Position numbers and translations under genes: made by a program. Source: Frankia casuarinae (GTDB lineage Bacteria > Actinomycetota > Actinomycetes > Frankiales > Frankiaceae). From it: a stretch of DNA of 64,000 nt. How positions within the stretch are numbered: the first letter of the stretch is position 1; every line of letters begins with the position of its first letter. The DNA lies in the NCBI RefSeq assembly GCF_000013345.1, contig NC_007777.1, positions 682,001 through 746,000 on the forward strand, read 5' to 3'. The notes beneath the pieces were generated by a model. That model made no database searches. It was given only the letters and a program-made list of their open reading frames with translations, and was not told the origin of the DNA. This document shows, one piece after another, positions 1 through 64,000 of the stretch.

Positions 1-410
1 TTCCCCGGAAGGTCGCGCACCGCAAGCAGCACCACCCCGGGCGGACCGGTGCCGCCAAGGGCGGAACCCGGGTCACGTTCGGTGAGTACGGGATCCAGGC
101 CTTGGAGTCGGCCTACGTGACGAACCGGCAGATCGAGTCGGCCCGTATCGCGATGACCCGGCACATCCGTCGTGGTGGAAAGGTCTGGATCAACATCTAC
201 CCGGACCGTCCGCTGACCAAGAAGCCGGCCGAGACCCGGATGGGTTCTGGTAAGGGCTCGCCCGAGTGGTGGGTCGCGAACGTCAAGCCGGGCCGGGTCC
301 TGTTCGAGCTGTCCGGGGTCGCGGAGCCGGTGGCCCGCGAGGCGATGCGGCGGGCTATCCACAAGCTGCCGATGAAGTGCCGTTTCGTGGTCCGTGAAGG
401 TGGTGCGTAA
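1..410 (+). CDS. rplP: 50S ribosomal protein L16 (5' partial)
   Basis: L16 of the large ribosomal subunit, which sits near the peptidyl-transferase centre and the tRNA entry region. The first complete codon in the window is at base 3 and reads [16 protein letters not shown], the usual L16 beginning after about three residues, so only a few start codons are missing. The family core is present ([15 protein letters not shown] and the basic C-terminus). The TAA stop shares one base with the rpmC ATG, so the two are translationally coupled. This is the tail of the S10 operon. Confidence 0.97.
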
Positions 411-676
411 TGGCTATCGCTACCGCGGACGAGCTGCGGAGCCTGTCGGGCGAGGAGCTCGTCGACAAGCTTCGGGAGGCCAAGGAGGAGCTGTTCAACC
501 TCCGGTTCCAGGCGGCGACCGGGCAGCTGTCGAACAACCGCCGGCTGCAGGCCGTGCGGCGCGACATCGCCCGGATCTACACCGTCATGCGCGAACGGGA
601 GCTGGGTATCACCGACGATCCGGCGGTGGCGGCCGGCGCGGCGGACGATGACGCGACGCAGTCGGAACGGGCGTGA
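410..676 (+). CDS. rpmC: 50S ribosomal protein L29
   Basis: L29 binds 23S rRNA near the exit of the nascent-peptide tunnel. The 88-residue protein has the two-helix L29 pattern ([20 protein letters not shown], then [18 protein letters not shown]). It carries an acidic, Ala-rich C-terminal extension of about 20 residues beyond the usual 60-70, as is common in actinobacteria. The ATG overlaps the rplP stop by one base. The stop overlaps the rpsQ GTG as GTGA. Confidence 0.96.
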
Positions 677-990
677 GGACAGTGACAGACGAGACGGCCT
701 CCCAGGAGGCTTCGCAGAGCACGGACGCGGCGGCTCCCGCCCGCGGATTCCGCAAGGTCCGCGAGGGCCTCGTGGTCAGCGACAAGATGACCAAGACCGT
801 CGTGGTCGCGGTCGAGGACCGGGTGCAGCACCCGCTGTACGGCAAGACGATCCGTCGTACCAAGAAGGTCAAGGCGCACGACGAGAGCGGCACCACCGGT
901 GTCGGCGACCGCGTCCTGCTGATGGAAACGCGGCCGTTGTCGGCGACCAAGCGGTGGCGGATCGTTCAGGTCTTGGAGAAGGCGAAGTAG
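673..990 (+). CDS. rpsQ: 30S ribosomal protein S17
   Basis: S17 is a primary 16S rRNA-binding protein of the small subunit. The 105-residue product has an extended N-terminus of about 25 residues, then the OB-fold core ([36 protein letters not shown]). The GTG at 673 is chosen because it overlaps the rpmC stop as GTGA; a GTG at 682 is a possible alternative. It is the last gene of the S10-type group, followed by a 76-base gap before rplN. Confidence 0.95.
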
Positions 991-1066
991 TGAAGTAGTT
1001 CTGGCCCGGACGCCGGGGCCGGGCAGGACCGGGTGATCAGTAGTACCGGGTGATCAGGAGCGGAAA
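991..1066 (+). other. S10/spc intercistronic spacer with short direct repeat
   Basis: This 76-base gap is long for this tightly packed cluster. It holds a 13-base direct repeat, accgggtgatcag, at 1028-1040 and 1045-1057. The second copy runs into the AGGAG ribosome-binding site of rplN. No convincing promoter or terminator is visible. In many bacteria this point separates the S10 and spc operons. Confidence 0.5.
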
Positions 1067-1435
1067 GTGATTCAGCAGGAGTCGCGACTTCGGGTCGCCG
1101 ACAACACCGGAGCGCGGGAGATTCTCTGCATCCGGGTGCTCGGCGGCTCTGGGCGTCGTTACGCGGGGATCGGCGACATCATCGTCGGCACGGTGAAGGA
1201 CGCCCTGCCCGGCGCCGGCGTGAAGCGCGGCGACGTGGTCAAGGCGGTCGTGGTGCGTACCACCAAGGAGCGCCGGCGGCCGGACGGCTCCTACATCCGC
1301 TTCGACGAGAACGCGGCGGTGCTCATCCGGGACGGTGGTGACCCTCGGGGCACCCGCATCTTCGGGCCGGTCGGCCGGGAGCTGCGTGACAAGAAGTTCA
1401 TGAAGATCATCTCGCTGGCGCCGGAGGTGCTGTGA
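1067..1435 (+). CDS. rplN: 50S ribosomal protein L14
   Basis: L14 forms part of the large-subunit face at an intersubunit bridge and helps recruit silencing and release factors. At 122 residues it has standard length. It begins [20 protein letters not shown] and keeps the conserved block [18 protein letters not shown]. The GTG start is preceded by aggagcggaaa. The stop overlaps the rplX start as GTGA. Confidence 0.97.
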
Positions 1436-1764
1436 CCGTGGCCACTTTGAAGATCAAGAAAGGCGACACGGTCCAGATCATCACCGGCAAGGACCGTGGG
1501 CTCAAGGGTAAGGTCATCCGCGCCTATCCGGAGCAGAACAAGGTCCTCGTCGAGGGCGCGAACCGGATCACCCGGCACACCCGCGTCCAGCAGGGCACAC
1601 GCGGCTCGCAGTCCGGGGGCATCATCACCCAGGAGGCGCCGATCCACGTGAGCAACGTGATGATCGTCGACCCGTCTGACGGGAAGCCGACCCGGATCGG
1701 TTACCGCATCAACGACGACGGCACCAAGGTGCGTGTCTCGCGGCGCACCGGTACCGAGCTGTAG
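1432..1764 (+). CDS. rplX: 50S ribosomal protein L24
   Basis: L24 is an assembly-initiator protein that binds the 5' region of 23S rRNA. The N-terminal KOW motif is clear ([20 protein letters not shown]), followed by [19 protein letters not shown]. Length is 110 residues, normal for the family. The GTG start overlaps the rplN stop by four bases (GTGA), which implies coupled translation. Confidence 0.97.
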
Positions 1765-1805
1765 GCCGAGCGAGCAGTCGAGCAGTTGGGAAACGAGATT
1801 AGACC

Positions 1806-2405
1806 ATGACTGTGACCACCGAGGGCCGGACCATCGAAGGCCGGCCTATTGGCGCTCGCCCGGTCCCACGGCTCAAGCAGCGGTACCGCGACGAGATCGC
1901 CCCGGCGCTGCGGGAGCAGTTCTCCTACCGCAACGTCATGCAGATCCCCGGCGTCGTCAAGGTCGTCGTCAACATGGGGGTCGGAGACGCCGCCCGGGAC
2001 GCGAAGCTGATCGATGGCGCTGTGCGGGATCTTGCGGCCATCACCGGCCAGAAGCCCGCGGTCCGGCGCGCGAAGAAGTCCATCGCCCAGTTCAAGCTGC
2101 GCGAAGGGATGCCGATCGGCGCCAAGGTGACGTTGCGTGGTGACCGGATGTGGGAGTTCCTCGACCGCCTCGTCACCATCGCGCTGCCGCGTATCCGTGA
2201 CTTCCGCGGGCTGTCGCCGAAGCAGTTCGACGGTGCCGGCAACTACACCTTCGGGGTGACCGAGCAGTCGATCTTCCACGAGATCGACATCGACCGGATC
2301 GATCGGGTTCGGGGCATGGACATCACGGTCGTCACCACCGCGACCACCGACGACGAGGGCCGGGCGCTCCTGCGGGCGCTGGGCTTCCCCTTCCGGGAGA
2401 ACTAG
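1806..2405 (+). CDS. rplE: 50S ribosomal protein L5
   Basis: L5 binds 5S rRNA and contacts P-site tRNA and S13. The 199-residue protein carries an N-terminal extension of about 18 residues before the L5 core ([55 protein letters not shown]). It ends with the usual [10 protein letters not shown]. It lies four bases upstream of rpsN. Confidence 0.97.
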
Positions 2406-2409
2406 AGAG

Positions 2410-2595
2410 ATGGCCAAGAAAGCACTGATCGAGAAGTCGAACCGTAAGCCGAAGTACGCGGTCCGGGGTTACACCCGATGCCAGCGCTGCGGCCGCTCCC
2501 GCTCGGTGTACCGGGGCTTCGGGCTCTGCCGGGTATGCCTGCGGCAGATGGCGCACCGCGGCGAGCTGCCCGGCGTCACCAAGAGCTCCTGGTAG
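2410..2595 (+). CDS. rpsN: 30S ribosomal protein S14, zinc-binding form
   Basis: Short 61-residue S14 of the small-subunit head. It has two Cys pairs in [20 protein letters not shown], which mark the zinc-ribbon (C+, type Z) version rather than the longer zinc-free paralogue. The ATG follows the rplE stop by four bases. It is the usual spc-operon copy, and a C-minus paralogue induced by zinc starvation would be expected elsewhere in the genome. Confidence 0.97.
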
Positions 2596-2748
2596 GCCGG
2601 TACCGCGCCCCGGACCGGGGCCGGAACGGCGGCACCGGCAGCACGGTTCCACCGCACCACCACCGCACCTCCACCCGATCGCGGTAGGCCCGGCGGCCGA
2701 GGACGACCTCGGCACTGGCGGGAACCGCCGTGAGAAAGGCGTCAAGCC

Positions 2749-3159
2749 ATGACGATGACCGATCCGATTGCGGACATGCTCACGCGTGTCCGTAACGCCA
2801 GCCGGGCGTACCACGACCGCGTGGTGATGCCCCACAGCAAGATCAAGACGCACATCGCCGAGATCCTCCAGCAGGAGGGATACATCTCCGGCTGGCACGT
2901 CGAGGACGCGACCTCGGCTGGCGGCGTCGGCCACACCCTGGTCATCGATCTGAAGTACGGCCCCAACCGGGAACGCTCGATCGCCGGGATCAAGCGCATC
3001 AGCAAGCCGGGTCTGCGGGTCTATGCCAAGGCGACGAACCTCCCGAAGGTCCTCGGGGGCCTGGGCGTCGCCATCATCTCCACCTCGTCGGGTTTGCTGA
3101 CCGACAAGCAGGCGGGCAAGCGGGGCGTGGGCGGGGAAGTCCTCGCCTACATCTGGTAA
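2749..3159 (+). CDS. rpsH: 30S ribosomal protein S8
   Basis: S8 is a primary 16S rRNA-binding protein needed for assembly of the central domain. In many bacteria it is also the translational autoregulator of the spc operon. The 136-residue sequence begins [17 protein letters not shown] and ends with the family signature region ([20 protein letters not shown]). A GAAAGG ribosome-binding site lies upstream of the ATG at 2749; an ATG at 2755 is also possible. A 153-base gap separates it from rpsN. Confidence 0.97.
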
Positions 3160-3171
3160 GGAGGGCGAGCG

Positions 3172-3708
3172 ATGTCACGGATCGGGCGCCTGCCCATTCC
3201 CGTCCCCAGCGGTGTCGATATCACCGTCGAGGGAGCCACCATCACCGTCAAGGGGCCCAAAGGGACCCTGAGCCACGTCGTGGCCGAGCCGATCGTGGTG
3301 AACACGGAGGACGGTCGGCTCCTCGTGACCCGGCCCGACGATGAGCGTCGCTCCCGGTCGCTGCACGGCCTGACTCGCACCCTGGTCTCCAACATGGTCA
3401 CCGGCGTCACCGCCGGATACTCGAAGACCCTGGAGATCGTCGGCGTCGGTTACCGTGTCCAGGCCAAGGGCTCCGACCTGGAGTTCGCCCTCGGGTACAG
3501 CCACCCGGTGCCGGTCAAGGCCCCGGAGGGCATCCGCTTCGAGGTGCAGACCCCGACCCGCTTCGTGGTCCACGGGATCGACAAGCAGCTGGTCGGTGAG
3601 GTCTCCGCGAAGATCCGCGGGCTGCGCAAGCCTGACCCGTACAAGGGCAAGGGCGTGCGCTACCAGGGCGAGGTCGTCCGCCGCAAGGTCGGGAAGACCG
3701 GGAAGTAG
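3172..3708 (+). CDS. rplF: 50S ribosomal protein L6
   Basis: L6 sits near the sarcin-ricin region and the factor-binding site. The 178-residue protein starts [16 protein letters not shown] and has the two duplicated L6 domains. The conserved C-terminal signature is [15 protein letters not shown] very strong ribosome-binding site (AAGGAGGG) precedes the ATG, overlapping the rpsH stop region. Confidence 0.97.
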
Positions 3709-3718
3709 GAGATAGATC

Positions 3719-4093
3719 ATGGCAGTGAGCCTCGGCGCCAGCTCGCGTCGACGGACCGCGAAGCTCCGTCGGCACGTCCGGGTGCGCAAGAAGGTGGCGG
3801 GCACCCCGTCTCGCCCACGGCTCGTCGTCACCCGGTCCTCGCGGCACATCTACGCCCAGGTCATCGACGACGTCGCCGGCCACACGCTGGCGTCGGCGTC
3901 CACCCTGGACGTGTCGCTGCGCGGCGGCGAGGGGGACAAGACCGAGCAGGCCCGCAAGGTCGGCGCCCTGGTCGCCGAGCGCGCGAAGGCGGCCGGGATC
4001 GCCGCGGTCGTGTTTGACCGCGGCGGGCGGACCTACTCCGGCCGCATCGCCGCGCTCGCGGACGCGGCGCGGGGGAACGGGCTGGACTTCTGA
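3719..4093 (+). CDS. rplR: 50S ribosomal protein L18
   Basis: L18 binds 5S rRNA and attaches it to the central protuberance with L5. At 124 residues it has the expected length. A basic N-terminus ([17 protein letters not shown]) leads into the conserved core [18 protein letters not shown] and the C-terminal [20 protein letters not shown]. It follows rplF by ten bases with the ribosome-binding site aggaga. Confidence 0.97.
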
Positions 4094-4164
4094 TGACTGC
4101 CCCCAGCCTTTACAGTCAGTCCAGCCTTTACCGCCAGTACAGCCAGAACAGGGAGATGTTGTAG

Positions 4165-4773
4165 ATGCCAGGCCAGCAGCGCCGCGGCGGCGGCTCCGGC
4201 GGCTCGGACCGTCGGGAACGCCGGGACCGGTCGGGCAGCGGCCCGGCGCAGGAGAAGAACGCCTACGTCGAGCGGGTTGTCGCGATCAACCGCGTGGCGA
4301 AGGTTGTCAAGGGCGGACGCCGGTTCAGCTTCACGGCGCTCGTTGTGGTCGGTGACGCGGACGGGACCGTGGGCGTCGGCTATGGCAAGGCCAAGGAGGT
4401 TCCGGCCGCCATCGCCAAGGGCGTCGAAGAAGCCAAGAAGCACTTCTTCAAGGTGCCCCGGATCGGTTCGACGATTCCGCACCCGGTGCAGGGCGAGGAG
4501 GCGGCCGGCGTCGTGCTGCTCAAGCCCGCCTCGCCCGGTACCGGGGTCATCGCCGGTGGTCCGGTCCGTGCCGTGCTGGAGTGCGCCGGTGTGCACGACG
4601 TGCTCTCGAAGTCGCTCGGCTCATCGAATCCGATCAACATCGTGCACGCGACGGTCGCCGCTCTGCGTGGCCTGATGCGTCCCGAGGAGATTGCCGCCCG
4701 TCGCGGCCTGCCGCTGGAGGATGTCGCTCCGCCGGCCATGCTGCGCGCCCGTGCGGCGGGAGCCAGCGTCTGA
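4165..4773 (+). CDS. rpsE: 30S ribosomal protein S5
   Basis: S5 contributes to decoding fidelity and mRNA unwinding at the entry channel. The 202-residue protein has a Gly/Arg-rich N-terminal extension of about 30 residues. The double-stranded RNA-binding-like domain ([20 protein letters not shown]) and the C-terminal domain with [19 protein letters not shown] follow. The stop overlaps the rpmD ATG (TGATG). Confidence 0.97.
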
Positions 4774-4958
4774 TGGCCAAGCTGCGCATCACGCAGATCC
4801 GGTCGGGGATCGGTGGTACCTCGAACCAGCGGGCCACGCTGCGTACCCTTGGTCTGCGGAAGATCAACGCGACGACCGTCCGTGATGATCGTCCCGAGAT
4901 TCGCGGGATGATTAGAACTGTGACCCATCTTGTCCGGGTCGAGGAGGTGGACTCCTAG
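4773..4958 (+). CDS. rpmD: 50S ribosomal protein L30
   Basis: Small 61-residue L30 of the large subunit. The sequence [19 protein letters not shown], then [11 protein letters not shown] and the C-terminal [10 protein letters not shown], is the complete family pattern. The ATG at 4773 shares a base with the rpsE stop. The longer in-frame extension starting at 4581 runs inside rpsE and is not the real start. Two bases separate it from rplO. Confidence 0.97.
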
Positions 4959-4960
4959 CC

Positions 4961-5491
4961 ATGGCCGAACTGACGAAGACCGACGCCGGTGACGACACCG
5001 GCGCCACCGGCGTGGGCACCGAGGCCGGCTCGGCGCCGGTCGTCCGTGGCCGCGGTCTGAAGGTGCACCACCTCCGGCCAGCCCCCGGCGCCCATAAGTC
5101 CAAGATCCGCGTCGGTCGCGGTGAGGGTTCCAAGGGCAAGACCGCCGGACGGGGCACCAAGGGCTCGAAGGCCCGCAAGCAGGTGCCCGCCCGGTTCGAG
5201 GGTGGCCAGATGCCCCTGCACATGCGCCTGCCCAAGCTGAAGGGCTTCCGCAACCGGTTCCGCGTCGAGTACCAGGTCGTGAACGTCGCCACCCTCGCGG
5301 AACTGTTCCCGCAGGGTGGTGAGGTCACCAAGGCCGACCTCGCGGCCAGGGGCGCGGTGCGGGGCAAGTCGCCGGTGAAGGTGCTGGGCAACGGTGACAT
5401 CAACGTCGCGCTGCACGTGAGCGCGGACGCGTTTTCGGCCTCCGCGAAGGAGAAGATCGCCGCTGCCGGCGGGAGCGTCACACAGAGCTGA
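4961..5491 (+). CDS. rplO: 50S ribosomal protein L15
   Basis: L15 is a late-assembly protein that reaches into the large subunit. The 176-residue product has an unusual acidic N-terminal extension of about 30 residues before the normal start of the family ([20 protein letters not shown]). The glycine-rich [20 protein letters not shown] and [18 protein letters not shown] motifs follow. A 261-base gap then precedes secY. Confidence 0.96.
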
Positions 5492-5752
5492 GAGCATGGG
5501 TGGGGGTGTGGGCCATGTCACCCCGCTCCCACCCCGGCCCCGCCCGTCCGGACCCCTCGCCAGACGGCCGTGCGCCTCGGCGTCAGCCGTCTCTTGCCGT
5601 CCACCATCGCTTACCCATGGTGATGTCGGGACGAGTGGGCCGGGTGTCCTGTTACAGTCGCCTAACCGACCTCGGCGACCGGCCGGGGGAGGCGATCCGC
5701 ACCGGGCAGGATGTCCACTTCCCGTCGGTCCGCAATCCCAGCAGGAGGAGCC
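5492..5752 (+). other. rplO-secY intergenic leader
   Basis: No convincing gene lies in these 261 bases. A good ribosome-binding site (gcaggaggag, 5741-5750) sits just before the secY GTG. The sequence tgttacagtcgcctaacc around 5650-5667 has -10-like hexamers (TACAGT) but no clean -35, so a secY-adk promoter here is only a suggestion. Confidence 0.3.
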
Positions 5753-7045
5753 GTGCTCACCGCCTTCACGCGGGCATTCCGCACGCCTGACCTGCGCAAG
5801 AAGCTGCTGTTCACCGTCGGTATCGTGATGCTGTTCCGGTTCGGCAGCGTCATGCCGTCGCCGGGTGTCTCGACGTCCGCAGTGAACACCTGCCTGGACT
5901 CGGCGAGTGCCGACAGCAGCAACGTCTACTCGCTGATCAACCTGTTCAGTGGTGGGGCTCTGCTGCAGCTGTCCATCTTCGCGCTTGGCATCATGCCGTA
6001 CATCACATCGAGTATCATCATTCAGTTGCTCGTTGTGGTGATCCCTCGGCTGGAGCAGCTGAAGAAGGAGGGCAGCTCGGGCGAGCAGAAGCTTACGCAG
6101 TACACCCGGTACCTGACGATCGCCCTCGGTCTTCTGCAGGCCACCGGCATCGTGGCGCTGGCCCGCAGCGGCCGGCTGTTCCCCAGCTGTTCGGCCGCCA
6201 TCATCCCGGACACGAGCCTGTTCCGGATCGCGACGATTGTCATCACGATGACGGCGGGTACCTCGGTCATCATGTGGATGGGTGAGTTGATCACCACCCG
6301 GGGGGTCGGTAACGGCATGTCGCTGCTGATCTTCACCTCGATCGCGGCAAGGCTTCCCTCCGAGGGCGGACGCATCCTCCAGGTCGCCGGCGGTGTGGTG
6401 TTTAGCCTGGTGCTCCTGCTCGGTCTCGCGATCGTCGTGTTCGTCGTGTTCGTCGAGCAGTCTCAGCGTCGCATCCCGGTCCAGTACGCCAAACGCCTGA
6501 TCGGGCGGCGGATGTACGGCGGGACGTCGACCTACCTGCCGATCAAGGTCAACCAGGCCGGGATCATCCCCGTCATCTTCGCGTCCTCGCTGCTGCAGCT
6601 CCCTCAACTCGCCGGGCAGGTATGGAGCAACCGGAGCTTCCAGGACTTCGAGCAAAGATATCTCTCCAGGGGAGACCATCCACTCTATCTGGTGACATAC
6701 TTCGCACTCATCATCTTCTTCACCTATTTTTATGTTGCGATCACCTTCAACCCAACGGAGGTCGCGGACAACATGAAGAAGTATGGTGGGTTCATCCCCG
6801 GGATCAGGCCGGGGAACCCGACGGCGGAGTACCTCAAACATGTACTCGACCGGATCACGCTCCCGGGATCGCTGTTCCTTGGCGTGATCACGGTCCTTCC
6901 GTTGGCACTGTTGAACCTGACCAAGGACCAGCCGTTCCCCTTCGCGGGCACGTCGGTCCTGATCATGGTGGGGGTTGGGCTGGAAACCGTGAAGCAGATC
7001 GAAAGCCAGCTCATGCTCCGCAATTACGAAGGTTTCCTCCGGTAG
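5753..7045 (+). CDS. secY: Preprotein translocase subunit SecY
   Basis: SecY is the channel-forming integral membrane subunit of the SecYEG translocon. The GTG at 5753 is chosen because gcaggaggag precedes it and translation begins [19 protein letters not shown], the canonical SecY N-terminus; an upstream ATG at 5711 would add 14 unlikely residues. About ten hydrophobic segments are present, with conserved SecY stretches such as [15 protein letters not shown] and [16 protein letters not shown]. Its TAG stop overlaps the adk GTG (TAGTG). Length is 430 residues, as usual. Confidence 0.97.
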
Positions 7046-7698
7046 TGCGCCTCGTACTGGTCGGGCCGCCCGGTGCCGGAAAGGGCACCCAGGCCGCGTT
7101 CATTGCCCAGGCGCGGTCGATCCCTAAGATCTCCACCGGGGACATCTTCCGGGCGAACGTGCGACAGGGAACCGAACTGGGCGTCAAGGCCAAGACCTTC
7201 ATGGATGCCGGTGATCTCGTACCGGACGAGATCACCATCGGTATGGTCCGCAACCGCTTGGCCGAGGACGACGCGGTCAAGGGATTCCTGCTCGATGGTT
7301 TTCCTCGTAACGTCCCGCAGGCCGAGGTGCTCGGGCAGATGCTCGATGGCATGGGGACCCGTCTGGACGTGGTGCTCGAGCTCGTCGTCGACGACGACGA
7401 GGTGGTGCGCCGGCTGTCCGGTCGGCGCACCTGTCGGAACTGCGGTCACATCTGGCACATCGACTTCGACCCGCCGTCGGTCGAAGGCGTCTGTGACCGG
7501 TGTGGTGGCGAGCTGTTCCAGCGCGACGACGATCGGTCGGAGACGGTCCGCCATCGGCTCGAGGTCTACGCGGACCAGACGGCGCCGCTGGTGGCCTACT
7601 ACGCCGAAAAGGGCATCCTGATCGGTATCGACGCCACCGGACCGGTGGATAACGTCACCGACCGCGCGCTCGACGCCCTGCGGCACTACGGCGACTGA
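7045..7698 (+). CDS. adk: Adenylate kinase
   Basis: Adk interconverts AMP and ATP with two ADP and so balances cellular adenylates. The 217-residue protein starts [16 protein letters not shown], with the P-loop at residues 7-14. The AMP-binding and core motifs [17 protein letters not shown] and FLLDGFPRN follow. The LID region is the long zinc-type form, with two Cys pairs in [12 protein letters not shown] and CDRCGG. The GTG start overlaps the secY stop; a longer frame reading back into secY is spurious. Confidence 0.97.
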
Positions 7699-7704
7699 AC
7701 CCGT

Positions 7705-7732
7705 CGGCCTGGTCCGGGCGCGGACCAGGCCG
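7705..7732 (+). terminator. Stem-loop between adk and map
   Basis: Perfect 11-base-pair inverted repeat: cggcctggtcc at 7705-7715 and ggaccaggccg at 7722-7732, with a six-base loop. There is no T-tract. It could be a weak terminator, a processing signal or an mRNA stabiliser. It suggests map can be expressed apart from secY-adk. Confidence 0.55.
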
Positions 7733-7839
7733 AACGTGACTCCCGTGCTTTTCGCGGAAGATCGTTGGAGCACGTCCTGCGGGGTCGGCGGCTAGCATCG
7801 GAAACGGACACAACACGAACACGGACCGGGGCGACGAGC

Positions 7840-8676
7840 GTGGCGCGACGAGAGCACGTCCAGATCAAGACGGCGGCAGAGATTGCCAAGATGCGGGTTG
7901 CTGGCCTGCTCGTCGCGAAGACGCTGGCGCGGCTGCGTGAGGCGGTCGTCCCCGGGGTCACCACGGCCGAGCTGGACGCCCTTGCCGAGAAGACGATCCG
8001 GGACGACGGCGGTATCCCGTCCTTCAAGGGCTATGCCCAGCCGCCGTATCCGGCCTCGATCTGCAGCTCGGTCAACAACGAGGTAGTGCACGCCATCCCC
8101 ACCCGCAAGCGGGTGCTGCGCGAGGGCGATATCATCTCGATCGACTGCGGGGCGATCGTGGACGGCTGGCACGGGGACGCCGCGATCACCGTGCCGGTCG
8201 GTGAGGTCGCCCCGGAGGTTCTCGCGATGATCGACACGTGCGAGGGCGCGCTGTGGGCGGGCCTCGCCGCAGCCCAGCTCGGCGGAAAGCTCACCGACAT
8301 CAGCGCCGCCGTCGAGCGGCATGTCCGTCCACATGGCTACGGGATCGTCGACCACTACGGCGGCCACGGCATCGGCAGCGAGATGCACCAGCCCCCCCAC
8401 GTGCTCAACCACGGCCGGCCTGGCCGTGGCATCCGGCTGATCGAGGGCCTTGCGCTGGCCATCGAGCCTATGATCACTATGGGGTCGCCGGACACGGCCG
8501 TGCTCCCCGACGACTGGACCGTCGTGACCCGCGACGGCAGCCTCGCCGCCCACACCGAGCACTCGGTGGCAATCACTCCCCGTGGGCCGTGGGTGCTAAC
8601 GGCGCCGGACGGCGGAGCGGCGAAACTCGCCGAGCTCGGGGTCGTCTGCGGGCAGCCGGCTGACGCCCCGTCCTGA
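7840..8676 (+). CDS. map: Methionine aminopeptidase, type I
   Basis: Removes the initiator methionine from nascent proteins using a dinuclear metal centre. The GTG at 7840 gives a 278-residue protein beginning MARREHVQIKTAAEIAKMRV, which matches type I enzymes. An in-frame start at 7765 would add 25 unlikely residues. Pita-bread fold motifs are visible: SIDCGAIVDGWHGDAAIT with the metal-binding Asp residues, and HYGGHGIGSEMHQPPHV with the catalytic His. It lies between adk and infA, the normal actinobacterial position. Confidence 0.95.
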   Translation: MARREHVQIKTAAEIAKMRVAGLLVAKTLARLREAVVPGVTTAELDALAEKTIRDDGGIPSFKGYAQPPYPASICSSVNNEVVHAIPTRKRVLREGDIISIDCGAIVDGWHGDAAITVPVGEVAPEVLAMIDTCEGALWAGLAAAQLGGKLTDISAAVERHVRPHGYGIVDHYGGHGIGSEMHQPPHVLNHGRPGRGIRLIEGLALAIEPMITMGSPDTAVLPDDWTVVTRDGSLAAHTEHSVAITPRGPWVLTAPDGGAAKLAELGVVCGQPADAPS

Positions 8677-8732
8677 ACCGGCTGAACCGGCTGAGGTCGC
8701 GTCGGTCGCGTCGGCCCTTGACGGGGGTCGTG

Positions 8733-8763
8733 TTGACCCTTGACGGGGGTCGCAGCGTACACT
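8733..8763 (+). promoter_or_regulatory. Possible infA-rpmJ-rpsM promoter
   Basis: The 300-base map-infA gap contains TTGACC (8733-8738) and TACACT (8758-8763) spaced 19 bases apart, an acceptable vegetative sigma pattern. The element cttgacgggggtcg occurs twice just here (from 8718 and from 8739), giving a second TTGACG. The rest of 8677-8976 shows no gene. Promoter assignment is inference from the hexamers. Confidence 0.45.
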
Positions 8764-8976
8764 CTTTAGCTGGCGGTCTTCTCACGCCGGTGTGCTCCAC
8801 CGTGTCGATAGCAGTCCTGTCCATGGCAGTTGCGGTCGGTGGCAGTGTGGTTGGTGGGTTCGGGCTCCTCTCGGGGTAGTTCAAGCCTCTGACCTGGGCT
8901 TTTCCGGACATTTCGGGGGGCCGACCGGTCGCGGCCGAGCCGCCGTCCCATAGTCGACGTCAGGACAGCGGAGGAC

Positions 8977-9198
8977 ATGCCGAAGAAGGACGGGGCCATC
9001 GAGATCGAAGGCCGTGTGGTGGAGCCGCTCCCGAACGCGATGTTCCGGGTGGAGCTCCAGAACGGTCATCGTGTTCTCGCCCACATCAGCGGGAAGATGC
9101 GCCAGCACTACATCCGGATCCTGCCGGAGGACCGCGTCGTGGTCGAGCTCTCGCCCTACGACCTGTCCCGCGGCCGCATCGTCTACCGCTACAAGTAG
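8977..9198 (+). CDS. infA: Translation initiation factor IF-1
   Basis: IF-1 occupies the A site during 30S initiation-complex formation. The 73-residue OB-fold protein reads [20 protein letters not shown] and then [20 protein letters not shown], ending [10 protein letters not shown], which is essentially the full family consensus. The ATG follows ggaggac. It leads the infA-rpmJ-rpsM-rpsK-rpsD-rpoA-rplQ cluster. Confidence 0.98.
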
Positions 9199-9277
9199 TC
9201 GATCTTTTCTCACTCGCCCGTAGCTCCACTCAATCGCCACGCGCGGCCCGCGGCTGCGCAGGAGGTCCGCAACAGCC

Positions 9278-9391
9278 GTGAAGGTCAAGCCCAGCGTCAA
9301 GAAGATCTGCGACAAGTGCAAGGTGATCCGTCGCCACGGGCGAGTCATGGTCATCTGCGACAACCTTCGTCACAAGCAGCGTCAGGGCTGA
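9278..9391 (+). CDS. rpmJ: 50S ribosomal protein L36, zinc-binding form
   Basis: A 37-residue gene starting at GTG 9278 and ending TGA 9389-9391. The product begins [19 protein letters not shown], continues [18 protein letters not shown], and is a complete L36. The Cys pair CDKC plus the later Cys and His ligands identify the zinc-binding form. GGAGG lies at 9261-9265, slightly farther from the start than usual. L36 is the smallest large-subunit protein. Confidence 0.96.
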
Positions 9392-9591
9392 TGTCCTGAC
9401 GGGTGCGCCTCGTCCCGGCGGGTGGCACAGCACGTGCCGCCCGCCGAGATGCGGCCCACCGCATCCAAGCGATGCCAGGCGTCCTCTTCGGGACGACCCA
9501 CCCCCGGTCGGAGGCCGGGGCCCGCCCGGCCCGGCGCCGGCCGGGACGGCATCGCCCGAGACCTCCGGCCGCAGGAAGGAAACATCCGTTC

Positions 9592-9972
9592 ATGGCACGC
9601 CTCTCCGGCGTCGACCTTCCCCGCGAGAAGCGGGTTGAGATCGCTCTGACCTACATCTTCGGAATCGGCCGCAGCCGCTCCCGAGACACCCTCGCCGCCA
9701 CCGCGGTCAACCCGGACACGCGTGTTCGTGATCTGAGCGAGGAAGAGATCGTCAGGCTGCGCGACTGGATCGACGCGAACTACCGGGTCGAGGGTGACCT
9801 CAACCGGGAGATCAAGCAGGACATCCGCCGCAAGATGGAGATCGGGTGCTACCAGGGGCTCCGTCACCGGCGTAACCTGCCCGTCCACGGCCAGCGCACG
9901 CACACCAACGCGCGCACCCGCAAGGGCCCGCGCCGCGCCATCGCCGGCAAGAAGAAGGCTGGCAAGAAGTAG
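9592..9972 (+). CDS. rpsM: 30S ribosomal protein S13
   Basis: S13 lies in the small-subunit head and contacts P-site tRNA and L5. The ATG at 9592, preceded by gcaggaaggaa, gives 126 residues starting [20 protein letters not shown]. The helix-two-turn-helix motif ([10 protein letters not shown]) and basic tail ([14 protein letters not shown]) are typical. An in-frame extension from 9403 is not used because it reads through the 200-base rpmJ-rpsM spacer. Confidence 0.97.
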
Positions 9973-10050
9973 TCAGGGTCCCCGGCGGACCGTTCGGGTC
10001 CGCCGCCGACCACTGATCGACGACCTCGTACACGGAGACCACACGCGAAT

Positions 10051-10455
10051 ATGCCTCCCAAGACGCGCGCAGCCGGCGCCAAGAAGGTCCGGCGCAAGGA
10101 AAAGAAGAACGTCGCCCACGGACACGCTCACATCAAGAGCACGTTCAACAACACGATCGTCTCCATCACCGACCCGTCCGGGAACGTGATCTCCTGGGCT
10201 TCGGCGGGTCATGTCGGCTTCAAGGGCTCCCGCAAGTCCACGCCCTTCGCCGCCCAGATGGCGGCCGAGAACGCGGCCCGCAAGGCGCAGGAGCACGGGA
10301 TGCGCAAGGTCGACGTCTTCGTGAAGGGCCCGGGTTCCGGCCGGGAGACCGCGATCCGTTCCCTGCAGGCCGCGGGGCTCGAGGTCGGTGCGATCCAGGA
10401 CGTCACCCCGACCCCGCACAACGGTTGCCGCCCGCCCAAGCGGCGCAGGGTGTGA
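10051..10455 (+). CDS. rpsK: 30S ribosomal protein S11
   Basis: S11 is part of the platform of the small subunit near the mRNA exit. The 134-residue product has a basic N-terminus ([20 protein letters not shown]), the core [20 protein letters not shown] and the C-terminal signature [18 protein letters not shown]. It lies between rpsM and rpsD as usual. Confidence 0.98.
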
Positions 10456-10550
10456 CCATGCGGCGAGGCGGCCGTGGCCGGGGCTCCACGCCGGCCGGTG
10501 TCGTGGCGTCGTGTTCGAGTTCGCGCCAGGAAACGAGAGAGAAGGATTAG

Positions 10551-11180
10551 ATGGCCCGTTACACCGGCGCGGACTGCAAGCGTTGCCGCCGCGAGAAGAC
10601 CAAGCTGTTCCTCAAGGGCAGCAAGTGCGACACCCCGAAGTGCCCGATCGAGATCCGGCCCTACCCGCCGGGCGAGCACGGCCGTGGCCGCACCAAGGAC
10701 TCCGAGTACCTGCTGCAGAAGCGCGAGAAGCAGAAGTGCGCCCGGATCTACGGCGTGCTGGAGAAGCAGTTCCGGGGCTACTACGACGAGGCGAATCGCC
10801 GGGCCGGCAAGACCGGTGACGAGCTGCTGAAGATCCTTGAGTCGCGGCTCGACAACGTCGTGTACCGGGGTGGCTTCGCACCCTCGCGGGACGCCGCCCG
10901 TCAGGCTGTCCGGCACGGCCACGTCCAGGTGAACGGCCGCAAGGTCGACATCCCCAGCTATCGGATCAGCGAGAACGACATCGTCGAGATCGCGCCGAAG
11001 GCCCGGGAGCTCACCCCGTTCATCGTGGCCCGGGAGACCGCGGGTCAGGGTCGGGCCGTTCCAGCCTGGCTGGAGGTGATCCCGAGCCAGCTGCGGATCC
11101 TGGTGCACTCGCTGCCGGCGCGGCAGGTGATCGATACCCAGGTGCAGGAACAGCTGATCGTCGAGCTTTACTCCAAGTAA
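10551..11180 (+). CDS. rpsD: 30S ribosomal protein S4, zinc-binding form
   Basis: S4 nucleates assembly of the 16S 5' domain and influences fidelity. Its 209 residues begin [20 protein letters not shown] and hold four Cys in the first 32 positions (CKRC, then CDTPKC), marking the zinc-binding form. The S4 RNA-binding domain is around residues 95-155 ([20 protein letters not shown]). In many actinobacteria rpsD lies here before rpoA. Confidence 0.97.
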
Positions 11181-11355
11181 AATCTACCGGCGTCGTCCCC
11201 GCAGCCAGGGGCGGAGCACACTGGAGTCCGGGCGGGCCTCCGCCCGGACACCACCCGTGGGTGGAATGGACCGATGTTCCGCCCACCGGCTCCCGTCAGG
11301 GGGCCCGCACCACACGGCGTCATATGGCGGTCGCCGTGGTCGGAAGGACGTTCTC

Positions 11356-12405
11356 ATGCTGATCGCTCAGCGTCCCACCCTCATCGAAGACCCGATCTCC
11401 GAGTTCCGTTCACGCTTCGTGATCGAGCCGCTGGAGCCGGGCTTCGGCTACACCCTCGGTAACTCGTTGCGCCGGACCCTGCTGTCCTCCATCCCAGGTG
11501 CCTCGGTCACCAGCATCCGCATCGACGGCGTGCTGCACGAGTTCTCCACCGTGCCCGGCGTCAAGGAGGACGTGACCGACCTGATCCTGAACCTCAAGGA
11601 ACTGGTCGTCAGCTCCGACAACGACGAGCCGACCGTGATGTACCTGCGCAAGCAGGGCCCCGGCGAGGTCACGGCGGCGGACATCGCCCCGCCGGCGGGC
11701 GTCGAGGTGCACAACCCCGAGTTGCGGCTCGCCACTCTGAACGACAAGGGCAAGCTTGAGATCGAGCTGACCGTCGAGCGGGGGCGCGGGTATGTCAGCG
11801 CGGCCCAGAACAAGCAGGCCGGCCAGGAGATCGGGCGGATCCCGATCGACTCGATCTACTCGCCGGTGCTGAAGGTGACCTACAAGGTCGAGGCGACCCG
11901 CGTCGAGCAGCGGACCGACTTCGACCGGCTCATCGTTGACGTCGAGACCAAGCCGTCGATCTCCCCGCGAGACGCGATGGCCAGCGCCGGCAAGACCCTG
12001 GTCGGCCTGTTCGGGCTGGCTCAGGAGCTCAACGCCGAGGCGGAGGGCGTCGACATCGGCCCGTCCGCCGCGGACGCGGCGCTGGCGGCCGACCTTGCGC
12101 TGCCCATCGAGGAGATGGACCTGACCGTCCGCTCCTACAACTGCCTCAAGCGTGAGGGCATCCACACGATCGGCGAGCTGGTCTCCCGTAGCGAGGCCGA
12201 CCTGCTCGACATCCGTAACTTCGGGCAGAAGTCGATCGATGAGGTCAAGACGAAGCTGGGCGCGATGGGCCTGCAGCTCAAGGACTCCCCGCCCGGGTTC
12301 GACCCGCGCCAGGCGGTGGACACCTACGGCACCGACGCGTACAGCCCGTCGTTCTCCGACCCGTCCGACGACGGCGCGGAGTTCATCGAGACCGAGCAGT
12401 ACTGA
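11356..12405 (+). CDS. rpoA: RNA polymerase alpha subunit
   Basis: Alpha dimerises to start RNA polymerase assembly and its C-terminal domain contacts activators and UP elements. The ATG at 11356 (ggaagga upstream) yields 349 residues beginning [19 protein letters not shown]. The N-terminal domain includes [19 protein letters not shown]. The C-terminal domain includes [18 protein letters not shown] and [15 protein letters not shown]. An in-frame start at 11257 would add 33 unsupported residues. It ends in an acidic tail. Confidence 0.98.
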
Positions 12406-12411
12406 TCTCCA

Positions 12412-12442
12412 CGAGGGCCTCCGCTTCCGGCGGGGGCCCTCG
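12412..12442 (+). terminator. Stem-loop between rpoA and rplQ
   Basis: Outer arms cgagggcc (12412-12419) and ggccctcg (12435-12442) pair perfectly. The loop can fold into a second GC stem (ccgc/gcgg). There is no T-tract. Since rplQ normally shares the rpoA transcript, this may attenuate or stabilise rather than terminate. Confidence 0.45.
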
Positions 12443-12537
12443 GCGACCCTCCGGTGGCGAGAGCCGCGTCCTTCGGGCGGGCAGCCTGGCTAGGCCGGTG
12501 ACCAGCAGGACAGTGAAAGGAACGAGGAGCACTCATC

Positions 12538-13158
12538 ATGCCCACGCCAACCAAGGGCGCCCGGCTCGGCGGCAGCCCCGCACATGAGCGGCTGCTGCTG
12601 GCCAACCTCGCCACCGCGCTGTTCGAGCACGGCGGCATCACCACCACCGAGGCGAAGGCCAAGCGGCTGCGTCCGTACGCCGAGCGTTTGGTGACCTTCG
12701 CCAAGCGGGGGGACCTGCACGCCCGCCGGCGTGTCATGCGCCAGGTACGCGACAACTCGGTCGTGCACACCCTGTTCACCGAGATCGGTCCGCGCTACGC
12801 GAACCGGAACGGTGGCTACACCCGGATCGTCAAGATCGGCAACCGGAAGGGTGACAACGCCCCGCTGGCCCGGATCGAGCTGGTCGAGGCGCTGACCGTC
12901 GGCCAGCAGGCCGTCAGTGAGGCCGAGCGGGCGCGGGGCACCCGTTTCGAGGCTCGTCGCAAGCCCACCGGTGCCACCGTGGAGGCTGCGGAGGAGCTGG
13001 CCCAGGAGTCGCCAACCGCGGCTGCTGTGGCAGTCGAGGCCGCGGAGCCGGCGGAGACCCCCGCCGAAGGGGCCGCCGGCAAGCCGACGACCGCGCAGAC
13101 GGACGACTCCGGCATCGGGGACGACTCCGGCGCCGGGGAGCAGAACTCCGCAAACTGA
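12538..13158 (+). CDS. rplQ: 50S ribosomal protein L17 with C-terminal extension
   Basis: L17 lies close to the peptide-tunnel exit. Residues 1 to about 125 are the family core ([20 protein letters not shown], then [18 protein letters not shown] and [20 protein letters not shown]). About 80 further residues are Ala/Glu/Thr-rich and acidic, ending GAGEQNSAN. The extension is probably disordered; longer L17 proteins are known in actinobacteria, but this tail is on the long side. It is the last gene before a strong terminator. Confidence 0.96.
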
Positions 13159-13220
13159 GATCCGGGCCGAAGGCCGAAATCTTTGGCCGAATCTCGCGTC
13201 CTGGAGTAGATCCGCGCAGG

Positions 13221-13255
13221 CCCGCCGCCCATCATGGGCGGCGGGCTTTCGTTTT
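13221..13255 (+). terminator. Rho-independent terminator after the ribosomal cluster
   Basis: A long GC stem, cccgccgcccat paired with atgggcggcggg, is followed by ctttcgtttta, a T-rich run on the plus strand. This is the clearest classical terminator in the first 20 kb. It marks the end of the infA-to-rplQ transcription unit. Confidence 0.88.
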
Positions 13256-13366
13256 AGTGCCGCCGCACCGCCGCGTCGTCGCTTGCACGGGGGAGAGGCA
13301 GATGTCCGATCCGGGAGTTTCCGCGGGACGTCGTCCCGCGGGTCGCGAGGCGGCTGCCCGCCGGTG

Positions 13367-14197
13367 ATGATGATGACCGACGGGCTGGTTCGGCTGCGGC
13401 TGGACCTCTCTTATGACGGGACGCCGTTCGCGGGATGGGCCCGCCAGCCCGGCCAACGCACCGTGCAGGGCGATGTGGAGGACGCCCTCATGCGGGTGGC
13501 GCGGTTGCCGGCGGTACGGCTCACCGTCGCCGGACGGACCGATTCGGGTGTCCACGCCGTCGGTCAGGTAGCGCACGTTGATCTCCCGGACGACGTGCCG
13601 CTCGGCGGCCTCGCGCGGCGGCTGAACGGTGTCCTGGACCGGGCCGTGCGGATCATCGGGCTCGCCCCGGCACCGCCCGGCTTCGACGCCAGATTCTCCG
13701 CGCTCTCCCGCCGCTACGTCTATCGGATCACCGACGCTCCGTATGGAGCCGAACCCCTGCGGCGCTTCGACACCCTGGCCTGGCCTCGTCCGCTCGACGT
13801 GCCCGCGATGGCGGCGGCGGCGCTGTTCCTGGTCGGCGAGCATGACTTCGCCGCGTTCTGCCGGCGCCGGGAAGGCGCGACGACCGTCCGTACGCTGCTG
13901 CGCCTCGATGTGCTCCGCCGGCCTGAGGGGGTCGTCGTGGCCGACGTCGAGGCCGACGCCTTCTGCCACTCCATGGTCCGGGCGCTGGTCGGCGCCCTGC
14001 TCGCCGTCGGGGAGGGCCGCAAGCCGCCCCAATGGCCCGCGGCGGTGCTGCACCGAGGTGTCCGGGACCCCGCCGTCACCGTGGCGCCGGCACACGGCCT
14101 GACGCTGGTGGACGTGCGTTACCCGCCCGATCCTGAGCTGGCCGCCCGGGCCGAGGTCACCCGGGCCGTCCGGATTCCCCCCACGCCGTCCGGTTGA
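13367..14197 (+). CDS. truA: tRNA pseudouridine(38-40) synthase
   Basis: TruA converts uridines 38-40 in the tRNA anticodon arm to pseudouridine. With ATG 13367 the product has 276 residues. The catalytic Asp is residue 59 in [17 protein letters not shown]. Other family stretches are [19 protein letters not shown] and [19 protein letters not shown]. Four adjacent possible starts (GTG 13364, ATG 13367, 13370, 13373) change only a few residues. The longer frame from 12917 overlaps rplQ and the terminator and is rejected. Confidence 0.93.
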
Positions 14198-14206
14198 GGG
14201 GGCCCC

Positions 14207-14242
14207 GGTCGCCGGTGAGTCAGTGGTCGCCGGTGAGTCAGT
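14207..14242. repeat. 18-base tandem duplication at the truA/membrane-protein junction
   Basis: The unit ggtcgccggtgagtcagt occurs twice back to back (14207-14224 and 14225-14242). The second copy contains the stop codon of the minus-strand gene that ends at 14238. This is a simple recent-looking duplication in a convergent gap. Confidence 0.8.
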
Positions 14243-15707
14243 GGCGCGGACCGTGGCCGAGTACTGCTCGGTCTCCGATGGGCTCGGTCGCGAGCGTGCT
14301 CAGATCGGTCTGGGCGTTCCGCAGCGCGGGATCGATCCCCGCACCCTGGGTGCCGTCGGTGTAGGCGACCTGCGTGTAGATGAGGTAGTGCCCGCGGGTG
14401 ATCGCGCCCCGCCACGAGTTGTTCCCACCCGGGCCGGTGATCCGCGCGTTCGGAATCGAGTTGGCCGGGACGGGGAGGGGCACGATGCCACCGCGTCCCT
14501 GGTTGAGGATGTCCGCGGTGGCGGTGGCGGTGGCGAGCTTGTCGAGGACGAAGACGGTGACGCCGGCCAACACCTGGCGTTCGCCGTCCCTCGGGGTGCT
14601 GAGGAACAGCGTCCGCACCACCTGCCGGCAGCGCCGGTCCTTGAGCTGTGTGACCAGATCACCAGTGAGATCCGGGCAGCTGTTGTCCAGTTTGCGGGCG
14701 AGCCGTCGGTAGTTCCGTCCTTCGGCCTCGACCTGCTCGTCGGAGAAGAACTCGTTGGCGGTCACCGGATCGGAGTCGAGGGTCGCGCTGTCGAGGAAGC
14801 CTGCCGGGATCGGTGGGAGCGTCTGCCGGGTGGTGGGCGTCTTGTTCCCGTTGTCCCCGCTGCGCCCGTTGTCCCCGCTGCGCACCGCCACGACCGCGAC
14901 CGCCGCGATGAGGACGAGGACGGCCCCGGCGACGCCGGCCAGCAGCCGCCGAGCGCTGCGGACCCCACGGTCCCCGGCCTGGTCCTGAGTGCTCCGCCCC
15001 CACCTCGGCGGGTACGCGCCACGGGCGCTCGATGCGGCGGTGGCGGACGGTGCCGACCCGTTGATCGGATCGCCGTCGACCGGATCGCCGTCGCCGAATC
15101 CGCTGTCAGCCGCGGGGGGTGGGTGGGATTCGCCGGTTTCACCGATGAGGGTGGGACCGCCGGTAACGGCATCCGTGTCGGGGAAGACACCCGGGCGTGG
15201 GGAGACACCCGGATAGGCCGGCGTGTCCGAGTCCCGTGGACGGGATGCCGGGCGCTCATAGCGGGTCGGACCGGACGGCGGCACGGATGCGGCGCCGGTC
15301 CCGGCTGGCCCCGTGCTCAAGCTCGTGGTGGTCGGGGACGGTGTTACGTCGGGCGGCGTGGTGTCGGGCGGCGTGATCCGCAGGGAGGTCGGCTTCGGCG
15401 AGAACGAGTACGTCCGGGACCCCCCGAACAGGGGATCGTCGGCCGGGGGAGTCCAGCCGTCGAGGTCGGGGTGCGCGCCACCCGGGCGGGGAATCGTCGC
15501 CGCTGTCGGGCCCGTGGTGCCTCCCCGGCAGGCCGGACCGCCGCCCTCCGACGCGCCCTTCGACGCGCCGGCCGACCGACGGCCCTCGGCAGGCGCGGGA
15601 GACGCCCGATCATGGCAGGCGCCTCCGGACAGCGGGGTCGGCCCCTCGTGCCCGGGGGCCCCGGGCCCCTCGCGCCCGTCAGATCGCCCGCTGCCCATCT
15701 CCGTCAT
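14238..15707 (-). CDS. Membrane-anchored proline-rich hypothetical protein
   Basis: Function unknown. The 489-residue protein starts MTEMGSGRSDGREGPG at the ATG at 15707. Residues 1 to about 250 are low-complexity and rich in Pro, Ser, Thr and Gly, and probably cytoplasmic. One membrane segment (LLAGVAGAVLVLIAAVAVVA, about residues 251-273) follows. About 215 residues of a likely external folded domain come next, with two Cys (SCPDLTGDL and RRCRQVVRTLF). The open frame continues upstream to 17306, but that part lies antisense to rplM and rpsI and is not supported. It is divergent from rplM and convergent with truA. The architecture resembles the proteins at 40278 and 41909. Confidence 0.72.
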   Translation of the reverse strand: MTEMGSGRSDGREGPGAPGHEGPTPLSGGACHDRASPAPAEGRRSAGASKGASEGGGPACRGGTTGPTAATIPRPGGAHPDLDGWTPPADDPLFGGSRTYSFSPKPTSLRITPPDTTPPDVTPSPTTTSLSTGPAGTGAASVPPSGPTRYERPASRPRDSDTPAYPGVSPRPGVFPDTDAVTGGPTLIGETGESHPPPAADSGFGDGDPVDGDPINGSAPSATAASSARGAYPPRWGRSTQDQAGDRGVRSARRLLAGVAGAVLVLIAAVAVVAVRSGDNGRSGDNGNKTPTTRQTLPPIPAGFLDSATLDSDPVTANEFFSDEQVEAEGRNYRRLARKLDNSCPDLTGDLVTQLKDRRCRQVVRTLFLSTPRDGERQVLAGVTVFVLDKLATATATADILNQGRGGIVPLPVPANSIPNARITGPGGNNSWRGAITRGHYLIYTQVAYTDGTQGAGIDPALRNAQTDLSTLATEPIGDRAVLGHGPRH

Positions 15708-15992
15708 CCTGGTGAGAATAGCCAGGTTGTCGGCGGGATTCAGCGCGGTCAGGTGTCCATGGTCGGTGGCCGGACCGACTGCATGTCCGTACTCCCGGTG
15801 CTCTCCCGTACTCCCGTACTCCCGATACTCCAGCCTTCCGTGCCCCCCCGGTGGACCGCTCCGATCGCCTGGTAACCTCAAAGACTGCTGCGCGTGACAC
15901 GTCCCGTCTGCGCGCTCCACATTCTTGACGAGATCCGCGAGAGGCCCCTTGGGAGTCTCCTGGCGGGATCGTCCGAACGAGAAGGCAGACCT
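15708..15992 (+). promoter_or_regulatory. Divergent region upstream of rplM, with short repeats
   Basis: These 285 bases lie between the divergent membrane-protein gene and rplM. A run of near-identical units related to tcccgtactc fills about 15786-15832. Farther in, TAACCT (15873-15878) is a -10-like element, but no clear -35 partner is visible. The rplM mRNA leader would then be about 110 bases. Promoter placement is inferred. Confidence 0.35.
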
Positions 15993-16436
15993 GTGCGCAC
16001 GTACCAGCCCAAGCCCGCGGATGTCCAGCGTGTGTGGCACGTCATCGATGCCACCGACGTGGTGCTCGGTCGGCTGGCGACCCAGGCCGCCACGCTCCTG
16101 CGTGGAAAGCACAAGCCGTACTTCGCTCCGCATATCGACACCGGCGACTTCGTCGTCGTGATCAACGCGGGTAAGGTCGCCCTGAGCGGGAACAAGCGGG
16201 AGCAGGCCCAGTACCACCGGCACTCCGGCTTCCCGGGCGGTCTGCGCAGCACCTCCTACGGGGAGCTGCTCGACACCCGTCCGCAGATCATCGTCGAGAA
16301 GGCGATCAAGGGCATGCTGCCGAAGAACAAGCTCGGCCGAGCCCAGGGGACCAAGCTGAAGGTCTATGCGGGTCCGACTCACCCGCACCAGGCGCAGCAG
16401 CCCACCCCGTTCGAGATCATCCAGGTCGCGCAGTAG
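15993..16436 (+). CDS. rplM: 50S ribosomal protein L13
   Basis: L13 is an early assembly protein of the large subunit. The GTG at 15993, preceded by gaaggcaga, gives 147 residues beginning [20 protein letters not shown]. Core motifs are [20 protein letters not shown] and [14 protein letters not shown], ending with HPHQAQQP. The in-frame extension back to 15894 is not typical of L13. It is paired with rpsI as in most bacteria. Confidence 0.97.
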
Positions 16437-16457
16437 CCGCGGACCTCCTGAGCCGGT

Positions 16458-16484
16458 CGCCGGGCGGGCTCTTCCCGCCCGGCG
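16458..16484 (+). terminator. Stem-loop between rplM and rpsI
   Basis: A perfect 11-base-pair stem (cgccgggcggg and cccgcccggcg) surrounds the five-base loop ctctt, with no following T-tract. It sits in the 93-base gap between two genes that are normally co-transcribed. It may therefore set the L13:S9 ratio or protect the upstream mRNA rather than end transcription. Confidence 0.5.
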
Positions 16485-16529
16485 GTATCGGCCCCGGGAA
16501 CCACGCATCAACCGAGGAAGGAACGCGAC

Positions 16530-16937
16530 GTGGCTGTCGTGACCGACGTACAGGGCAATCCCCGCGCCACCGGGCGGCGCAAGGAGGCGGTCGTCCGGGT
16601 GCGTCTGCTCCCGGGGACCGGGCAGTGGACGCTCAACGGGCGCACGCTTGAGCAGTATTTCCCGAACAAGGTGCACCAGCAGCTCGTCAACGAGCCGCTC
16701 AAGGCACTGGATCGGATGGAGTCGTACGACATCGTCGCCCGGCTGCACGGCGGCGGCGTCTCCGGGCAGGCCGGTGCGCTGCGGCTCGCCCTCGCCCGCG
16801 CGTTGACGCTGGCGGAGGAGGAGTCCCGGCCTACCCTGAAGAAGGCCGGCTTCCTGACCCGTGACGCTCGGGTCAAGGAGCGTAAGAAGTACGGGCTCAA
16901 GAAGGCCCGCAAGGCTCCGCAGTACAGCAAGCGCTGA
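16530..16937 (+). CDS. rpsI: 30S ribosomal protein S9
   Basis: S9 reaches the P-site tRNA anticodon with its C-terminal tail. The 135-residue protein includes [19 protein letters not shown] and the signature [19 protein letters not shown], and ends [12 protein letters not shown], the conserved KR tail that touches tRNA. The GTG start follows gaggaaggaa. Confidence 0.97.
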
Positions 16938-17046
16938 CCTTGGATCCCCTTCGCGGGCGTGCCCCCGGAGGCGTGCTCCCGGAGGGGATCGGTGCCACCG
17001 GTGCCCCCCTCGGTCTCCGCCACGATCTTCGACGAGGGAGACCTCA

Positions 17047-18414
17047 ATGGTGAGGCTCTTTGGCACCGACGGCGTCCGAGGTGTCGCCAACATCGATCTG
17101 ACCGCGGAGCAGGCGTTGTCGCTGGCTTCCGCGGCGGTCGAGGTCCTCGCTGGGCCGAACCGGACCAGCGGGCCCTCCGGCCGCGGTAAGCCGGTAGTGG
17201 TCGTCGGCCGGGACACGCGGCCCTCCGGGGAGTTCCTGGAGGCCGCGGTGGTCGCCGGGCTCGCGGCCTCCGGTGCCGACGTGGCCCGGATCGGGGTGGC
17301 ACCCACGCCCGCGGTGGCTCACGCCGTCGCGGCCAGCGGCGCGATGTTCGGCGTCATGCTCTCCGCCAGCCATAACCCGATGCCGGACAACGGCATCAAG
17401 CTGTTCGCCGCCGGCGGCCTCAAACTGCCCGACGAGGTCGAGGATGCCATCGAGCGGCGGATGGCCCTACCTCCCAGCCGCCGTCCCGTCGGCGCCGACG
17501 TCGGTCGGGTCCGCGACGAACCGGTTCTCCTCGACCGGTATGCGGCGCATCTGCTGGCCACGCTGCCGGTGCCGCTCGACGGCCTGCGGGTCGTCGTCGA
17601 CTGTGCCCAGGGCGCCGCCTCCACCTTGGCCCCTCGGGTGCTGCGGGCGGCCGGAGCCGACGTCGTCGCGCTGCACGCCGACGGCGACGGGATAGCGATC
17701 AACGACGGCAGCGGTGCCACCCATCTCGACAGCCTGCGTGCCGCGGTCGTGGCGCACGGCGCCGACGTCGGCATCGCCCATGACGGCGACGCGGACCGTT
17801 GCCTCGCCGTGGACGCGACCGGTGAGGTCGTCGACGGCGACCAGATCCTGGCGATGTGTGCTCTGGCGCTGGCCGAGCGGGGTGAGCTGGTCGACGACAC
17901 GGTGGTGGTCACCGTGATGTCGAATCTGGGCTTTCACCACGCGATGCGGGAGGCCGGTATCACCGTCGTCACTACACCCGTCGGAGATCGGTACGTGCTG
18001 GAGACGATGCGCGCCGGAGGCTACGTGCTCGGCGGTGAGCAGAGCGGGCACGTGGTGTTCCTGGACCACGCGACGACCGGCGATGGGTTGTTGACGGCGT
18101 TGCGGATCCTGGGCCGGGTCGCCGAGACCGGACAACCGCTCGGCGAGCTCACCAAGGCGATGACCCGGCTGCCCCAGGTGTTGGTGAACGTGCGTGGCGT
18201 CGACCGGACACAGGTGGACACCAATGAGGAACTGCTGCGGGCCGTCGCCCTGGCCAAGGCGGAACTCGGTGACGAGGGTCGGGTGCTGCTGCGGTCGTCC
18301 GGCACCGAACCCCTCGTGCGGGTGATGGTCGAGGCGGGCACCGACGCCGCCGCGCGGGCGGTCGCACAGCGGCTCGCCGCCGTCGTGCGCACCGCGTTGC
18401 CGCCGGCGCGCTGA
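17047..18414 (+). CDS. glmM: Phosphoglucosamine mutase
   Basis: Converts glucosamine-6-phosphate to glucosamine-1-phosphate on the way to UDP-GlcNAc for peptidoglycan. The ATG at 17047 gives 455 residues starting [15 protein letters not shown]. The catalytic phosphoserine is in SASHNP (about Ser108). The metal loop is DGDADR ([12 protein letters not shown]) and the phosphate-binding loop is [13 protein letters not shown] near the C-terminus. An in-frame start at 16861 lies within rpsI and is rejected. It is followed by glmS, the enzyme for the preceding step. Confidence 0.97.
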
Positions 18415-18473
18415 CCGATCCCGCCGCTGACCGATCCCGCCGCTGACCGATCCCGCCGCTGACCGGTCCCGCC
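18410..18473. repeat. Four tandem 16-base repeats at the glmM 3' end
   Basis: The unit gctgaccgatcccgcc is repeated four times (18410-18425, 18426-18441, 18442-18457, 18458-18473), the last with one change. The first copy contains the TGA stop of glmM. The unit is not a multiple of three, so expansion beyond the stop is tolerated as noncoding DNA. Confidence 0.9.
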
Positions 18474-18551
18474 GCGGCCACAAGCGGACACCTTGCCCCG
18501 AGCCTCCCCCGGTACGCTCTCACCCCCGGGAACCTGCGTACGCTGAGCCGC

Positions 18552-20474
18552 ATGTGCGGGATCATCGGTTACGTCGGCGACCAGGCGGCCCTGGATGTCG
18601 CGTTGAACGGTCTGCGGCGGTTGGAGTACCGCGGTTACGACTCGTCGGGTGTCGCCGTGGTCGGCGCCGGGGCACTGCGGACGGCGCGTCGTGCCGGCAA
18701 GCTGTCCAACCTCGAGAAGCTGCTCGCCGAGAATCCGGATTCCAGGCCGATGCCCGGCACCACAGGCATGGGGCATACCCGGTGGGCCACGCATGGTGGA
18801 CCAACCGACGCGAATGCCCATCCGCACACCGACTGCACCGGCGCCATCGCCGTCATCCACAACGGGATCATCGAGAACTTCGCCGCGTTGCGGGTCGAGC
18901 TGGAGACGGTCGGCCACGAGCTCGCCAGTGAGACCGACACGGAGGTCGTCGCCCATCTCCTCGAAGTCGAGCTTGCCGGCACCGGCACCGGCACCGGCAC
19001 CGGTGCTGGTGCTGGTGCTGGTGCCGACCGCGGGTACGACGGGGGCGCGCATCCGCTGACCGTCGCGCTGCGACGGGTCTGCCGGCGGCTGGAAGGCGCG
19101 TTCACCCTGGTCGTGCTGCACCGCGACTTCCCGGAGGTGGTTGTCGGGGCCCGGCGTAACAGCCCGCTGGTCGTGGGGCTCGGTCAGGGGGAGACCTTCC
19201 TCGCCAGCGACGTCTCGGCCTTCATCGCCCACACCCGGGAGGCGCTGGAGATCGGGCAGGATCAGGTGGTCGAGGCCCGCCGGGACGGTGCGACGGTGAC
19301 CGACTTCGGCGGCCAGATCATCGAGGGTCGGCGCTACCACGTCGACTGGGATGCCAGCGCCGCCGAGAAGGGCGGCTACCCGTACTTCATGCTCAAGGAG
19401 ATCAGCGAGCAGCCGACCGCCCTGGCAGACACGCTGCGCGGTCGGCTTTCCGCCGACGGTGCGATCGTGCTCGACGAGGAGCGGCTGTCTGGCCAGGATT
19501 TCCGGGACGTGGACAAGGTCTTCATCGTCGCCTGCGGCACCGCCTACCACGCCGGCCTCATCGCGAAGTACGCAATCGAGCACTGGACCAGGCTGCCCTG
19601 CGAGGTCGAGATGGCTTCGGAGTTTCGCTACCGCGACCCGGTGCTCGACCGGTCCACCCTCGTCATCGCGATCAGCCAGAGCGGCGAGACGCTGGACACG
19701 CTGATGGCGGTCAAACACGCGCGCGAGCAGAAGGCGCGGGTGCTGGCCATCTGCAACACCAACGGTTCTACGATCCCTCGGGAGTCCGATGCGGTGCTGT
19801 ACACCCGCTGCGGCCCGGAGGTGGGGGTCGCGTCCACCAAGACCTTCCTCGGGCAGGTCGCCGCGTGCCTTCTCGTCGGCCTGTTCTTGGCCCAGGTGCG
19901 CGGCGTGCTCTACGGCGACGAGGTCGCCGCGTACGTCGAGCGGCTCCAGCGCATGCCCGAGCTGATCGAACGGACGCTGGGAACGGTCGAGCCGGTGCGG
20001 GAGCTCGCCCGCGCCCTGGCCGACGCGAAGGCGGTGCTATTCCTCGGTCGTCATGTGGGGTACCCGGTGGCCCTGGAAGGGGCCCTCAAGCTCAAGGAAC
20101 TCGCCTACATGCACGCCGAGGGGTTCCCGGCGGGGGAGCTCAAGCACGGGCCGATCGCGCTCATCGAGCCCGGCCTGCCGGTGTTCGTCGTTGTGCCGTC
20201 CCCGCGGGGTCGTGCCAACCTGCACGGAAAGATCGTTTCCAACATCCAGGAGGTCCGGGCGCGTGGCGCCCGCACGATCGTGATCGCGGAAGAGAGCGAC
20301 ACCGCCGTCGAACCGTTCGCCGATCATCTCATCCGCGTGCCCGCGACCGCGTCGCTGTTCGCGCCCCTGGTCACGACGCTACCGCTGCAGGTCTTCGCGT
20401 GCGAGCTGGCGCTTGCGCGCGGCCTCGATGTCGATCAGCCGCGTAACCTGGCGAAGTCGGTGACAGTCGAGTAA
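18552..20474 (+). CDS. glmS: Glutamine-fructose-6-phosphate aminotransferase (isomerizing)
   Basis: Makes glucosamine-6-phosphate from fructose-6-phosphate and glutamine. The N-terminal glutaminase starts MCGIIGYVGDQAALDVALNG with catalytic Cys2. The two SIS sugar-isomerase domains follow (ISQSGETLDTLMAVKHARE, then LGRHVGYPVALEGALKLKEL), with the C-terminus LDVDQPRNLAKSVTVE. At 640 residues it is longer than the usual 610-625. The extra length includes a GT/GA low-complexity insert at about residues 143-158 in the glutaminase domain, encoded by a palindromic repeat. No glmS ribozyme pattern is seen upstream. Confidence 0.97.
   Translation: MCGIIGYVGDQAALDVALNGLRRLEYRGYDSSGVAVVGAGALRTARRAGKLSNLEKLLAENPDSRPMPGTTGMGHTRWATHGGPTDANAHPHTDCTGAIAVIHNGIIENFAALRVELETVGHELASETDTEVVAHLLEVELAGTGTGTGTGAGAGAGADRGYDGGAHPLTVALRRVCRRLEGAFTLVVLHRDFPEVVVGARRNSPLVVGLGQGETFLASDVSAFIAHTREALEIGQDQVVEARRDGATVTDFGGQIIEGRRYHVDWDASAAEKGGYPYFMLKEISEQPTALADTLRGRLSADGAIVLDEERLSGQDFRDVDKVFIVACGTAYHAGLIAKYAIEHWTRLPCEVEMASEFRYRDPVLDRSTLVIAISQSGETLDTLMAVKHAREQKARVLAICNTNGSTIPRESDAVLYTRCGPEVGVASTKTFLGQVAACLLVGLFLAQVRGVLYGDEVAAYVERLQRMPELIERTLGTVEPVRELARALADAKAVLFLGRHVGYPVALEGALKLKELAYMHAEGFPAGELKHGPIALIEPGLPVFVVVPSPRGRANLHGKIVSNIQEVRARGARTIVIAEESDTAVEPFADHLIRVPATASLFAPLVTTLPLQVFACELALARGLDVDQPRNLAKSVTVE
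18978..19025. repeat. 48-base palindromic hexamer repeat inside glmS
   Basis: Four ggcacc units (18978-19001) are directly followed by ggtgct, ggtgct, ggtgct, ggtgcc (19002-19025). The halves are inverted complements apart from three C-to-T changes that still allow G-U pairs in RNA. The DNA is in frame and encodes GTGTGTGTGAGAGAGA. It can fold as a long hairpin in the glmS mRNA. Confidence 0.9.
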
Positions 20475-20672
20475 GCCCTTCCCCACACGGCGCCTTCCCC
20501 ACACGGCGCCTTCGGCGCAGTGTGGGGGCCCCTGGCATCGGGCGCCGTTCGGGGTTTCTGTCAGCTCGCCTTCGGCGAGCTTCCTGGGGTAGTCGACGGC
20601 GCCTTCGGCGCAGTGTGGGGCCCCTGGCATCGGGCTGCGGGGGCTCGGGCCTGCGGGTCAGGGGCCTGCCGG
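20475..20672. repeat. Palindromic TTCG-loop repeats after glmS
   Basis: The convergent gap between glmS and the SWIM gene holds a family of GC palindromes. One stem-loop around ggcgccttcggcgc with flanking ccccacac/gtgtgggg arms spans about 20491-20525. A nearly 40-base direct repeat (cttcggcgcagtgtgggg then cccctggcatcggg) occurs near 20503-20542 and 20596-20634. A further perfect hairpin, gctcgccttcggcgagc, lies at 20564-20580. They resemble REP-type elements and could also terminate both convergent genes. Confidence 0.75.
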
Positions 20673-21233
20673 TCAGGTGGACGGCGTCGCTCCGTGCTGA
20701 CGGCCGTGCCAGGCGACCGTCGCCTCCCACAGCGCATCGGCGACGGCGTCGTTGTCGTCGGCGGCGTCGAGCAGGGTCTCGACAAGTTCGGCGCGAGGGG
20801 CGCGGCTGAGGAAGACGCGCATCGCGGCGTGGACCGGGTCGTCGGTGAAGAGGGTCTCCTCGCCGAGGATCGTGCCGTCCTCCCCCTCGTCGTCCTCGGC
20901 GAGCCCCGCCGAGCCGGTGGCCACGAGGGCGACCGCGACCGCGTGCCGGCAGAACGAGCCGGTGGATCCCTCGGTGCAGGTACAGCCCGTCCGTGGCCCG
21001 TCGTCGGCCGCCTCCAGGCGGACCTCGTACGAACCGTCGTCGTCCACCGTGCCGGATGCGTTGGTGGGGCGGATACGGAGTTGTTCGACTCGACCGAGAA
21101 GAGCCAGATTCACCCCTTCCATGAAGACGTCGGTGCCGGCGTGCTGTGCGCAGGCGCGTTCCTCGAAGGCTGCCTCGAGCGGGGTGACGGCGTCTCCGCC
21201 GTGCCCGTTCTCCCCGGACCCCGAAATGATCAC
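20673..21233 (-). CDS. SWIM zinc-finger domain protein
   Basis: The exact function is unknown. The 186-residue protein carries a SWIM-type CxCxnCxH motif, CTCTEGSTGSFCRHAVAVAL, at about residues 82-101. SWIM domains bind zinc and act in DNA or protein interactions. An acidic stretch (AEDDEGEDG) and a helical C-terminal region (AELVETLLDAADDNDAVADA) follow. The GTG at 21233 has a gtagga element upstream. The gene is convergent with glmS and divergent from the PadR gene. Confidence 0.85.
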   Translation of the reverse strand: MIISGSGENGHGGDAVTPLEAAFEERACAQHAGTDVFMEGVNLALLGRVEQLRIRPTNASGTVDDDGSYEVRLEAADDGPRTGCTCTEGSTGSFCRHAVAVALVATGSAGLAEDDEGEDGTILGEETLFTDDPVHAAMRVFLSRAPRAELVETLLDAADDNDAVADALWEATVAWHGRQHGATPST

Positions 21234-21300
21234 TGCTCAATCCTACGGAATTCGCGCGGTTCGGGGATGCCTAGCCGAGTAGGTCTTGTCATCGATTGCA

Positions 21301-21316
21301 TCGCGATATATCGTGA
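21301..21316. promoter_or_regulatory. Dyad upstream of the PadR gene (candidate operator)
   Basis: tcgcgatatatcgtga is a 16-base dyad with 14 matching positions and a perfect core cgatatatcg. It lies 60 bases before the PadR start in a short AT-rich patch, between divergent genes. PadR regulators commonly bind AT-rich dyads and repress their own gene, so autoregulation is a reasonable inference, not shown by the sequence alone. Confidence 0.5.
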
Positions 21317-21375
21317 GCCTACGTGATGGAGCGTGAGCGGATTGCTCCGGTCGCGCCGATTCGAAGGGAATGATC

Positions 21376-22287
21376 ATGGTTTCACAGGTGATGCCGGGCC
21401 CATGGGGCCACTGGGGATGCGAGGCCGGGTTCGGCCCGTCCCGGCTGCGGGACTTCTTCGAGGCGATGAGCGCTTGGGGGCAGTGTGGTGGCCGGTCGGA
21501 GGCGGTGGCCGGCGAGCAGGACCACCCCGAGAGCGGTCGGGCCGGTCGCGTCGGCCGTGGCGGCCACGGTGGGCATCGTGAGCACGGTGGGCATCGTGAG
21601 CACGGTGGGCATCGTGAGCACGGTGGGCACGCGGGAGGCGGGCCGAGAGGCCGCCGGGGCGGACCGGGCTGGCCGTTCGGCGGCTTTCCCGGTCCGGGGT
21701 TCGGTCCGGGCTTCGGCGGCCCCGGCTTCGGTGGCCCCGGCAGCTTCGGCGGCCGTGGGCCGAAGGTGGGGCGGGGCGACGTCCGGGAGGCGCTGCTCGC
21801 GCTGCTGGCCGAGGAGCCCATGCACGGCTACCAGATGATCCGCGAGCTTGCGGAGCGCAGCGGTGGCATCTGGCGGCCGAGCCCGGGGTCGGTCTACCCG
21901 GTCCTGTCACTGCTGGCCGACGAGGGTCTCGTGCGCGCGGAGGAGGCGGAGGGCAAGCGAGTCTTCCATCTCACCGACGCCGGGCGGGCGCACGTCGAGG
22001 CACGCGCAGGGGAGCGCAAGCCGTGGGAGACTGCTGCGGCGGCGGTCGATGACGATCTCACCAGTTTGCGAACGCTGGCGTTCGCCGTCGGTGCGGCCAT
22101 CGTCCAGGTGGCCCAGGCCGGAGACGAAGCGCAGATCGCCGCGGCGCGGTCCCTGCTCGCCGAGACCCGCCGTGGTCTCTACCGGATCCTCGCCGGGGAC
22201 GACGTCGAGCCCCCGATGAGACCGGAGGGTGCCGCCACGGGCACCGGCGCGGACAAGGGCCGCACCGCTCCCGATGGCGACAGCTAA
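21376..22287 (+). CDS. PadR-family transcriptional regulator with His/Gly-rich N-terminus
   Basis: A DNA-binding regulator. The PadR winged helix lies at about residues 131-205: DVREALLALLAEEPMHGYQM, then SPGSVYPVLSLLADEGLV and EAEGKRVFHLTDAGR. The first 130 residues are unusual, with three GGHREH repeats (about 61-79) and a GPGFGPGFGGPGFGGPG run. The His repeats could bind Ni, Zn or other metals, but this is inference. The ATG at 21376 is preferred over 21370 for spacing from gaaggga. The last about 90 residues form a C-terminal helical region typical of dimerisation. The inducing signal and target genes are not evident. Confidence 0.88.
   Translation: MVSQVMPGPWGHWGCEAGFGPSRLRDFFEAMSAWGQCGGRSEAVAGEQDHPESGRAGRVGRGGHGGHREHGGHREHGGHREHGGHAGGGPRGRRGGPGWPFGGFPGPGFGPGFGGPGFGGPGSFGGRGPKVGRGDVREALLALLAEEPMHGYQMIRELAERSGGIWRPSPGSVYPVLSLLADEGLVRAEEAEGKRVFHLTDAGRAHVEARAGERKPWETAAAAVDDDLTSLRTLAFAVGAAIVQVAQAGDEAQIAAARSLLAETRRGLYRILAGDDVEPPMRPEGAATGTGADKGRTAPDGDS
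21565..21630. repeat. 18-base in-frame tandem repeat in the PadR gene
   Basis: The unit cacggtgggcatcgtgag occurs three times (21565-21582, 21583-21600, 21601-21618) plus a partial fourth copy. It encodes HGGHRE repeats. The period is a multiple of three, so copy-number changes would keep the regulator in frame. Confidence 0.9.
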
Positions 22288-22465
22288 GGACGACGGCAAC
22301 GGCGGATCGGCCCCAGGGCGGGCTGCGACGCACTGATCGGCGAAGCGTTGATCAGCGGGGCGCGGGCGCCCTCGGCGAGATGGGCGTGAACCGGCTGGCG
22401 GGGACCTCACCGGCCACCCCGGTGCCGACGGCGGCGCAACACCGCGTTTGTGGGAACCTTTCCGG

Positions 22466-22822
22466 GTGGCGGTGGTGGGCGTCGGAGTGGACGTGGTGGA
22501 TGTCGACCGGTTCGCCGCGACGCTGGCGCGCACGCCGGGCATCGCGATGAGGCTGTTCACCGCGACCGAACGCGGCCTCGCCCGGCCTGAGCGGTTGGCT
22601 GCCCGGTTTGCGGCGAAGGAGGCGGTCGCCAAGGTTCTCGGCGCACCCCCCGGTCTCGAGTGGCACGACACCGAGGTTGTTCTCGGTACCGGGGGGCGAC
22701 CGTCGTTACGGATCATCGGCACGGTGGCCGCCGCGGCGGCCCGGCTCGGCATCGCGTCCTGGCACCTCTCGCTCACCCACGACGGCGGCGTGGCCGTGGC
22801 GATGGTCGTCGCCGAGACCTGA
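22466..22822 (+). CDS. acpS: Holo-[acyl-carrier-protein] synthase
   Basis: Transfers 4'-phosphopantetheine from CoA to acyl carrier protein. The 118-residue product starts [20 protein letters not shown] with the metal-binding Asp. It has the family signature [15 protein letters not shown] with the catalytic Glu, and ends with the [14 protein letters not shown] strand. GTG 22466 fits the family N-terminus; a TTG at 22448 would add six residues. It is followed by nnr and alr, a common actinobacterial order. Confidence 0.94.
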
Positions 22823-22903
22823 GCACGGTCGGGTCCGGTGGGTCCGGTGGGTCCGTGCCGGCCTGTCGGGCGCCCGCGGATCGGAGCGGGGCAGCATGTC
22901 GGC

Positions 22904-24508
22904 ATGCGCAATGCCCATACGGTCGAACAGGTTCGAGGTGCCGAGGCGCCGCTGCTCGCCTCGCTGCCCCCCGGCGCTCTGATGCAGCGGGCGGTGCACG
23001 GGCTCGTCGCGCACGCCGCACGACGCCTCGGGCGGGTCTACGGTGCCCGCGTCGTCGTGCTCGCCGGCGGTGGCGACAACGGTGGTGACGCCCTCTGGGC
23101 CGGAGCGCGGCTGGCCGCCCGAGGGGCGCGGATTGATGCGGTGGCACCCGGCCGCACCCACCCGGAAGGCACCGCAGCCCTGCTTGCGGCCGGTGGCCGA
23201 CTGCACCATCCGGGTCCGGTGGTGGGCGCGGGCGGTCCGGCGGGTGCGGGGCAGCCGATCGACGATGAGCGGCTGCGTATCCTGTTCGCCGCCGCCGATC
23301 TGGTGCTGGACGGGTTGCTCGGCATCGGGGGCCGGGGCGGGCTGCGCGAGCCGTACGCCCGGCTCGCCGTTCTGGCACCCCCCGAACGGACGGTGGCGGT
23401 CGACGTCCCCAGCGGGGTGGACGCGGACACCGGGGCCGTCGCGGGGCCGGCGGTCCGGGCGAGCAGTACCGTCACCTTCGGTACCCGCAAACGCGGCCTG
23501 TGGCTCATGCCCGGTGCCGCCCACACCGGCCCCGTCGAGCTGGTCGACATCGGACTGGACCTGCCTGAACCCGACCTGTGCGCTCTCGACGACGCCGACG
23601 TCGCCGCGGCATTGCCCGTTCCCAGCCCGACGGCGTCCAAGTACAGTCGCGGGGTCCTCGGCCTCGTCGCCGGCAGCGACGCCTATCCGGGCGCCGCGGT
23701 GCTCGCGGTCGGCGGCGCGCTGCGTGGTGGCGCCGGGTACCTGCGGGTAGTGACCGCGGGGCACGCCGAGAAGGTCGCGGGCGAGGCCGTCGGCGCGGTC
23801 GTGAGCAGGGCCGGCGATTTCGTGCGGATGGCGCATCCCGAGGCCGTCGTGACCGTCATCGAGGCCGGTGACGCCGACACGATGCTGGCCGCCGGCCGGG
23901 TCCAGGCCTGGGCGATCGGCCCAGGCCTGGCGCCGGGACCCGCGGTCCGTACCCTGCTGACGGCGTTGCTGGCGACGGACCTTCCGGTCCTGGTCGACGC
24001 GGGGGGCCTCGACCCGCTTGCCGAGATCATCGCGGCGCGGCCCGCCGTCGCCGAGCGGGCGGCGCCGGTGCTGATCACACCGCATGAGGGCGAGTTCCAG
24101 CGGTTCGTCTCGGTCGCCCTTGGCCGGGACGCGCAGGCCACCGTCGCCGAACTCGCCGACGATCGGCTCGCTGTTCTCCGGCGGGCCGCGGCGGCGACGG
24201 GAGCGGTGATCCTGCTCAAGGGCGCCCGCACACTCGTCGTGCGGCCGGATGGATCGGCGCTGGTCAACACGACCGGATCGGCATGGCTGGGGACCGCCGG
24301 GACCGGTGACGTGCTGACCGGCCTGATCGGCTCGCTGCTCGCCGCCGGGCTCGCCCCCGCGACGGCCGGGGCGGTCGGCGCCTATCTGCACGGCCGGGCC
24401 GCCGAGCGGGCCCCGGCGCCGCTGGCAGCGAATGATCTGCCCGCCCTCCTGCCCCAGGTCATCGGCGACCTGCTTGACCGGCGACGGATGCCACGCGGAG
24501 TAGCGTGA
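22904..24508 (+). CDS. nnr: Bifunctional NAD(P)H-hydrate repair enzyme
   Basis: Repairs hydrated NAD(P)H. The N-terminal YjeF-like domain (residues 1 to about 225) is the epimerase, with AGGGDNGGDALWAGARLAAR. The C-terminal ribokinase-like domain is the ADP/ATP-dependent dehydratase, with LITPHEGEFQRF and the anion-hole motif LGTAGTGDVLTGLIGSLLAA. The 534 residues match the usual fused length. The ATG at 22904 gives MRNAHTVEQVRGAEAPLLA; the open frame upstream to 22838 is not needed. Confidence 0.94.
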   Translation: MRNAHTVEQVRGAEAPLLASLPPGALMQRAVHGLVAHAARRLGRVYGARVVVLAGGGDNGGDALWAGARLAARGARIDAVAPGRTHPEGTAALLAAGGRLHHPGPVVGAGGPAGAGQPIDDERLRILFAAADLVLDGLLGIGGRGGLREPYARLAVLAPPERTVAVDVPSGVDADTGAVAGPAVRASSTVTFGTRKRGLWLMPGAAHTGPVELVDIGLDLPEPDLCALDDADVAAALPVPSPTASKYSRGVLGLVAGSDAYPGAAVLAVGGALRGGAGYLRVVTAGHAEKVAGEAVGAVVSRAGDFVRMAHPEAVVTVIEAGDADTMLAAGRVQAWAIGPGLAPGPAVRTLLTALLATDLPVLVDAGGLDPLAEIIAARPAVAERAAPVLITPHEGEFQRFVSVALGRDAQATVAELADDRLAVLRRAAAATGAVILLKGARTLVVRPDGSALVNTTGSAWLGTAGTGDVLTGLIGSLLAAGLAPATAGAVGAYLHGRAAERAPAPLAANDLPALLPQVIGDLLDRRRMPRGVA

Positions 24509-24512
24509 CGGC

Positions 24513-25667
24513 GTGACCGAACAGCGAGCCGGTTCTCCGGCCGGGAATGATCTTCGTTCCTGTGCCGTCATCGATCTCGACGCGGTCCGCACGTCGGTGA
24601 CCGCCCTCGTCGCCCGGGCAGGCGACGCCGCCACCATGGCGGTCGTCAAGGCTGACGGCTACGGCCACGGCATGATCCCGTGCGCACGGGCGGCCCTGGA
24701 GGGCGGGGCCACCTGGCTCGGCACGGCGTTCCTTGAGGAGGCGCTCGCCCTGCGCGCGGCCGGGTTCACCGTCCCGGTGCTGTCCTGGCTCGCGGCGCCC
24801 GGTGAATCGTTCGCCGCCGCCATCGCCGCGGATGTCGACCTGTCCGCGTCCGCGGGCTGGGCGCTCGAGGAGGCCGCCGCCGCGGCCCGGCGGACCGGCC
24901 GTACCGCCCGGGTGCACCTCAAGGCGGACACGGGCCTCGGCCGGGCGGGAGCCACGGAGGCCGACTGGCCGGCGCTGTGCGACGCCGGGGCGGCACTCGA
25001 GGCCGAGGGCGTGATCGAGGTGATCGGTGTGTGGAGCCACTTCGCGTTCGCCGACGCCCCCGGGCATCCCACGGTGCAGGGTCAGATCGGGCGTTTCCGG
25101 GATGCGATCGACATCGCCACGAAGGCGGGGCTACACCCGTCCGTGCGGCATCTGGCGAACTCGGCGGCTACCCTGGTCAGCCCGGAGGCGCATTTCGACC
25201 TGGTTCGACCGGGAGTGTCCGTTTACGGACTGTCCCCGGGTCCGGAGATCGGGCCGCCGGCGGCCTTTGGCCTGCGCCCCGCGATGACGCTGACGACGCA
25301 CGCCGCGTTGACCAAGCGGGTACCGGCGGGAACCGGCGTCTCCTACGCGCACCGGTACACGACAACACGCGAGACGACGCTCGCCGTGGTGCCGCTGGGC
25401 TACGCCGACGGCATCCCCAGGTCCGCGACGAACACCGCGGAGGTGCTGTTCGGCGGGCGGCGCCGACGCATCGCCGGCACGGTCTGCATGGATCAGTTCG
25501 TCCTCGACGTGGGTGACGACCAGGTGGCGGCCGGCGACGAGGTGCTGCTCTTCGGCCCCGGCGACCGCGGCGAACCGACCGCGGACGACTGGGCCGCGGC
25601 GCTGGGCACCATCAACTATGAGATCGTCAGCCGGGTCGGGGCTCGGGTCCCCCGCCGCTACGTCTGA
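24513..25667 (+). CDS. alr: Alanine racemase
   Basis: PLP enzyme that supplies D-alanine for peptidoglycan. It has 384 residues. The PLP lysine is Lys46 in VVKADGYGHGMIPCA. The second catalytic Tyr lies in the stretch GVSYAHRYTT. The C-terminal domain holds VCMDQFVLDVGD and INYEIVSRVGARVPRRYV. The GTG start is four bases after nnr, so the two are probably co-transcribed. Confidence 0.97.
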   Translation: MTEQRAGSPAGNDLRSCAVIDLDAVRTSVTALVARAGDAATMAVVKADGYGHGMIPCARAALEGGATWLGTAFLEEALALRAAGFTVPVLSWLAAPGESFAAAIAADVDLSASAGWALEEAAAAARRTGRTARVHLKADTGLGRAGATEADWPALCDAGAALEAEGVIEVIGVWSHFAFADAPGHPTVQGQIGRFRDAIDIATKAGLHPSVRHLANSAATLVSPEAHFDLVRPGVSVYGLSPGPEIGPPAAFGLRPAMTLTTHAALTKRVPAGTGVSYAHRYTTTRETTLAVVPLGYADGIPRSATNTAEVLFGGRRRRIAGTVCMDQFVLDVGDDQVAAGDEVLLFGPGDRGEPTADDWAAALGTINYEIVSRVGARVPRRYV

Positions 25668-25721
25668 CGGCCCGCCGGGCGGCGCCGGACGAGTCGAAGA
25701 TGCGGGATGCGGGATGCGGGC

Positions 25722-26045
25722 TCAGCCGCAGCCGCCGGGGCCGCAGGCACCGCCGGAACCGTGACCGCCGGTGGGCGACACGTGGCCGCCGAGCGAGCCG
25801 CGCTCCATCCGCCGACGCACGGGACGGGAGACGGCGGCCTCGCGCTCGGCCTCCTCGAGGCGGGAGCGGGTGGTCAGTGTCAGCATCACCGGCCCGGCCG
25901 GCACCGGAGCCGGAGCCGCGGCGCCGGGGCCCTCGGCCGGCTCGGTGTCGTCCGGCACCCCTAGTGCGGCGGCGCGCTCCGGGCCCGTCAGACGACGGCC
26001 TGCGCTCGCCGGGATGTCCTTGCTCCTGTGCCACCTCAGCCGCAC
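25722..26045 (-). CDS. Small hypothetical protein with Gly/Cys tail
   Basis: I do not recognise this protein. The GTG at 26045 has a good GGAGG eight bases upstream and yields 107 residues starting MRLRWHRSKDIPASAGRRL. The middle is Ala/Pro-rich (EPAEGPGAAAPAPVPAGPV). A charged helical part (TTRSRLEEAEREAAVSRPV) follows, then the terminus GGHGSGGACGPGGCG. An ATG further upstream at 26177 keeps the frame open with a repetitive WIGWIGWI stretch and is less likely. It lies between alr and the glyA riboswitch. The plus-strand frame over the same bases looks worse. Confidence 0.5.
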   Translation of the reverse strand: MRLRWHRSKDIPASAGRRLTGPERAAALGVPDDTEPAEGPGAAAPAPVPAGPVMLTLTTRSRLEEAEREAAVSRPVRRRMERGSLGGHVSPTGGHGSGGACGPGGCG

Positions 26046-26315
26046 GATCTCCGCCTCCGGTCCACACTCGCTGATCGATCTGATCCCACTGGATCCGTCC
26101 GCTCCCGGCTTCTCGATCCAGCCGATCCAGCCGATCCAGCCGGGGCGGCACTTCCACGGTAGTCGGCCCGCTCCCACCCGGTCCGGTGGACGTCGGTGCT
26201 GTGGCCTGCGCCCGGCTTGTCGTCTTCACGACATTTGTCGTCTTCGCGACGCCCGGTGCCGTCGCGACGCGTCGCACCGGCGTGGATCCGGTGCTGTGGG
26301 GCGGGGCTCATCCCC

Positions 26316-26321
26316 TAGACT
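26316..26321 (+). promoter_or_regulatory. -10 element for the glyA riboswitch transcript
   Basis: TAGACT at 26316-26321 fits an actinobacterial -10 hexamer. Transcription would begin about seven bases downstream, close to the first riboswitch pairing element. No good -35 is seen at the expected distance. The assignment rests on position. Confidence 0.5.
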
Positions 26322-26325
26322 CGGC

Positions 26326-26408
26326 CCGGAGTCGTGACTGGCGCATCGAGGTGGAACTGACCACCGGGGAGCGATCGAGCGGAACGGTGCCGCGCGCCTG
26401 GGCACCCC
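26326..26408 (+). ncRNA. ZTP (pfl) riboswitch upstream of glyA
   Basis: The sequence keeps the conserved blocks of the pfl/ZTP aptamer in order. They are gtcgtgactggcg (26331-26343), the gtgg...ccacc hairpin followed by ggggagcg (about 26351-26373), and the 3' block gccgcgcgcctgggca, which forms the pseudoknot side. ZTP riboswitches sense ZMP/ZTP, which build up when 10-formyl-tetrahydrofolate is short. They turn on one-carbon genes such as glyA, which follows here. Downstream, gacct/aggtc can pair around the glyA ribosome-binding site, suggesting translational control. Confidence 0.9.
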
Positions 26409-26419
26409 CGGCCGGATCA

Positions 26420-26434
26420 GACCTGCCGGAGGTC
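26420..26434 (+). promoter_or_regulatory. Hairpin covering the glyA ribosome-binding site
   Basis: gacctgccggaggtc forms a five-pair stem (gacct with aggtc) that places most of the GGAGG Shine-Dalgarno sequence (26428-26432) in the loop and 3' arm. It follows the ZTP aptamer by about a dozen bases and so looks like its expression platform. The mechanism is inferred. Confidence 0.55.
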
Positions 26435-26437
26435 AAG

Positions 26438-27700
26438 GTGCATCAACCACCGATTCCCCACCTCGCCGTCGCCGATCCCGAACTCGCCGGTCTCGTCGAG
26501 GCCGAAGCCACGCGCCAGTTCTCGTCGATCAGGCTGATCGCGTCGGAGAACTACGTCTCTACCGCGGTGCTGGAGGCGTCCGGCTCCGTGCTGACCAACA
26601 AGTACTCCGAGGGCTACGTCGGTCGGCGTTACTACGAGGGCCAGCAGGTCATCGATCCGATCGAGACGCTTGCGGTCGACCGTGCCAAGGCGCTGTTCGG
26701 GGTCGAGCACGCCAACGTCCAGCCGTACTCGGGTTCCCCGGCGAACCTCGCCGTCTATCTGGCCTTCGCCGAGCCGGGGGACACCGTGATGGGCCTGTCG
26801 CTGCCGATGGGCGGCCATCTGACCCACGGCTGGAGCGTCTCCGCGACCGGCACGTGGTTCCGCAGTGTCCGGTACGGCGTGCGCGCCGACACCGGCCGCA
26901 TCGACCTGGACGAGGTGCGCGACCTCGCTCTGGCCGAGCGTCCCAGGATTATTTTCTGCGGCGGTACGGCGATCCCTCGGACGATCGACTTCCCGGGGTT
27001 CGCCGCGATCGCGCGGGAGGTCGGGGCGGTGCTCGTCGCGGACATCGCGCACATCGCCGGGCTGATCGCGGGTGGGGCACACCCCTCGCCGGTGGGGCAC
27101 GCCCCGGTGATCTCCACCACCACGCACAAGACGTTGCGCGGCCCGCGTGGGGCGATGCTCCTCTCCGACGCCGAGCACGCCACCGCGATCGACAAGGCGG
27201 TGTTCCCGGGCCTGCAGGGCGGGCCGCACAACCACACCACCGCGGCGATCGCCGTCGCACTGCGCGAGGCGGCGGCACCCGCGTTCCGCGACTACGCGCA
27301 CGCGGTCGTGGCGAACGCCCGCGCGCTGGCCGAGGCCCTGGTGGAGCGGGGCTTCGACCTGGTCACCGGCGGTACCGACAACCATCTGATCCTGATCGAC
27401 CTGACCAGCAGGGACATCGGTGGCAAGCCCGCGGCCCGGGCGCTCGACCAGGCCGGGATCGAGCTGAACTACAACGCGGTGCCCTTCGACCAGCGCAGGC
27501 CCTTCGACCCGTCCGGTATCCGGCTGGGAACCGCCGCCATCACCACCCGCGGTCTGGGGGTCGGTCACATGCCGGTGCTCGCCGGCTGGATCGACGATGT
27601 CGTCAAGGCCGCCGTGGTCGGCGACACCGCGACCATCACCCGGGTCCGGGAGCAGGTCACCGAGCTGACCGCAGCCTTCCCGATGCCGGGCTTCGCCTGA
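26438..27700 (+). CDS. glyA: Serine hydroxymethyltransferase
   Basis: Converts serine and tetrahydrofolate to glycine and 5,10-methylene-tetrahydrofolate. The GTG at 26438 has GGAGG five bases upstream and gives 420 residues beginning MHQPPIPHLAVADPELAGLV. Fold-type I PLP motifs are clear: IRLIASENYVSTAVLEASGS, YSEGYVGRRYYEGQQ and the PLP lysine Lys231 in TTHKTLRGPRGAML. The open frame extends upstream to 26186 but reads through the riboswitch, so that extension is not protein-coding. Expression is probably raised by ZTP. Confidence 0.97.
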   Translation: MHQPPIPHLAVADPELAGLVEAEATRQFSSIRLIASENYVSTAVLEASGSVLTNKYSEGYVGRRYYEGQQVIDPIETLAVDRAKALFGVEHANVQPYSGSPANLAVYLAFAEPGDTVMGLSLPMGGHLTHGWSVSATGTWFRSVRYGVRADTGRIDLDEVRDLALAERPRIIFCGGTAIPRTIDFPGFAAIAREVGAVLVADIAHIAGLIAGGAHPSPVGHAPVISTTTHKTLRGPRGAMLLSDAEHATAIDKAVFPGLQGGPHNHTTAAIAVALREAAAPAFRDYAHAVVANARALAEALVERGFDLVTGGTDNHLILIDLTSRDIGGKPAARALDQAGIELNYNAVPFDQRRPFDPSGIRLGTAAITTRGLGVGHMPVLAGWIDDVVKAAVVGDTATITRVREQVTELTAAFPMPGFA

Positions 27701-27860
27701 GCACGGGATCCGCGCACAGGACCGGTGATCTTCCCCGGCCGCGCATCCGACGTCCCCAGGTCCCGGCCGACGCCCCCCACGTCCCGGCCGGGGGGCCCGT
27801 CGGCCGGCGTGGCCGGGTGCATCATCGGTGCAGAAGAGGCACCGAGGAGAGGTGGCGCCG

Positions 27861-29132
27861 ATGGCGAAGACCGTGGGTGCGATCGCGGGTTCCCGCACGG
27901 CTCGGGCCACGGGATCGCTCGGGGTGGTTGGTGCCGCCGCCGTCGCGGCGGGCCTGGTCGCCGAGCGGCGGATGATCCGCCGTCGGCGTGAGACGGCCGA
28001 TCTCGCGTCCGACGCGCGGATGGGGCCGATCGGGGGCTGGGTCACCACCGTGATCGCGGGGGACGGTGTTCCGCTGTATATCGAGGAGACCGGCCCGTCG
28101 GACGCCCCGGTGACGCTGGTGTTCGTCCACGGGTTCTGCGTCACGGCCGATTCCTGGATCCTGCAGCAGCGGGCGCTGACAGACCTCGGCCGGATGGTCT
28201 TCTACGATCAGCGGGCGCATGGGCGTTCCGGGCCGTCCGAGGTCAAGAACTGCACTATCGACGCACTCGCCGACGACCTCTTCCGGGTGATCACCGAGCG
28301 GGTCCCCCGGGGGCCGATTATCCTGGTGGGCCATTCGATGGGCGGCATGACGGTGCTGGGCCTGGCCGACACCCACCCGGAACTGTTCGATGACCGCATC
28401 GTCGGGGTGGCCCTGCTCGCCACCAGCGCCGGTGAGCTGGCCCGGCTGACCTTCGGGCTGCCGGCGTCGGTGACCGGGGTGGTCCGCCGCGTTCTGCCGG
28501 GTTTCGCGGTTGGTATGCGGCACGCGCCGAGCCTGCTCGAACGTGCCCGGCGGCGGGGCAGCGACCTGTCGTGGGAGCTGACGCGGCGCATCGGGTTCGG
28601 ATCGACCGAACTGCCGCCGTCGGTGGTCTCCTTCCTGGAGACCATGGTCGCGGACACCCCGATCCCGGTCATCGCGGCGTTCCTGCCCACCCTGCTCGAC
28701 CACGATCGGCTCGCGGCGGCCGAGCGACTGGCGGAGATCCCGACCGTGCTCATCGTCGGGGACGTTGACCTGATGACCCCGCTCGCCCACAGCCGTACCC
28801 TGGCGGAGGCGTTGCCCCGGGCGGAGCTCATCGTCGAGGAGGGCGCCGGGCACGCCATCATGCTGGAACGCCCGGACGTGGTGAACGCCGCAATCCGGGA
28901 GATTGCGCGGCAGGCGACGGCGCCACGCGCCATGCCGCGCCCGCGGTCGGGGTCGGCACAGACAGGCCGGTCGGCGCCGGCACAGACAGGTCGGTCGGCG
29001 CCGGCACAGACAGGTCGGTCGGGACGGACCGGTCGGTCGGGGTCGGGACGGACCGGTCGGTCGGCGCGGTCCGAGACATTCTCCGTCTCCCCACGCGGGC
29101 CCCGGAGCGAGGCGACGACGGAAGGCGCATGA
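27861..29132 (+). CDS. Alpha/beta hydrolase with repetitive C-terminal tail
   Basis: A hydrolase of unknown substrate. The 423 residues include a possible N-terminal membrane helix or signal (LGVVGAAAVAAGLVAE, about residues 20-35). The alpha/beta-hydrolase core follows: oxyanion region FVHGFCVTADSW, nucleophile Ser in LVGHSMGGMTVLG, Asp in VGDVDLMTPLAHS, His in GAGHAIMLERPD. The last about 60 residues are AQTGRSAP-type repeats. ATG 27861 follows gaggagagg. The stop overlaps the tsaE ATG (ATGA), so they are coupled. An alpha/beta hydrolase upstream of tsaE is a common actinobacterial arrangement. Confidence 0.9.
   Translation: MAKTVGAIAGSRTARATGSLGVVGAAAVAAGLVAERRMIRRRRETADLASDARMGPIGGWVTTVIAGDGVPLYIEETGPSDAPVTLVFVHGFCVTADSWILQQRALTDLGRMVFYDQRAHGRSGPSEVKNCTIDALADDLFRVITERVPRGPIILVGHSMGGMTVLGLADTHPELFDDRIVGVALLATSAGELARLTFGLPASVTGVVRRVLPGFAVGMRHAPSLLERARRRGSDLSWELTRRIGFGSTELPPSVVSFLETMVADTPIPVIAAFLPTLLDHDRLAAAERLAEIPTVLIVGDVDLMTPLAHSRTLAEALPRAELIVEEGAGHAIMLERPDVVNAAIREIARQATAPRAMPRPRSGSAQTGRSAPAQTGRSAPAQTGRSGRTGRSGSGRTGRSARSETFSVSPRGPRSEATTEGA
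28957..29024. repeat. 24-base in-frame tandem repeat in the hydrolase tail
   Basis: The units cacagacaggccggtcgg cgccgg and cacagacaggtcggtcgg cgccgg (24 bases each, at 28957-28980 and 28981-29004) are followed by a partial third copy. The repeats encode AQTGRSAP. They continue as shorter ggacggaccggtcggtcg units to about 29063. Confidence 0.85.
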
Positions 29133-29602
29133 ACACGGTCGAGGTGTCCACGGCGGAGCGCATGCGGGAGTTCGGGGCCTGGTTGGCTACCCTGCTGCGG
29201 CCCGGGGACCTGCTCGTGCTCTCCGGCCCGCTCGGCGCGGGCAAGACGGTTCTGGCCCAGGGGATCGCGGCCGGGCTGGGCGTGCGGGAAACGGTCACCT
29301 CGCCGACGTTCGTGCTTGCCCGGATCTACCCGGACGGGCGGATTCCCCTCGTGCACGTGGACGCCTACCGGCTCGGTGGGGTCGTCGAGGTCGACGATCT
29401 CGACCTCGACGCCGACGTCGACACCTCGGTCACCGTGGTCGAGTGGGGTGCCGGTCTCGCGGAACGTCTCACGCAGGATCATCTGGAGATCGTGATCTCC
29501 CGGCCACGTGCCGACGAGGTCGGGGAGACTCGGATAGTCCGCCTCGTCCCGTCCGGGGCCAGCTGGATCGAACGGCTGCGCGCACGTGCGCCGGTGAGTT
29601 GA
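29129..29602 (+). CDS. tsaE: tRNA t6A37 biosynthesis ATPase TsaE
   Basis: TsaE is the ATPase that recycles the TsaB-TsaD complex during N6-threonylcarbamoyladenosine formation at tRNA position 37. The 157-residue protein has the P-loop GPLGAGKTVLAQGIAAGLG and the family stretch SPTFVLARIYPDGRIPLVHV, followed by DAYRLGG and VVEWGAG. Its ATG overlaps the upstream hydrolase stop by four bases, and tsaB follows after about 100 bases. Confidence 0.95.
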   Translation: MNTVEVSTAERMREFGAWLATLLRPGDLLVLSGPLGAGKTVLAQGIAAGLGVRETVTSPTFVLARIYPDGRIPLVHVDAYRLGGVVEVDDLDLDADVDTSVTVVEWGAGLAERLTQDHLEIVISRPRADEVGETRIVRLVPSGASWIERLRARAPVS

Positions 29603-29705
29603 GACTCCCCGCATCGACCCGCCGCGCGCGGCGTGACATCGGTGGCATCGTGGTGGTGGGGTGGGTGCCCGCCGTGGTCGGCGAGGCGATCCGTAGTCTG
29701 GACGA

Positions 29706-30479
29706 GTGCTGGTGATGGCTCTTGACACATCCACGGCAGCGTGCTCGGTTGCGCTCGCCGAGCTGACGTCGTCCGACCCCGCGCGGCCGGTGAGTGGGAC
29801 GGGTGGTGAGCGCGCCGCGCCCGGGGTGCACGTGTGGCCGCGAGCGGTCATGGTCACCGTCGACGCCCGCCGCCACGGGGAGCTGCTGGCGCCGTCGATG
29901 CGCGCGGTGCTCGCCGAGGGGGGTGCCCGCCCTACCGATCTCGACGCCGTGGTCGTGGGCGCCGGTCCCGGGCCGTTCACCAGTTTGCGGGTCGGGATGG
30001 TGACCGCCGCCGCCTTCGCCGACGCACTAGGCGTGCCGGTGCACGGGGTGTGCTCGCTGGATGCCATCGGTGCCGCCACCGGCGGCTCCGTCGCCGTCGT
30101 GACGGATGCCCGTCGGCGCGAGGTCTTCTGGGCCTGTTACCGCGACGGGGTGCGGGTCGGCGATCCGGCCGTTGGCCGTCCGGCCGACGTCGTCCGGTTC
30201 CTGCGCGGCCTCGGTGTCGACCGCGTCGTCGGCCCGGGAACGGTGCTCTACCCGGAGATCTTCGCCGAACTCGCCGGTACCACGGCCGGTGCCACCGCCG
30301 GGGAGGTGCCCGCGCCCGGCGCAGGTCAGCCGGACGACGGCTATCCCCGGCCAGAGCTGCTCGTCGGTCTCGCCGGGGCCGACGTGCTGGCCGGGCGCGC
30401 TCCCCAGCCCCTCGTCCCGCTCTACCTGCGGCGGCCGGACGCGGCCGAACCGCACACACCGAAGCCGGTCACGGTTTGA
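29706..30479 (+). CDS. tsaB: tRNA t6A37 biosynthesis subunit TsaB
   Basis: TsaB is an inactive ASKHA-fold partner that scaffolds TsaD. The 257 residues start MLVMALDTSTAACSVALAEL. They show the family loops RHGELLAPSMRAVL and VGAGPGPFTSLRVGMVTAAA, then VTDARRREVFWACYRDG. A disordered insert lies near residues 30-45. The GTG at 29706 is the start. The stop overlaps the rimI TTG (TTGA). Confidence 0.93.
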   Translation: MLVMALDTSTAACSVALAELTSSDPARPVSGTGGERAAPGVHVWPRAVMVTVDARRHGELLAPSMRAVLAEGGARPTDLDAVVVGAGPGPFTSLRVGMVTAAAFADALGVPVHGVCSLDAIGAATGGSVAVVTDARRREVFWACYRDGVRVGDPAVGRPADVVRFLRGLGVDRVVGPGTVLYPEIFAELAGTTAGATAGEVPAPGAGQPDDGYPRPELLVGLAGADVLAGRAPQPLVPLYLRRPDAAEPHTPKPVTV

Positions 30480-31063
30480 CGCAGCCGCGACCACACCCCG
30501 CCGGTCCGGATGGGCCGGATCTGCTCCTGGCTCCGATGCGCTGGTGGCACGTGGCGATGGTCGCCGAGCTGGAGCAGACGGTATTCGACATCGATCCGTG
30601 GACGGCCGAGCTGTTCTGGTCCGAACTCGCGCAGGGCGAGCAGCGGCGGTACCTGACGGCGCTGTGGCGTCCACAGGGCGTCCCGACGCACGACACGTCC
30701 GCGATCGTCGGTTATGCGGGGCTGGCGCTCGCCGAGGACGGCGCCTACATCCAGACGATCGGCGTCGTGCCCCGGATGCGCGGGCGGGGGGTGGGCGCCC
30801 GTCTGATGATCGCCTTGCTGCGCGACGCCCGGCGGGCCGGTGCCCGCAACTGTGGGCTGGAGGTCCGCACCGACAACCAGGCGGCCCGTGCTCTCTACAG
30901 CCGGCTTGGCTTTGTCGACATTGGGCTGCGCCGCGGTTACTACCAGCCTTCCGGTGGAGATGCCTACGTGATGCGGGTCCGGAAGATCGACACCGTTGGT
31001 TACGCGGAGCTGCTCGACCGCGTCGAGGCGACGTTGCTCATCACCTCTCGGGTCGAGCCCTGA
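30476..31063 (+). CDS. rimI: Ribosomal protein S18 alanine N-acetyltransferase
   Basis: A GNAT acetyltransferase, by family and neighbourhood the RimI enzyme that acetylates S18. Acetyl-CoA-binding motif A is IQTIGVVPRMRGRGVGARLM and motif B is NQAARALYSRLGFVDIGLRR. The TTG at 30476 overlaps the tsaB stop (TTGA) and gives 195 residues. An ATG at 30536 (MRWWHVAMVAELEQ) is a credible alternative giving a more usual N-terminus. In many actinobacteria tsaD follows here, but it does not in this window. Confidence 0.9.
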   Translation: MTQPRPHPAGPDGPDLLLAPMRWWHVAMVAELEQTVFDIDPWTAELFWSELAQGEQRRYLTALWRPQGVPTHDTSAIVGYAGLALAEDGAYIQTIGVVPRMRGRGVGARLMIALLRDARRAGARNCGLEVRTDNQAARALYSRLGFVDIGLRRGYYQPSGGDAYVMRVRKIDTVGYAELLDRVEATLLITSRVEP

Positions 31064-31180
31064 CACCCGCCTGACCCCACCGTCACCAGGCGGTACAGCC
31101 CGGCCAGCCGTCCTCTCCTCGTATCCCGCCGGCGTCCCGGCCTGTCTACGGCCGGGCGCGCGACGGGTGGGGCGGACGGC

Positions 31181-31816
31181 TCAGACGGAGGCGCGTAGCC
31201 GAGCCGCGGCCGCCGCCTCCGCCTTGGAGCGCTGGAACAGGTCGATGAACTCGGCCAGCGCCGGATTCACCGGGGCGAGCGTCATCTCGACGCGGATGAA
31301 CTCGATGTCCGTGGCGCCGAGTGCCGCCAGGATGTGTGCCACGTAGGGCTGCTGGTGATCCCAGCCCTCCTTGGGTGTGCCTGGCCCGTAGGACCCGCCC
31401 TGGGCGGTGACCACCGTCACCTTCTTGCCGGTGAGGGCGCTGTCGTCCGGAGCCTGCCGCACCGTGCGTCCCATGACGATGATCTGGTCGATCCACGCCT
31501 TGAACGTCGACGGCACCGCGTAGTTGTACATCGGTACCGACAGCAGGTACTCGTCTGCCGCCTCCACCTCGGCGATCAGCTCCTCTCCTTTCTTGACCGC
31601 CTCGGCTTGCTCCGCCGAGAGCTGCTCGGGCGGGGTGAACCTCGCCGACACGGTCGCCCAGTCCAGGTGCGGAGGAGGGGTGACAGACAGATCACGATAG
31701 GTGATGATCCCGTCTGGGTGCGCCTCGCGCCAGGCCTCGGCGAAGATGGTGGCGATCGATCGGGACGTCGAGCTCTCGGTGGCGAGGCTCGAGTCGACGT
31801 GCAGCAGGTGCGGCAT
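31181..31816 (-). CDS. FMN-dependent NADH-azoreductase-type flavoprotein
   Basis: A flavodoxin-fold oxidoreductase of the AzoR / quinone-reductase family that would use NAD(P)H to reduce quinones or azo compounds. The 211 residues begin MPHLLHVDSSLATESSTSRS, with the FMN-phosphate loop. They contain the flavin-site stretch YLLSVPMYNYAVPSTFKAWI and then VTAQGGSYGPGTPKEGWDHQ. A GGAGGG site sits nine bases before the ATG at 31816. It is divergent from a MarR regulator across an AT-rich gap with two dyads, a classic regulator-target layout. It lies where tsaD would be expected. Confidence 0.9.
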   Translation of the reverse strand: MPHLLHVDSSLATESSTSRSIATIFAEAWREAHPDGIITYRDLSVTPPPHLDWATVSARFTPPEQLSAEQAEAVKKGEELIAEVEAADEYLLSVPMYNYAVPSTFKAWIDQIIVMGRTVRQAPDDSALTGKKVTVVTAQGGSYGPGTPKEGWDHQQPYVAHILAALGATDIEFIRVEMTLAPVNPALAEFIDLFQRSKAEAAAAARLRASV

Positions 31817-31840
31817 CGGGGGAACCCTCCATCATTATTC

Positions 31841-31856
31841 GATCATCAATATGATC
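31841..31856. promoter_or_regulatory. Perfect dyad near the azoreductase start
   Basis: GATCAT CAAT ATGATC is a perfect six-base inverted repeat with a four-base spacer, 25 bases upstream of the azoreductase ATG. It is placed to block transcription or translation of that gene if bound by the adjacent MarR protein. Operator function is inferred. Confidence 0.5.
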
Positions 31857-31899
31857 GATCTTCTTTGACGGGAAGATCGGATTCATGGAACATCTTAAC

Positions 31900-31914
31900 A
31901 GTAGATTGTCTACT
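31900..31914. promoter_or_regulatory. Perfect dyad upstream of the MarR gene
   Basis: AGTAGA TTG TCTACT is a perfect inverted repeat with a three-base spacer, the size typical for MarR operators. It lies 33 bases before the marR-type GTG and just upstream of a TAGATT -10-like hexamer (31933-31938). Binding here could regulate the MarR gene itself. Confidence 0.55.
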
Positions 31915-31946
31915 TAAGCACTTATATCGCGGTAGATTATTCCTCT

Positions 31947-32567
31947 GTGGGCCTGTACCTTGTGAGGGTGAGCGACGCGGCGGTGGCCGCCGGGCTTCCC
32001 CCGGGGCTGGAGAGCCTCCCCGACGGCCCGGGGAAGGACCTCGGCTGGCTATTGGGGCAGGTGCGGTACGGCTATGCGGCCGCTTCGGCCGCCGCCGTCG
32101 GCCGGGTGCCCGGCGGGCTGCGTGGGCTGCACGTTCTCGGTGCCGCGGTCGAGGGTGAGGCGCGCAACCAGATCGAGGTGGCCCGTCGGTTCGGCATCGA
32201 CCGGACGGTGATGGTCCGCCTGGTCGATGATCTGGAGCGGGCCGGCCTGGTTGAGCGGCACCCCGATCCCGCGGACCGGCGGGCCCGGATCATCACCGCG
32301 ACGGAGCACGGGGTCCAGTTGTACCGGGCCAGCCAGGAGGATCGGCTTCTCGTCGATCAGCACGTGCTCTCCCCGCTGACTGCGGCGGAACGGGCGACCT
32401 TCATCGATCTGTTGCGGCGTGTCGCTGCCCACATGCTTGCCGTGGACCCCACGCACGGAGCGGCCGCCTGCGACGCCGCCAGGCGGGAGATCGACGCGCG
32501 GGACATTGGGATGGCGTGCGCACCGGACGGGACGTGCCCCGGTCAGTCGGCCCCGTCCGACGGGTAG
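31947..32567 (+). CDS. MarR-family transcriptional regulator
   Basis: A winged-helix regulator, probably controlling the divergent azoreductase. The 206 residues hold the MarR domain at about 45-155: NQIEVARRFGIDRTVMVRLV is the recognition region and DLERAGLVERHPDPADRRAR is the wing. A Cys-containing tail (MACAPDGTCPGQ) could sense oxidants, though this is speculative. The GTG at 31947 lies only eight bases after a TAGATT hexamer, so the mRNA may be leaderless. Later GTG starts at 31962 and 31968 are possible. Confidence 0.88.
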   Translation: MGLYLVRVSDAAVAAGLPPGLESLPDGPGKDLGWLLGQVRYGYAAASAAAVGRVPGGLRGLHVLGAAVEGEARNQIEVARRFGIDRTVMVRLVDDLERAGLVERHPDPADRRARIITATEHGVQLYRASQEDRLLVDQHVLSPLTAAERATFIDLLRRVAAHMLAVDPTHGAAACDAARREIDARDIGMACAPDGTCPGQSAPSDG

Positions 32568-32677
32568 TCCTGTTCCGCTTGGCGGTCCCTTTCCGATGGG
32601 TGGTTCGGCCTCCGGGTGATCCGGCCCTGGCCGGGTGCCGGACACGGCCCGGACGCGGCAGTGCCGGACGCGGCCGA

Positions 32678-32953
32678 TCAGTGCGGCGGGTGTACCTGCT
32701 CGAACTGCCAGGTATGCGGATCGCCGTTCGCCAGCTCGGCCGGTGGCTTCGGCAGCGGACAGCGGGTGTCCCCGGTGGTCTGTACGGACATGCCCGCATC
32801 GGGCGGCGTCCGTAGCATGATGACGACGAGATCCTCGCCCCGTTGGCTGCTGACGTAGACCTCGCCGTCCCGCCCCGCGAGCGCATCGATCGCCCAGTCC
32901 CGCAGGCCGCTCGCCCGGCCGGGCGCCGCCTTGGCCTCCCACATCCAGATCAT
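32678..32953 (-). CDS. Small hypothetical protein (possible ABM-like fold)
   Basis: Function unknown. With the ATG at 32953 the product has 91 residues beginning MIWMWEAKAAPGRASGLRDW. The pattern WEAKAAPGRASGL, EVYVSSQRGEDLVVIML resembles short antibiotic-biosynthesis-monooxygenase-like ferredoxin folds, but the match is by eye only. The C-terminus contains HTWQFEQV. An upstream ATG at 32989 would add 12 residues. It is divergent from groES. Confidence 0.55.
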   Translation of the reverse strand: MIWMWEAKAAPGRASGLRDWAIDALAGRDGEVYVSSQRGEDLVVIMLRTPPDAGMSVQTTGDTRCPLPKPPAELANGDPHTWQFEQVHPPH

Positions 32954-33121
32954 GTCCTCATGGTGCCCCCCATGTCCCCGGGTGCTCATGTGCTCATGGG
33001 GCCTCGTGGCGCCGGGCGCCGACCGGCGGGAACGGGCCGTCGCGAAGGAGAGCCGGGCCTTGGCCAGGCCGGCTCGGGACGACCCGAATTCCCGCCGTCT
33101 TGACAGATCCGACCGTCTTGG

Positions 33122-33149
33122 TTGACGTCTGCGGCGCGGGTGCTAAGTT
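33122..33149 (+). promoter_or_regulatory. groES-groEL promoter
   Basis: TTGACG (33122-33127) and TAAGTT (33144-33149) are separated by 16 bases, a plausible housekeeping promoter. The -10 overlaps the left arm of the CIRCE element, so HrcA binding would block RNA polymerase. Confidence 0.65.
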
Positions 33150-33174
33150 GGCACTCGGCACGTGAGAGTGCCAG
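33148..33174. promoter_or_regulatory. CIRCE operator (HrcA-binding site)
   Basis: TTGGCACTC, nine bases, GAGTGCCAG. This is the CIRCE heat-shock inverted repeat, with 9-base arms and a 9-base spacer, 81 bases before the groES start. It differs from the canonical TTAGCACTC/GAGTGCTAA mainly by G and C at the third arm position, as seen in some actinobacteria. It predicts HrcA repression of groES-groEL. Confidence 0.9.
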
Positions 33175-33255
33175 CGACAACAGGCGCCTGTTCACCCGCG
33201 ACGGCAGGCCGCCAGGGTCGCTCTCTCATCCAGCGCAGGAAGGGGGAGGTCGATC

Positions 33256-35326
<2,071 letters not shown>

Positions 35327-35384
35327 CCGGATTGGCGTCGTGGGGCCCCGCCGGGTGCGGCCCGGCCCCCGGGCCCCGGTACGT

Positions 35385-35424
35385 CCGGAGCCCGGTCGGT
35401 CCCAGAGGATCGACCGGGCTCCGG
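35385..35424 (+). terminator. Terminator-like stem-loop after groEL
   Basis: A perfect 14-base-pair stem: ccggagcccggtcg (35385-35398) pairs with cgaccgggctccgg (35411-35424) around a 12-base loop. There is no T-tract, as in many high-GC actinobacterial terminators. It lies between groEL and the convergent whiB gene and could stop transcription from either side. Confidence 0.7.
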
Positions 35425-35542
35425 CGCGTTGGGCCGTCGGCGCGTTGGGTCGCTGCCGGGTCACTCACCCGTCGTGGGTGATCCAGGAGACCAGGACCGG
35501 ATATCCCGACCCGTCCGCCTATCGGCACCCGGCGGCCCTCCT

Positions 35543-35875
35543 TCAGCAGGCCGGTGCGAGTCCGGGGCGGGCCGGGGTGCGTCTCGCGGCCCCCCGCCGG
35601 GAGCGGCCGGTGAGGATCGCATCCCGTTCGGACTCGCTCAGCCCGCCCCATACGCCATAGGGCTCCCGGGCGGTCAGCGCGTACTCACCGCAGTCGCGGA
35701 TGACCGGGCAGCGGGCGCAGACCGCCTTGGCCGCGGCCTCACGGGCGGCTCTGGCCGGCCCCCGTTCGCCCTCCGGGTGGAAGAAGAGCTCCGTGCTCTC
35801 ACCACGGCACGCCCCGTGCAGCTGCCATTCCCACTTTTCCGCGCCGGGGCCTGGAAGTCGTCGGACGTCGGTCAT
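35543..35875 (-). CDS. WhiB-family iron-sulfur regulator (WhiB3/WhiD type)
   Basis: A redox- or NO-responsive [4Fe-4S] transcription factor. The 110 residues from ATG 35875 read MTDVRRLPGPGAEKWEWQLH, with cluster Cys residues in GACRGES and CARCPVIRDC, then the turn EPYGVWGGLSESERDAIL and a basic tail (GRSRRGAARR). The LPGP...WQL, FFHPEGERG and EPYGVWGG patterns match WhiB3 of mycobacteria and WhiD of Streptomyces. A site of gaaagggggc precedes the start; a GTG at 35938 would add 21 residues. The groEL-whiB3-guaB neighbourhood supports the orthology. Confidence 0.92.
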   Translation of the reverse strand: MTDVRRLPGPGAEKWEWQLHGACRGESTELFFHPEGERGPARAAREAAAKAVCARCPVIRDCGEYALTAREPYGVWGGLSESERDAILTGRSRRGAARRTPARPGLAPAC

Positions 35876-36317
35876 CGGTCTGAGCCCCCTTTCGACCTGA
35901 GCGGCAAGCGCCGCCGCTTCACCGTAGTACTGGGCCACCCTTTGGATGATCTTGAAATTTCACCCGGGTGAGCCTGCGTCACGGGTCGTTCCGCCCGGCC
36001 GTTACACGGTCGGGAAGTCCCTGGATGTCCAGGGATCTCAGGCGGATCAGGGTCCGAGTCGGCCGCGGGACTCCCGGCCGGCGCCGTGTTCCGTCATGGC
36101 CGACCGACCGCGCCGGATCCGCAGGTCCGGCGGAACTTCTGTTGACGGTCGAACGCCTACCCCGGTGGTCGGCCGGTCACACGGCCTGAGCGGGAATTAG
36201 CGTGGCCACCGCCGGCCGCGCTCTGCCGGCGCGCGGCATCCACCCCGGCCGGGGTCATCCCCGGCACGCGGGATCTACCCGGCCGGGTGTCCGGCCAGGC
36301 GGCGACGCGGGGCCGCC
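35876..36317. other. whiB upstream region; no sigma-factor gene present
   Basis: These 442 bases contain no convincing gene. In mycobacteria and Streptomyces an ECF sigma-factor gene often lies between the whiB3/whiD gene and guaB; none is present. The perfect 12-base palindrome TCACCCGGGTGA at 35960-35971 lies about 85 bases before the whiB start and is a candidate operator. The remainder is GC-rich sequence without clear promoters. Confidence 0.55.
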
Positions 36318-47803: not shown

Positions 47804-50800
47804 CGTTCCTCCTGCGCGTCACGTCGAGGATTCCTCGCGGTGTCGACTCCGACATCACGTCCCTGCCGTACGCCCTGGTAGAAGCTGGCAAGCCGGCCTC
47901 CTACAGCCTCAGGAGATCTGGCCGAGGTGTCGGTGGGACGCCGGCGGGGCGCGGGTTCGGCGCTGCCGGGCACGAGATGGGTCATGGGAACTCGCACCGG
48001 TAGGCCCGACCGCGTCACGCCGCCTGTGCTCGGCTGACGCAACAACTCGGCCGCCTGCCAGCCGGCGTCCCCGGGAGATGTCCAGTTCTCCCGGGACGGG
48101 GGCTGCTGGGGCGTTGCCTGGTGCTGTGCTGGCTGGTATTGCCCTGCTGGTTGATGGTGTGGGGCCGTCTGATGCTGGGCCGCGAAGGCCGGGACGGGCG
48201 GAGCCGCTGACGGCGCGTCCGTCGCGGGCTCCTCCCGTGCCGGTGTCCGGGTAGCCGTGAGCGGATCGACTCCGGAGCGGGCGGGGCCGCGTTGCCCGAA
48301 GGCCCCACCGAGCCCCGGACGGACCGGGGAACGGGGCGGTGGCGCCGCCCCACCGGCACCCGGCCCGGTGGGGCGGGCCGCCGCGGCCGCCGTCGAATGC
48401 TGGGCGGGCGCCCGATCGGACGGAGAACGTCGCTGGAACCACGCCGACACGGAGTCGAAGATCGGCGACGTCTCGATGTCGTCGGTGTCCCGGTCTGCCG
48501 TGGTCTGTTCGCCGGTGTCCTCGCCGGAGACCGCCTCTGTCGTCCCGGTGTCGCGCAACCGCCGGGACGCGAGCGCCGACGCCAGCCGGTCGCGGGGACC
48601 GGTGGACTCCGTGGACTCCGTGGACTCCGTGGACTCCGATCGTTCCTGCGGAACGGGCCGGTTCTCGGAGCGGGCGAACACGCTGCCGGCCCCGGGGGGC
48701 GGCTCCTCGGCCGACCGGGGCCGCTCACCGGCATCGGGCCGGCTCTGGCCGGGCGGTGTCGGGCCGGGCGGTGTCGGGCCGGGCGGTGTCGGGCCGGGCG
48801 GTGTCGGGGTGGGCGGTGTCGGGGTGGTGTCGGGCTGCCCGGTCCGACCGGGCCCGGTGGCGCCGCCGGAACGTGGTTTGGTCCCCCAGCGGTTGTCCCC
48901 GAACGACACCGGTCTCGTCTCGTCCGTGACCGGATCGTCCCGTCGTCCGAATCCGCGCCGGTCGATGGTCTGGGTGTCCGGTACGACGTCGGGGGGCGGT
49001 TCGAGCCGGCCACCGGGAGCGGTGCGGCCGCGGCCGCGAAGGGCATCGAGGTCGAGCCCCCGGTCGTCGAGCTGCCGTGGGTCACGGGGATCGTCCTGCC
49101 CACTGGAGCCGGGCCGCTCCCGGGCTCCCGGGACCGGGTGGTCCTCGTCGTTTCCTCCCCGCCCGAGTAGATCGTGCGGCAGGGTCGGCGGAGCGGCGCT
49201 GATGCCATCCGTCTCGCTGTCGCGCTCGGTGCCGCCGTCGAGGCCGGGAGCGAAGTCGTCCGGCCCGAAGTCGCGATCATCCGCGGTGGGCGGCGAACCC
49301 GTCCGGTCGGATCCGAGCTGAGCGGCGGCCAGCGGCCCGGTGAGAGGGAACGGCCCGGTGCTGGGGAACCGCCGGGGCCCGCTGGAGTCGTCGAAGAGGC
49401 TTTCTGGTCCGTCGGATTCACTCGCGGTCCGGTGCCCGTTGGCCCCGGTGCCGTTCGTCGACGCGACCCTGCCGTCCACCGGTTCGGGAGTTCCCGAGCC
49501 GGTGCGTTCCGGCCGCTGCGGGGCACGCGGTCCGGTCGGGGAACCGGGGATGGCCGGCGAGTCGCCGACGCGGGTTCCCAACGCCGGCGCGGCGGGCCGG
49601 GCCGGTCCCGTGCCGGCCCCGCCGTCTCCGGTCACCAGCTTGGCAGGCAGCCGGACGACAGCGGTGATACCTCCGGAGGCGGACTCACGCAGCTGGACGT
49701 GAATGCCGTGGCGGCTGGCCAGCCGACCGACCGCGAACAGGCCCATGGTCCGTGACACCGACACGTCGACCACCGGCGGGTTCGCCAGTCGGTCGTTGAC
49801 CCGTTCGAGTTCCTTGGCCGGCATGCCGATGCCCTGGTCCTCGATCTCGATCATCGCCCCGGCCCCCGGACCGAGCGAGCGGCTGGTGACGAGGACGCTG
49901 GTGGCCGGCGGCGAGTACGAGGTGGCGTTCTCGAGGAGCTCGGCGACCAGATGGACGACGTCGCTGACACCGTTGCCGGCGATGGACACCGCGGCGGCCG
50001 AGGTCTGCTTGACGCGGGTGTACTGCTCCACCTCGGAGATGGCCGCCAGTACGACCTCGTTCAGTGGGACGGGGTGTGTCCAGCGCCGAGCGGTGTCCGT
50101 GCCGGCGAGGACGAGCAGGCTTTCGTTGTTCCGCCGCATACGAGTGGCGAGGTGATCCAGCTTGAACAGGTTGGACAACTGGTCCGGATCCTGCTCGCGG
50201 TTCTCCAGCTCGTCGATGAGACGCAGCTGCCGTTCGACCAGTCCCTGACTGCGCCGGGAGAGGTTCACGAACATCGCGTTGACGTTGTTCCGCAGCGACG
50301 CCTGTTCGGAGGCCAGCCGGATCGCCTCCCGGTGAACCTCGTCGAAAGCCCGCGCGACTTCGCCGACCTCCTCGTCGGTGTCGATACCGACCGGTTCGAT
50401 CGAGTCGTCGATGTCCAGCTCGGTGGAATCGCGCAACCGACGGACGGCCTCGGGAAGCCGATGGTCGGCGACGTCCAGCGCGGCAGTCCGCAGCGCCAGC
50501 AGGGGGCGGACCAGCGATCGCGCGACGATCAGTGCGGCGAGCAGGGCGAGGGCCAGGATGAGCAGGATCAGCAGACCGGACAGCAGCGCGTGGCGCTGGA
50601 TGTTGCCCCGCAGGGTGCCCGCGCGGGCGTCGACGAGGCCCAGGAGCTTGTCAACGGCTTCCGTGCCGGTGTCGATGGTTCGCTGGGTCGCCTGGTCCCA
50701 TTTCTCGGCTTCCAGCGCGGTCAGCGGCTGACCGATGGGCGCGTTCAGAATTTCTTCGACGTAATTCTGGGTGTTGCGGATGTCCCCGTTGGTCTCGGTG

Positions 50801-51795
50801 TCGATCGTCGGTTCGTAGACCGCGAGCTGGTTCGGTAGAGCGGCGTTCTCGAGATCGTTGCGCTGGCGGCCCCGCTGGGTCTCGGCCGACAGGAACTCGC
50901 GATAGTCGTCTGCCGTGAAGACCTGGTTCCCGTTGCGGGTAAACAGGCCGTGGATGAGTGTCTGCTCCTCGGCGAGAAGTTCCGTCCCGGACATCAGGAA
51001 GTAGGCCGTGTTGACCCCGGCGTTGAGCTCCTGGTCGTCATTTCCCTGTGGGATCAGCCGGATCAGGTTGACCAGTGAGTCAATGATCGGCTGAAAGGCG
51101 GTCTCGACCGCCTTCCTGTCGATCAGCCTTTCGATCGTCTGCCGCTTGGCGGGCAGCGTGTCCATCCGGCTGCTGACGTCGTCGAGAGCGCGGCGTACCT
51201 CGCTGCCGAAGGACCCTCGCCGCTCGTTCGCAGCTGACTTGTACGCCCTGTAGGCTTCATCGACCGCCGCCCGGCGGGTTGGAATCGTGCTCCCGTCCCG
51301 GGCGCCGACGGGACCGCTGGCGACGAATCCGGTGCTGTAGGTGCGCTCGGCCTGCAGGGCGTGGACCAGCCCGGCCGCGGAGCGGCTGATCTCGGTCAGA
51401 TCGGACACCCGGTTGACGTCCCGCGTGCTCGTCAGCACCGTACCCGCCTCGATGGACGAGTAGGCGAGGATCGCGATGACAGGCACGGCCAGAATCGCGA
51501 TCAGCTTGGTGCGTACCCGCCAGTTGGTGGGGTTGGCGGCGGCGCGACGAAGGCGCGCCAGTCCCGACCCGGCTGGGTTCGGTGGCGCGGCGGATCGACC
51601 ATCGCGCTGCCCGCCGTCTTCGGCGTCCACGGGCGAACCCGGCGCCACTGTCGGCTCCGAGTCTGCGGCGATGCCCGTGCTGCTGGCCATCGGTTGTCTG
51701 CGCACGTACCTTCGCAACCTCTCCGCCAGCCTCCCGGAACAGGTCGTACCAGGATGGCTCGGTATCGGGCCCGGATGTCCCTTGTCAGGCACCAT
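47800..51795 (-). CDS. Nitrate/nitrite-sensing-type histidine kinase (CvnA type) with long disordered tail
   Basis: A membrane sensor kinase heading the conservon. Of 1331 residues, the first membrane helix is about 97-118 (LIAILAVPVIAILAYSS). An extracytoplasmic NIT-like helical sensor spans about 120-395. The second helix is about 402-427 (SGLLILLILALALLAALIV), then HAMP. A DHp-like helix bears LFKLDHLATRMRRNNESLLV. The ATPase has VAELLENATSYSPPA and IEIEDQGIGMPAKELERVND. The remaining 600 or so residues are disordered, with PPGPT and STE repeats. ATG 51795 lacks a clear ribosome-binding site; ATG 51690 is an alternative. No response regulator gene is adjacent; signalling likely passes to CvnB-D. 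Confidence 0.9.
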   Translation of the reverse strand: MVPDKGHPGPIPSHPGTTCSGRLAERLRRYVRRQPMASSTGIAADSEPTVAPGSPVDAEDGGQRDGRSAAPPNPAGSGLARLRRAAANPTNWRVRTKLIAILAVPVIAILAYSSIEAGTVLTSTRDVNRVSDLTEISRSAAGLVHALQAERTYSTGFVASGPVGARDGSTIPTRRAAVDEAYRAYKSAANERRGSFGSEVRRALDDVSSRMDTLPAKRQTIERLIDRKAVETAFQPIIDSLVNLIRLIPQGNDDQELNAGVNTAYFLMSGTELLAEEQTLIHGLFTRNGNQVFTADDYREFLSAETQRGRQRNDLENAALPNQLAVYEPTIDTETNGDIRNTQNYVEEILNAPIGQPLTALEAEKWDQATQRTIDTGTEAVDKLLGLVDARAGTLRGNIQRHALLSGLLILLILALALLAALIVARSLVRPLLALRTAALDVADHRLPEAVRRLRDSTELDIDDSIEPVGIDTDEEVGEVARAFDEVHREAIRLASEQASLRNNVNAMFVNLSRRSQGLVERQLRLIDELENREQDPDQLSNLFKLDHLATRMRRNNESLLVLAGTDTARRWTHPVPLNEVVLAAISEVEQYTRVKQTSAAAVSIAGNGVSDVVHLVAELLENATSYSPPATSVLVTSRSLGPGAGAMIEIEDQGIGMPAKELERVNDRLANPPVVDVSVSRTMGLFAVGRLASRHGIHVQLRESASGGITAVVRLPAKLVTGDGGAGTGPARPAAPALGTRVGDSPAIPGSPTGPRAPQRPERTGSGTPEPVDGRVASTNGTGANGHRTASESDGPESLFDDSSGPRRFPSTGPFPLTGPLAAAQLGSDRTGSPPTADDRDFGPDDFAPGLDGGTERDSETDGISAAPPTLPHDLLGRGGNDEDHPVPGARERPGSSGQDDPRDPRQLDDRGLDLDALRGRGRTAPGGRLEPPPDVVPDTQTIDRRGFGRRDDPVTDETRPVSFGDNRWGTKPRSGGATGPGRTGQPDTTPTPPTPTPPGPTPPGPTPPGPTPPGQSRPDAGERPRSAEEPPPGAGSVFARSENRPVPQERSESTESTESTESTGPRDRLASALASRRLRDTGTTEAVSGEDTGEQTTADRDTDDIETSPIFDSVSAWFQRRSPSDRAPAQHSTAAAAARPTGPGAGGAAPPPRSPVRPGLGGAFGQRGPARSGVDPLTATRTPAREEPATDAPSAAPPVPAFAAQHQTAPHHQPAGQYQPAQHQATPQQPPSRENWTSPGDAGWQAAELLRQPSTGGVTRSGLPVRVPMTHLVPGSAEPAPRRRPTDTSARSPEAVGGRLASFYQGVRQGRDVGVDTARNPRRDAQEER
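48603..48638. repeat. 9-base in-frame repeats in the kinase tail
   Basis: The plus-strand unit ggactccgt repeats four times, encoding the STE repeats of the minus-strand kinase tail. Period nine keeps the frame. Confidence 0.85.
48751..48825. repeat. 15-base in-frame repeats in the kinase tail
   Basis: Five abutting 15-base units of gggcggtgtcgggcc, the last two ending ggggt, encode PPGPT/PPTPT repeats on the minus strand. The period is a multiple of three, and near identity suggests active slippage or recombination. Confidence 0.9.
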
Positions 51796-52118
51796 AGCGG
51801 TACGAAGTCGGCATCCGAAAGGCGCCTACCGTAAGCGCCTTGGTGGCCGCACGTCAGTTGTCGCTACTGCGCGCGGAGTCACCACTACCGTAACCGCCGG
51901 GGAAGCCCGACATCGGGCGTCACTGATGATCGAAGCGCTTGTCGGGGTGAGTGAACCGGGCTGAAGGCGCAAACTCGGCATCCTAGACATCTCCTACATG
52001 AGCCCTTACCGCCTTCGCGGCGGTGCCCGGTGCGCTTCGTCTGTTCCGGTGAAGGCCGTGGGAGATGGTTGGGCGCCTGGACGGACCGGTGGGGTCGCCG
52101 TGTCCGTAGGCTTGCGGG
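51796..52118 (+). promoter_or_regulatory. Divergent region between the conservon and guaA
   Basis: These 323 bases separate the divergent kinase and guaA genes and must hold promoters for both. TAGACA at 51984-51989 is a -10-like hexamer for guaA, without a recognisable -35. A short dyad, cccgacatcggg, lies at about 51907-51918. No gene is seen. Confidence 0.35.
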
Positions 52119-53798
52119 GTGAGCGAGTTGCAGCGTAGCAGTGCTGGCCGTGGTGCGGAGCCGACGGATACCGGCGCGGTTCGGGATGTTCCGCGGTCCC
52201 CGGCGGACGGCCCCAGCGGCCCGTCCGCGGTGGGGCCTGCGGGCTATGACACCGTGCTGGTGATCGATTTCGGTGCTCAGTATGCCCAACTGATCGCCCG
52301 GCGCATACGCGAATGTCATGTGTATTCGGAGATCGTCCCGTGGGATATGTCGGTGGACGAGATCCTCGCCCGGCGTCCGTCCGCACTGATCCTTTCTGGC
52401 GGCCCGAAGTCCGTCTACTCGCCTGGCGCGCCCCGGGTCGATCCTGCGTTGTTCGCTACCGGAGTGCCTATTCTCGGTATCTGCTATGGCCATCAGGTCA
52501 TGGCTCAGGCGCTTGACGGCGCCGTCGCGCGCACGGGAACCGCCGAGTACGGAGCAACTCGTCTGTCGGTGTCGGATCCCGGGGTTCTCTTCGACGGTCT
52601 GCCCGTTGTCCAGCAGGTCTGGATGTCGCACGGCGACTCGGTGACCGCCGCGCCGCCCGGCTTCCGGGTAACGGCTTCCACGCCGTCGGCCCCGGTCGCC
52701 GCCTTCGAGGACCCCGCGCGTCGTCTCTATGGCGTGCAGTTCCACCCGGAGGTGGTCCACAGCGAGCGAGGCATGGACGTGCTGCGGCACTTCCTGCTCG
52801 TGGGTGCGGGCTGCCGGCCCACCTGGACGATGATCAACATTGTCGACGAGGCTGTCGCGGCCGTCCGGGCCCAGGTCGGGACCGGACGGTTGATCTGCGG
52901 TCTGTCCGGCGGGGTGGACTCCGCGGTCGCTGCCGCGCTCGTGCACCGGGCGGTGGGAGACGCGCTCACCTGCGTCTTCGTCGATCATGGTTTGCTGCGG
53001 GCCGGCGAGGCGGAACAGGTCGAACGCGATTTCGTCGCGACTACCGGCGTGGATCTGGTCCATGTCAAGGCGGCCGACCGGTTCTCCGCCGCGCTGTCCG
53101 GAGTGACCGACCCGGAGCGGAAGAGGAAGATCATCGGTCGTGAGTTCATCCGGGTTTTCGAGGAGTCCGCCCGCGAACTGGAGGTCCGGGCGGAGGCGGA
53201 GGGCGCGACGATCGACTTTCTCGTGCAGGGGACATTGTATCCCGACGTGATCGAATCCGGCTCGCCGACGGCCGCGAAGATCAAGTCGCATCACAACGTC
53301 GGTGGACTGCCCGAGGACCTGCGGTTCGATCTGGTCGAGCCGCTTCGGACCCTGTTCAAGGACGAGGTCCGTCGGCTCGGCGAGGAGCTGGGGCTGCCCG
53401 AGGAGATCGTCTGGCGCCAGCCGTTCCCGGGCCCGGGCCTCGCCGTCCGCATCATCGGCGAGGTCACGCCCGAGCGGCTCGACGTGGTGCGGGCGGCCGA
53501 CGCGGTGATCCGGGAGGAGATTCGCAAGGCCGGCCTGGACCGCGAGATCTGGCAGGTCTTCGCGGTGCTGCTCGCCGACGTGCGGTCGGTGGGCGTCCAG
53601 GGTGACGAGCGTACGTACGGCTTCCCGATCGTCCTGCGCGCGGTCACCAGCGAGGACGCGATGACCGCCGACTGGGCCCGGCTGCCCTACGGCCTGCTGG
53701 AACGCATCTCGAACCGGGTGGTCAACGAGGTGCCGCAGGTTAACCGGGTGGTGTACGACATCACCTCCAAGCCTCCCGGCACGATCGAGTGGGAGTGA
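52119..53798 (+). CDS. guaA: GMP synthase (glutamine-hydrolysing)
   Basis: Aminates XMP to GMP. From GTG 52119 the protein has 559 residues with an unusual disordered N-terminal extension of about 40 residues before [20 protein letters not shown]. The glutaminase triad is visible: Cys122 in [12 protein letters not shown], and the His/Glu of QFHPEVVHS. The ATP pyrophosphatase loop is [13 protein letters not shown], and the C-terminal dimer domain ends [13 protein letters not shown]. The extension could mean a later start, but no better one is obvious. Confidence 0.96.
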
Positions 53799-53816
53799 CG
53801 ATCCCGGATCGGAGCG

Positions 53817-53853
53817 CGTGCCCGTCGGACGACCCCCGCCGACGGGCACGTTT
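53817..53853 (+). terminator. Terminator after guaA
   Basis: cgtgcccgtcgg pairs with ccgacgggcacg around a short loop and is followed by ttt. It begins about 20 bases after the guaA stop. This is a good factor-independent terminator candidate. Confidence 0.75.
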
Positions 53854-53887
53854 GACGTCTGGGCGGGACCGGAGCACCCTGGATGAT

Positions 53888-53917
53888 GTGACCCCGCACG
53901 AGATGGCCATTACCTAG
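53888..53917 (+). CDS. Possible nine-codon leader peptide
   Basis: GTG 53888 opens a tiny frame reading MTPHEMAIT and stopping at TAG 53915-53917. It ends with Ile and Thr codons and lies just before two hairpins and a T-tract upstream of a threonine dehydratase-like gene, reminiscent of attenuation. Only two Thr and one Ile codons are present, and the ribosome-binding site is weak, so chance is likely. Confidence 0.15.
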   Translation: MTPHEMAIT

Positions 53918-53946
53918 GCGCGCGACCGATCATCGGGTCCGCGCCT
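53914..53946 (+). other. Stem-loop upstream of the T-tract hairpin
   Basis: aggcgcg and cgcgcct pair at the base, with an inner gacc/gggtc stem around gatcatc. It lies immediately 5' of the T-tract terminator. The pair of hairpins could be a leader control region or simply tandem terminators. Confidence 0.5.
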
Positions 53947-53948
53947 CG

Positions 53949-53983
53949 CCCTTCCGCCTTGTCCTGGCGGGGGGCTTTTTTAT
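53949..53983 (+). terminator. Strong T-tract hairpin before the threonine dehydratase-like gene
   Basis: gcccttccgcc pairs with ggcggggggc, followed by ttttttatt, among the most classical rho-independent signals in the window. It is 48 bases before the next gene, so it either ends guaA readthrough or acts as an attenuator of the downstream gene. Confidence 0.8.
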
Positions 53984-54030
53984 TGCCGCGGTCATGGTGA
54001 GGTGGCCGCTCAGCCGCCGGGAGATGCTCC

Positions 54031-55185
54031 ATGACCGCAGCAGCCGCAGACGACCGATCGGTAGCCCCGGACGCCGAACTCTGGGCGTCGGACATCCGCG
54101 CCGCGGCCCGCGTCCTTGCCGGGGTGGCACGACGGACCAGGGTCGTGCGGGATCTCGGCCTGTCGGCGGCGGTCGGTGCGCCCGTCTGGCTCAAGTGTGA
54201 GCACGAGCAGCACACCGGTTCGTTCAAGCTTCGGGGCGCCTACCACCGGGTGGCCACCGCGGATCCGGCGACGCGGGCCCGGGGGGTGGTGGCGGCCAGT
54301 GCCGGTAACCACGCCCAGGGAGTGGCCTTCGCGGCCGCGGCCTTCGGCGTCGAGGCGACCATCTTCGTGCCGGTAGGGGCCAATCCGGTCAAAGTGGCGC
54401 GGACGCGCCGGTGGGGCGCCCGGGTCGAGAAGATACCCGGGGGGGTGGAAGCGGCGCTCGCTGCGGCCGCCACCTTCGCCGCCCGGGGAGACCGGCTGCT
54501 GGTCCACCCGTTCGATGACCCGACGGTAGTGGCCGGGCAGGGCACGATCGGCTTGGAGTTGCTCGATCAGGTGCCCGATCTCGGCACCGTTCTGGTCGGG
54601 GTGGGCGGCGGAGGGCTGATCGGCGGGCTGGCCGCGGCGGTGCGGTCCCGGCGCCCCGATGTGCGAGTGGTCGGAGTGCAGTCCGTGCTGTCGTCGGCGT
54701 TTGCCGCGTCGCTGCGGGCTGGCCGGCGGCTCACGGTGCCCCCCGGTGGGGCTGCGACGCCCGGTGCCGGAACGACGCCCGGTGCCGGAACACTGCGGGG
54801 AGTCGGGACGATTCCGGGCAGCCGGACGTCCGAACAGCCGACGGCGCCACGTTCGTCACGGGTGGTCCCGGCGTCGACCACGATCGCCGACGGTATGGCG
54901 GTGAACGCTCCGGGGGTCCTGACCTTCGCCCTTGCCGCACGCCTGGTGGACGAGATCGTCACGGTCGATGAGGCGGCGTTCTGGGAGGCGATGGTGTTGC
55001 TGCACCGGGCCGGCCACCAGGTGGAACCGGCCGGCGCCGCGGGGGTCGCGGCCTTGTTGCGTCGAAGTGATCTCGCGCAGGGCCCGACGGTGGCAATCCT
55101 GTCGGGTGGCAACATCGACCCGGGGGTGGCCAGCAGGGTGAAGGCGCTCGCGGCCATCCCGCCGAGCGCGTCGAGTACCGCGTGA
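54031..55185 (+). CDS. Threonine dehydratase-like PLP enzyme
   Basis: A fold-type II PLP enzyme of the threonine/serine ammonia-lyase or serine racemase group. The PLP lysine is in HTGSFKLRGAYHR (about Lys66), and the substrate loop is ASAGNHAQGVAFAAAAF. The glycine-rich phosphate loop is VGVGGGGLIGGLAAAV, and the C-terminal AILSGGNIDPGV is typical. No ACT regulatory domain is present, so it is the catabolic or short type. A disordered insert of about 40 residues (AATPGAGTTPGAGTLRGVG) lies near residue 245. Threonine deaminase and serine racemase activities cannot be separated by sequence here. Confidence 0.88.
   Translation: MTAAAADDRSVAPDAELWASDIRAAARVLAGVARRTRVVRDLGLSAAVGAPVWLKCEHEQHTGSFKLRGAYHRVATADPATRARGVVAASAGNHAQGVAFAAAAFGVEATIFVPVGANPVKVARTRRWGARVEKIPGGVEAALAAAATFAARGDRLLVHPFDDPTVVAGQGTIGLELLDQVPDLGTVLVGVGGGGLIGGLAAAVRSRRPDVRVVGVQSVLSSAFAASLRAGRRLTVPPGGAATPGAGTTPGAGTLRGVGTIPGSRTSEQPTAPRSSRVVPASTTIADGMAVNAPGVLTFALAARLVDEIVTVDEAAFWEAMVLLHRAGHQVEPAGAAGVAALLRRSDLAQGPTVAILSGGNIDPGVASRVKALAAIPPSASSTA
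54755..54790. repeat. 18-base in-frame duplication in the PLP enzyme
   Basis: acgcccggtgccggaac occurs twice in an 18-base period around 54755-54790 and encodes TPGAGT repeats in a predicted surface loop. It is another in-frame minisatellite in a conserved enzyme. Confidence 0.75.
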
Positions 55186-55552
55186 CTACGCGACTACGTG
55201 ACTACGCGACTATGTGACTACGTGGCCGCGTGGCCACGTGGCGTGGCCGCTTGGCCGCGGGGCCGCCTGACCGCCGGTGGGCCGGGCGTTGACGCGGACC
55301 ACGGCCATCGACGACCCGCCCTCGCGCGCGGGGCGGGGCGGGAACGACGGACAATAGGCTGGTCAGCACGCGGGTCGACGACCACTGGGCGTGGACGTGT
55401 GATGGTCATGCGGTGGCATGGACGCGCGAGGACCGCGGCCGGGTGGGGCCGTCGGTGCATCTCGCGGACCACACCGCGGACCGGGCCGTTGGGTGCGATC
55501 CGGGCATGCCGCGGTCCGACCTGCCCGACGTCGAACGTACGATCGGAGTCCC
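55181..55552. repeat. gactacgtgactacgc repeats and spacer before pcrA
   Basis: Immediately after the PLP-enzyme stop, about five copies of an eight-base unit like gactacgt/gactacgc run from 55181 to 55223. They then decay into gtggccgc repeats to about 55262. The remaining roughly 290 bases before pcrA hold no recognisable gene; ggag at 55545-55548 is the pcrA ribosome-binding site. No promoter stands out. Confidence 0.7.
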
Positions 55553-58069
55553 ATGAGCGGCTTTTTCGGCGATTCCCACGGCGGCGGATCCGGCATCGCC
55601 GGGTCGGTCGGGACGGATGTCCACGGCGGTGCGCACGTGCCCTACGACCTGTTCGGCCCGGCGGTGCTGGCGCCGCCGGTGGGCGGGGACGAGCCCGGTG
55701 GCTTCTCCTCGCCACGCCTGGATGCCGAGGGCCTGCTCGACGGGCTCAACCTGCAGCAGCGGGCGGCGGTGGTGCACATCGGGGCACCCCTGCTCGTCGT
55801 CGCGGGCGCGGGGTCCGGCAAGACGCGGGTGCTGACCCACCGTATCGCGTACCTGCTGGCGGCCCGGGGGGTCCGGCCGGGGGAGATGCTGGCGATCACG
55901 TTCACCAACAAGGCTGCCAACGAGATGCGCGAACGGGTCTCGGCGCTGGTCGGTCCCCGGGCGCGGGCGATGTGGGTGAGCACCTTCCACTCGGCCTGCG
56001 TGCGCATCCTGAGGTCCGAGGCGAAGCGTCTCGGGTTCGGCTCGACCTTCTCCATCTACGACGCCGCCGACGCGCAGCGTTTGATCACTTTGGTCACCCG
56101 TGACCTTGATCTTGATCCCAAACGGCATCCCGCCCGAGGTCTGGCGGCGCAGATCAGCAACCTGAAGAACGAACTGATCGACTGGGAGGCCGCACGGGAC
56201 CGGGCCACGAACCACCTCGAGCGGACCGTCGCCGAGGTCTACGCCGCTTATCAGCAGCGGCTGGCTCAGGCCAACGCCCTTGATTTCGACGATCTGATCA
56301 TGATGACGGTGAACCTCCTCCAGTCGTTCCCCGACGTCGCCGAGCACTACCGGCGCCGATTCCGACATGTGCTCGTGGACGAGTACCAGGACACGAACCA
56401 CGCGCAGTACGTCCTGGTGCGTGAACTCGTCGGCCAACCGGCGTACTTCGGTGGCGGGTCCGCGCCGGTGGAGCCGGCCGAGCCGGCAGCCGGGCCGGGT
56501 ACCTGGGCCTCGGGCGCCGTCCCACCGGCGGAGCTGTGCGTGGTTGGCGACGCGGACCAGTCGATCTACGCCTTCCGTGGGGCGAACATCCGCAACATCG
56601 TGGAGTTCGAGGAGGATTTCCCGAACGCCGCAGTGATCCTGCTGGAACAGAACTACCGCTCCACCCAGACCATCCTCTCCGCCGCGAACGCGATGATCGC
56701 GCGTAACAACCAGCGCAAGGCCAAGCGACTGTGGTCGGACGCCGGTGACGGTGAGAAGATCGTCGGATTCGCCGCCGACAACGAGCACGACGAGGCGGCC
56801 TTTGTCGCCGAGGAGGTCGACCGGCTCTCGGACGCGAAGCTCGCGCGGCCCGCCGACGTCGCGGTGTTCTACCGGACCAACGCCCAGAGCCGGGTGTTCG
56901 AGGAGATCTTCGTCCGGGTCGGGCTGCCCTACCGGGTGGTCGGCGGGGTGCGGTTCTACGAGCGCAAGGAGATCCGTGATCTCCTTGCCTACCTGCGGGT
57001 CCTCGCCAATCCTAGCGACACGGTGAACCTGCGTCGCATCCTGAACGTGCCCCGGCGCGGGATCGGCGAGCGGGCCGAGGCGGCCCTGGCGGGCTTCGCT
57101 GATGTCGAGCGGATCGGGTTCGCGCAGGCACTGGAGCGTGTCGACGAGGTGCCGGGGATCGCCGCGCGCTCGGCGAAGGCGGTGCGCGAGTTCACCGCGC
57201 TGCTCGCCGAGCTACGCGCCGTAGCGGCCGACAACCCGGTGGCCGTGGTCGAGGGGGTGCTTGAACGCACCGGCTACCTGTCGGAACTCCTCGCCGAGGA
57301 CACCGTCGAGTCCCAGGGCCGGGTGGAGAACCTGCAGGAACTGGTCGGAGTGGTCCAGGAGTTCGCCCGGCGGCTGCCCGAGGGTACGCTTGCGGAGTTC
57401 CTCGAGCAGGTCTCGCTCGTCGCCGACGCGGACCAGGTTCCGACCGACGACGGTTCCGATGGTGTGGTCACTCTCATGACGCTGCACAGCGCCAAGGGCC
57501 TCGAGTTCCCCGTCGTCTTCCTTACCGGTCTCGAGGACGGCGTCTTCCCGCACCTGCGGACCCTGGGAGATCCCACCCAGCTCGAGGAGGAGCGTCGGCT
57601 CGCCTATGTGGGTGTCACCCGGGCCCGGATCCGGCTCTACCTGACCCGCGCGGTGATGCGCAGCGCCTGGGGCCAACCGGCCTACAACCCGCCGTCGCGC
57701 TTCCTCGGCGAGGTGCCGGACACGCTGGTTGACTGGCGCCGGCTGGCCGATCCCCCGCCAGCGCCCGCGGGGACGTCCTGGGGCTCGTCTGGCGGGTTTG
57801 GGTCGGGCGCGACCGGCCGGGGCGCCGCCGGCGCCCCGGCGGCGCGTAAACCGCTACCGAACTCGCCGTTCTCGGGTCGCGCGCGGCCGGCCGCTCGGGC
57901 CGTCCTGGAGTTGCGTCAGGGCGACCGGGTGACGCATGACAGTTTCGGTCTCGGAGTTGTCGTCGCCACCGGCGGGGTCGGTGACTCCGCGGAGGCGACC
58001 ATCGATTTCGGCGAGAACACCGGCACGAAGCGCCTGCTCCTGCGGTACGCCCCCGTCGAGAAGCTCTGA
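55553..58069 (+). CDS. pcrA: UvrD/PcrA-type ATP-dependent DNA helicase
   Basis: A superfamily 1A 3'-5' helicase for DNA repair and removal of replication obstacles. ATG 55553 gives 838 residues with an N-terminal extension of about 60. Motifs are Ia (LLVVAGAGSGKTRVLTHRIA), II (VLVDEYQDTNHAQYVLV), III (CVVGDADQSIYAFRGANI), IV (LLEQNYRSTQTILSAANAMI), and V/VI (LHSAKGLEFPVVFLTG, YVGVTRARIRLYLTRA). A Pro/Ala insert of about 30 residues (SAPVEPAEPAAGP) sits between motifs II and III. The C-terminus is a Tudor-like domain (QGDRVTHDSFGLGVV). The 3' end overlaps the lipase gene antisense. Confidence 0.95.
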   Translation: MSGFFGDSHGGGSGIAGSVGTDVHGGAHVPYDLFGPAVLAPPVGGDEPGGFSSPRLDAEGLLDGLNLQQRAAVVHIGAPLLVVAGAGSGKTRVLTHRIAYLLAARGVRPGEMLAITFTNKAANEMRERVSALVGPRARAMWVSTFHSACVRILRSEAKRLGFGSTFSIYDAADAQRLITLVTRDLDLDPKRHPARGLAAQISNLKNELIDWEAARDRATNHLERTVAEVYAAYQQRLAQANALDFDDLIMMTVNLLQSFPDVAEHYRRRFRHVLVDEYQDTNHAQYVLVRELVGQPAYFGGGSAPVEPAEPAAGPGTWASGAVPPAELCVVGDADQSIYAFRGANIRNIVEFEEDFPNAAVILLEQNYRSTQTILSAANAMIARNNQRKAKRLWSDAGDGEKIVGFAADNEHDEAAFVAEEVDRLSDAKLARPADVAVFYRTNAQSRVFEEIFVRVGLPYRVVGGVRFYERKEIRDLLAYLRVLANPSDTVNLRRILNVPRRGIGERAEAALAGFADVERIGFAQALERVDEVPGIAARSAKAVREFTALLAELRAVAADNPVAVVEGVLERTGYLSELLAEDTVESQGRVENLQELVGVVQEFARRLPEGTLAEFLEQVSLVADADQVPTDDGSDGVVTLMTLHSAKGLEFPVVFLTGLEDGVFPHLRTLGDPTQLEEERRLAYVGVTRARIRLYLTRAVMRSAWGQPAYNPPSRFLGEVPDTLVDWRRLADPPPAPAGTSWGSSGGFGSGATGRGAAGAPAARKPLPNSPFSGRARPAARAVLELRQGDRVTHDSFGLGVVVATGGVGDSAEATIDFGENTGTKRLLLRYAPVEKL

Positions 58070-58957
58070 CGGTCCCGAGAGTCCCGGCCGGTCCGCCGCC
58101 CCGGCGAGGCAGCTCGCGACCAGGTGGGCAACCTTGCCGCTGAACGCCAGGGAATGATGCCCGAGGCCCGGCACGGTGTAATTTTCGATGTCGAGATCGG
58201 GATGGTCGAGCGCCGCCTCGGCGGGCCGCACCACGCTGTCCAGCCCGGCGCCGATCGCGACGAACCGGGTCCGGCAGCCGGGGGCGGGTGCGGCGAGCTC
58301 GCGTAGGAGCGCCGATCCCGGCCGTAGCTGGGTGACGAGCCGGTACGGCACCGACCGGGGGACGAGCCCGGCGAGACGGGTGCCGGAATGAGGCGTCGCG
58401 AGAGTGATCAGCGTGTCCACGTACTGATCGCCCCCGAGTTGCTGCACGTAGTAGCGGGCCACCAGCCCGCCGAGTGAATGGGCGACGATGTGCACGCGCT
58501 GCCTGCCGCTGTCCGTCATCGCGGCGTGCACGGACGCGGCGAGTCGGAGCGCCGCTTCCTGCACCGTCGGCACGAGCAGCGGCAGCTCCACCGTGCGCAC
58601 CCGGCGGAAACCGCGGCGGCGTAGCGACCGGCCCAACCGGGTGAACACGGACCGGTTGTCGATCAGGCCGTGGATCAGCAGGATCGGGGTGCCTGCCGCG
58701 TCGGGAGCGTTGACCAGCAGGCTGCGGTGCAGCGGGGAGAGCGCGCTCAGCGAGTAGGGCTCGTGCTCGCGCGGGCGCTGCCGGCGCAGCGCACTCGCCG
58801 GGTAGAGGGCGAGGTGGGTGGCGATCCAGGCCGCTTCCACGGCGAGCCCGCGGGCGTTCACCGGGGTCGTGCGCAGGCCGGTGAGGACCGACCGCCCTGG
58901 AGCGGCGATGTTGTCCGCGGCCACGGCCCGCCTCAGGCGGGCCGTGGCCGCGGACAA
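57854..58957 (-). CDS. Alpha/beta-hydrolase lipase/esterase
   Basis: A triacylglycerol-lipase/PGAP1-like esterase. The 367-residue frame has the oxyanion loop LLIHGLIDNRSVFTRLGRSL, nucleophile Ser in VHIVAHSLGGLVARYYVQQL, LATPHSGTRLAGL, and the catalytic His near VPGLGHHSLAFSGKVAHLV. The start is uncertain: the only start-type codon at the 5' end is TTG 58957, inside a 49-base palindrome, and there is no ribosome-binding site. A GTG about 100 bases downstream (MNARGLAVEAAW) could be used. The last 72 codons lie antisense to the pcrA 3' end. Confidence 0.8.
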   Translation of the reverse strand: MSAATARLRRAVAADNIAAPGRSVLTGLRTTPVNARGLAVEAAWIATHLALYPASALRRQRPREHEPYSLSALSPLHRSLLVNAPDAAGTPILLIHGLIDNRSVFTRLGRSLRRRGFRRVRTVELPLLVPTVQEAALRLAASVHAAMTDSGRQRVHIVAHSLGGLVARYYVQQLGGDQYVDTLITLATPHSGTRLAGLVPRSVPYRLVTQLRPGSALLRELAAPAPGCRTRFVAIGAGLDSVVRPAEAALDHPDLDIENYTVPGLGHHSLAFSGKVAHLVASCLAGAADRPGLSGPSELLDGGVPQEQALRAGVLAEIDGRLRGVTDPAGGDDNSETETVMRHPVALTQLQDGPSGRPRATRERRVR

Positions 58958-58958
58958 C
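58910..58958. repeat. 49-base near-perfect palindrome
   Basis: A 24-base left arm starting gttgtccgcggccacggccc (58910-58933), the single base c at 58934, and a perfectly complementary 24-base right arm (58935-58958). It overlaps the 5' end of the lipase gene. In RNA or single-stranded DNA it would form a very stable cruciform or hairpin. No other copy is seen in the window. Confidence 0.95.
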
Positions 58959-59086
58959 GATGGCAGTATCCACTCGCCGATGGCCCGCTCGCCTTCCCTC
59001 GCCGTACCATCCGTGCCGCCAGCCGTGGTGCTCGCCCCCCAGGTCGGCAGATATCCCGGTGGCCAAGTAAAGACCGGAGAAAGATG

Positions 59087-60733
59087 CTACAGACTGTTAG
59101 GTAGCCCTGTCGACCATCGAGCCTGCCGTCGGCGCAGCCGATCGTCCTGGTCCCCCCGGCTCAGGGATGCGAGCAGCGATGCGGCGTCGCGCGCCGTCTC
59201 GGCTGCGGTGGTGGCGGACAGGAGCCGATCGGCGAATCCCAGCGCGTTCAGGTCGGTCGGCCGTAGCCCGCAGACGTTTGCGGCCCGCTCGACCGGTATC
59301 CGAAGCGTGACGGCGGTGCCCTCCGGGGAGAGCGCGGTGAAGTAACTGTCCGGGGTCATGGCGACGACGTCGGTGACCGCCGCGGCGAGAGCCCCGCCAG
59401 AGCCGCCCTCACCCAACACGATCGACAGCGTCGGCGAGGGGCAGGCCAATACCGCGGCCATCGCATCCCCGATCGCCGCCGCGATGCCCGCGGCCTCGGC
59501 GTCCGCGTCGTTCGCCGCGCCGGGCGTGTCGACCAGGGTCACGAGACCGATCCCCAGCTTCCCCGCGAGCCGGGCGGCGCGGACCAACAACCGGTACCCG
59601 GCCGGCCCCGGGGCGTCGCCGCGACGGGCCCCGACAGCCACGACCACCGCACGCATCGGCCCTCCCCGCCCCGCAGGCCCCGTAGCCCCCGCAGGCCCTG
59701 CGATGTCGCCCAGGAGCACCCCCACACCGGCCACGACCCGGGGATCCGGCCCGACCAGGTCGACGCCGTCGGGAAGCAGCGTCCGCAGCACCTCGATGCC
59801 GTCCGGGCGGATGCCATCCCTGGCCGCCCGCACCTGCGCCCACCCGGAGCGCGCGGCGGCATGTTCAGCTCCCGGCGCAGGTCCGTCGGACCCGGTTCGG
59901 GTGTCCGGATCGTCGGGCGGGACGGGGAGGGTGGTCCCGTCGCCGGCTCGTGACGGGCCGCCGTCCGATCCGTCTGCCTGGTCGCCTCTGTCTGCCTGGT
60001 CGCCCGATCTGCCCGGAGTGGTTTGGCCACCCGGGCCGGTCCGGGTACCTGGACCGGCCCGGCTCTCCCGATCGGGTGGATCCGCCAGGCCGGTCAGGGC
60101 CCGCCGCAGCCACACCTGGATGGCACCGGGCGCCGGCGCCGCGTCAACCAGCCCTGCGGCGTACGCCGAGTCCGCGGTGTAGCTGCCCGGGGGCGGGGCG
60201 GCACCGGTGGCCGCCGCGACCACCCGAGGCCCGGCGAAGCCAACCGTCGCCCCGCGCACCGCGCACCGAAGGTCCGCGCGGGAGCCGATCGTCACCCAGA
60301 CACCACCGGTGGTGGGCTGGTCCGCGACGGCGATGTGACCGACCCCCGCCGCGTCCAGTGCGGCGAGCGCCAGTGCGGCCCGGGGCAGCCCGACGAGTCC
60401 GGCGACCCCTTCCTGCAGGCGGGTGCCGCCGCTGCGCAGGAACGACACCAGGGGACGGCGGCTGGCCGCGGCCGCGGTGGCGGCTTCGGCGAACCCACGT
60501 GCGTCCCGCTCGCCAAAGCTTCCCCCGTAAACCGTGAAATCCCAGACCGCGACCACGGCAGGGATGCCGGCCACCGCGCCTTCGCCCCAGCGCAGGGCCG
60601 GTCGAGCGTCGTAGTCGGGCCAGCCCAGTCGGTTGACGGCCGCGGCAGTGGCGGGCCGCAGGGTGATGCCTGCGAGCAGGGCGGCACGCCAGTCGGCGGT
60701 CGTCTTCTGGCCCGGCCGGGTGTCGTTGTCCAC
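59087..60733 (-). CDS. Fused acyl-CoA carboxyltransferase (alpha and beta type domains)
   Basis: A single polypeptide with two crotonase-fold carboxyltransferase domains, as in fused AccD-AccA. From GTG 60733 it has 548 residues. The beta-like domain (about 1-200) includes VAVWDFTVYGGSFGERDARG and PLVSFLRSGGTRLQEGVAGL. The alpha-like domain (about 300-548) includes VTLVDTPGAANDADAEAAGI and IVLGEGGSGGALAAAVTDVV. The beta domain lacks the usual Cys4 zinc finger at its N-terminus. A disordered Gly/Asp/Thr-rich linker of about 60 residues joins the domains. No biotin carboxylase gene is adjacent. A longer start at 60883 is less likely. Confidence 0.85.
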   Translation of the reverse strand: MDNDTRPGQKTTADWRAALLAGITLRPATAAAVNRLGWPDYDARPALRWGEGAVAGIPAVVAVWDFTVYGGSFGERDARGFAEAATAAAASRRPLVSFLRSGGTRLQEGVAGLVGLPRAALALAALDAAGVGHIAVADQPTTGGVWVTIGSRADLRCAVRGATVGFAGPRVVAAATGAAPPPGSYTADSAYAAGLVDAAPAPGAIQVWLRRALTGLADPPDRESRAGPGTRTGPGGQTTPGRSGDQADRGDQADGSDGGPSRAGDGTTLPVPPDDPDTRTGSDGPAPGAEHAAARSGWAQVRAARDGIRPDGIEVLRTLLPDGVDLVGPDPRVVAGVGVLLGDIAGPAGATGPAGRGGPMRAVVVAVGARRGDAPGPAGYRLLVRAARLAGKLGIGLVTLVDTPGAANDADAEAAGIAAAIGDAMAAVLACPSPTLSIVLGEGGSGGALAAAVTDVVAMTPDSYFTALSPEGTAVTLRIPVERAANVCGLRPTDLNALGFADRLLSATTAAETARDAASLLASLSRGDQDDRLRRRQARWSTGLPNSL

Positions 60734-60969
60734 GTCCGCATCTTCGCGCCCGGGGCCGACCGGATGTCCGTCGTCGCGGCCGCGGTGTCGTGGAACACGG
60801 ACGGGCGCTCCCCGCCAGCGGGTGCTCGCAGGCCCGCACGCCTGGGACGCTTCGTGCCCTCGGCCCGATGGCGGCCGGGACATAGTCTTTCATCCACAGC
60901 CCCCCGGCGGGTGGCAACCCGGATCGAACCCGCTACACCGGTGCGGCGAGGGGAGCAGCGAGGGAAGCG
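60734..60969 (+). other. Divergent gap between carboxyltransferase and kinase genes
   Basis: This gap of 236 bases has no gene I can support. gggtggcaacccggatcgaa (60909-60928) vaguely resembles the complement of a tRNA T-arm, but the stem does not pair and no acceptor or anticodon arm is found. The kinase gene follows gcgagggaagcg. Confidence 0.4.
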
Positions 60970-62616
60970 ATGCTCACACCGCTGATGGAGGAGGATCCTC
61001 GCCAGATCGGCCCGTACCGCCTGCAGAACCGGATCGGTGCCGGCGGGATGGGGACCGTGTATCTCGGTTTCGCCCCGGATCGGCGTCCCGTCGCCGTGAA
61101 GGTCGCAGCCGAGGATCTCGCCGAGGACGAGGAGTTCCGCAGCCGCTTCGAACGTGAGGTGCGGGCGGCGCTGCGCGTGCGAGGCACGGCGGTGGCCGCC
61201 GTGCTCGACGCCGACACCGAGGCCGCGGCGCCGTGGATGGTCACCGAGTACGTCGAGGGGACCAGCCTGGCCGAGGCCGTCCGGGCCCGCGGTCGGCTGG
61301 AGGACCACCTCGTCCGGGGTCTTGCCGTCGGCCTCGCCGACGCGCTGGTCGCCATCCACGCCGCCGGCGTCGTCCATCGTGATCTCAAACCGTCCAACAT
61401 CCTGCTGGCCTGGGACGGACCCAAGGTGATCGACTTTGGGATCGCGCACCTGACCGACAGCGCCACGCTGACCCGCACCGGTCATGTGATCGGCACGTTG
61501 GCCTGGATGTCACCGGAACAGATGCGCGGCGAGCCGTCGGACGCCTCAGCGGACGTCTTTGCCTGGGCGAGCTGCGTGACGTACGCGGCGACGGGGCGAC
61601 ATCCCTTCCATGCCGAGACGCCGGACCTGCTTGCCGTCCGGGTGCAGCGGGACTCTCCCGATCTCTACGCGCTCCCCGGGTACCTGCTCAACCAGGTCGC
61701 GAGGGCGCTGTCCAAGGCCCCGCGGGAGCGGCCGGACGCCGCCTCGCTGCTGGCCGCGCTGGTAGGCCGGGAGGTGCGTGGGGTCACCGAGGCCGATGCC
61801 GCCGCCGGTGACGTCCTGGAGCGGACCTGGACCGGATCGTCTCCGGCGTTCGGCGTGCCCGCCCCGTTCCCCGCGCCGGTCTCCTCCCCGTCGCCGAATC
61901 GTTCCGGTCCGCGTGTCCCCGGCGCGGGGCGAGTTCCGGCCCGGCCCGCGCCGGGGGCGGCCGGCTCGGCCGGCGGCTGGGCGCCGGATGTGCAGGGACC
62001 AGGCCCGGCACCCGGCCTGTGGCCGGTCGGACCGCCGCCACCCGCATCGGCCTTTCGGCCCGCCGTGCCATTACCCCCCGCGGCTCCGCTGCGACCGGTC
62101 GCCCCGCCAGCGGTCGCCCCGCCAGCGGTCGCCCCGCCAGCGGTCGCCCCGCCACCATCGTCGGGAGCGGTTTCCCCGGGGGGGTGGGCGGATCAGGCGC
62201 CCGCGGGGCGTCGGGGCACGACCGCCGCGGACGTGGCGTCCGATCCGGGACGGTCGGAGGTGACCTATCGCTCCAGCGACCCGACTCCGCCGGCGCGTCC
62301 TCCGGATCCATCGGCCTTCCCGCCAGCGGGTCGACCGGCTGCGCCGCGGGTCGGGCGGTGGACCGACGCCAGGCGGGCCGAGGCGTCGCGGCGCCGGCAC
62401 TGGAACAGCGCCGCGATGCTGTCGGTTCTCCTGGCGGTACTCTGGATCTTCGGGATTGGGAGTGCCGCGGCTGTCGTGGTCGGCCTGGTCGCGCGGGTTC
62501 GGATCCGCCACAGGGATGAGCGTGGCGCCACAGTGGCGGCCTTCGGCATCGGCCTGGGTTGGCTCGGGATCGGACTAACGATGATCTTGATCGTCGTTAT
62601 CCTGAAATTCGTCTAA
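60970..62616 (+). CDS. Serine/threonine protein kinase with C-terminal membrane helices
   Basis: A Hanks-type eukaryotic-like kinase of 548 residues. The catalytic domain is at about 13-270: glycine loop RIGAGGMGTVYLGFA, Lys44 in VAVKVAAEDL, Asp138 in HRDLKPSNILLAW, DFG in VIDFGIAHL, and SPEQMRGEPSDASADVFAW. A Pro/Ala-rich linker of about 190 residues with PPAVA repeats follows. The C-terminal 65 residues hold two membrane helices (MLSVLLAVLWIFGIGSAAAV and WLGIGLTMILIVVILKF), resembling DUF4190. No PASTA domains are present, so this is not PknB. It is divergent from the carboxyltransferase and upstream of sucC. Confidence 0.93.
   Translation: MLTPLMEEDPRQIGPYRLQNRIGAGGMGTVYLGFAPDRRPVAVKVAAEDLAEDEEFRSRFEREVRAALRVRGTAVAAVLDADTEAAAPWMVTEYVEGTSLAEAVRARGRLEDHLVRGLAVGLADALVAIHAAGVVHRDLKPSNILLAWDGPKVIDFGIAHLTDSATLTRTGHVIGTLAWMSPEQMRGEPSDASADVFAWASCVTYAATGRHPFHAETPDLLAVRVQRDSPDLYALPGYLLNQVARALSKAPRERPDAASLLAALVGREVRGVTEADAAAGDVLERTWTGSSPAFGVPAPFPAPVSSPSPNRSGPRVPGAGRVPARPAPGAAGSAGGWAPDVQGPGPAPGLWPVGPPPPASAFRPAVPLPPAAPLRPVAPPAVAPPAVAPPAVAPPPSSGAVSPGGWADQAPAGRRGTTAADVASDPGRSEVTYRSSDPTPPARPPDPSAFPPAGRPAAPRVGRWTDARRAEASRRRHWNSAAMLSVLLAVLWIFGIGSAAAVVVGLVARVRIRHRDERGATVAAFGIGLGWLGIGLTMILIVVILKFV
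62101..62154. repeat. 15-base in-frame tandem repeats in the kinase linker
   Basis: gccccgccagcggtc repeats three times in full from 62101 to 62145, then partially to 62154, and encodes the PPAVA repeats. The period keeps the frame. Confidence 0.9.
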
Positions 62617-63035
62617 CTGGTCCGGAGGGGCCGGCCACGATCGGTGTTTCTTCCATGTGATTTCCGGCATAATGAGGGTCTCAACTTTCGTGACGTCAGA
62701 CACGGGACGGCCTAGGGCAGATCCCGGCGGTCACGCTCAGCGGCTCCCGGCGGACCCGCGCTCTGAGAGCGGCGAGGCGGAAGCCACCCTCGGTGCGACA
62801 GGTGTCCACCTCATTTGTCCTGTATCTGTCCTGTATCGACGACCCTGCCGGGTCCCCGGAGCGGGTCGAAGGATGCGCCGGACCGGCCCGTTCGATCCCA
62901 CCCGCGGGCCGCCAGCGACGGCGGTGGTGCACGGCGCGTGGCGCGCGCCGTAACGCCCTCGTCAGTAGGCTCGCAGGCGTTCTGTGCAGCTCTACGTATC
63001 CCAACCCGTAACGACCGCATCCGACTGGACGGACC
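62617..63035 (+). promoter_or_regulatory. sucC upstream region
   Basis: These 419 bases contain no supported gene. Two close copies of tgtcctgtatc lie at about 62816-62838. TAGGCT (62967-62972) is a -10-like hexamer that would give a leader of about 55 bases for sucC. The palindromic gcgcgtggcgcgcgcc run lies near 62934-62950. Promoter assignment is tentative. Confidence 0.35.
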
Positions 63036-64000
63036 GTGGATCTTTTCGAATACCAGGCGAAGAAGCTGTTCGCCGAACATGGCGTACCGGTGCCCACCGG
63101 GAAGACCGCGACCACCCCCGAGGAGGCCCGCGCGATCGCCACCGAGCTCGGTGGCAGGGTCGTCGTCAAGGCGCAGGTCAAGACCGGAGGCCGGGGCAAG
63201 GCCGGTGGCGTCAAGGTAGCCGACGGGCCGGATGACGCCTTCGCGAAGGCGACAGCGATCCTCGGCATGGACATCAAGGGCCACACGGTCCACTCGGTGC
63301 TCGTCGAGGAAGCCAGCAACATCGCCGAGGAGTACTACGCATCCTTCCTGCTGGACCGGGCGAACCGCACCTTCCTCGCCATGGCCTCCCGAGAGGGCGG
63401 CATGGAGATCGAGGAGGTGGCGGCGACCAAGCCGGAGGCGCTGGCCCGGATTGCGATCGACCCGCTCAAGGGAGTCGACGCGGCCAAGGCTCGCGAGATC
63501 GCGGTCGCGGCGAAGCTGCCCGAGGCGGCTCTGGACGGCGCGAGCGAGCTGCTGGCCAAGCTCTGGACCGTGTTCGTCAAGTCGGACGCCACCCTCGTCG
63601 AGGTCAACCCGCTGATCCTCACCGGTGACGGCCGGGTCGTCGCCCTCGACGGCAAGGTCAGCCTGGACGACAACGCCGACTTCCGCCACCCGGAGCACGA
63701 GGCGTTCGTCGACGTGGCCGCGGTGGACCCGCTGGAGCAGAAGGCCAAGGAGAAGGGCCTCAACTACGTCAAGCTCGAGGGCGAGGTCGGGATCATCGGA
63801 AACGGTGCCGGCCTGGTCATGTCCACCCTCGACGTGGTGACCTACGCCGGGGAGGAATTCGGCGGCAAGCGCCCGGCGAACTTCCTCGACATCGGCGGCG
63901 GTGCGTCCGCCGAGGTCATGGCGAACGGTCTGTCGATCATCCTTGGTGACCCGGCGGTCAAGAGCGTCTTCGTCAACATCTTCGGTGGCATCACCTCCTG
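63036..64000 (+). CDS. sucC: Succinyl-CoA synthetase beta subunit (3' partial)
   Basis: The ATP/GDP-grasp subunit of the TCA-cycle enzyme that makes ATP or GTP from succinyl-CoA. GTG 63036 starts [20 protein letters not shown]. The ATP-grasp features include [20 protein letters not shown] and [20 protein letters not shown]. The succinate-CoA ligase domain begins [17 protein letters not shown], and the C-terminal visible part is VNIFGGITS. The gene runs off the window about 65-70 codons before the expected end. sucD is expected downstream. Confidence 0.97.

Follow-up and report, generated by a model that had tools for sequence, protein, structure and literature searches.

The window, a 64,000-nucleotide stretch of Frankia casuarinae DNA from a genome that consists of a single contig of 5,433,628 bp, contains a gene for a 303-residue PadR-family regulator at positions 21376-22287 (plus strand). 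The open reading frame extends from 21370 to 22287 (+) with an alternative upstream ATG at 21370, and its 305-residue form matches PF03551 at residues 142-210 (E=2.5e-20; 72.7 bits against a cut-off of 27), which places the protein in the PadR family. Translation probably starts at 21376, because orthologues begin at the aligned methionine (MTSQAIPGPWG or near it). An earlier sequence-only reading had the regulator span 21301-22287; its identification as a PadR protein stands, and position 21301 is the beginning of an upstream dyad rather than of the gene. The gene sits between acpS (22448-22822) and a divergent gene for a SWIM zinc-finger protein (20673-21233, minus strand; PF04434, E=2.2e-4), a possible second gene of the operator described below. 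No metal-transport gene was recognised adjoining PadR (by eye, with three genes tested against Pfam), which weighs against likening the protein to the E. coli regulator NfeR (YqjI). Elsewhere in the neighbourhood, a simple repeat encodes a low-complexity stretch, GTGTGTGTGAGAGAGA, around residues 142-158 of a glmS-like protein (named by eye; 18552-20474), and the region after the glmS-like gene (20380-20640) holds near-repeats reading PHCAEGAV on the minus strand, which may be a local duplication.

The protein begins with a Gly/Pro/Arg/Phe/His-rich tail of about 131 residues (21376-21768, +), predicted to be disordered from its model confidence and the composition of its homologues; the region of some 130 residues reported ahead of the winged helix is thus confirmed. 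It continues with a PadR winged-helix DNA-binding domain (21793-21999, +), supported by PF03551, by pLDDT blocks of 83-98 and by superposition on Rv3488, and it ends with two C-terminal helices (22021-22194, +), which are presumed from predicted secondary structure and conserved columns to be the dimerisation part. In particular, the AlphaFold model, built from 12 sequences, has a mean pLDDT of 63.9, where residues 1-127 lie mostly below 50 (except for a low-confidence helix at residues 21-37), the winged helix lies mostly above 90, and the helices at residues 216-248 and 251-273 lie at about 71-77. The top solved structures found by Foldseek are PadR and related winged-helix proteins; Rv0047c ranked above Rv3488 with a less tight fit.

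Upstream of the gene lies an operator-like dyad, TCGCGATATATCGTGA (21301-21316), a 16-mer whose inner part CGATATATCG (21304-21313) is a perfect palindrome; the palindromic element noted from the letters alone is therefore real. A consensus scan found one promoter in the upstream region, a predicted sigma-70-type TTGTCA-17-TATCGT (21286-21314, +; consensus matches only), whose -10 box is overlapped by the dyad, and TTGNC-17-TATCGT is kept in 11 of 13 orthologue upstream regions. The 16-mer pattern TCNCGATATATCGNGA, allowing one mismatch, has one location across the 5.43 Mb of the genome, its reversed control none; a 13-mer with two mismatches is not selective (45 + 61 matches versus 15 + 15 for the control). 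A shuffle test restricted to the window is weak, giving 2 hits (one place on two strands) versus a mean of 0.50, equalled by 15 of 100 shuffles. The main support for the putative operator is its conservation, which is strong: the dyad is unchanged or altered at one position before the gene in all 12 Frankiaceae sequences aligned, and the thirteenth sequence, from Demequina, has the GATATATC core. Further, a one-mismatch pattern search across 35 Frankiaceae genomes found the dyad in 33, the two others being G025, which has no close homologue, and G029, which has a more diverged site (L075). All 13 genomes of the genus have the dyad, with one further place each in G007 and G008 only. Four one-mismatch 13-mer sites within or beside other reading frames of this genome were considered as a regulon and judged to be chance. 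The sole strong site in this genome is PadR's own promoter, a result that counts against an NfeR-like reading.

The same operator core accompanies PadR homologues from other families. A core-domain profile found matches with E <=1e-25 in 63 out of 396 genomes from the phylum (own genome included; at most 8 candidates scored per genome), and 59 homologue loci (L051-L109) were read, best matches only. The GATATATC palindrome lies upstream in 54 of them, counting the window's own; it is missing from L087, L090, L094 and L098, and L061 is without upstream sequence. Among the 29 loci outside Frankiaceae, 25 have the palindrome no more than 250 bp ahead of the predicted start, versus 0.012 expected from composition, and the remaining 91,116 bp have none; start codons were set downstream of the palindrome by rule, which favours the upstream count, and the zero elsewhere is independent of that rule. 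Its lack in the other four of these loci weighs against the NfeR-like reading. The exact 13-mer occurs in 21 of the 396 genomes, before a family PadR in G000, G416, G222, G143, G242 and G381 and elsewhere in the rest. Moreover, sixteen named loci from Pseudomonadota, Actinomycetota and Bacillota were chosen by visual inspection, so as to cover different genera, among 127 and 106 matching plasmid records, and 12 of them have GATATATC within 400 bp before the homology (0.044 expected). In a thirteenth, from Rahnella, the palindrome precedes the first gene of a SIP-PadR pair, and L295, L297 and L299 have none. Literature searches returned no bacterial regulator for CGATATATCG and unrelated work for PadR combined with GATATATC, both judged by title; for PadR with histidine-rich, and for NfeR with PadR (word starts), the matches listed were unrelated.

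Additional arrangements of the core were seen among these genomes. Further GATATATC palindromes flanked by CG occur at L173-L177 (G377, G259, G302); two of them, at L176, stand by a MerR/TipAS-type gene with a family PadR about 0.9 kb off, and no family PadR was seen by those of L173-L175 and L177. In the alphaproteobacterial L293, L294, L304 and L305, the PadR gene is preceded by two GATATATC sites with a spacing of 17 bp, and the gene that follows it encodes a DUF2218 protein, a methyltransferase or a DUF1442 protein.

The genes around these sites share little. Clustering the open reading frames of 41 stretches, which include some other than PadR loci, gave few common partners, and gene neighbourhood was set aside as a functional clue. 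Four f9 genomes share an ABC1 kinase gene and two f19 genomes an ABC transporter gene; in L149 and L155, whose genomes belong to different families, a phosphoesterase gene adjoins PadR. From one family to the next the neighbours mostly change, and therefore the site goes with the gene. This bears on the explanation that some other regulator acts at the palindrome and controls both the PadR and the SWIM genes, which is very improbable: the site tracks the PadR subfamily through mostly unrelated neighbourhoods in three phyla, and it was found at none of 21 other Frankia PadR loci (22 were read; the lone hit, L017, is an N-terminal orthologue fragment in G005 and was set aside). All 19 genomes of genera g1 and g5 have the SWIM gene beside the operator (counting the fragments L193, L197 and L200), whereas the stretches read from g6, G013 and G014 and the other loci read do not.

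The tail of the Frankia casuarinae protein contains a (GGHREH)n-coding array at 21565-21629 (+), for which TRF reports 3.6 copies of the 18-bp unit CACGGTGGGCATCGTGAG at 100% match, confirming the repeated GGHREH units. Eight histidines are thereby spaced at every third residue (64, 67, 70, 73, 76, 79, 82 and 85), and ten histidines precede the HGY motif (L005), so that the extension is His-bearing. Elsewhere the array is scarce. The sequence-only reading had proposed a search for homologues with the same N-terminus, and the threefold GGHREH was found in no other protein read; its partial relatives are GGRHEH, present twice in L010/L039, and GGHREH, present once in L064. The other nine intact tails of the genus (L006-L014) have 2-4 histidines each before HGY, which weighs against an NfeR-like reading and against the GGHREH units as a functional element. 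Perfect identity and confinement to one genome speak for a recent, strain-specific expansion of the 18-bp array. A storage or moonlighting role for the His segment, as had been suggested, was rejected because the threefold array is confined to this genome among those compared; its orthologues do without it.

The longer view of the tail is different. Before HGY, the more distant proteins L044, L045 and that of Demequina have 14, 8 and 1 histidines; the 12 loci of genera g2-g6 have tail counts of 1-15, with some g5 orthologues at 8-15. The 29 loci outside Frankiaceae have a median tail of 63 residues in which His makes up 6.6% of residues (0-10 each), tail lengths and His counts in homologue loci depending on starts predicted by rule; five of these tails have zero His, including the mispredicted one-residue tail of L094. 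Four f9 proteins and the Demequina protein have 0-1 histidines in the tail, and PadRs of Moraxella, Sinorhizobium and Paenibacillus that lie behind the same core do without a His-rich tail; both results count against the NfeR-like reading. Overall, Gly/Arg/Pro-rich tails, often with His, are general in the subfamily, and the proposal of an unusual fusion does not hold, as long Gly-rich, often His-bearing tails recur among homologues. Judged by its sequence, the Frankia PadR is no odd fusion and belongs to a widespread subfamily sharing one operator core.

Several studied PadRs sense organic ligands, and the Frankia protein may accordingly regulate its own gene in response to a drug or other small organic molecule, its Gly/His-rich tail being a passive, low-complexity product of slippage. 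The perfect and strain-specific 18-bp array is what recent slippage would leave, ABC transporter genes adjoin some homologues, and PadRs without a His tail share the operator core. Against it, long tails with 6.6% His are usual in the loci outside Frankiaceae, and the ferric-reductase link and the kinship to NfeR, both given below, point to metals. This explanation is a possibility of some weight and remains the less probable one. A different use of the tail is suggested by its Arg/Gly stretch, where G95 and G96 are invariant and G92, R93 and R94 nearly so. Parts of this stretch are more constant than the histidines, and the operator core is ATATAT; the tail could thus be a second DNA-contacting or condensing arm, whose basic RGRRGG would act on the AT-rich minor groove or in clustering, with metal irrelevant. 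The tail's predicted disorder is silent on DNA contacts, the E. coli NfeR tail is shorter and His/Cys-rich, and such an arm is improbable.

The FAD_binding_9 domain is of the siderophore-interacting, ferric-reductase type, as in NfeF, and genes with this domain provide the ferric-reductase link of the operator core. In genus g7, six of eight non-self sites lie 104-143 bp before a FAD_binding_9 domain (G027, G028, G030, G031, G032 and G033), and the other two (G032:C147 and G033:C88:89602) do not precede one; the count of eight treats G034's single contig-end site as self-type. Across 30 Frankiaceae FAD_binding_9 loci, eight have GATATATC: the six of g7, one in G029 that lies farther from the domain, and one in G014, where PadR and FAD_binding_9 are adjacent and the site precedes the pair. 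The one FAD_binding_9 gene of the Frankia casuarinae genome has no operator, and a target of the nfeF type was thus sought and not found here; among the FAD_binding_9 loci of 62 other PadR-positive genomes, none of the best 30 of more than 100 matches has GATATATC. Both results weigh against the NfeR-like reading. On the ferric-reductase side (L219, L221, L223), the operator of G028 and G033 reads TCTCGATATATCGAGA, a perfect palindrome, and that of G031 is almost one; in these three genomes it differs from the self site.

A 93-row tree separates the other Frankia PadRs from the family (support 97/91) and places nfeR on the family side. There, nfeR is itself a long branch of odd composition within a cluster of long branches, which makes its placement unsure and weighs against the NfeR-like reading. 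Within Frankiaceae, one group (100/99) comprises six g7 sequences, the second copy of G014 and G015, and another (99/87) comprises the window's protein together with g1, g5, g6, G013 and the first copy of G014; only the former showed the ferric-reductase link. G014 (L065, L247) holds both subfamilies, and their presence in one genome suggests that they are separate lineages and not one diverged gene.

This division bears on the distribution of the gene among symbionts. Genus g7, which we take to be Frankia cluster 4, has homologues at E ~1e-45; that a reported absence from cluster 4 is a threshold effect was considered and dropped, since the tree puts the six g7 sequences in the sister subfamily. 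According to one report, Frankia clusters 1-3 have FRAAL1119 of Frankia alni in common, and two cluster 4 genomes lack it at 50% identity; the orthologue is listed there as a putative PadR-like regulator (PMC10252897). The table start of FRAAL1119 (1186573) lies 18 bases before the G001 match at 1186591, in frame, which identifies it as the orthologue of the window's gene. If g7 is cluster 4, the published absence fits this gene's subfamily, because the six g7 sequences form a separate one. G025 (g6) has neither a close homologue nor a site, which counts against a simple symbiosis story.

Similar sites are found with NfeR itself. In E. coli K-12 MG1655, nfeF and nfeR diverge and GATATATC precedes each, as ATCAGATATATCTAA before nfeF and TTAGATATATCTAA before nfeR (read from sequence); the third GATATATC in the 7 kb of E. 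coli lies inside mug, and querying E. coli genomes with the stretch between nfeF and nfeR returned mostly repeats, a result that was set aside. NfeR matches the Frankia protein by BLASTP (E=3e-14, 35% over 71 aa) and aligns to positions 1-133 of 149 in the family profile, where its 53 bits are no better than the 29-67 bits of Frankia paralogues, a score that weighs against the NfeR-like reading. The Cys pairs of the NfeR extension are said to matter for its nickel response; the Frankia tail has C15 and C37 as its only cysteines, neither of them conserved and neither forming pairs of the NfeR type. Passages of the literature describe NfeR as a repressor of nfeF that excess nickel relieves and, in a Klebsiella nfeR mutant, an 85-fold increase in nfeF with no in vitro metal phenotype (PMC7981267), as well as increased nfeR in nickel-exposed cells (PMC9508795). 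A passage that names Fe2+, not nickel, for YqjI (PMC5540944) counts against the nickel reading.

Taken together, the explanation favoured by analogy and sequence comparison, at about an even chance, is that the Frankia PadR is an autorepressor that works like E. coli NfeR, with a metal as its likely signal. A PadR dimer would bind the palindrome over the -10 box and block RNA polymerase at its own promoter, and the same dimer would perhaps block the promoter of the SWIM gene. Capture of a nickel-type transition metal by the tail would loosen the grip of PadR on DNA, and the strain's His array would be a local elaboration of an older Gly/Pro/Arg-rich, often His-bearing tail. The parts of this mechanism differ in strength. 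Binding of the site by the PadR protein is very probable, and repression of its own gene is probable. Metal as the signal is plausible and falls slightly short of an even chance, the tail histidines are tentatively proposed as the sensing part, and control of the SWIM gene is doubtful. The idea of a metal-responsive regulator at the adjacent dyad thus remains plausible through the kinship with NfeR, the shared operator core and the ferric-reductase link of the sister subfamily; the GGHREH units as its functional element are not supported.

A broader and rather speculative possibility is that these proteins form a multi-phylum guild of self-regulating PadR metal sensors whose common operator core, GATATATC, has flanks as in TCRCGATATATCGYGA for Frankiaceae and as in AGATATATCT for E. 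coli. To our knowledge, NfeR would be its one studied member. The Frankiaceae proteins would be split into a form tied to ferric reductase (in g7, presumably non-symbiotic) and a form kept in symbiont lineages, whose nickel-type tail would serve its own promoter and the SWIM partner. PadR regulators are numerous and mostly orphan, and an operator core that goes with a single subfamily through several phyla would put its unnamed PadRs forward as candidates for control by nickel or iron; the core leads to ferric-reductase-type genes in several lineages, namely E. coli, Rahnella, G014 and genus g7. Frankia, a nitrogen-fixing symbiont, would gain a candidate metal switch, one that a published phyloprofile gives as common to the symbiotic clusters (PMC10252897).

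Among known systems, the Rv3488-type PadRs (NF053635; PDB 5zhc, 5zi8 and 7wh4) have a similar winged helix, with Rv3488 chains superposing in Foldseek at an rmsd of 1.6-1.8 over 81 columns with 34% identity. The solved Rv3488 chain has 113 residues and thus lacks a long tail, and the Frankia protein scores 28.9 bits versus the equivalog's cut-off of 140, which places it outside that family. NfeR differs in that its tail is shorter than 60 residues and His/Cys-rich with Cys pairs, whereas the Frankia tail is without them; it is paired with the ferric reductase gene nfeF, whereas the Frankia PadR is paired with a SWIM-domain gene; and a nickel response is reported only for NfeR. The Frankia protein is accordingly described as working like NfeR and not filed as NfeR, because the Cys pairs and a ferric-reductase target were sought and not found. 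The two systems are alike in their PadR winged helix, their His-bearing N-terminal tail and their divergent gap, and in both E. coli and Frankia a GATATATC-centred palindrome lies in the regulator's own promoter.
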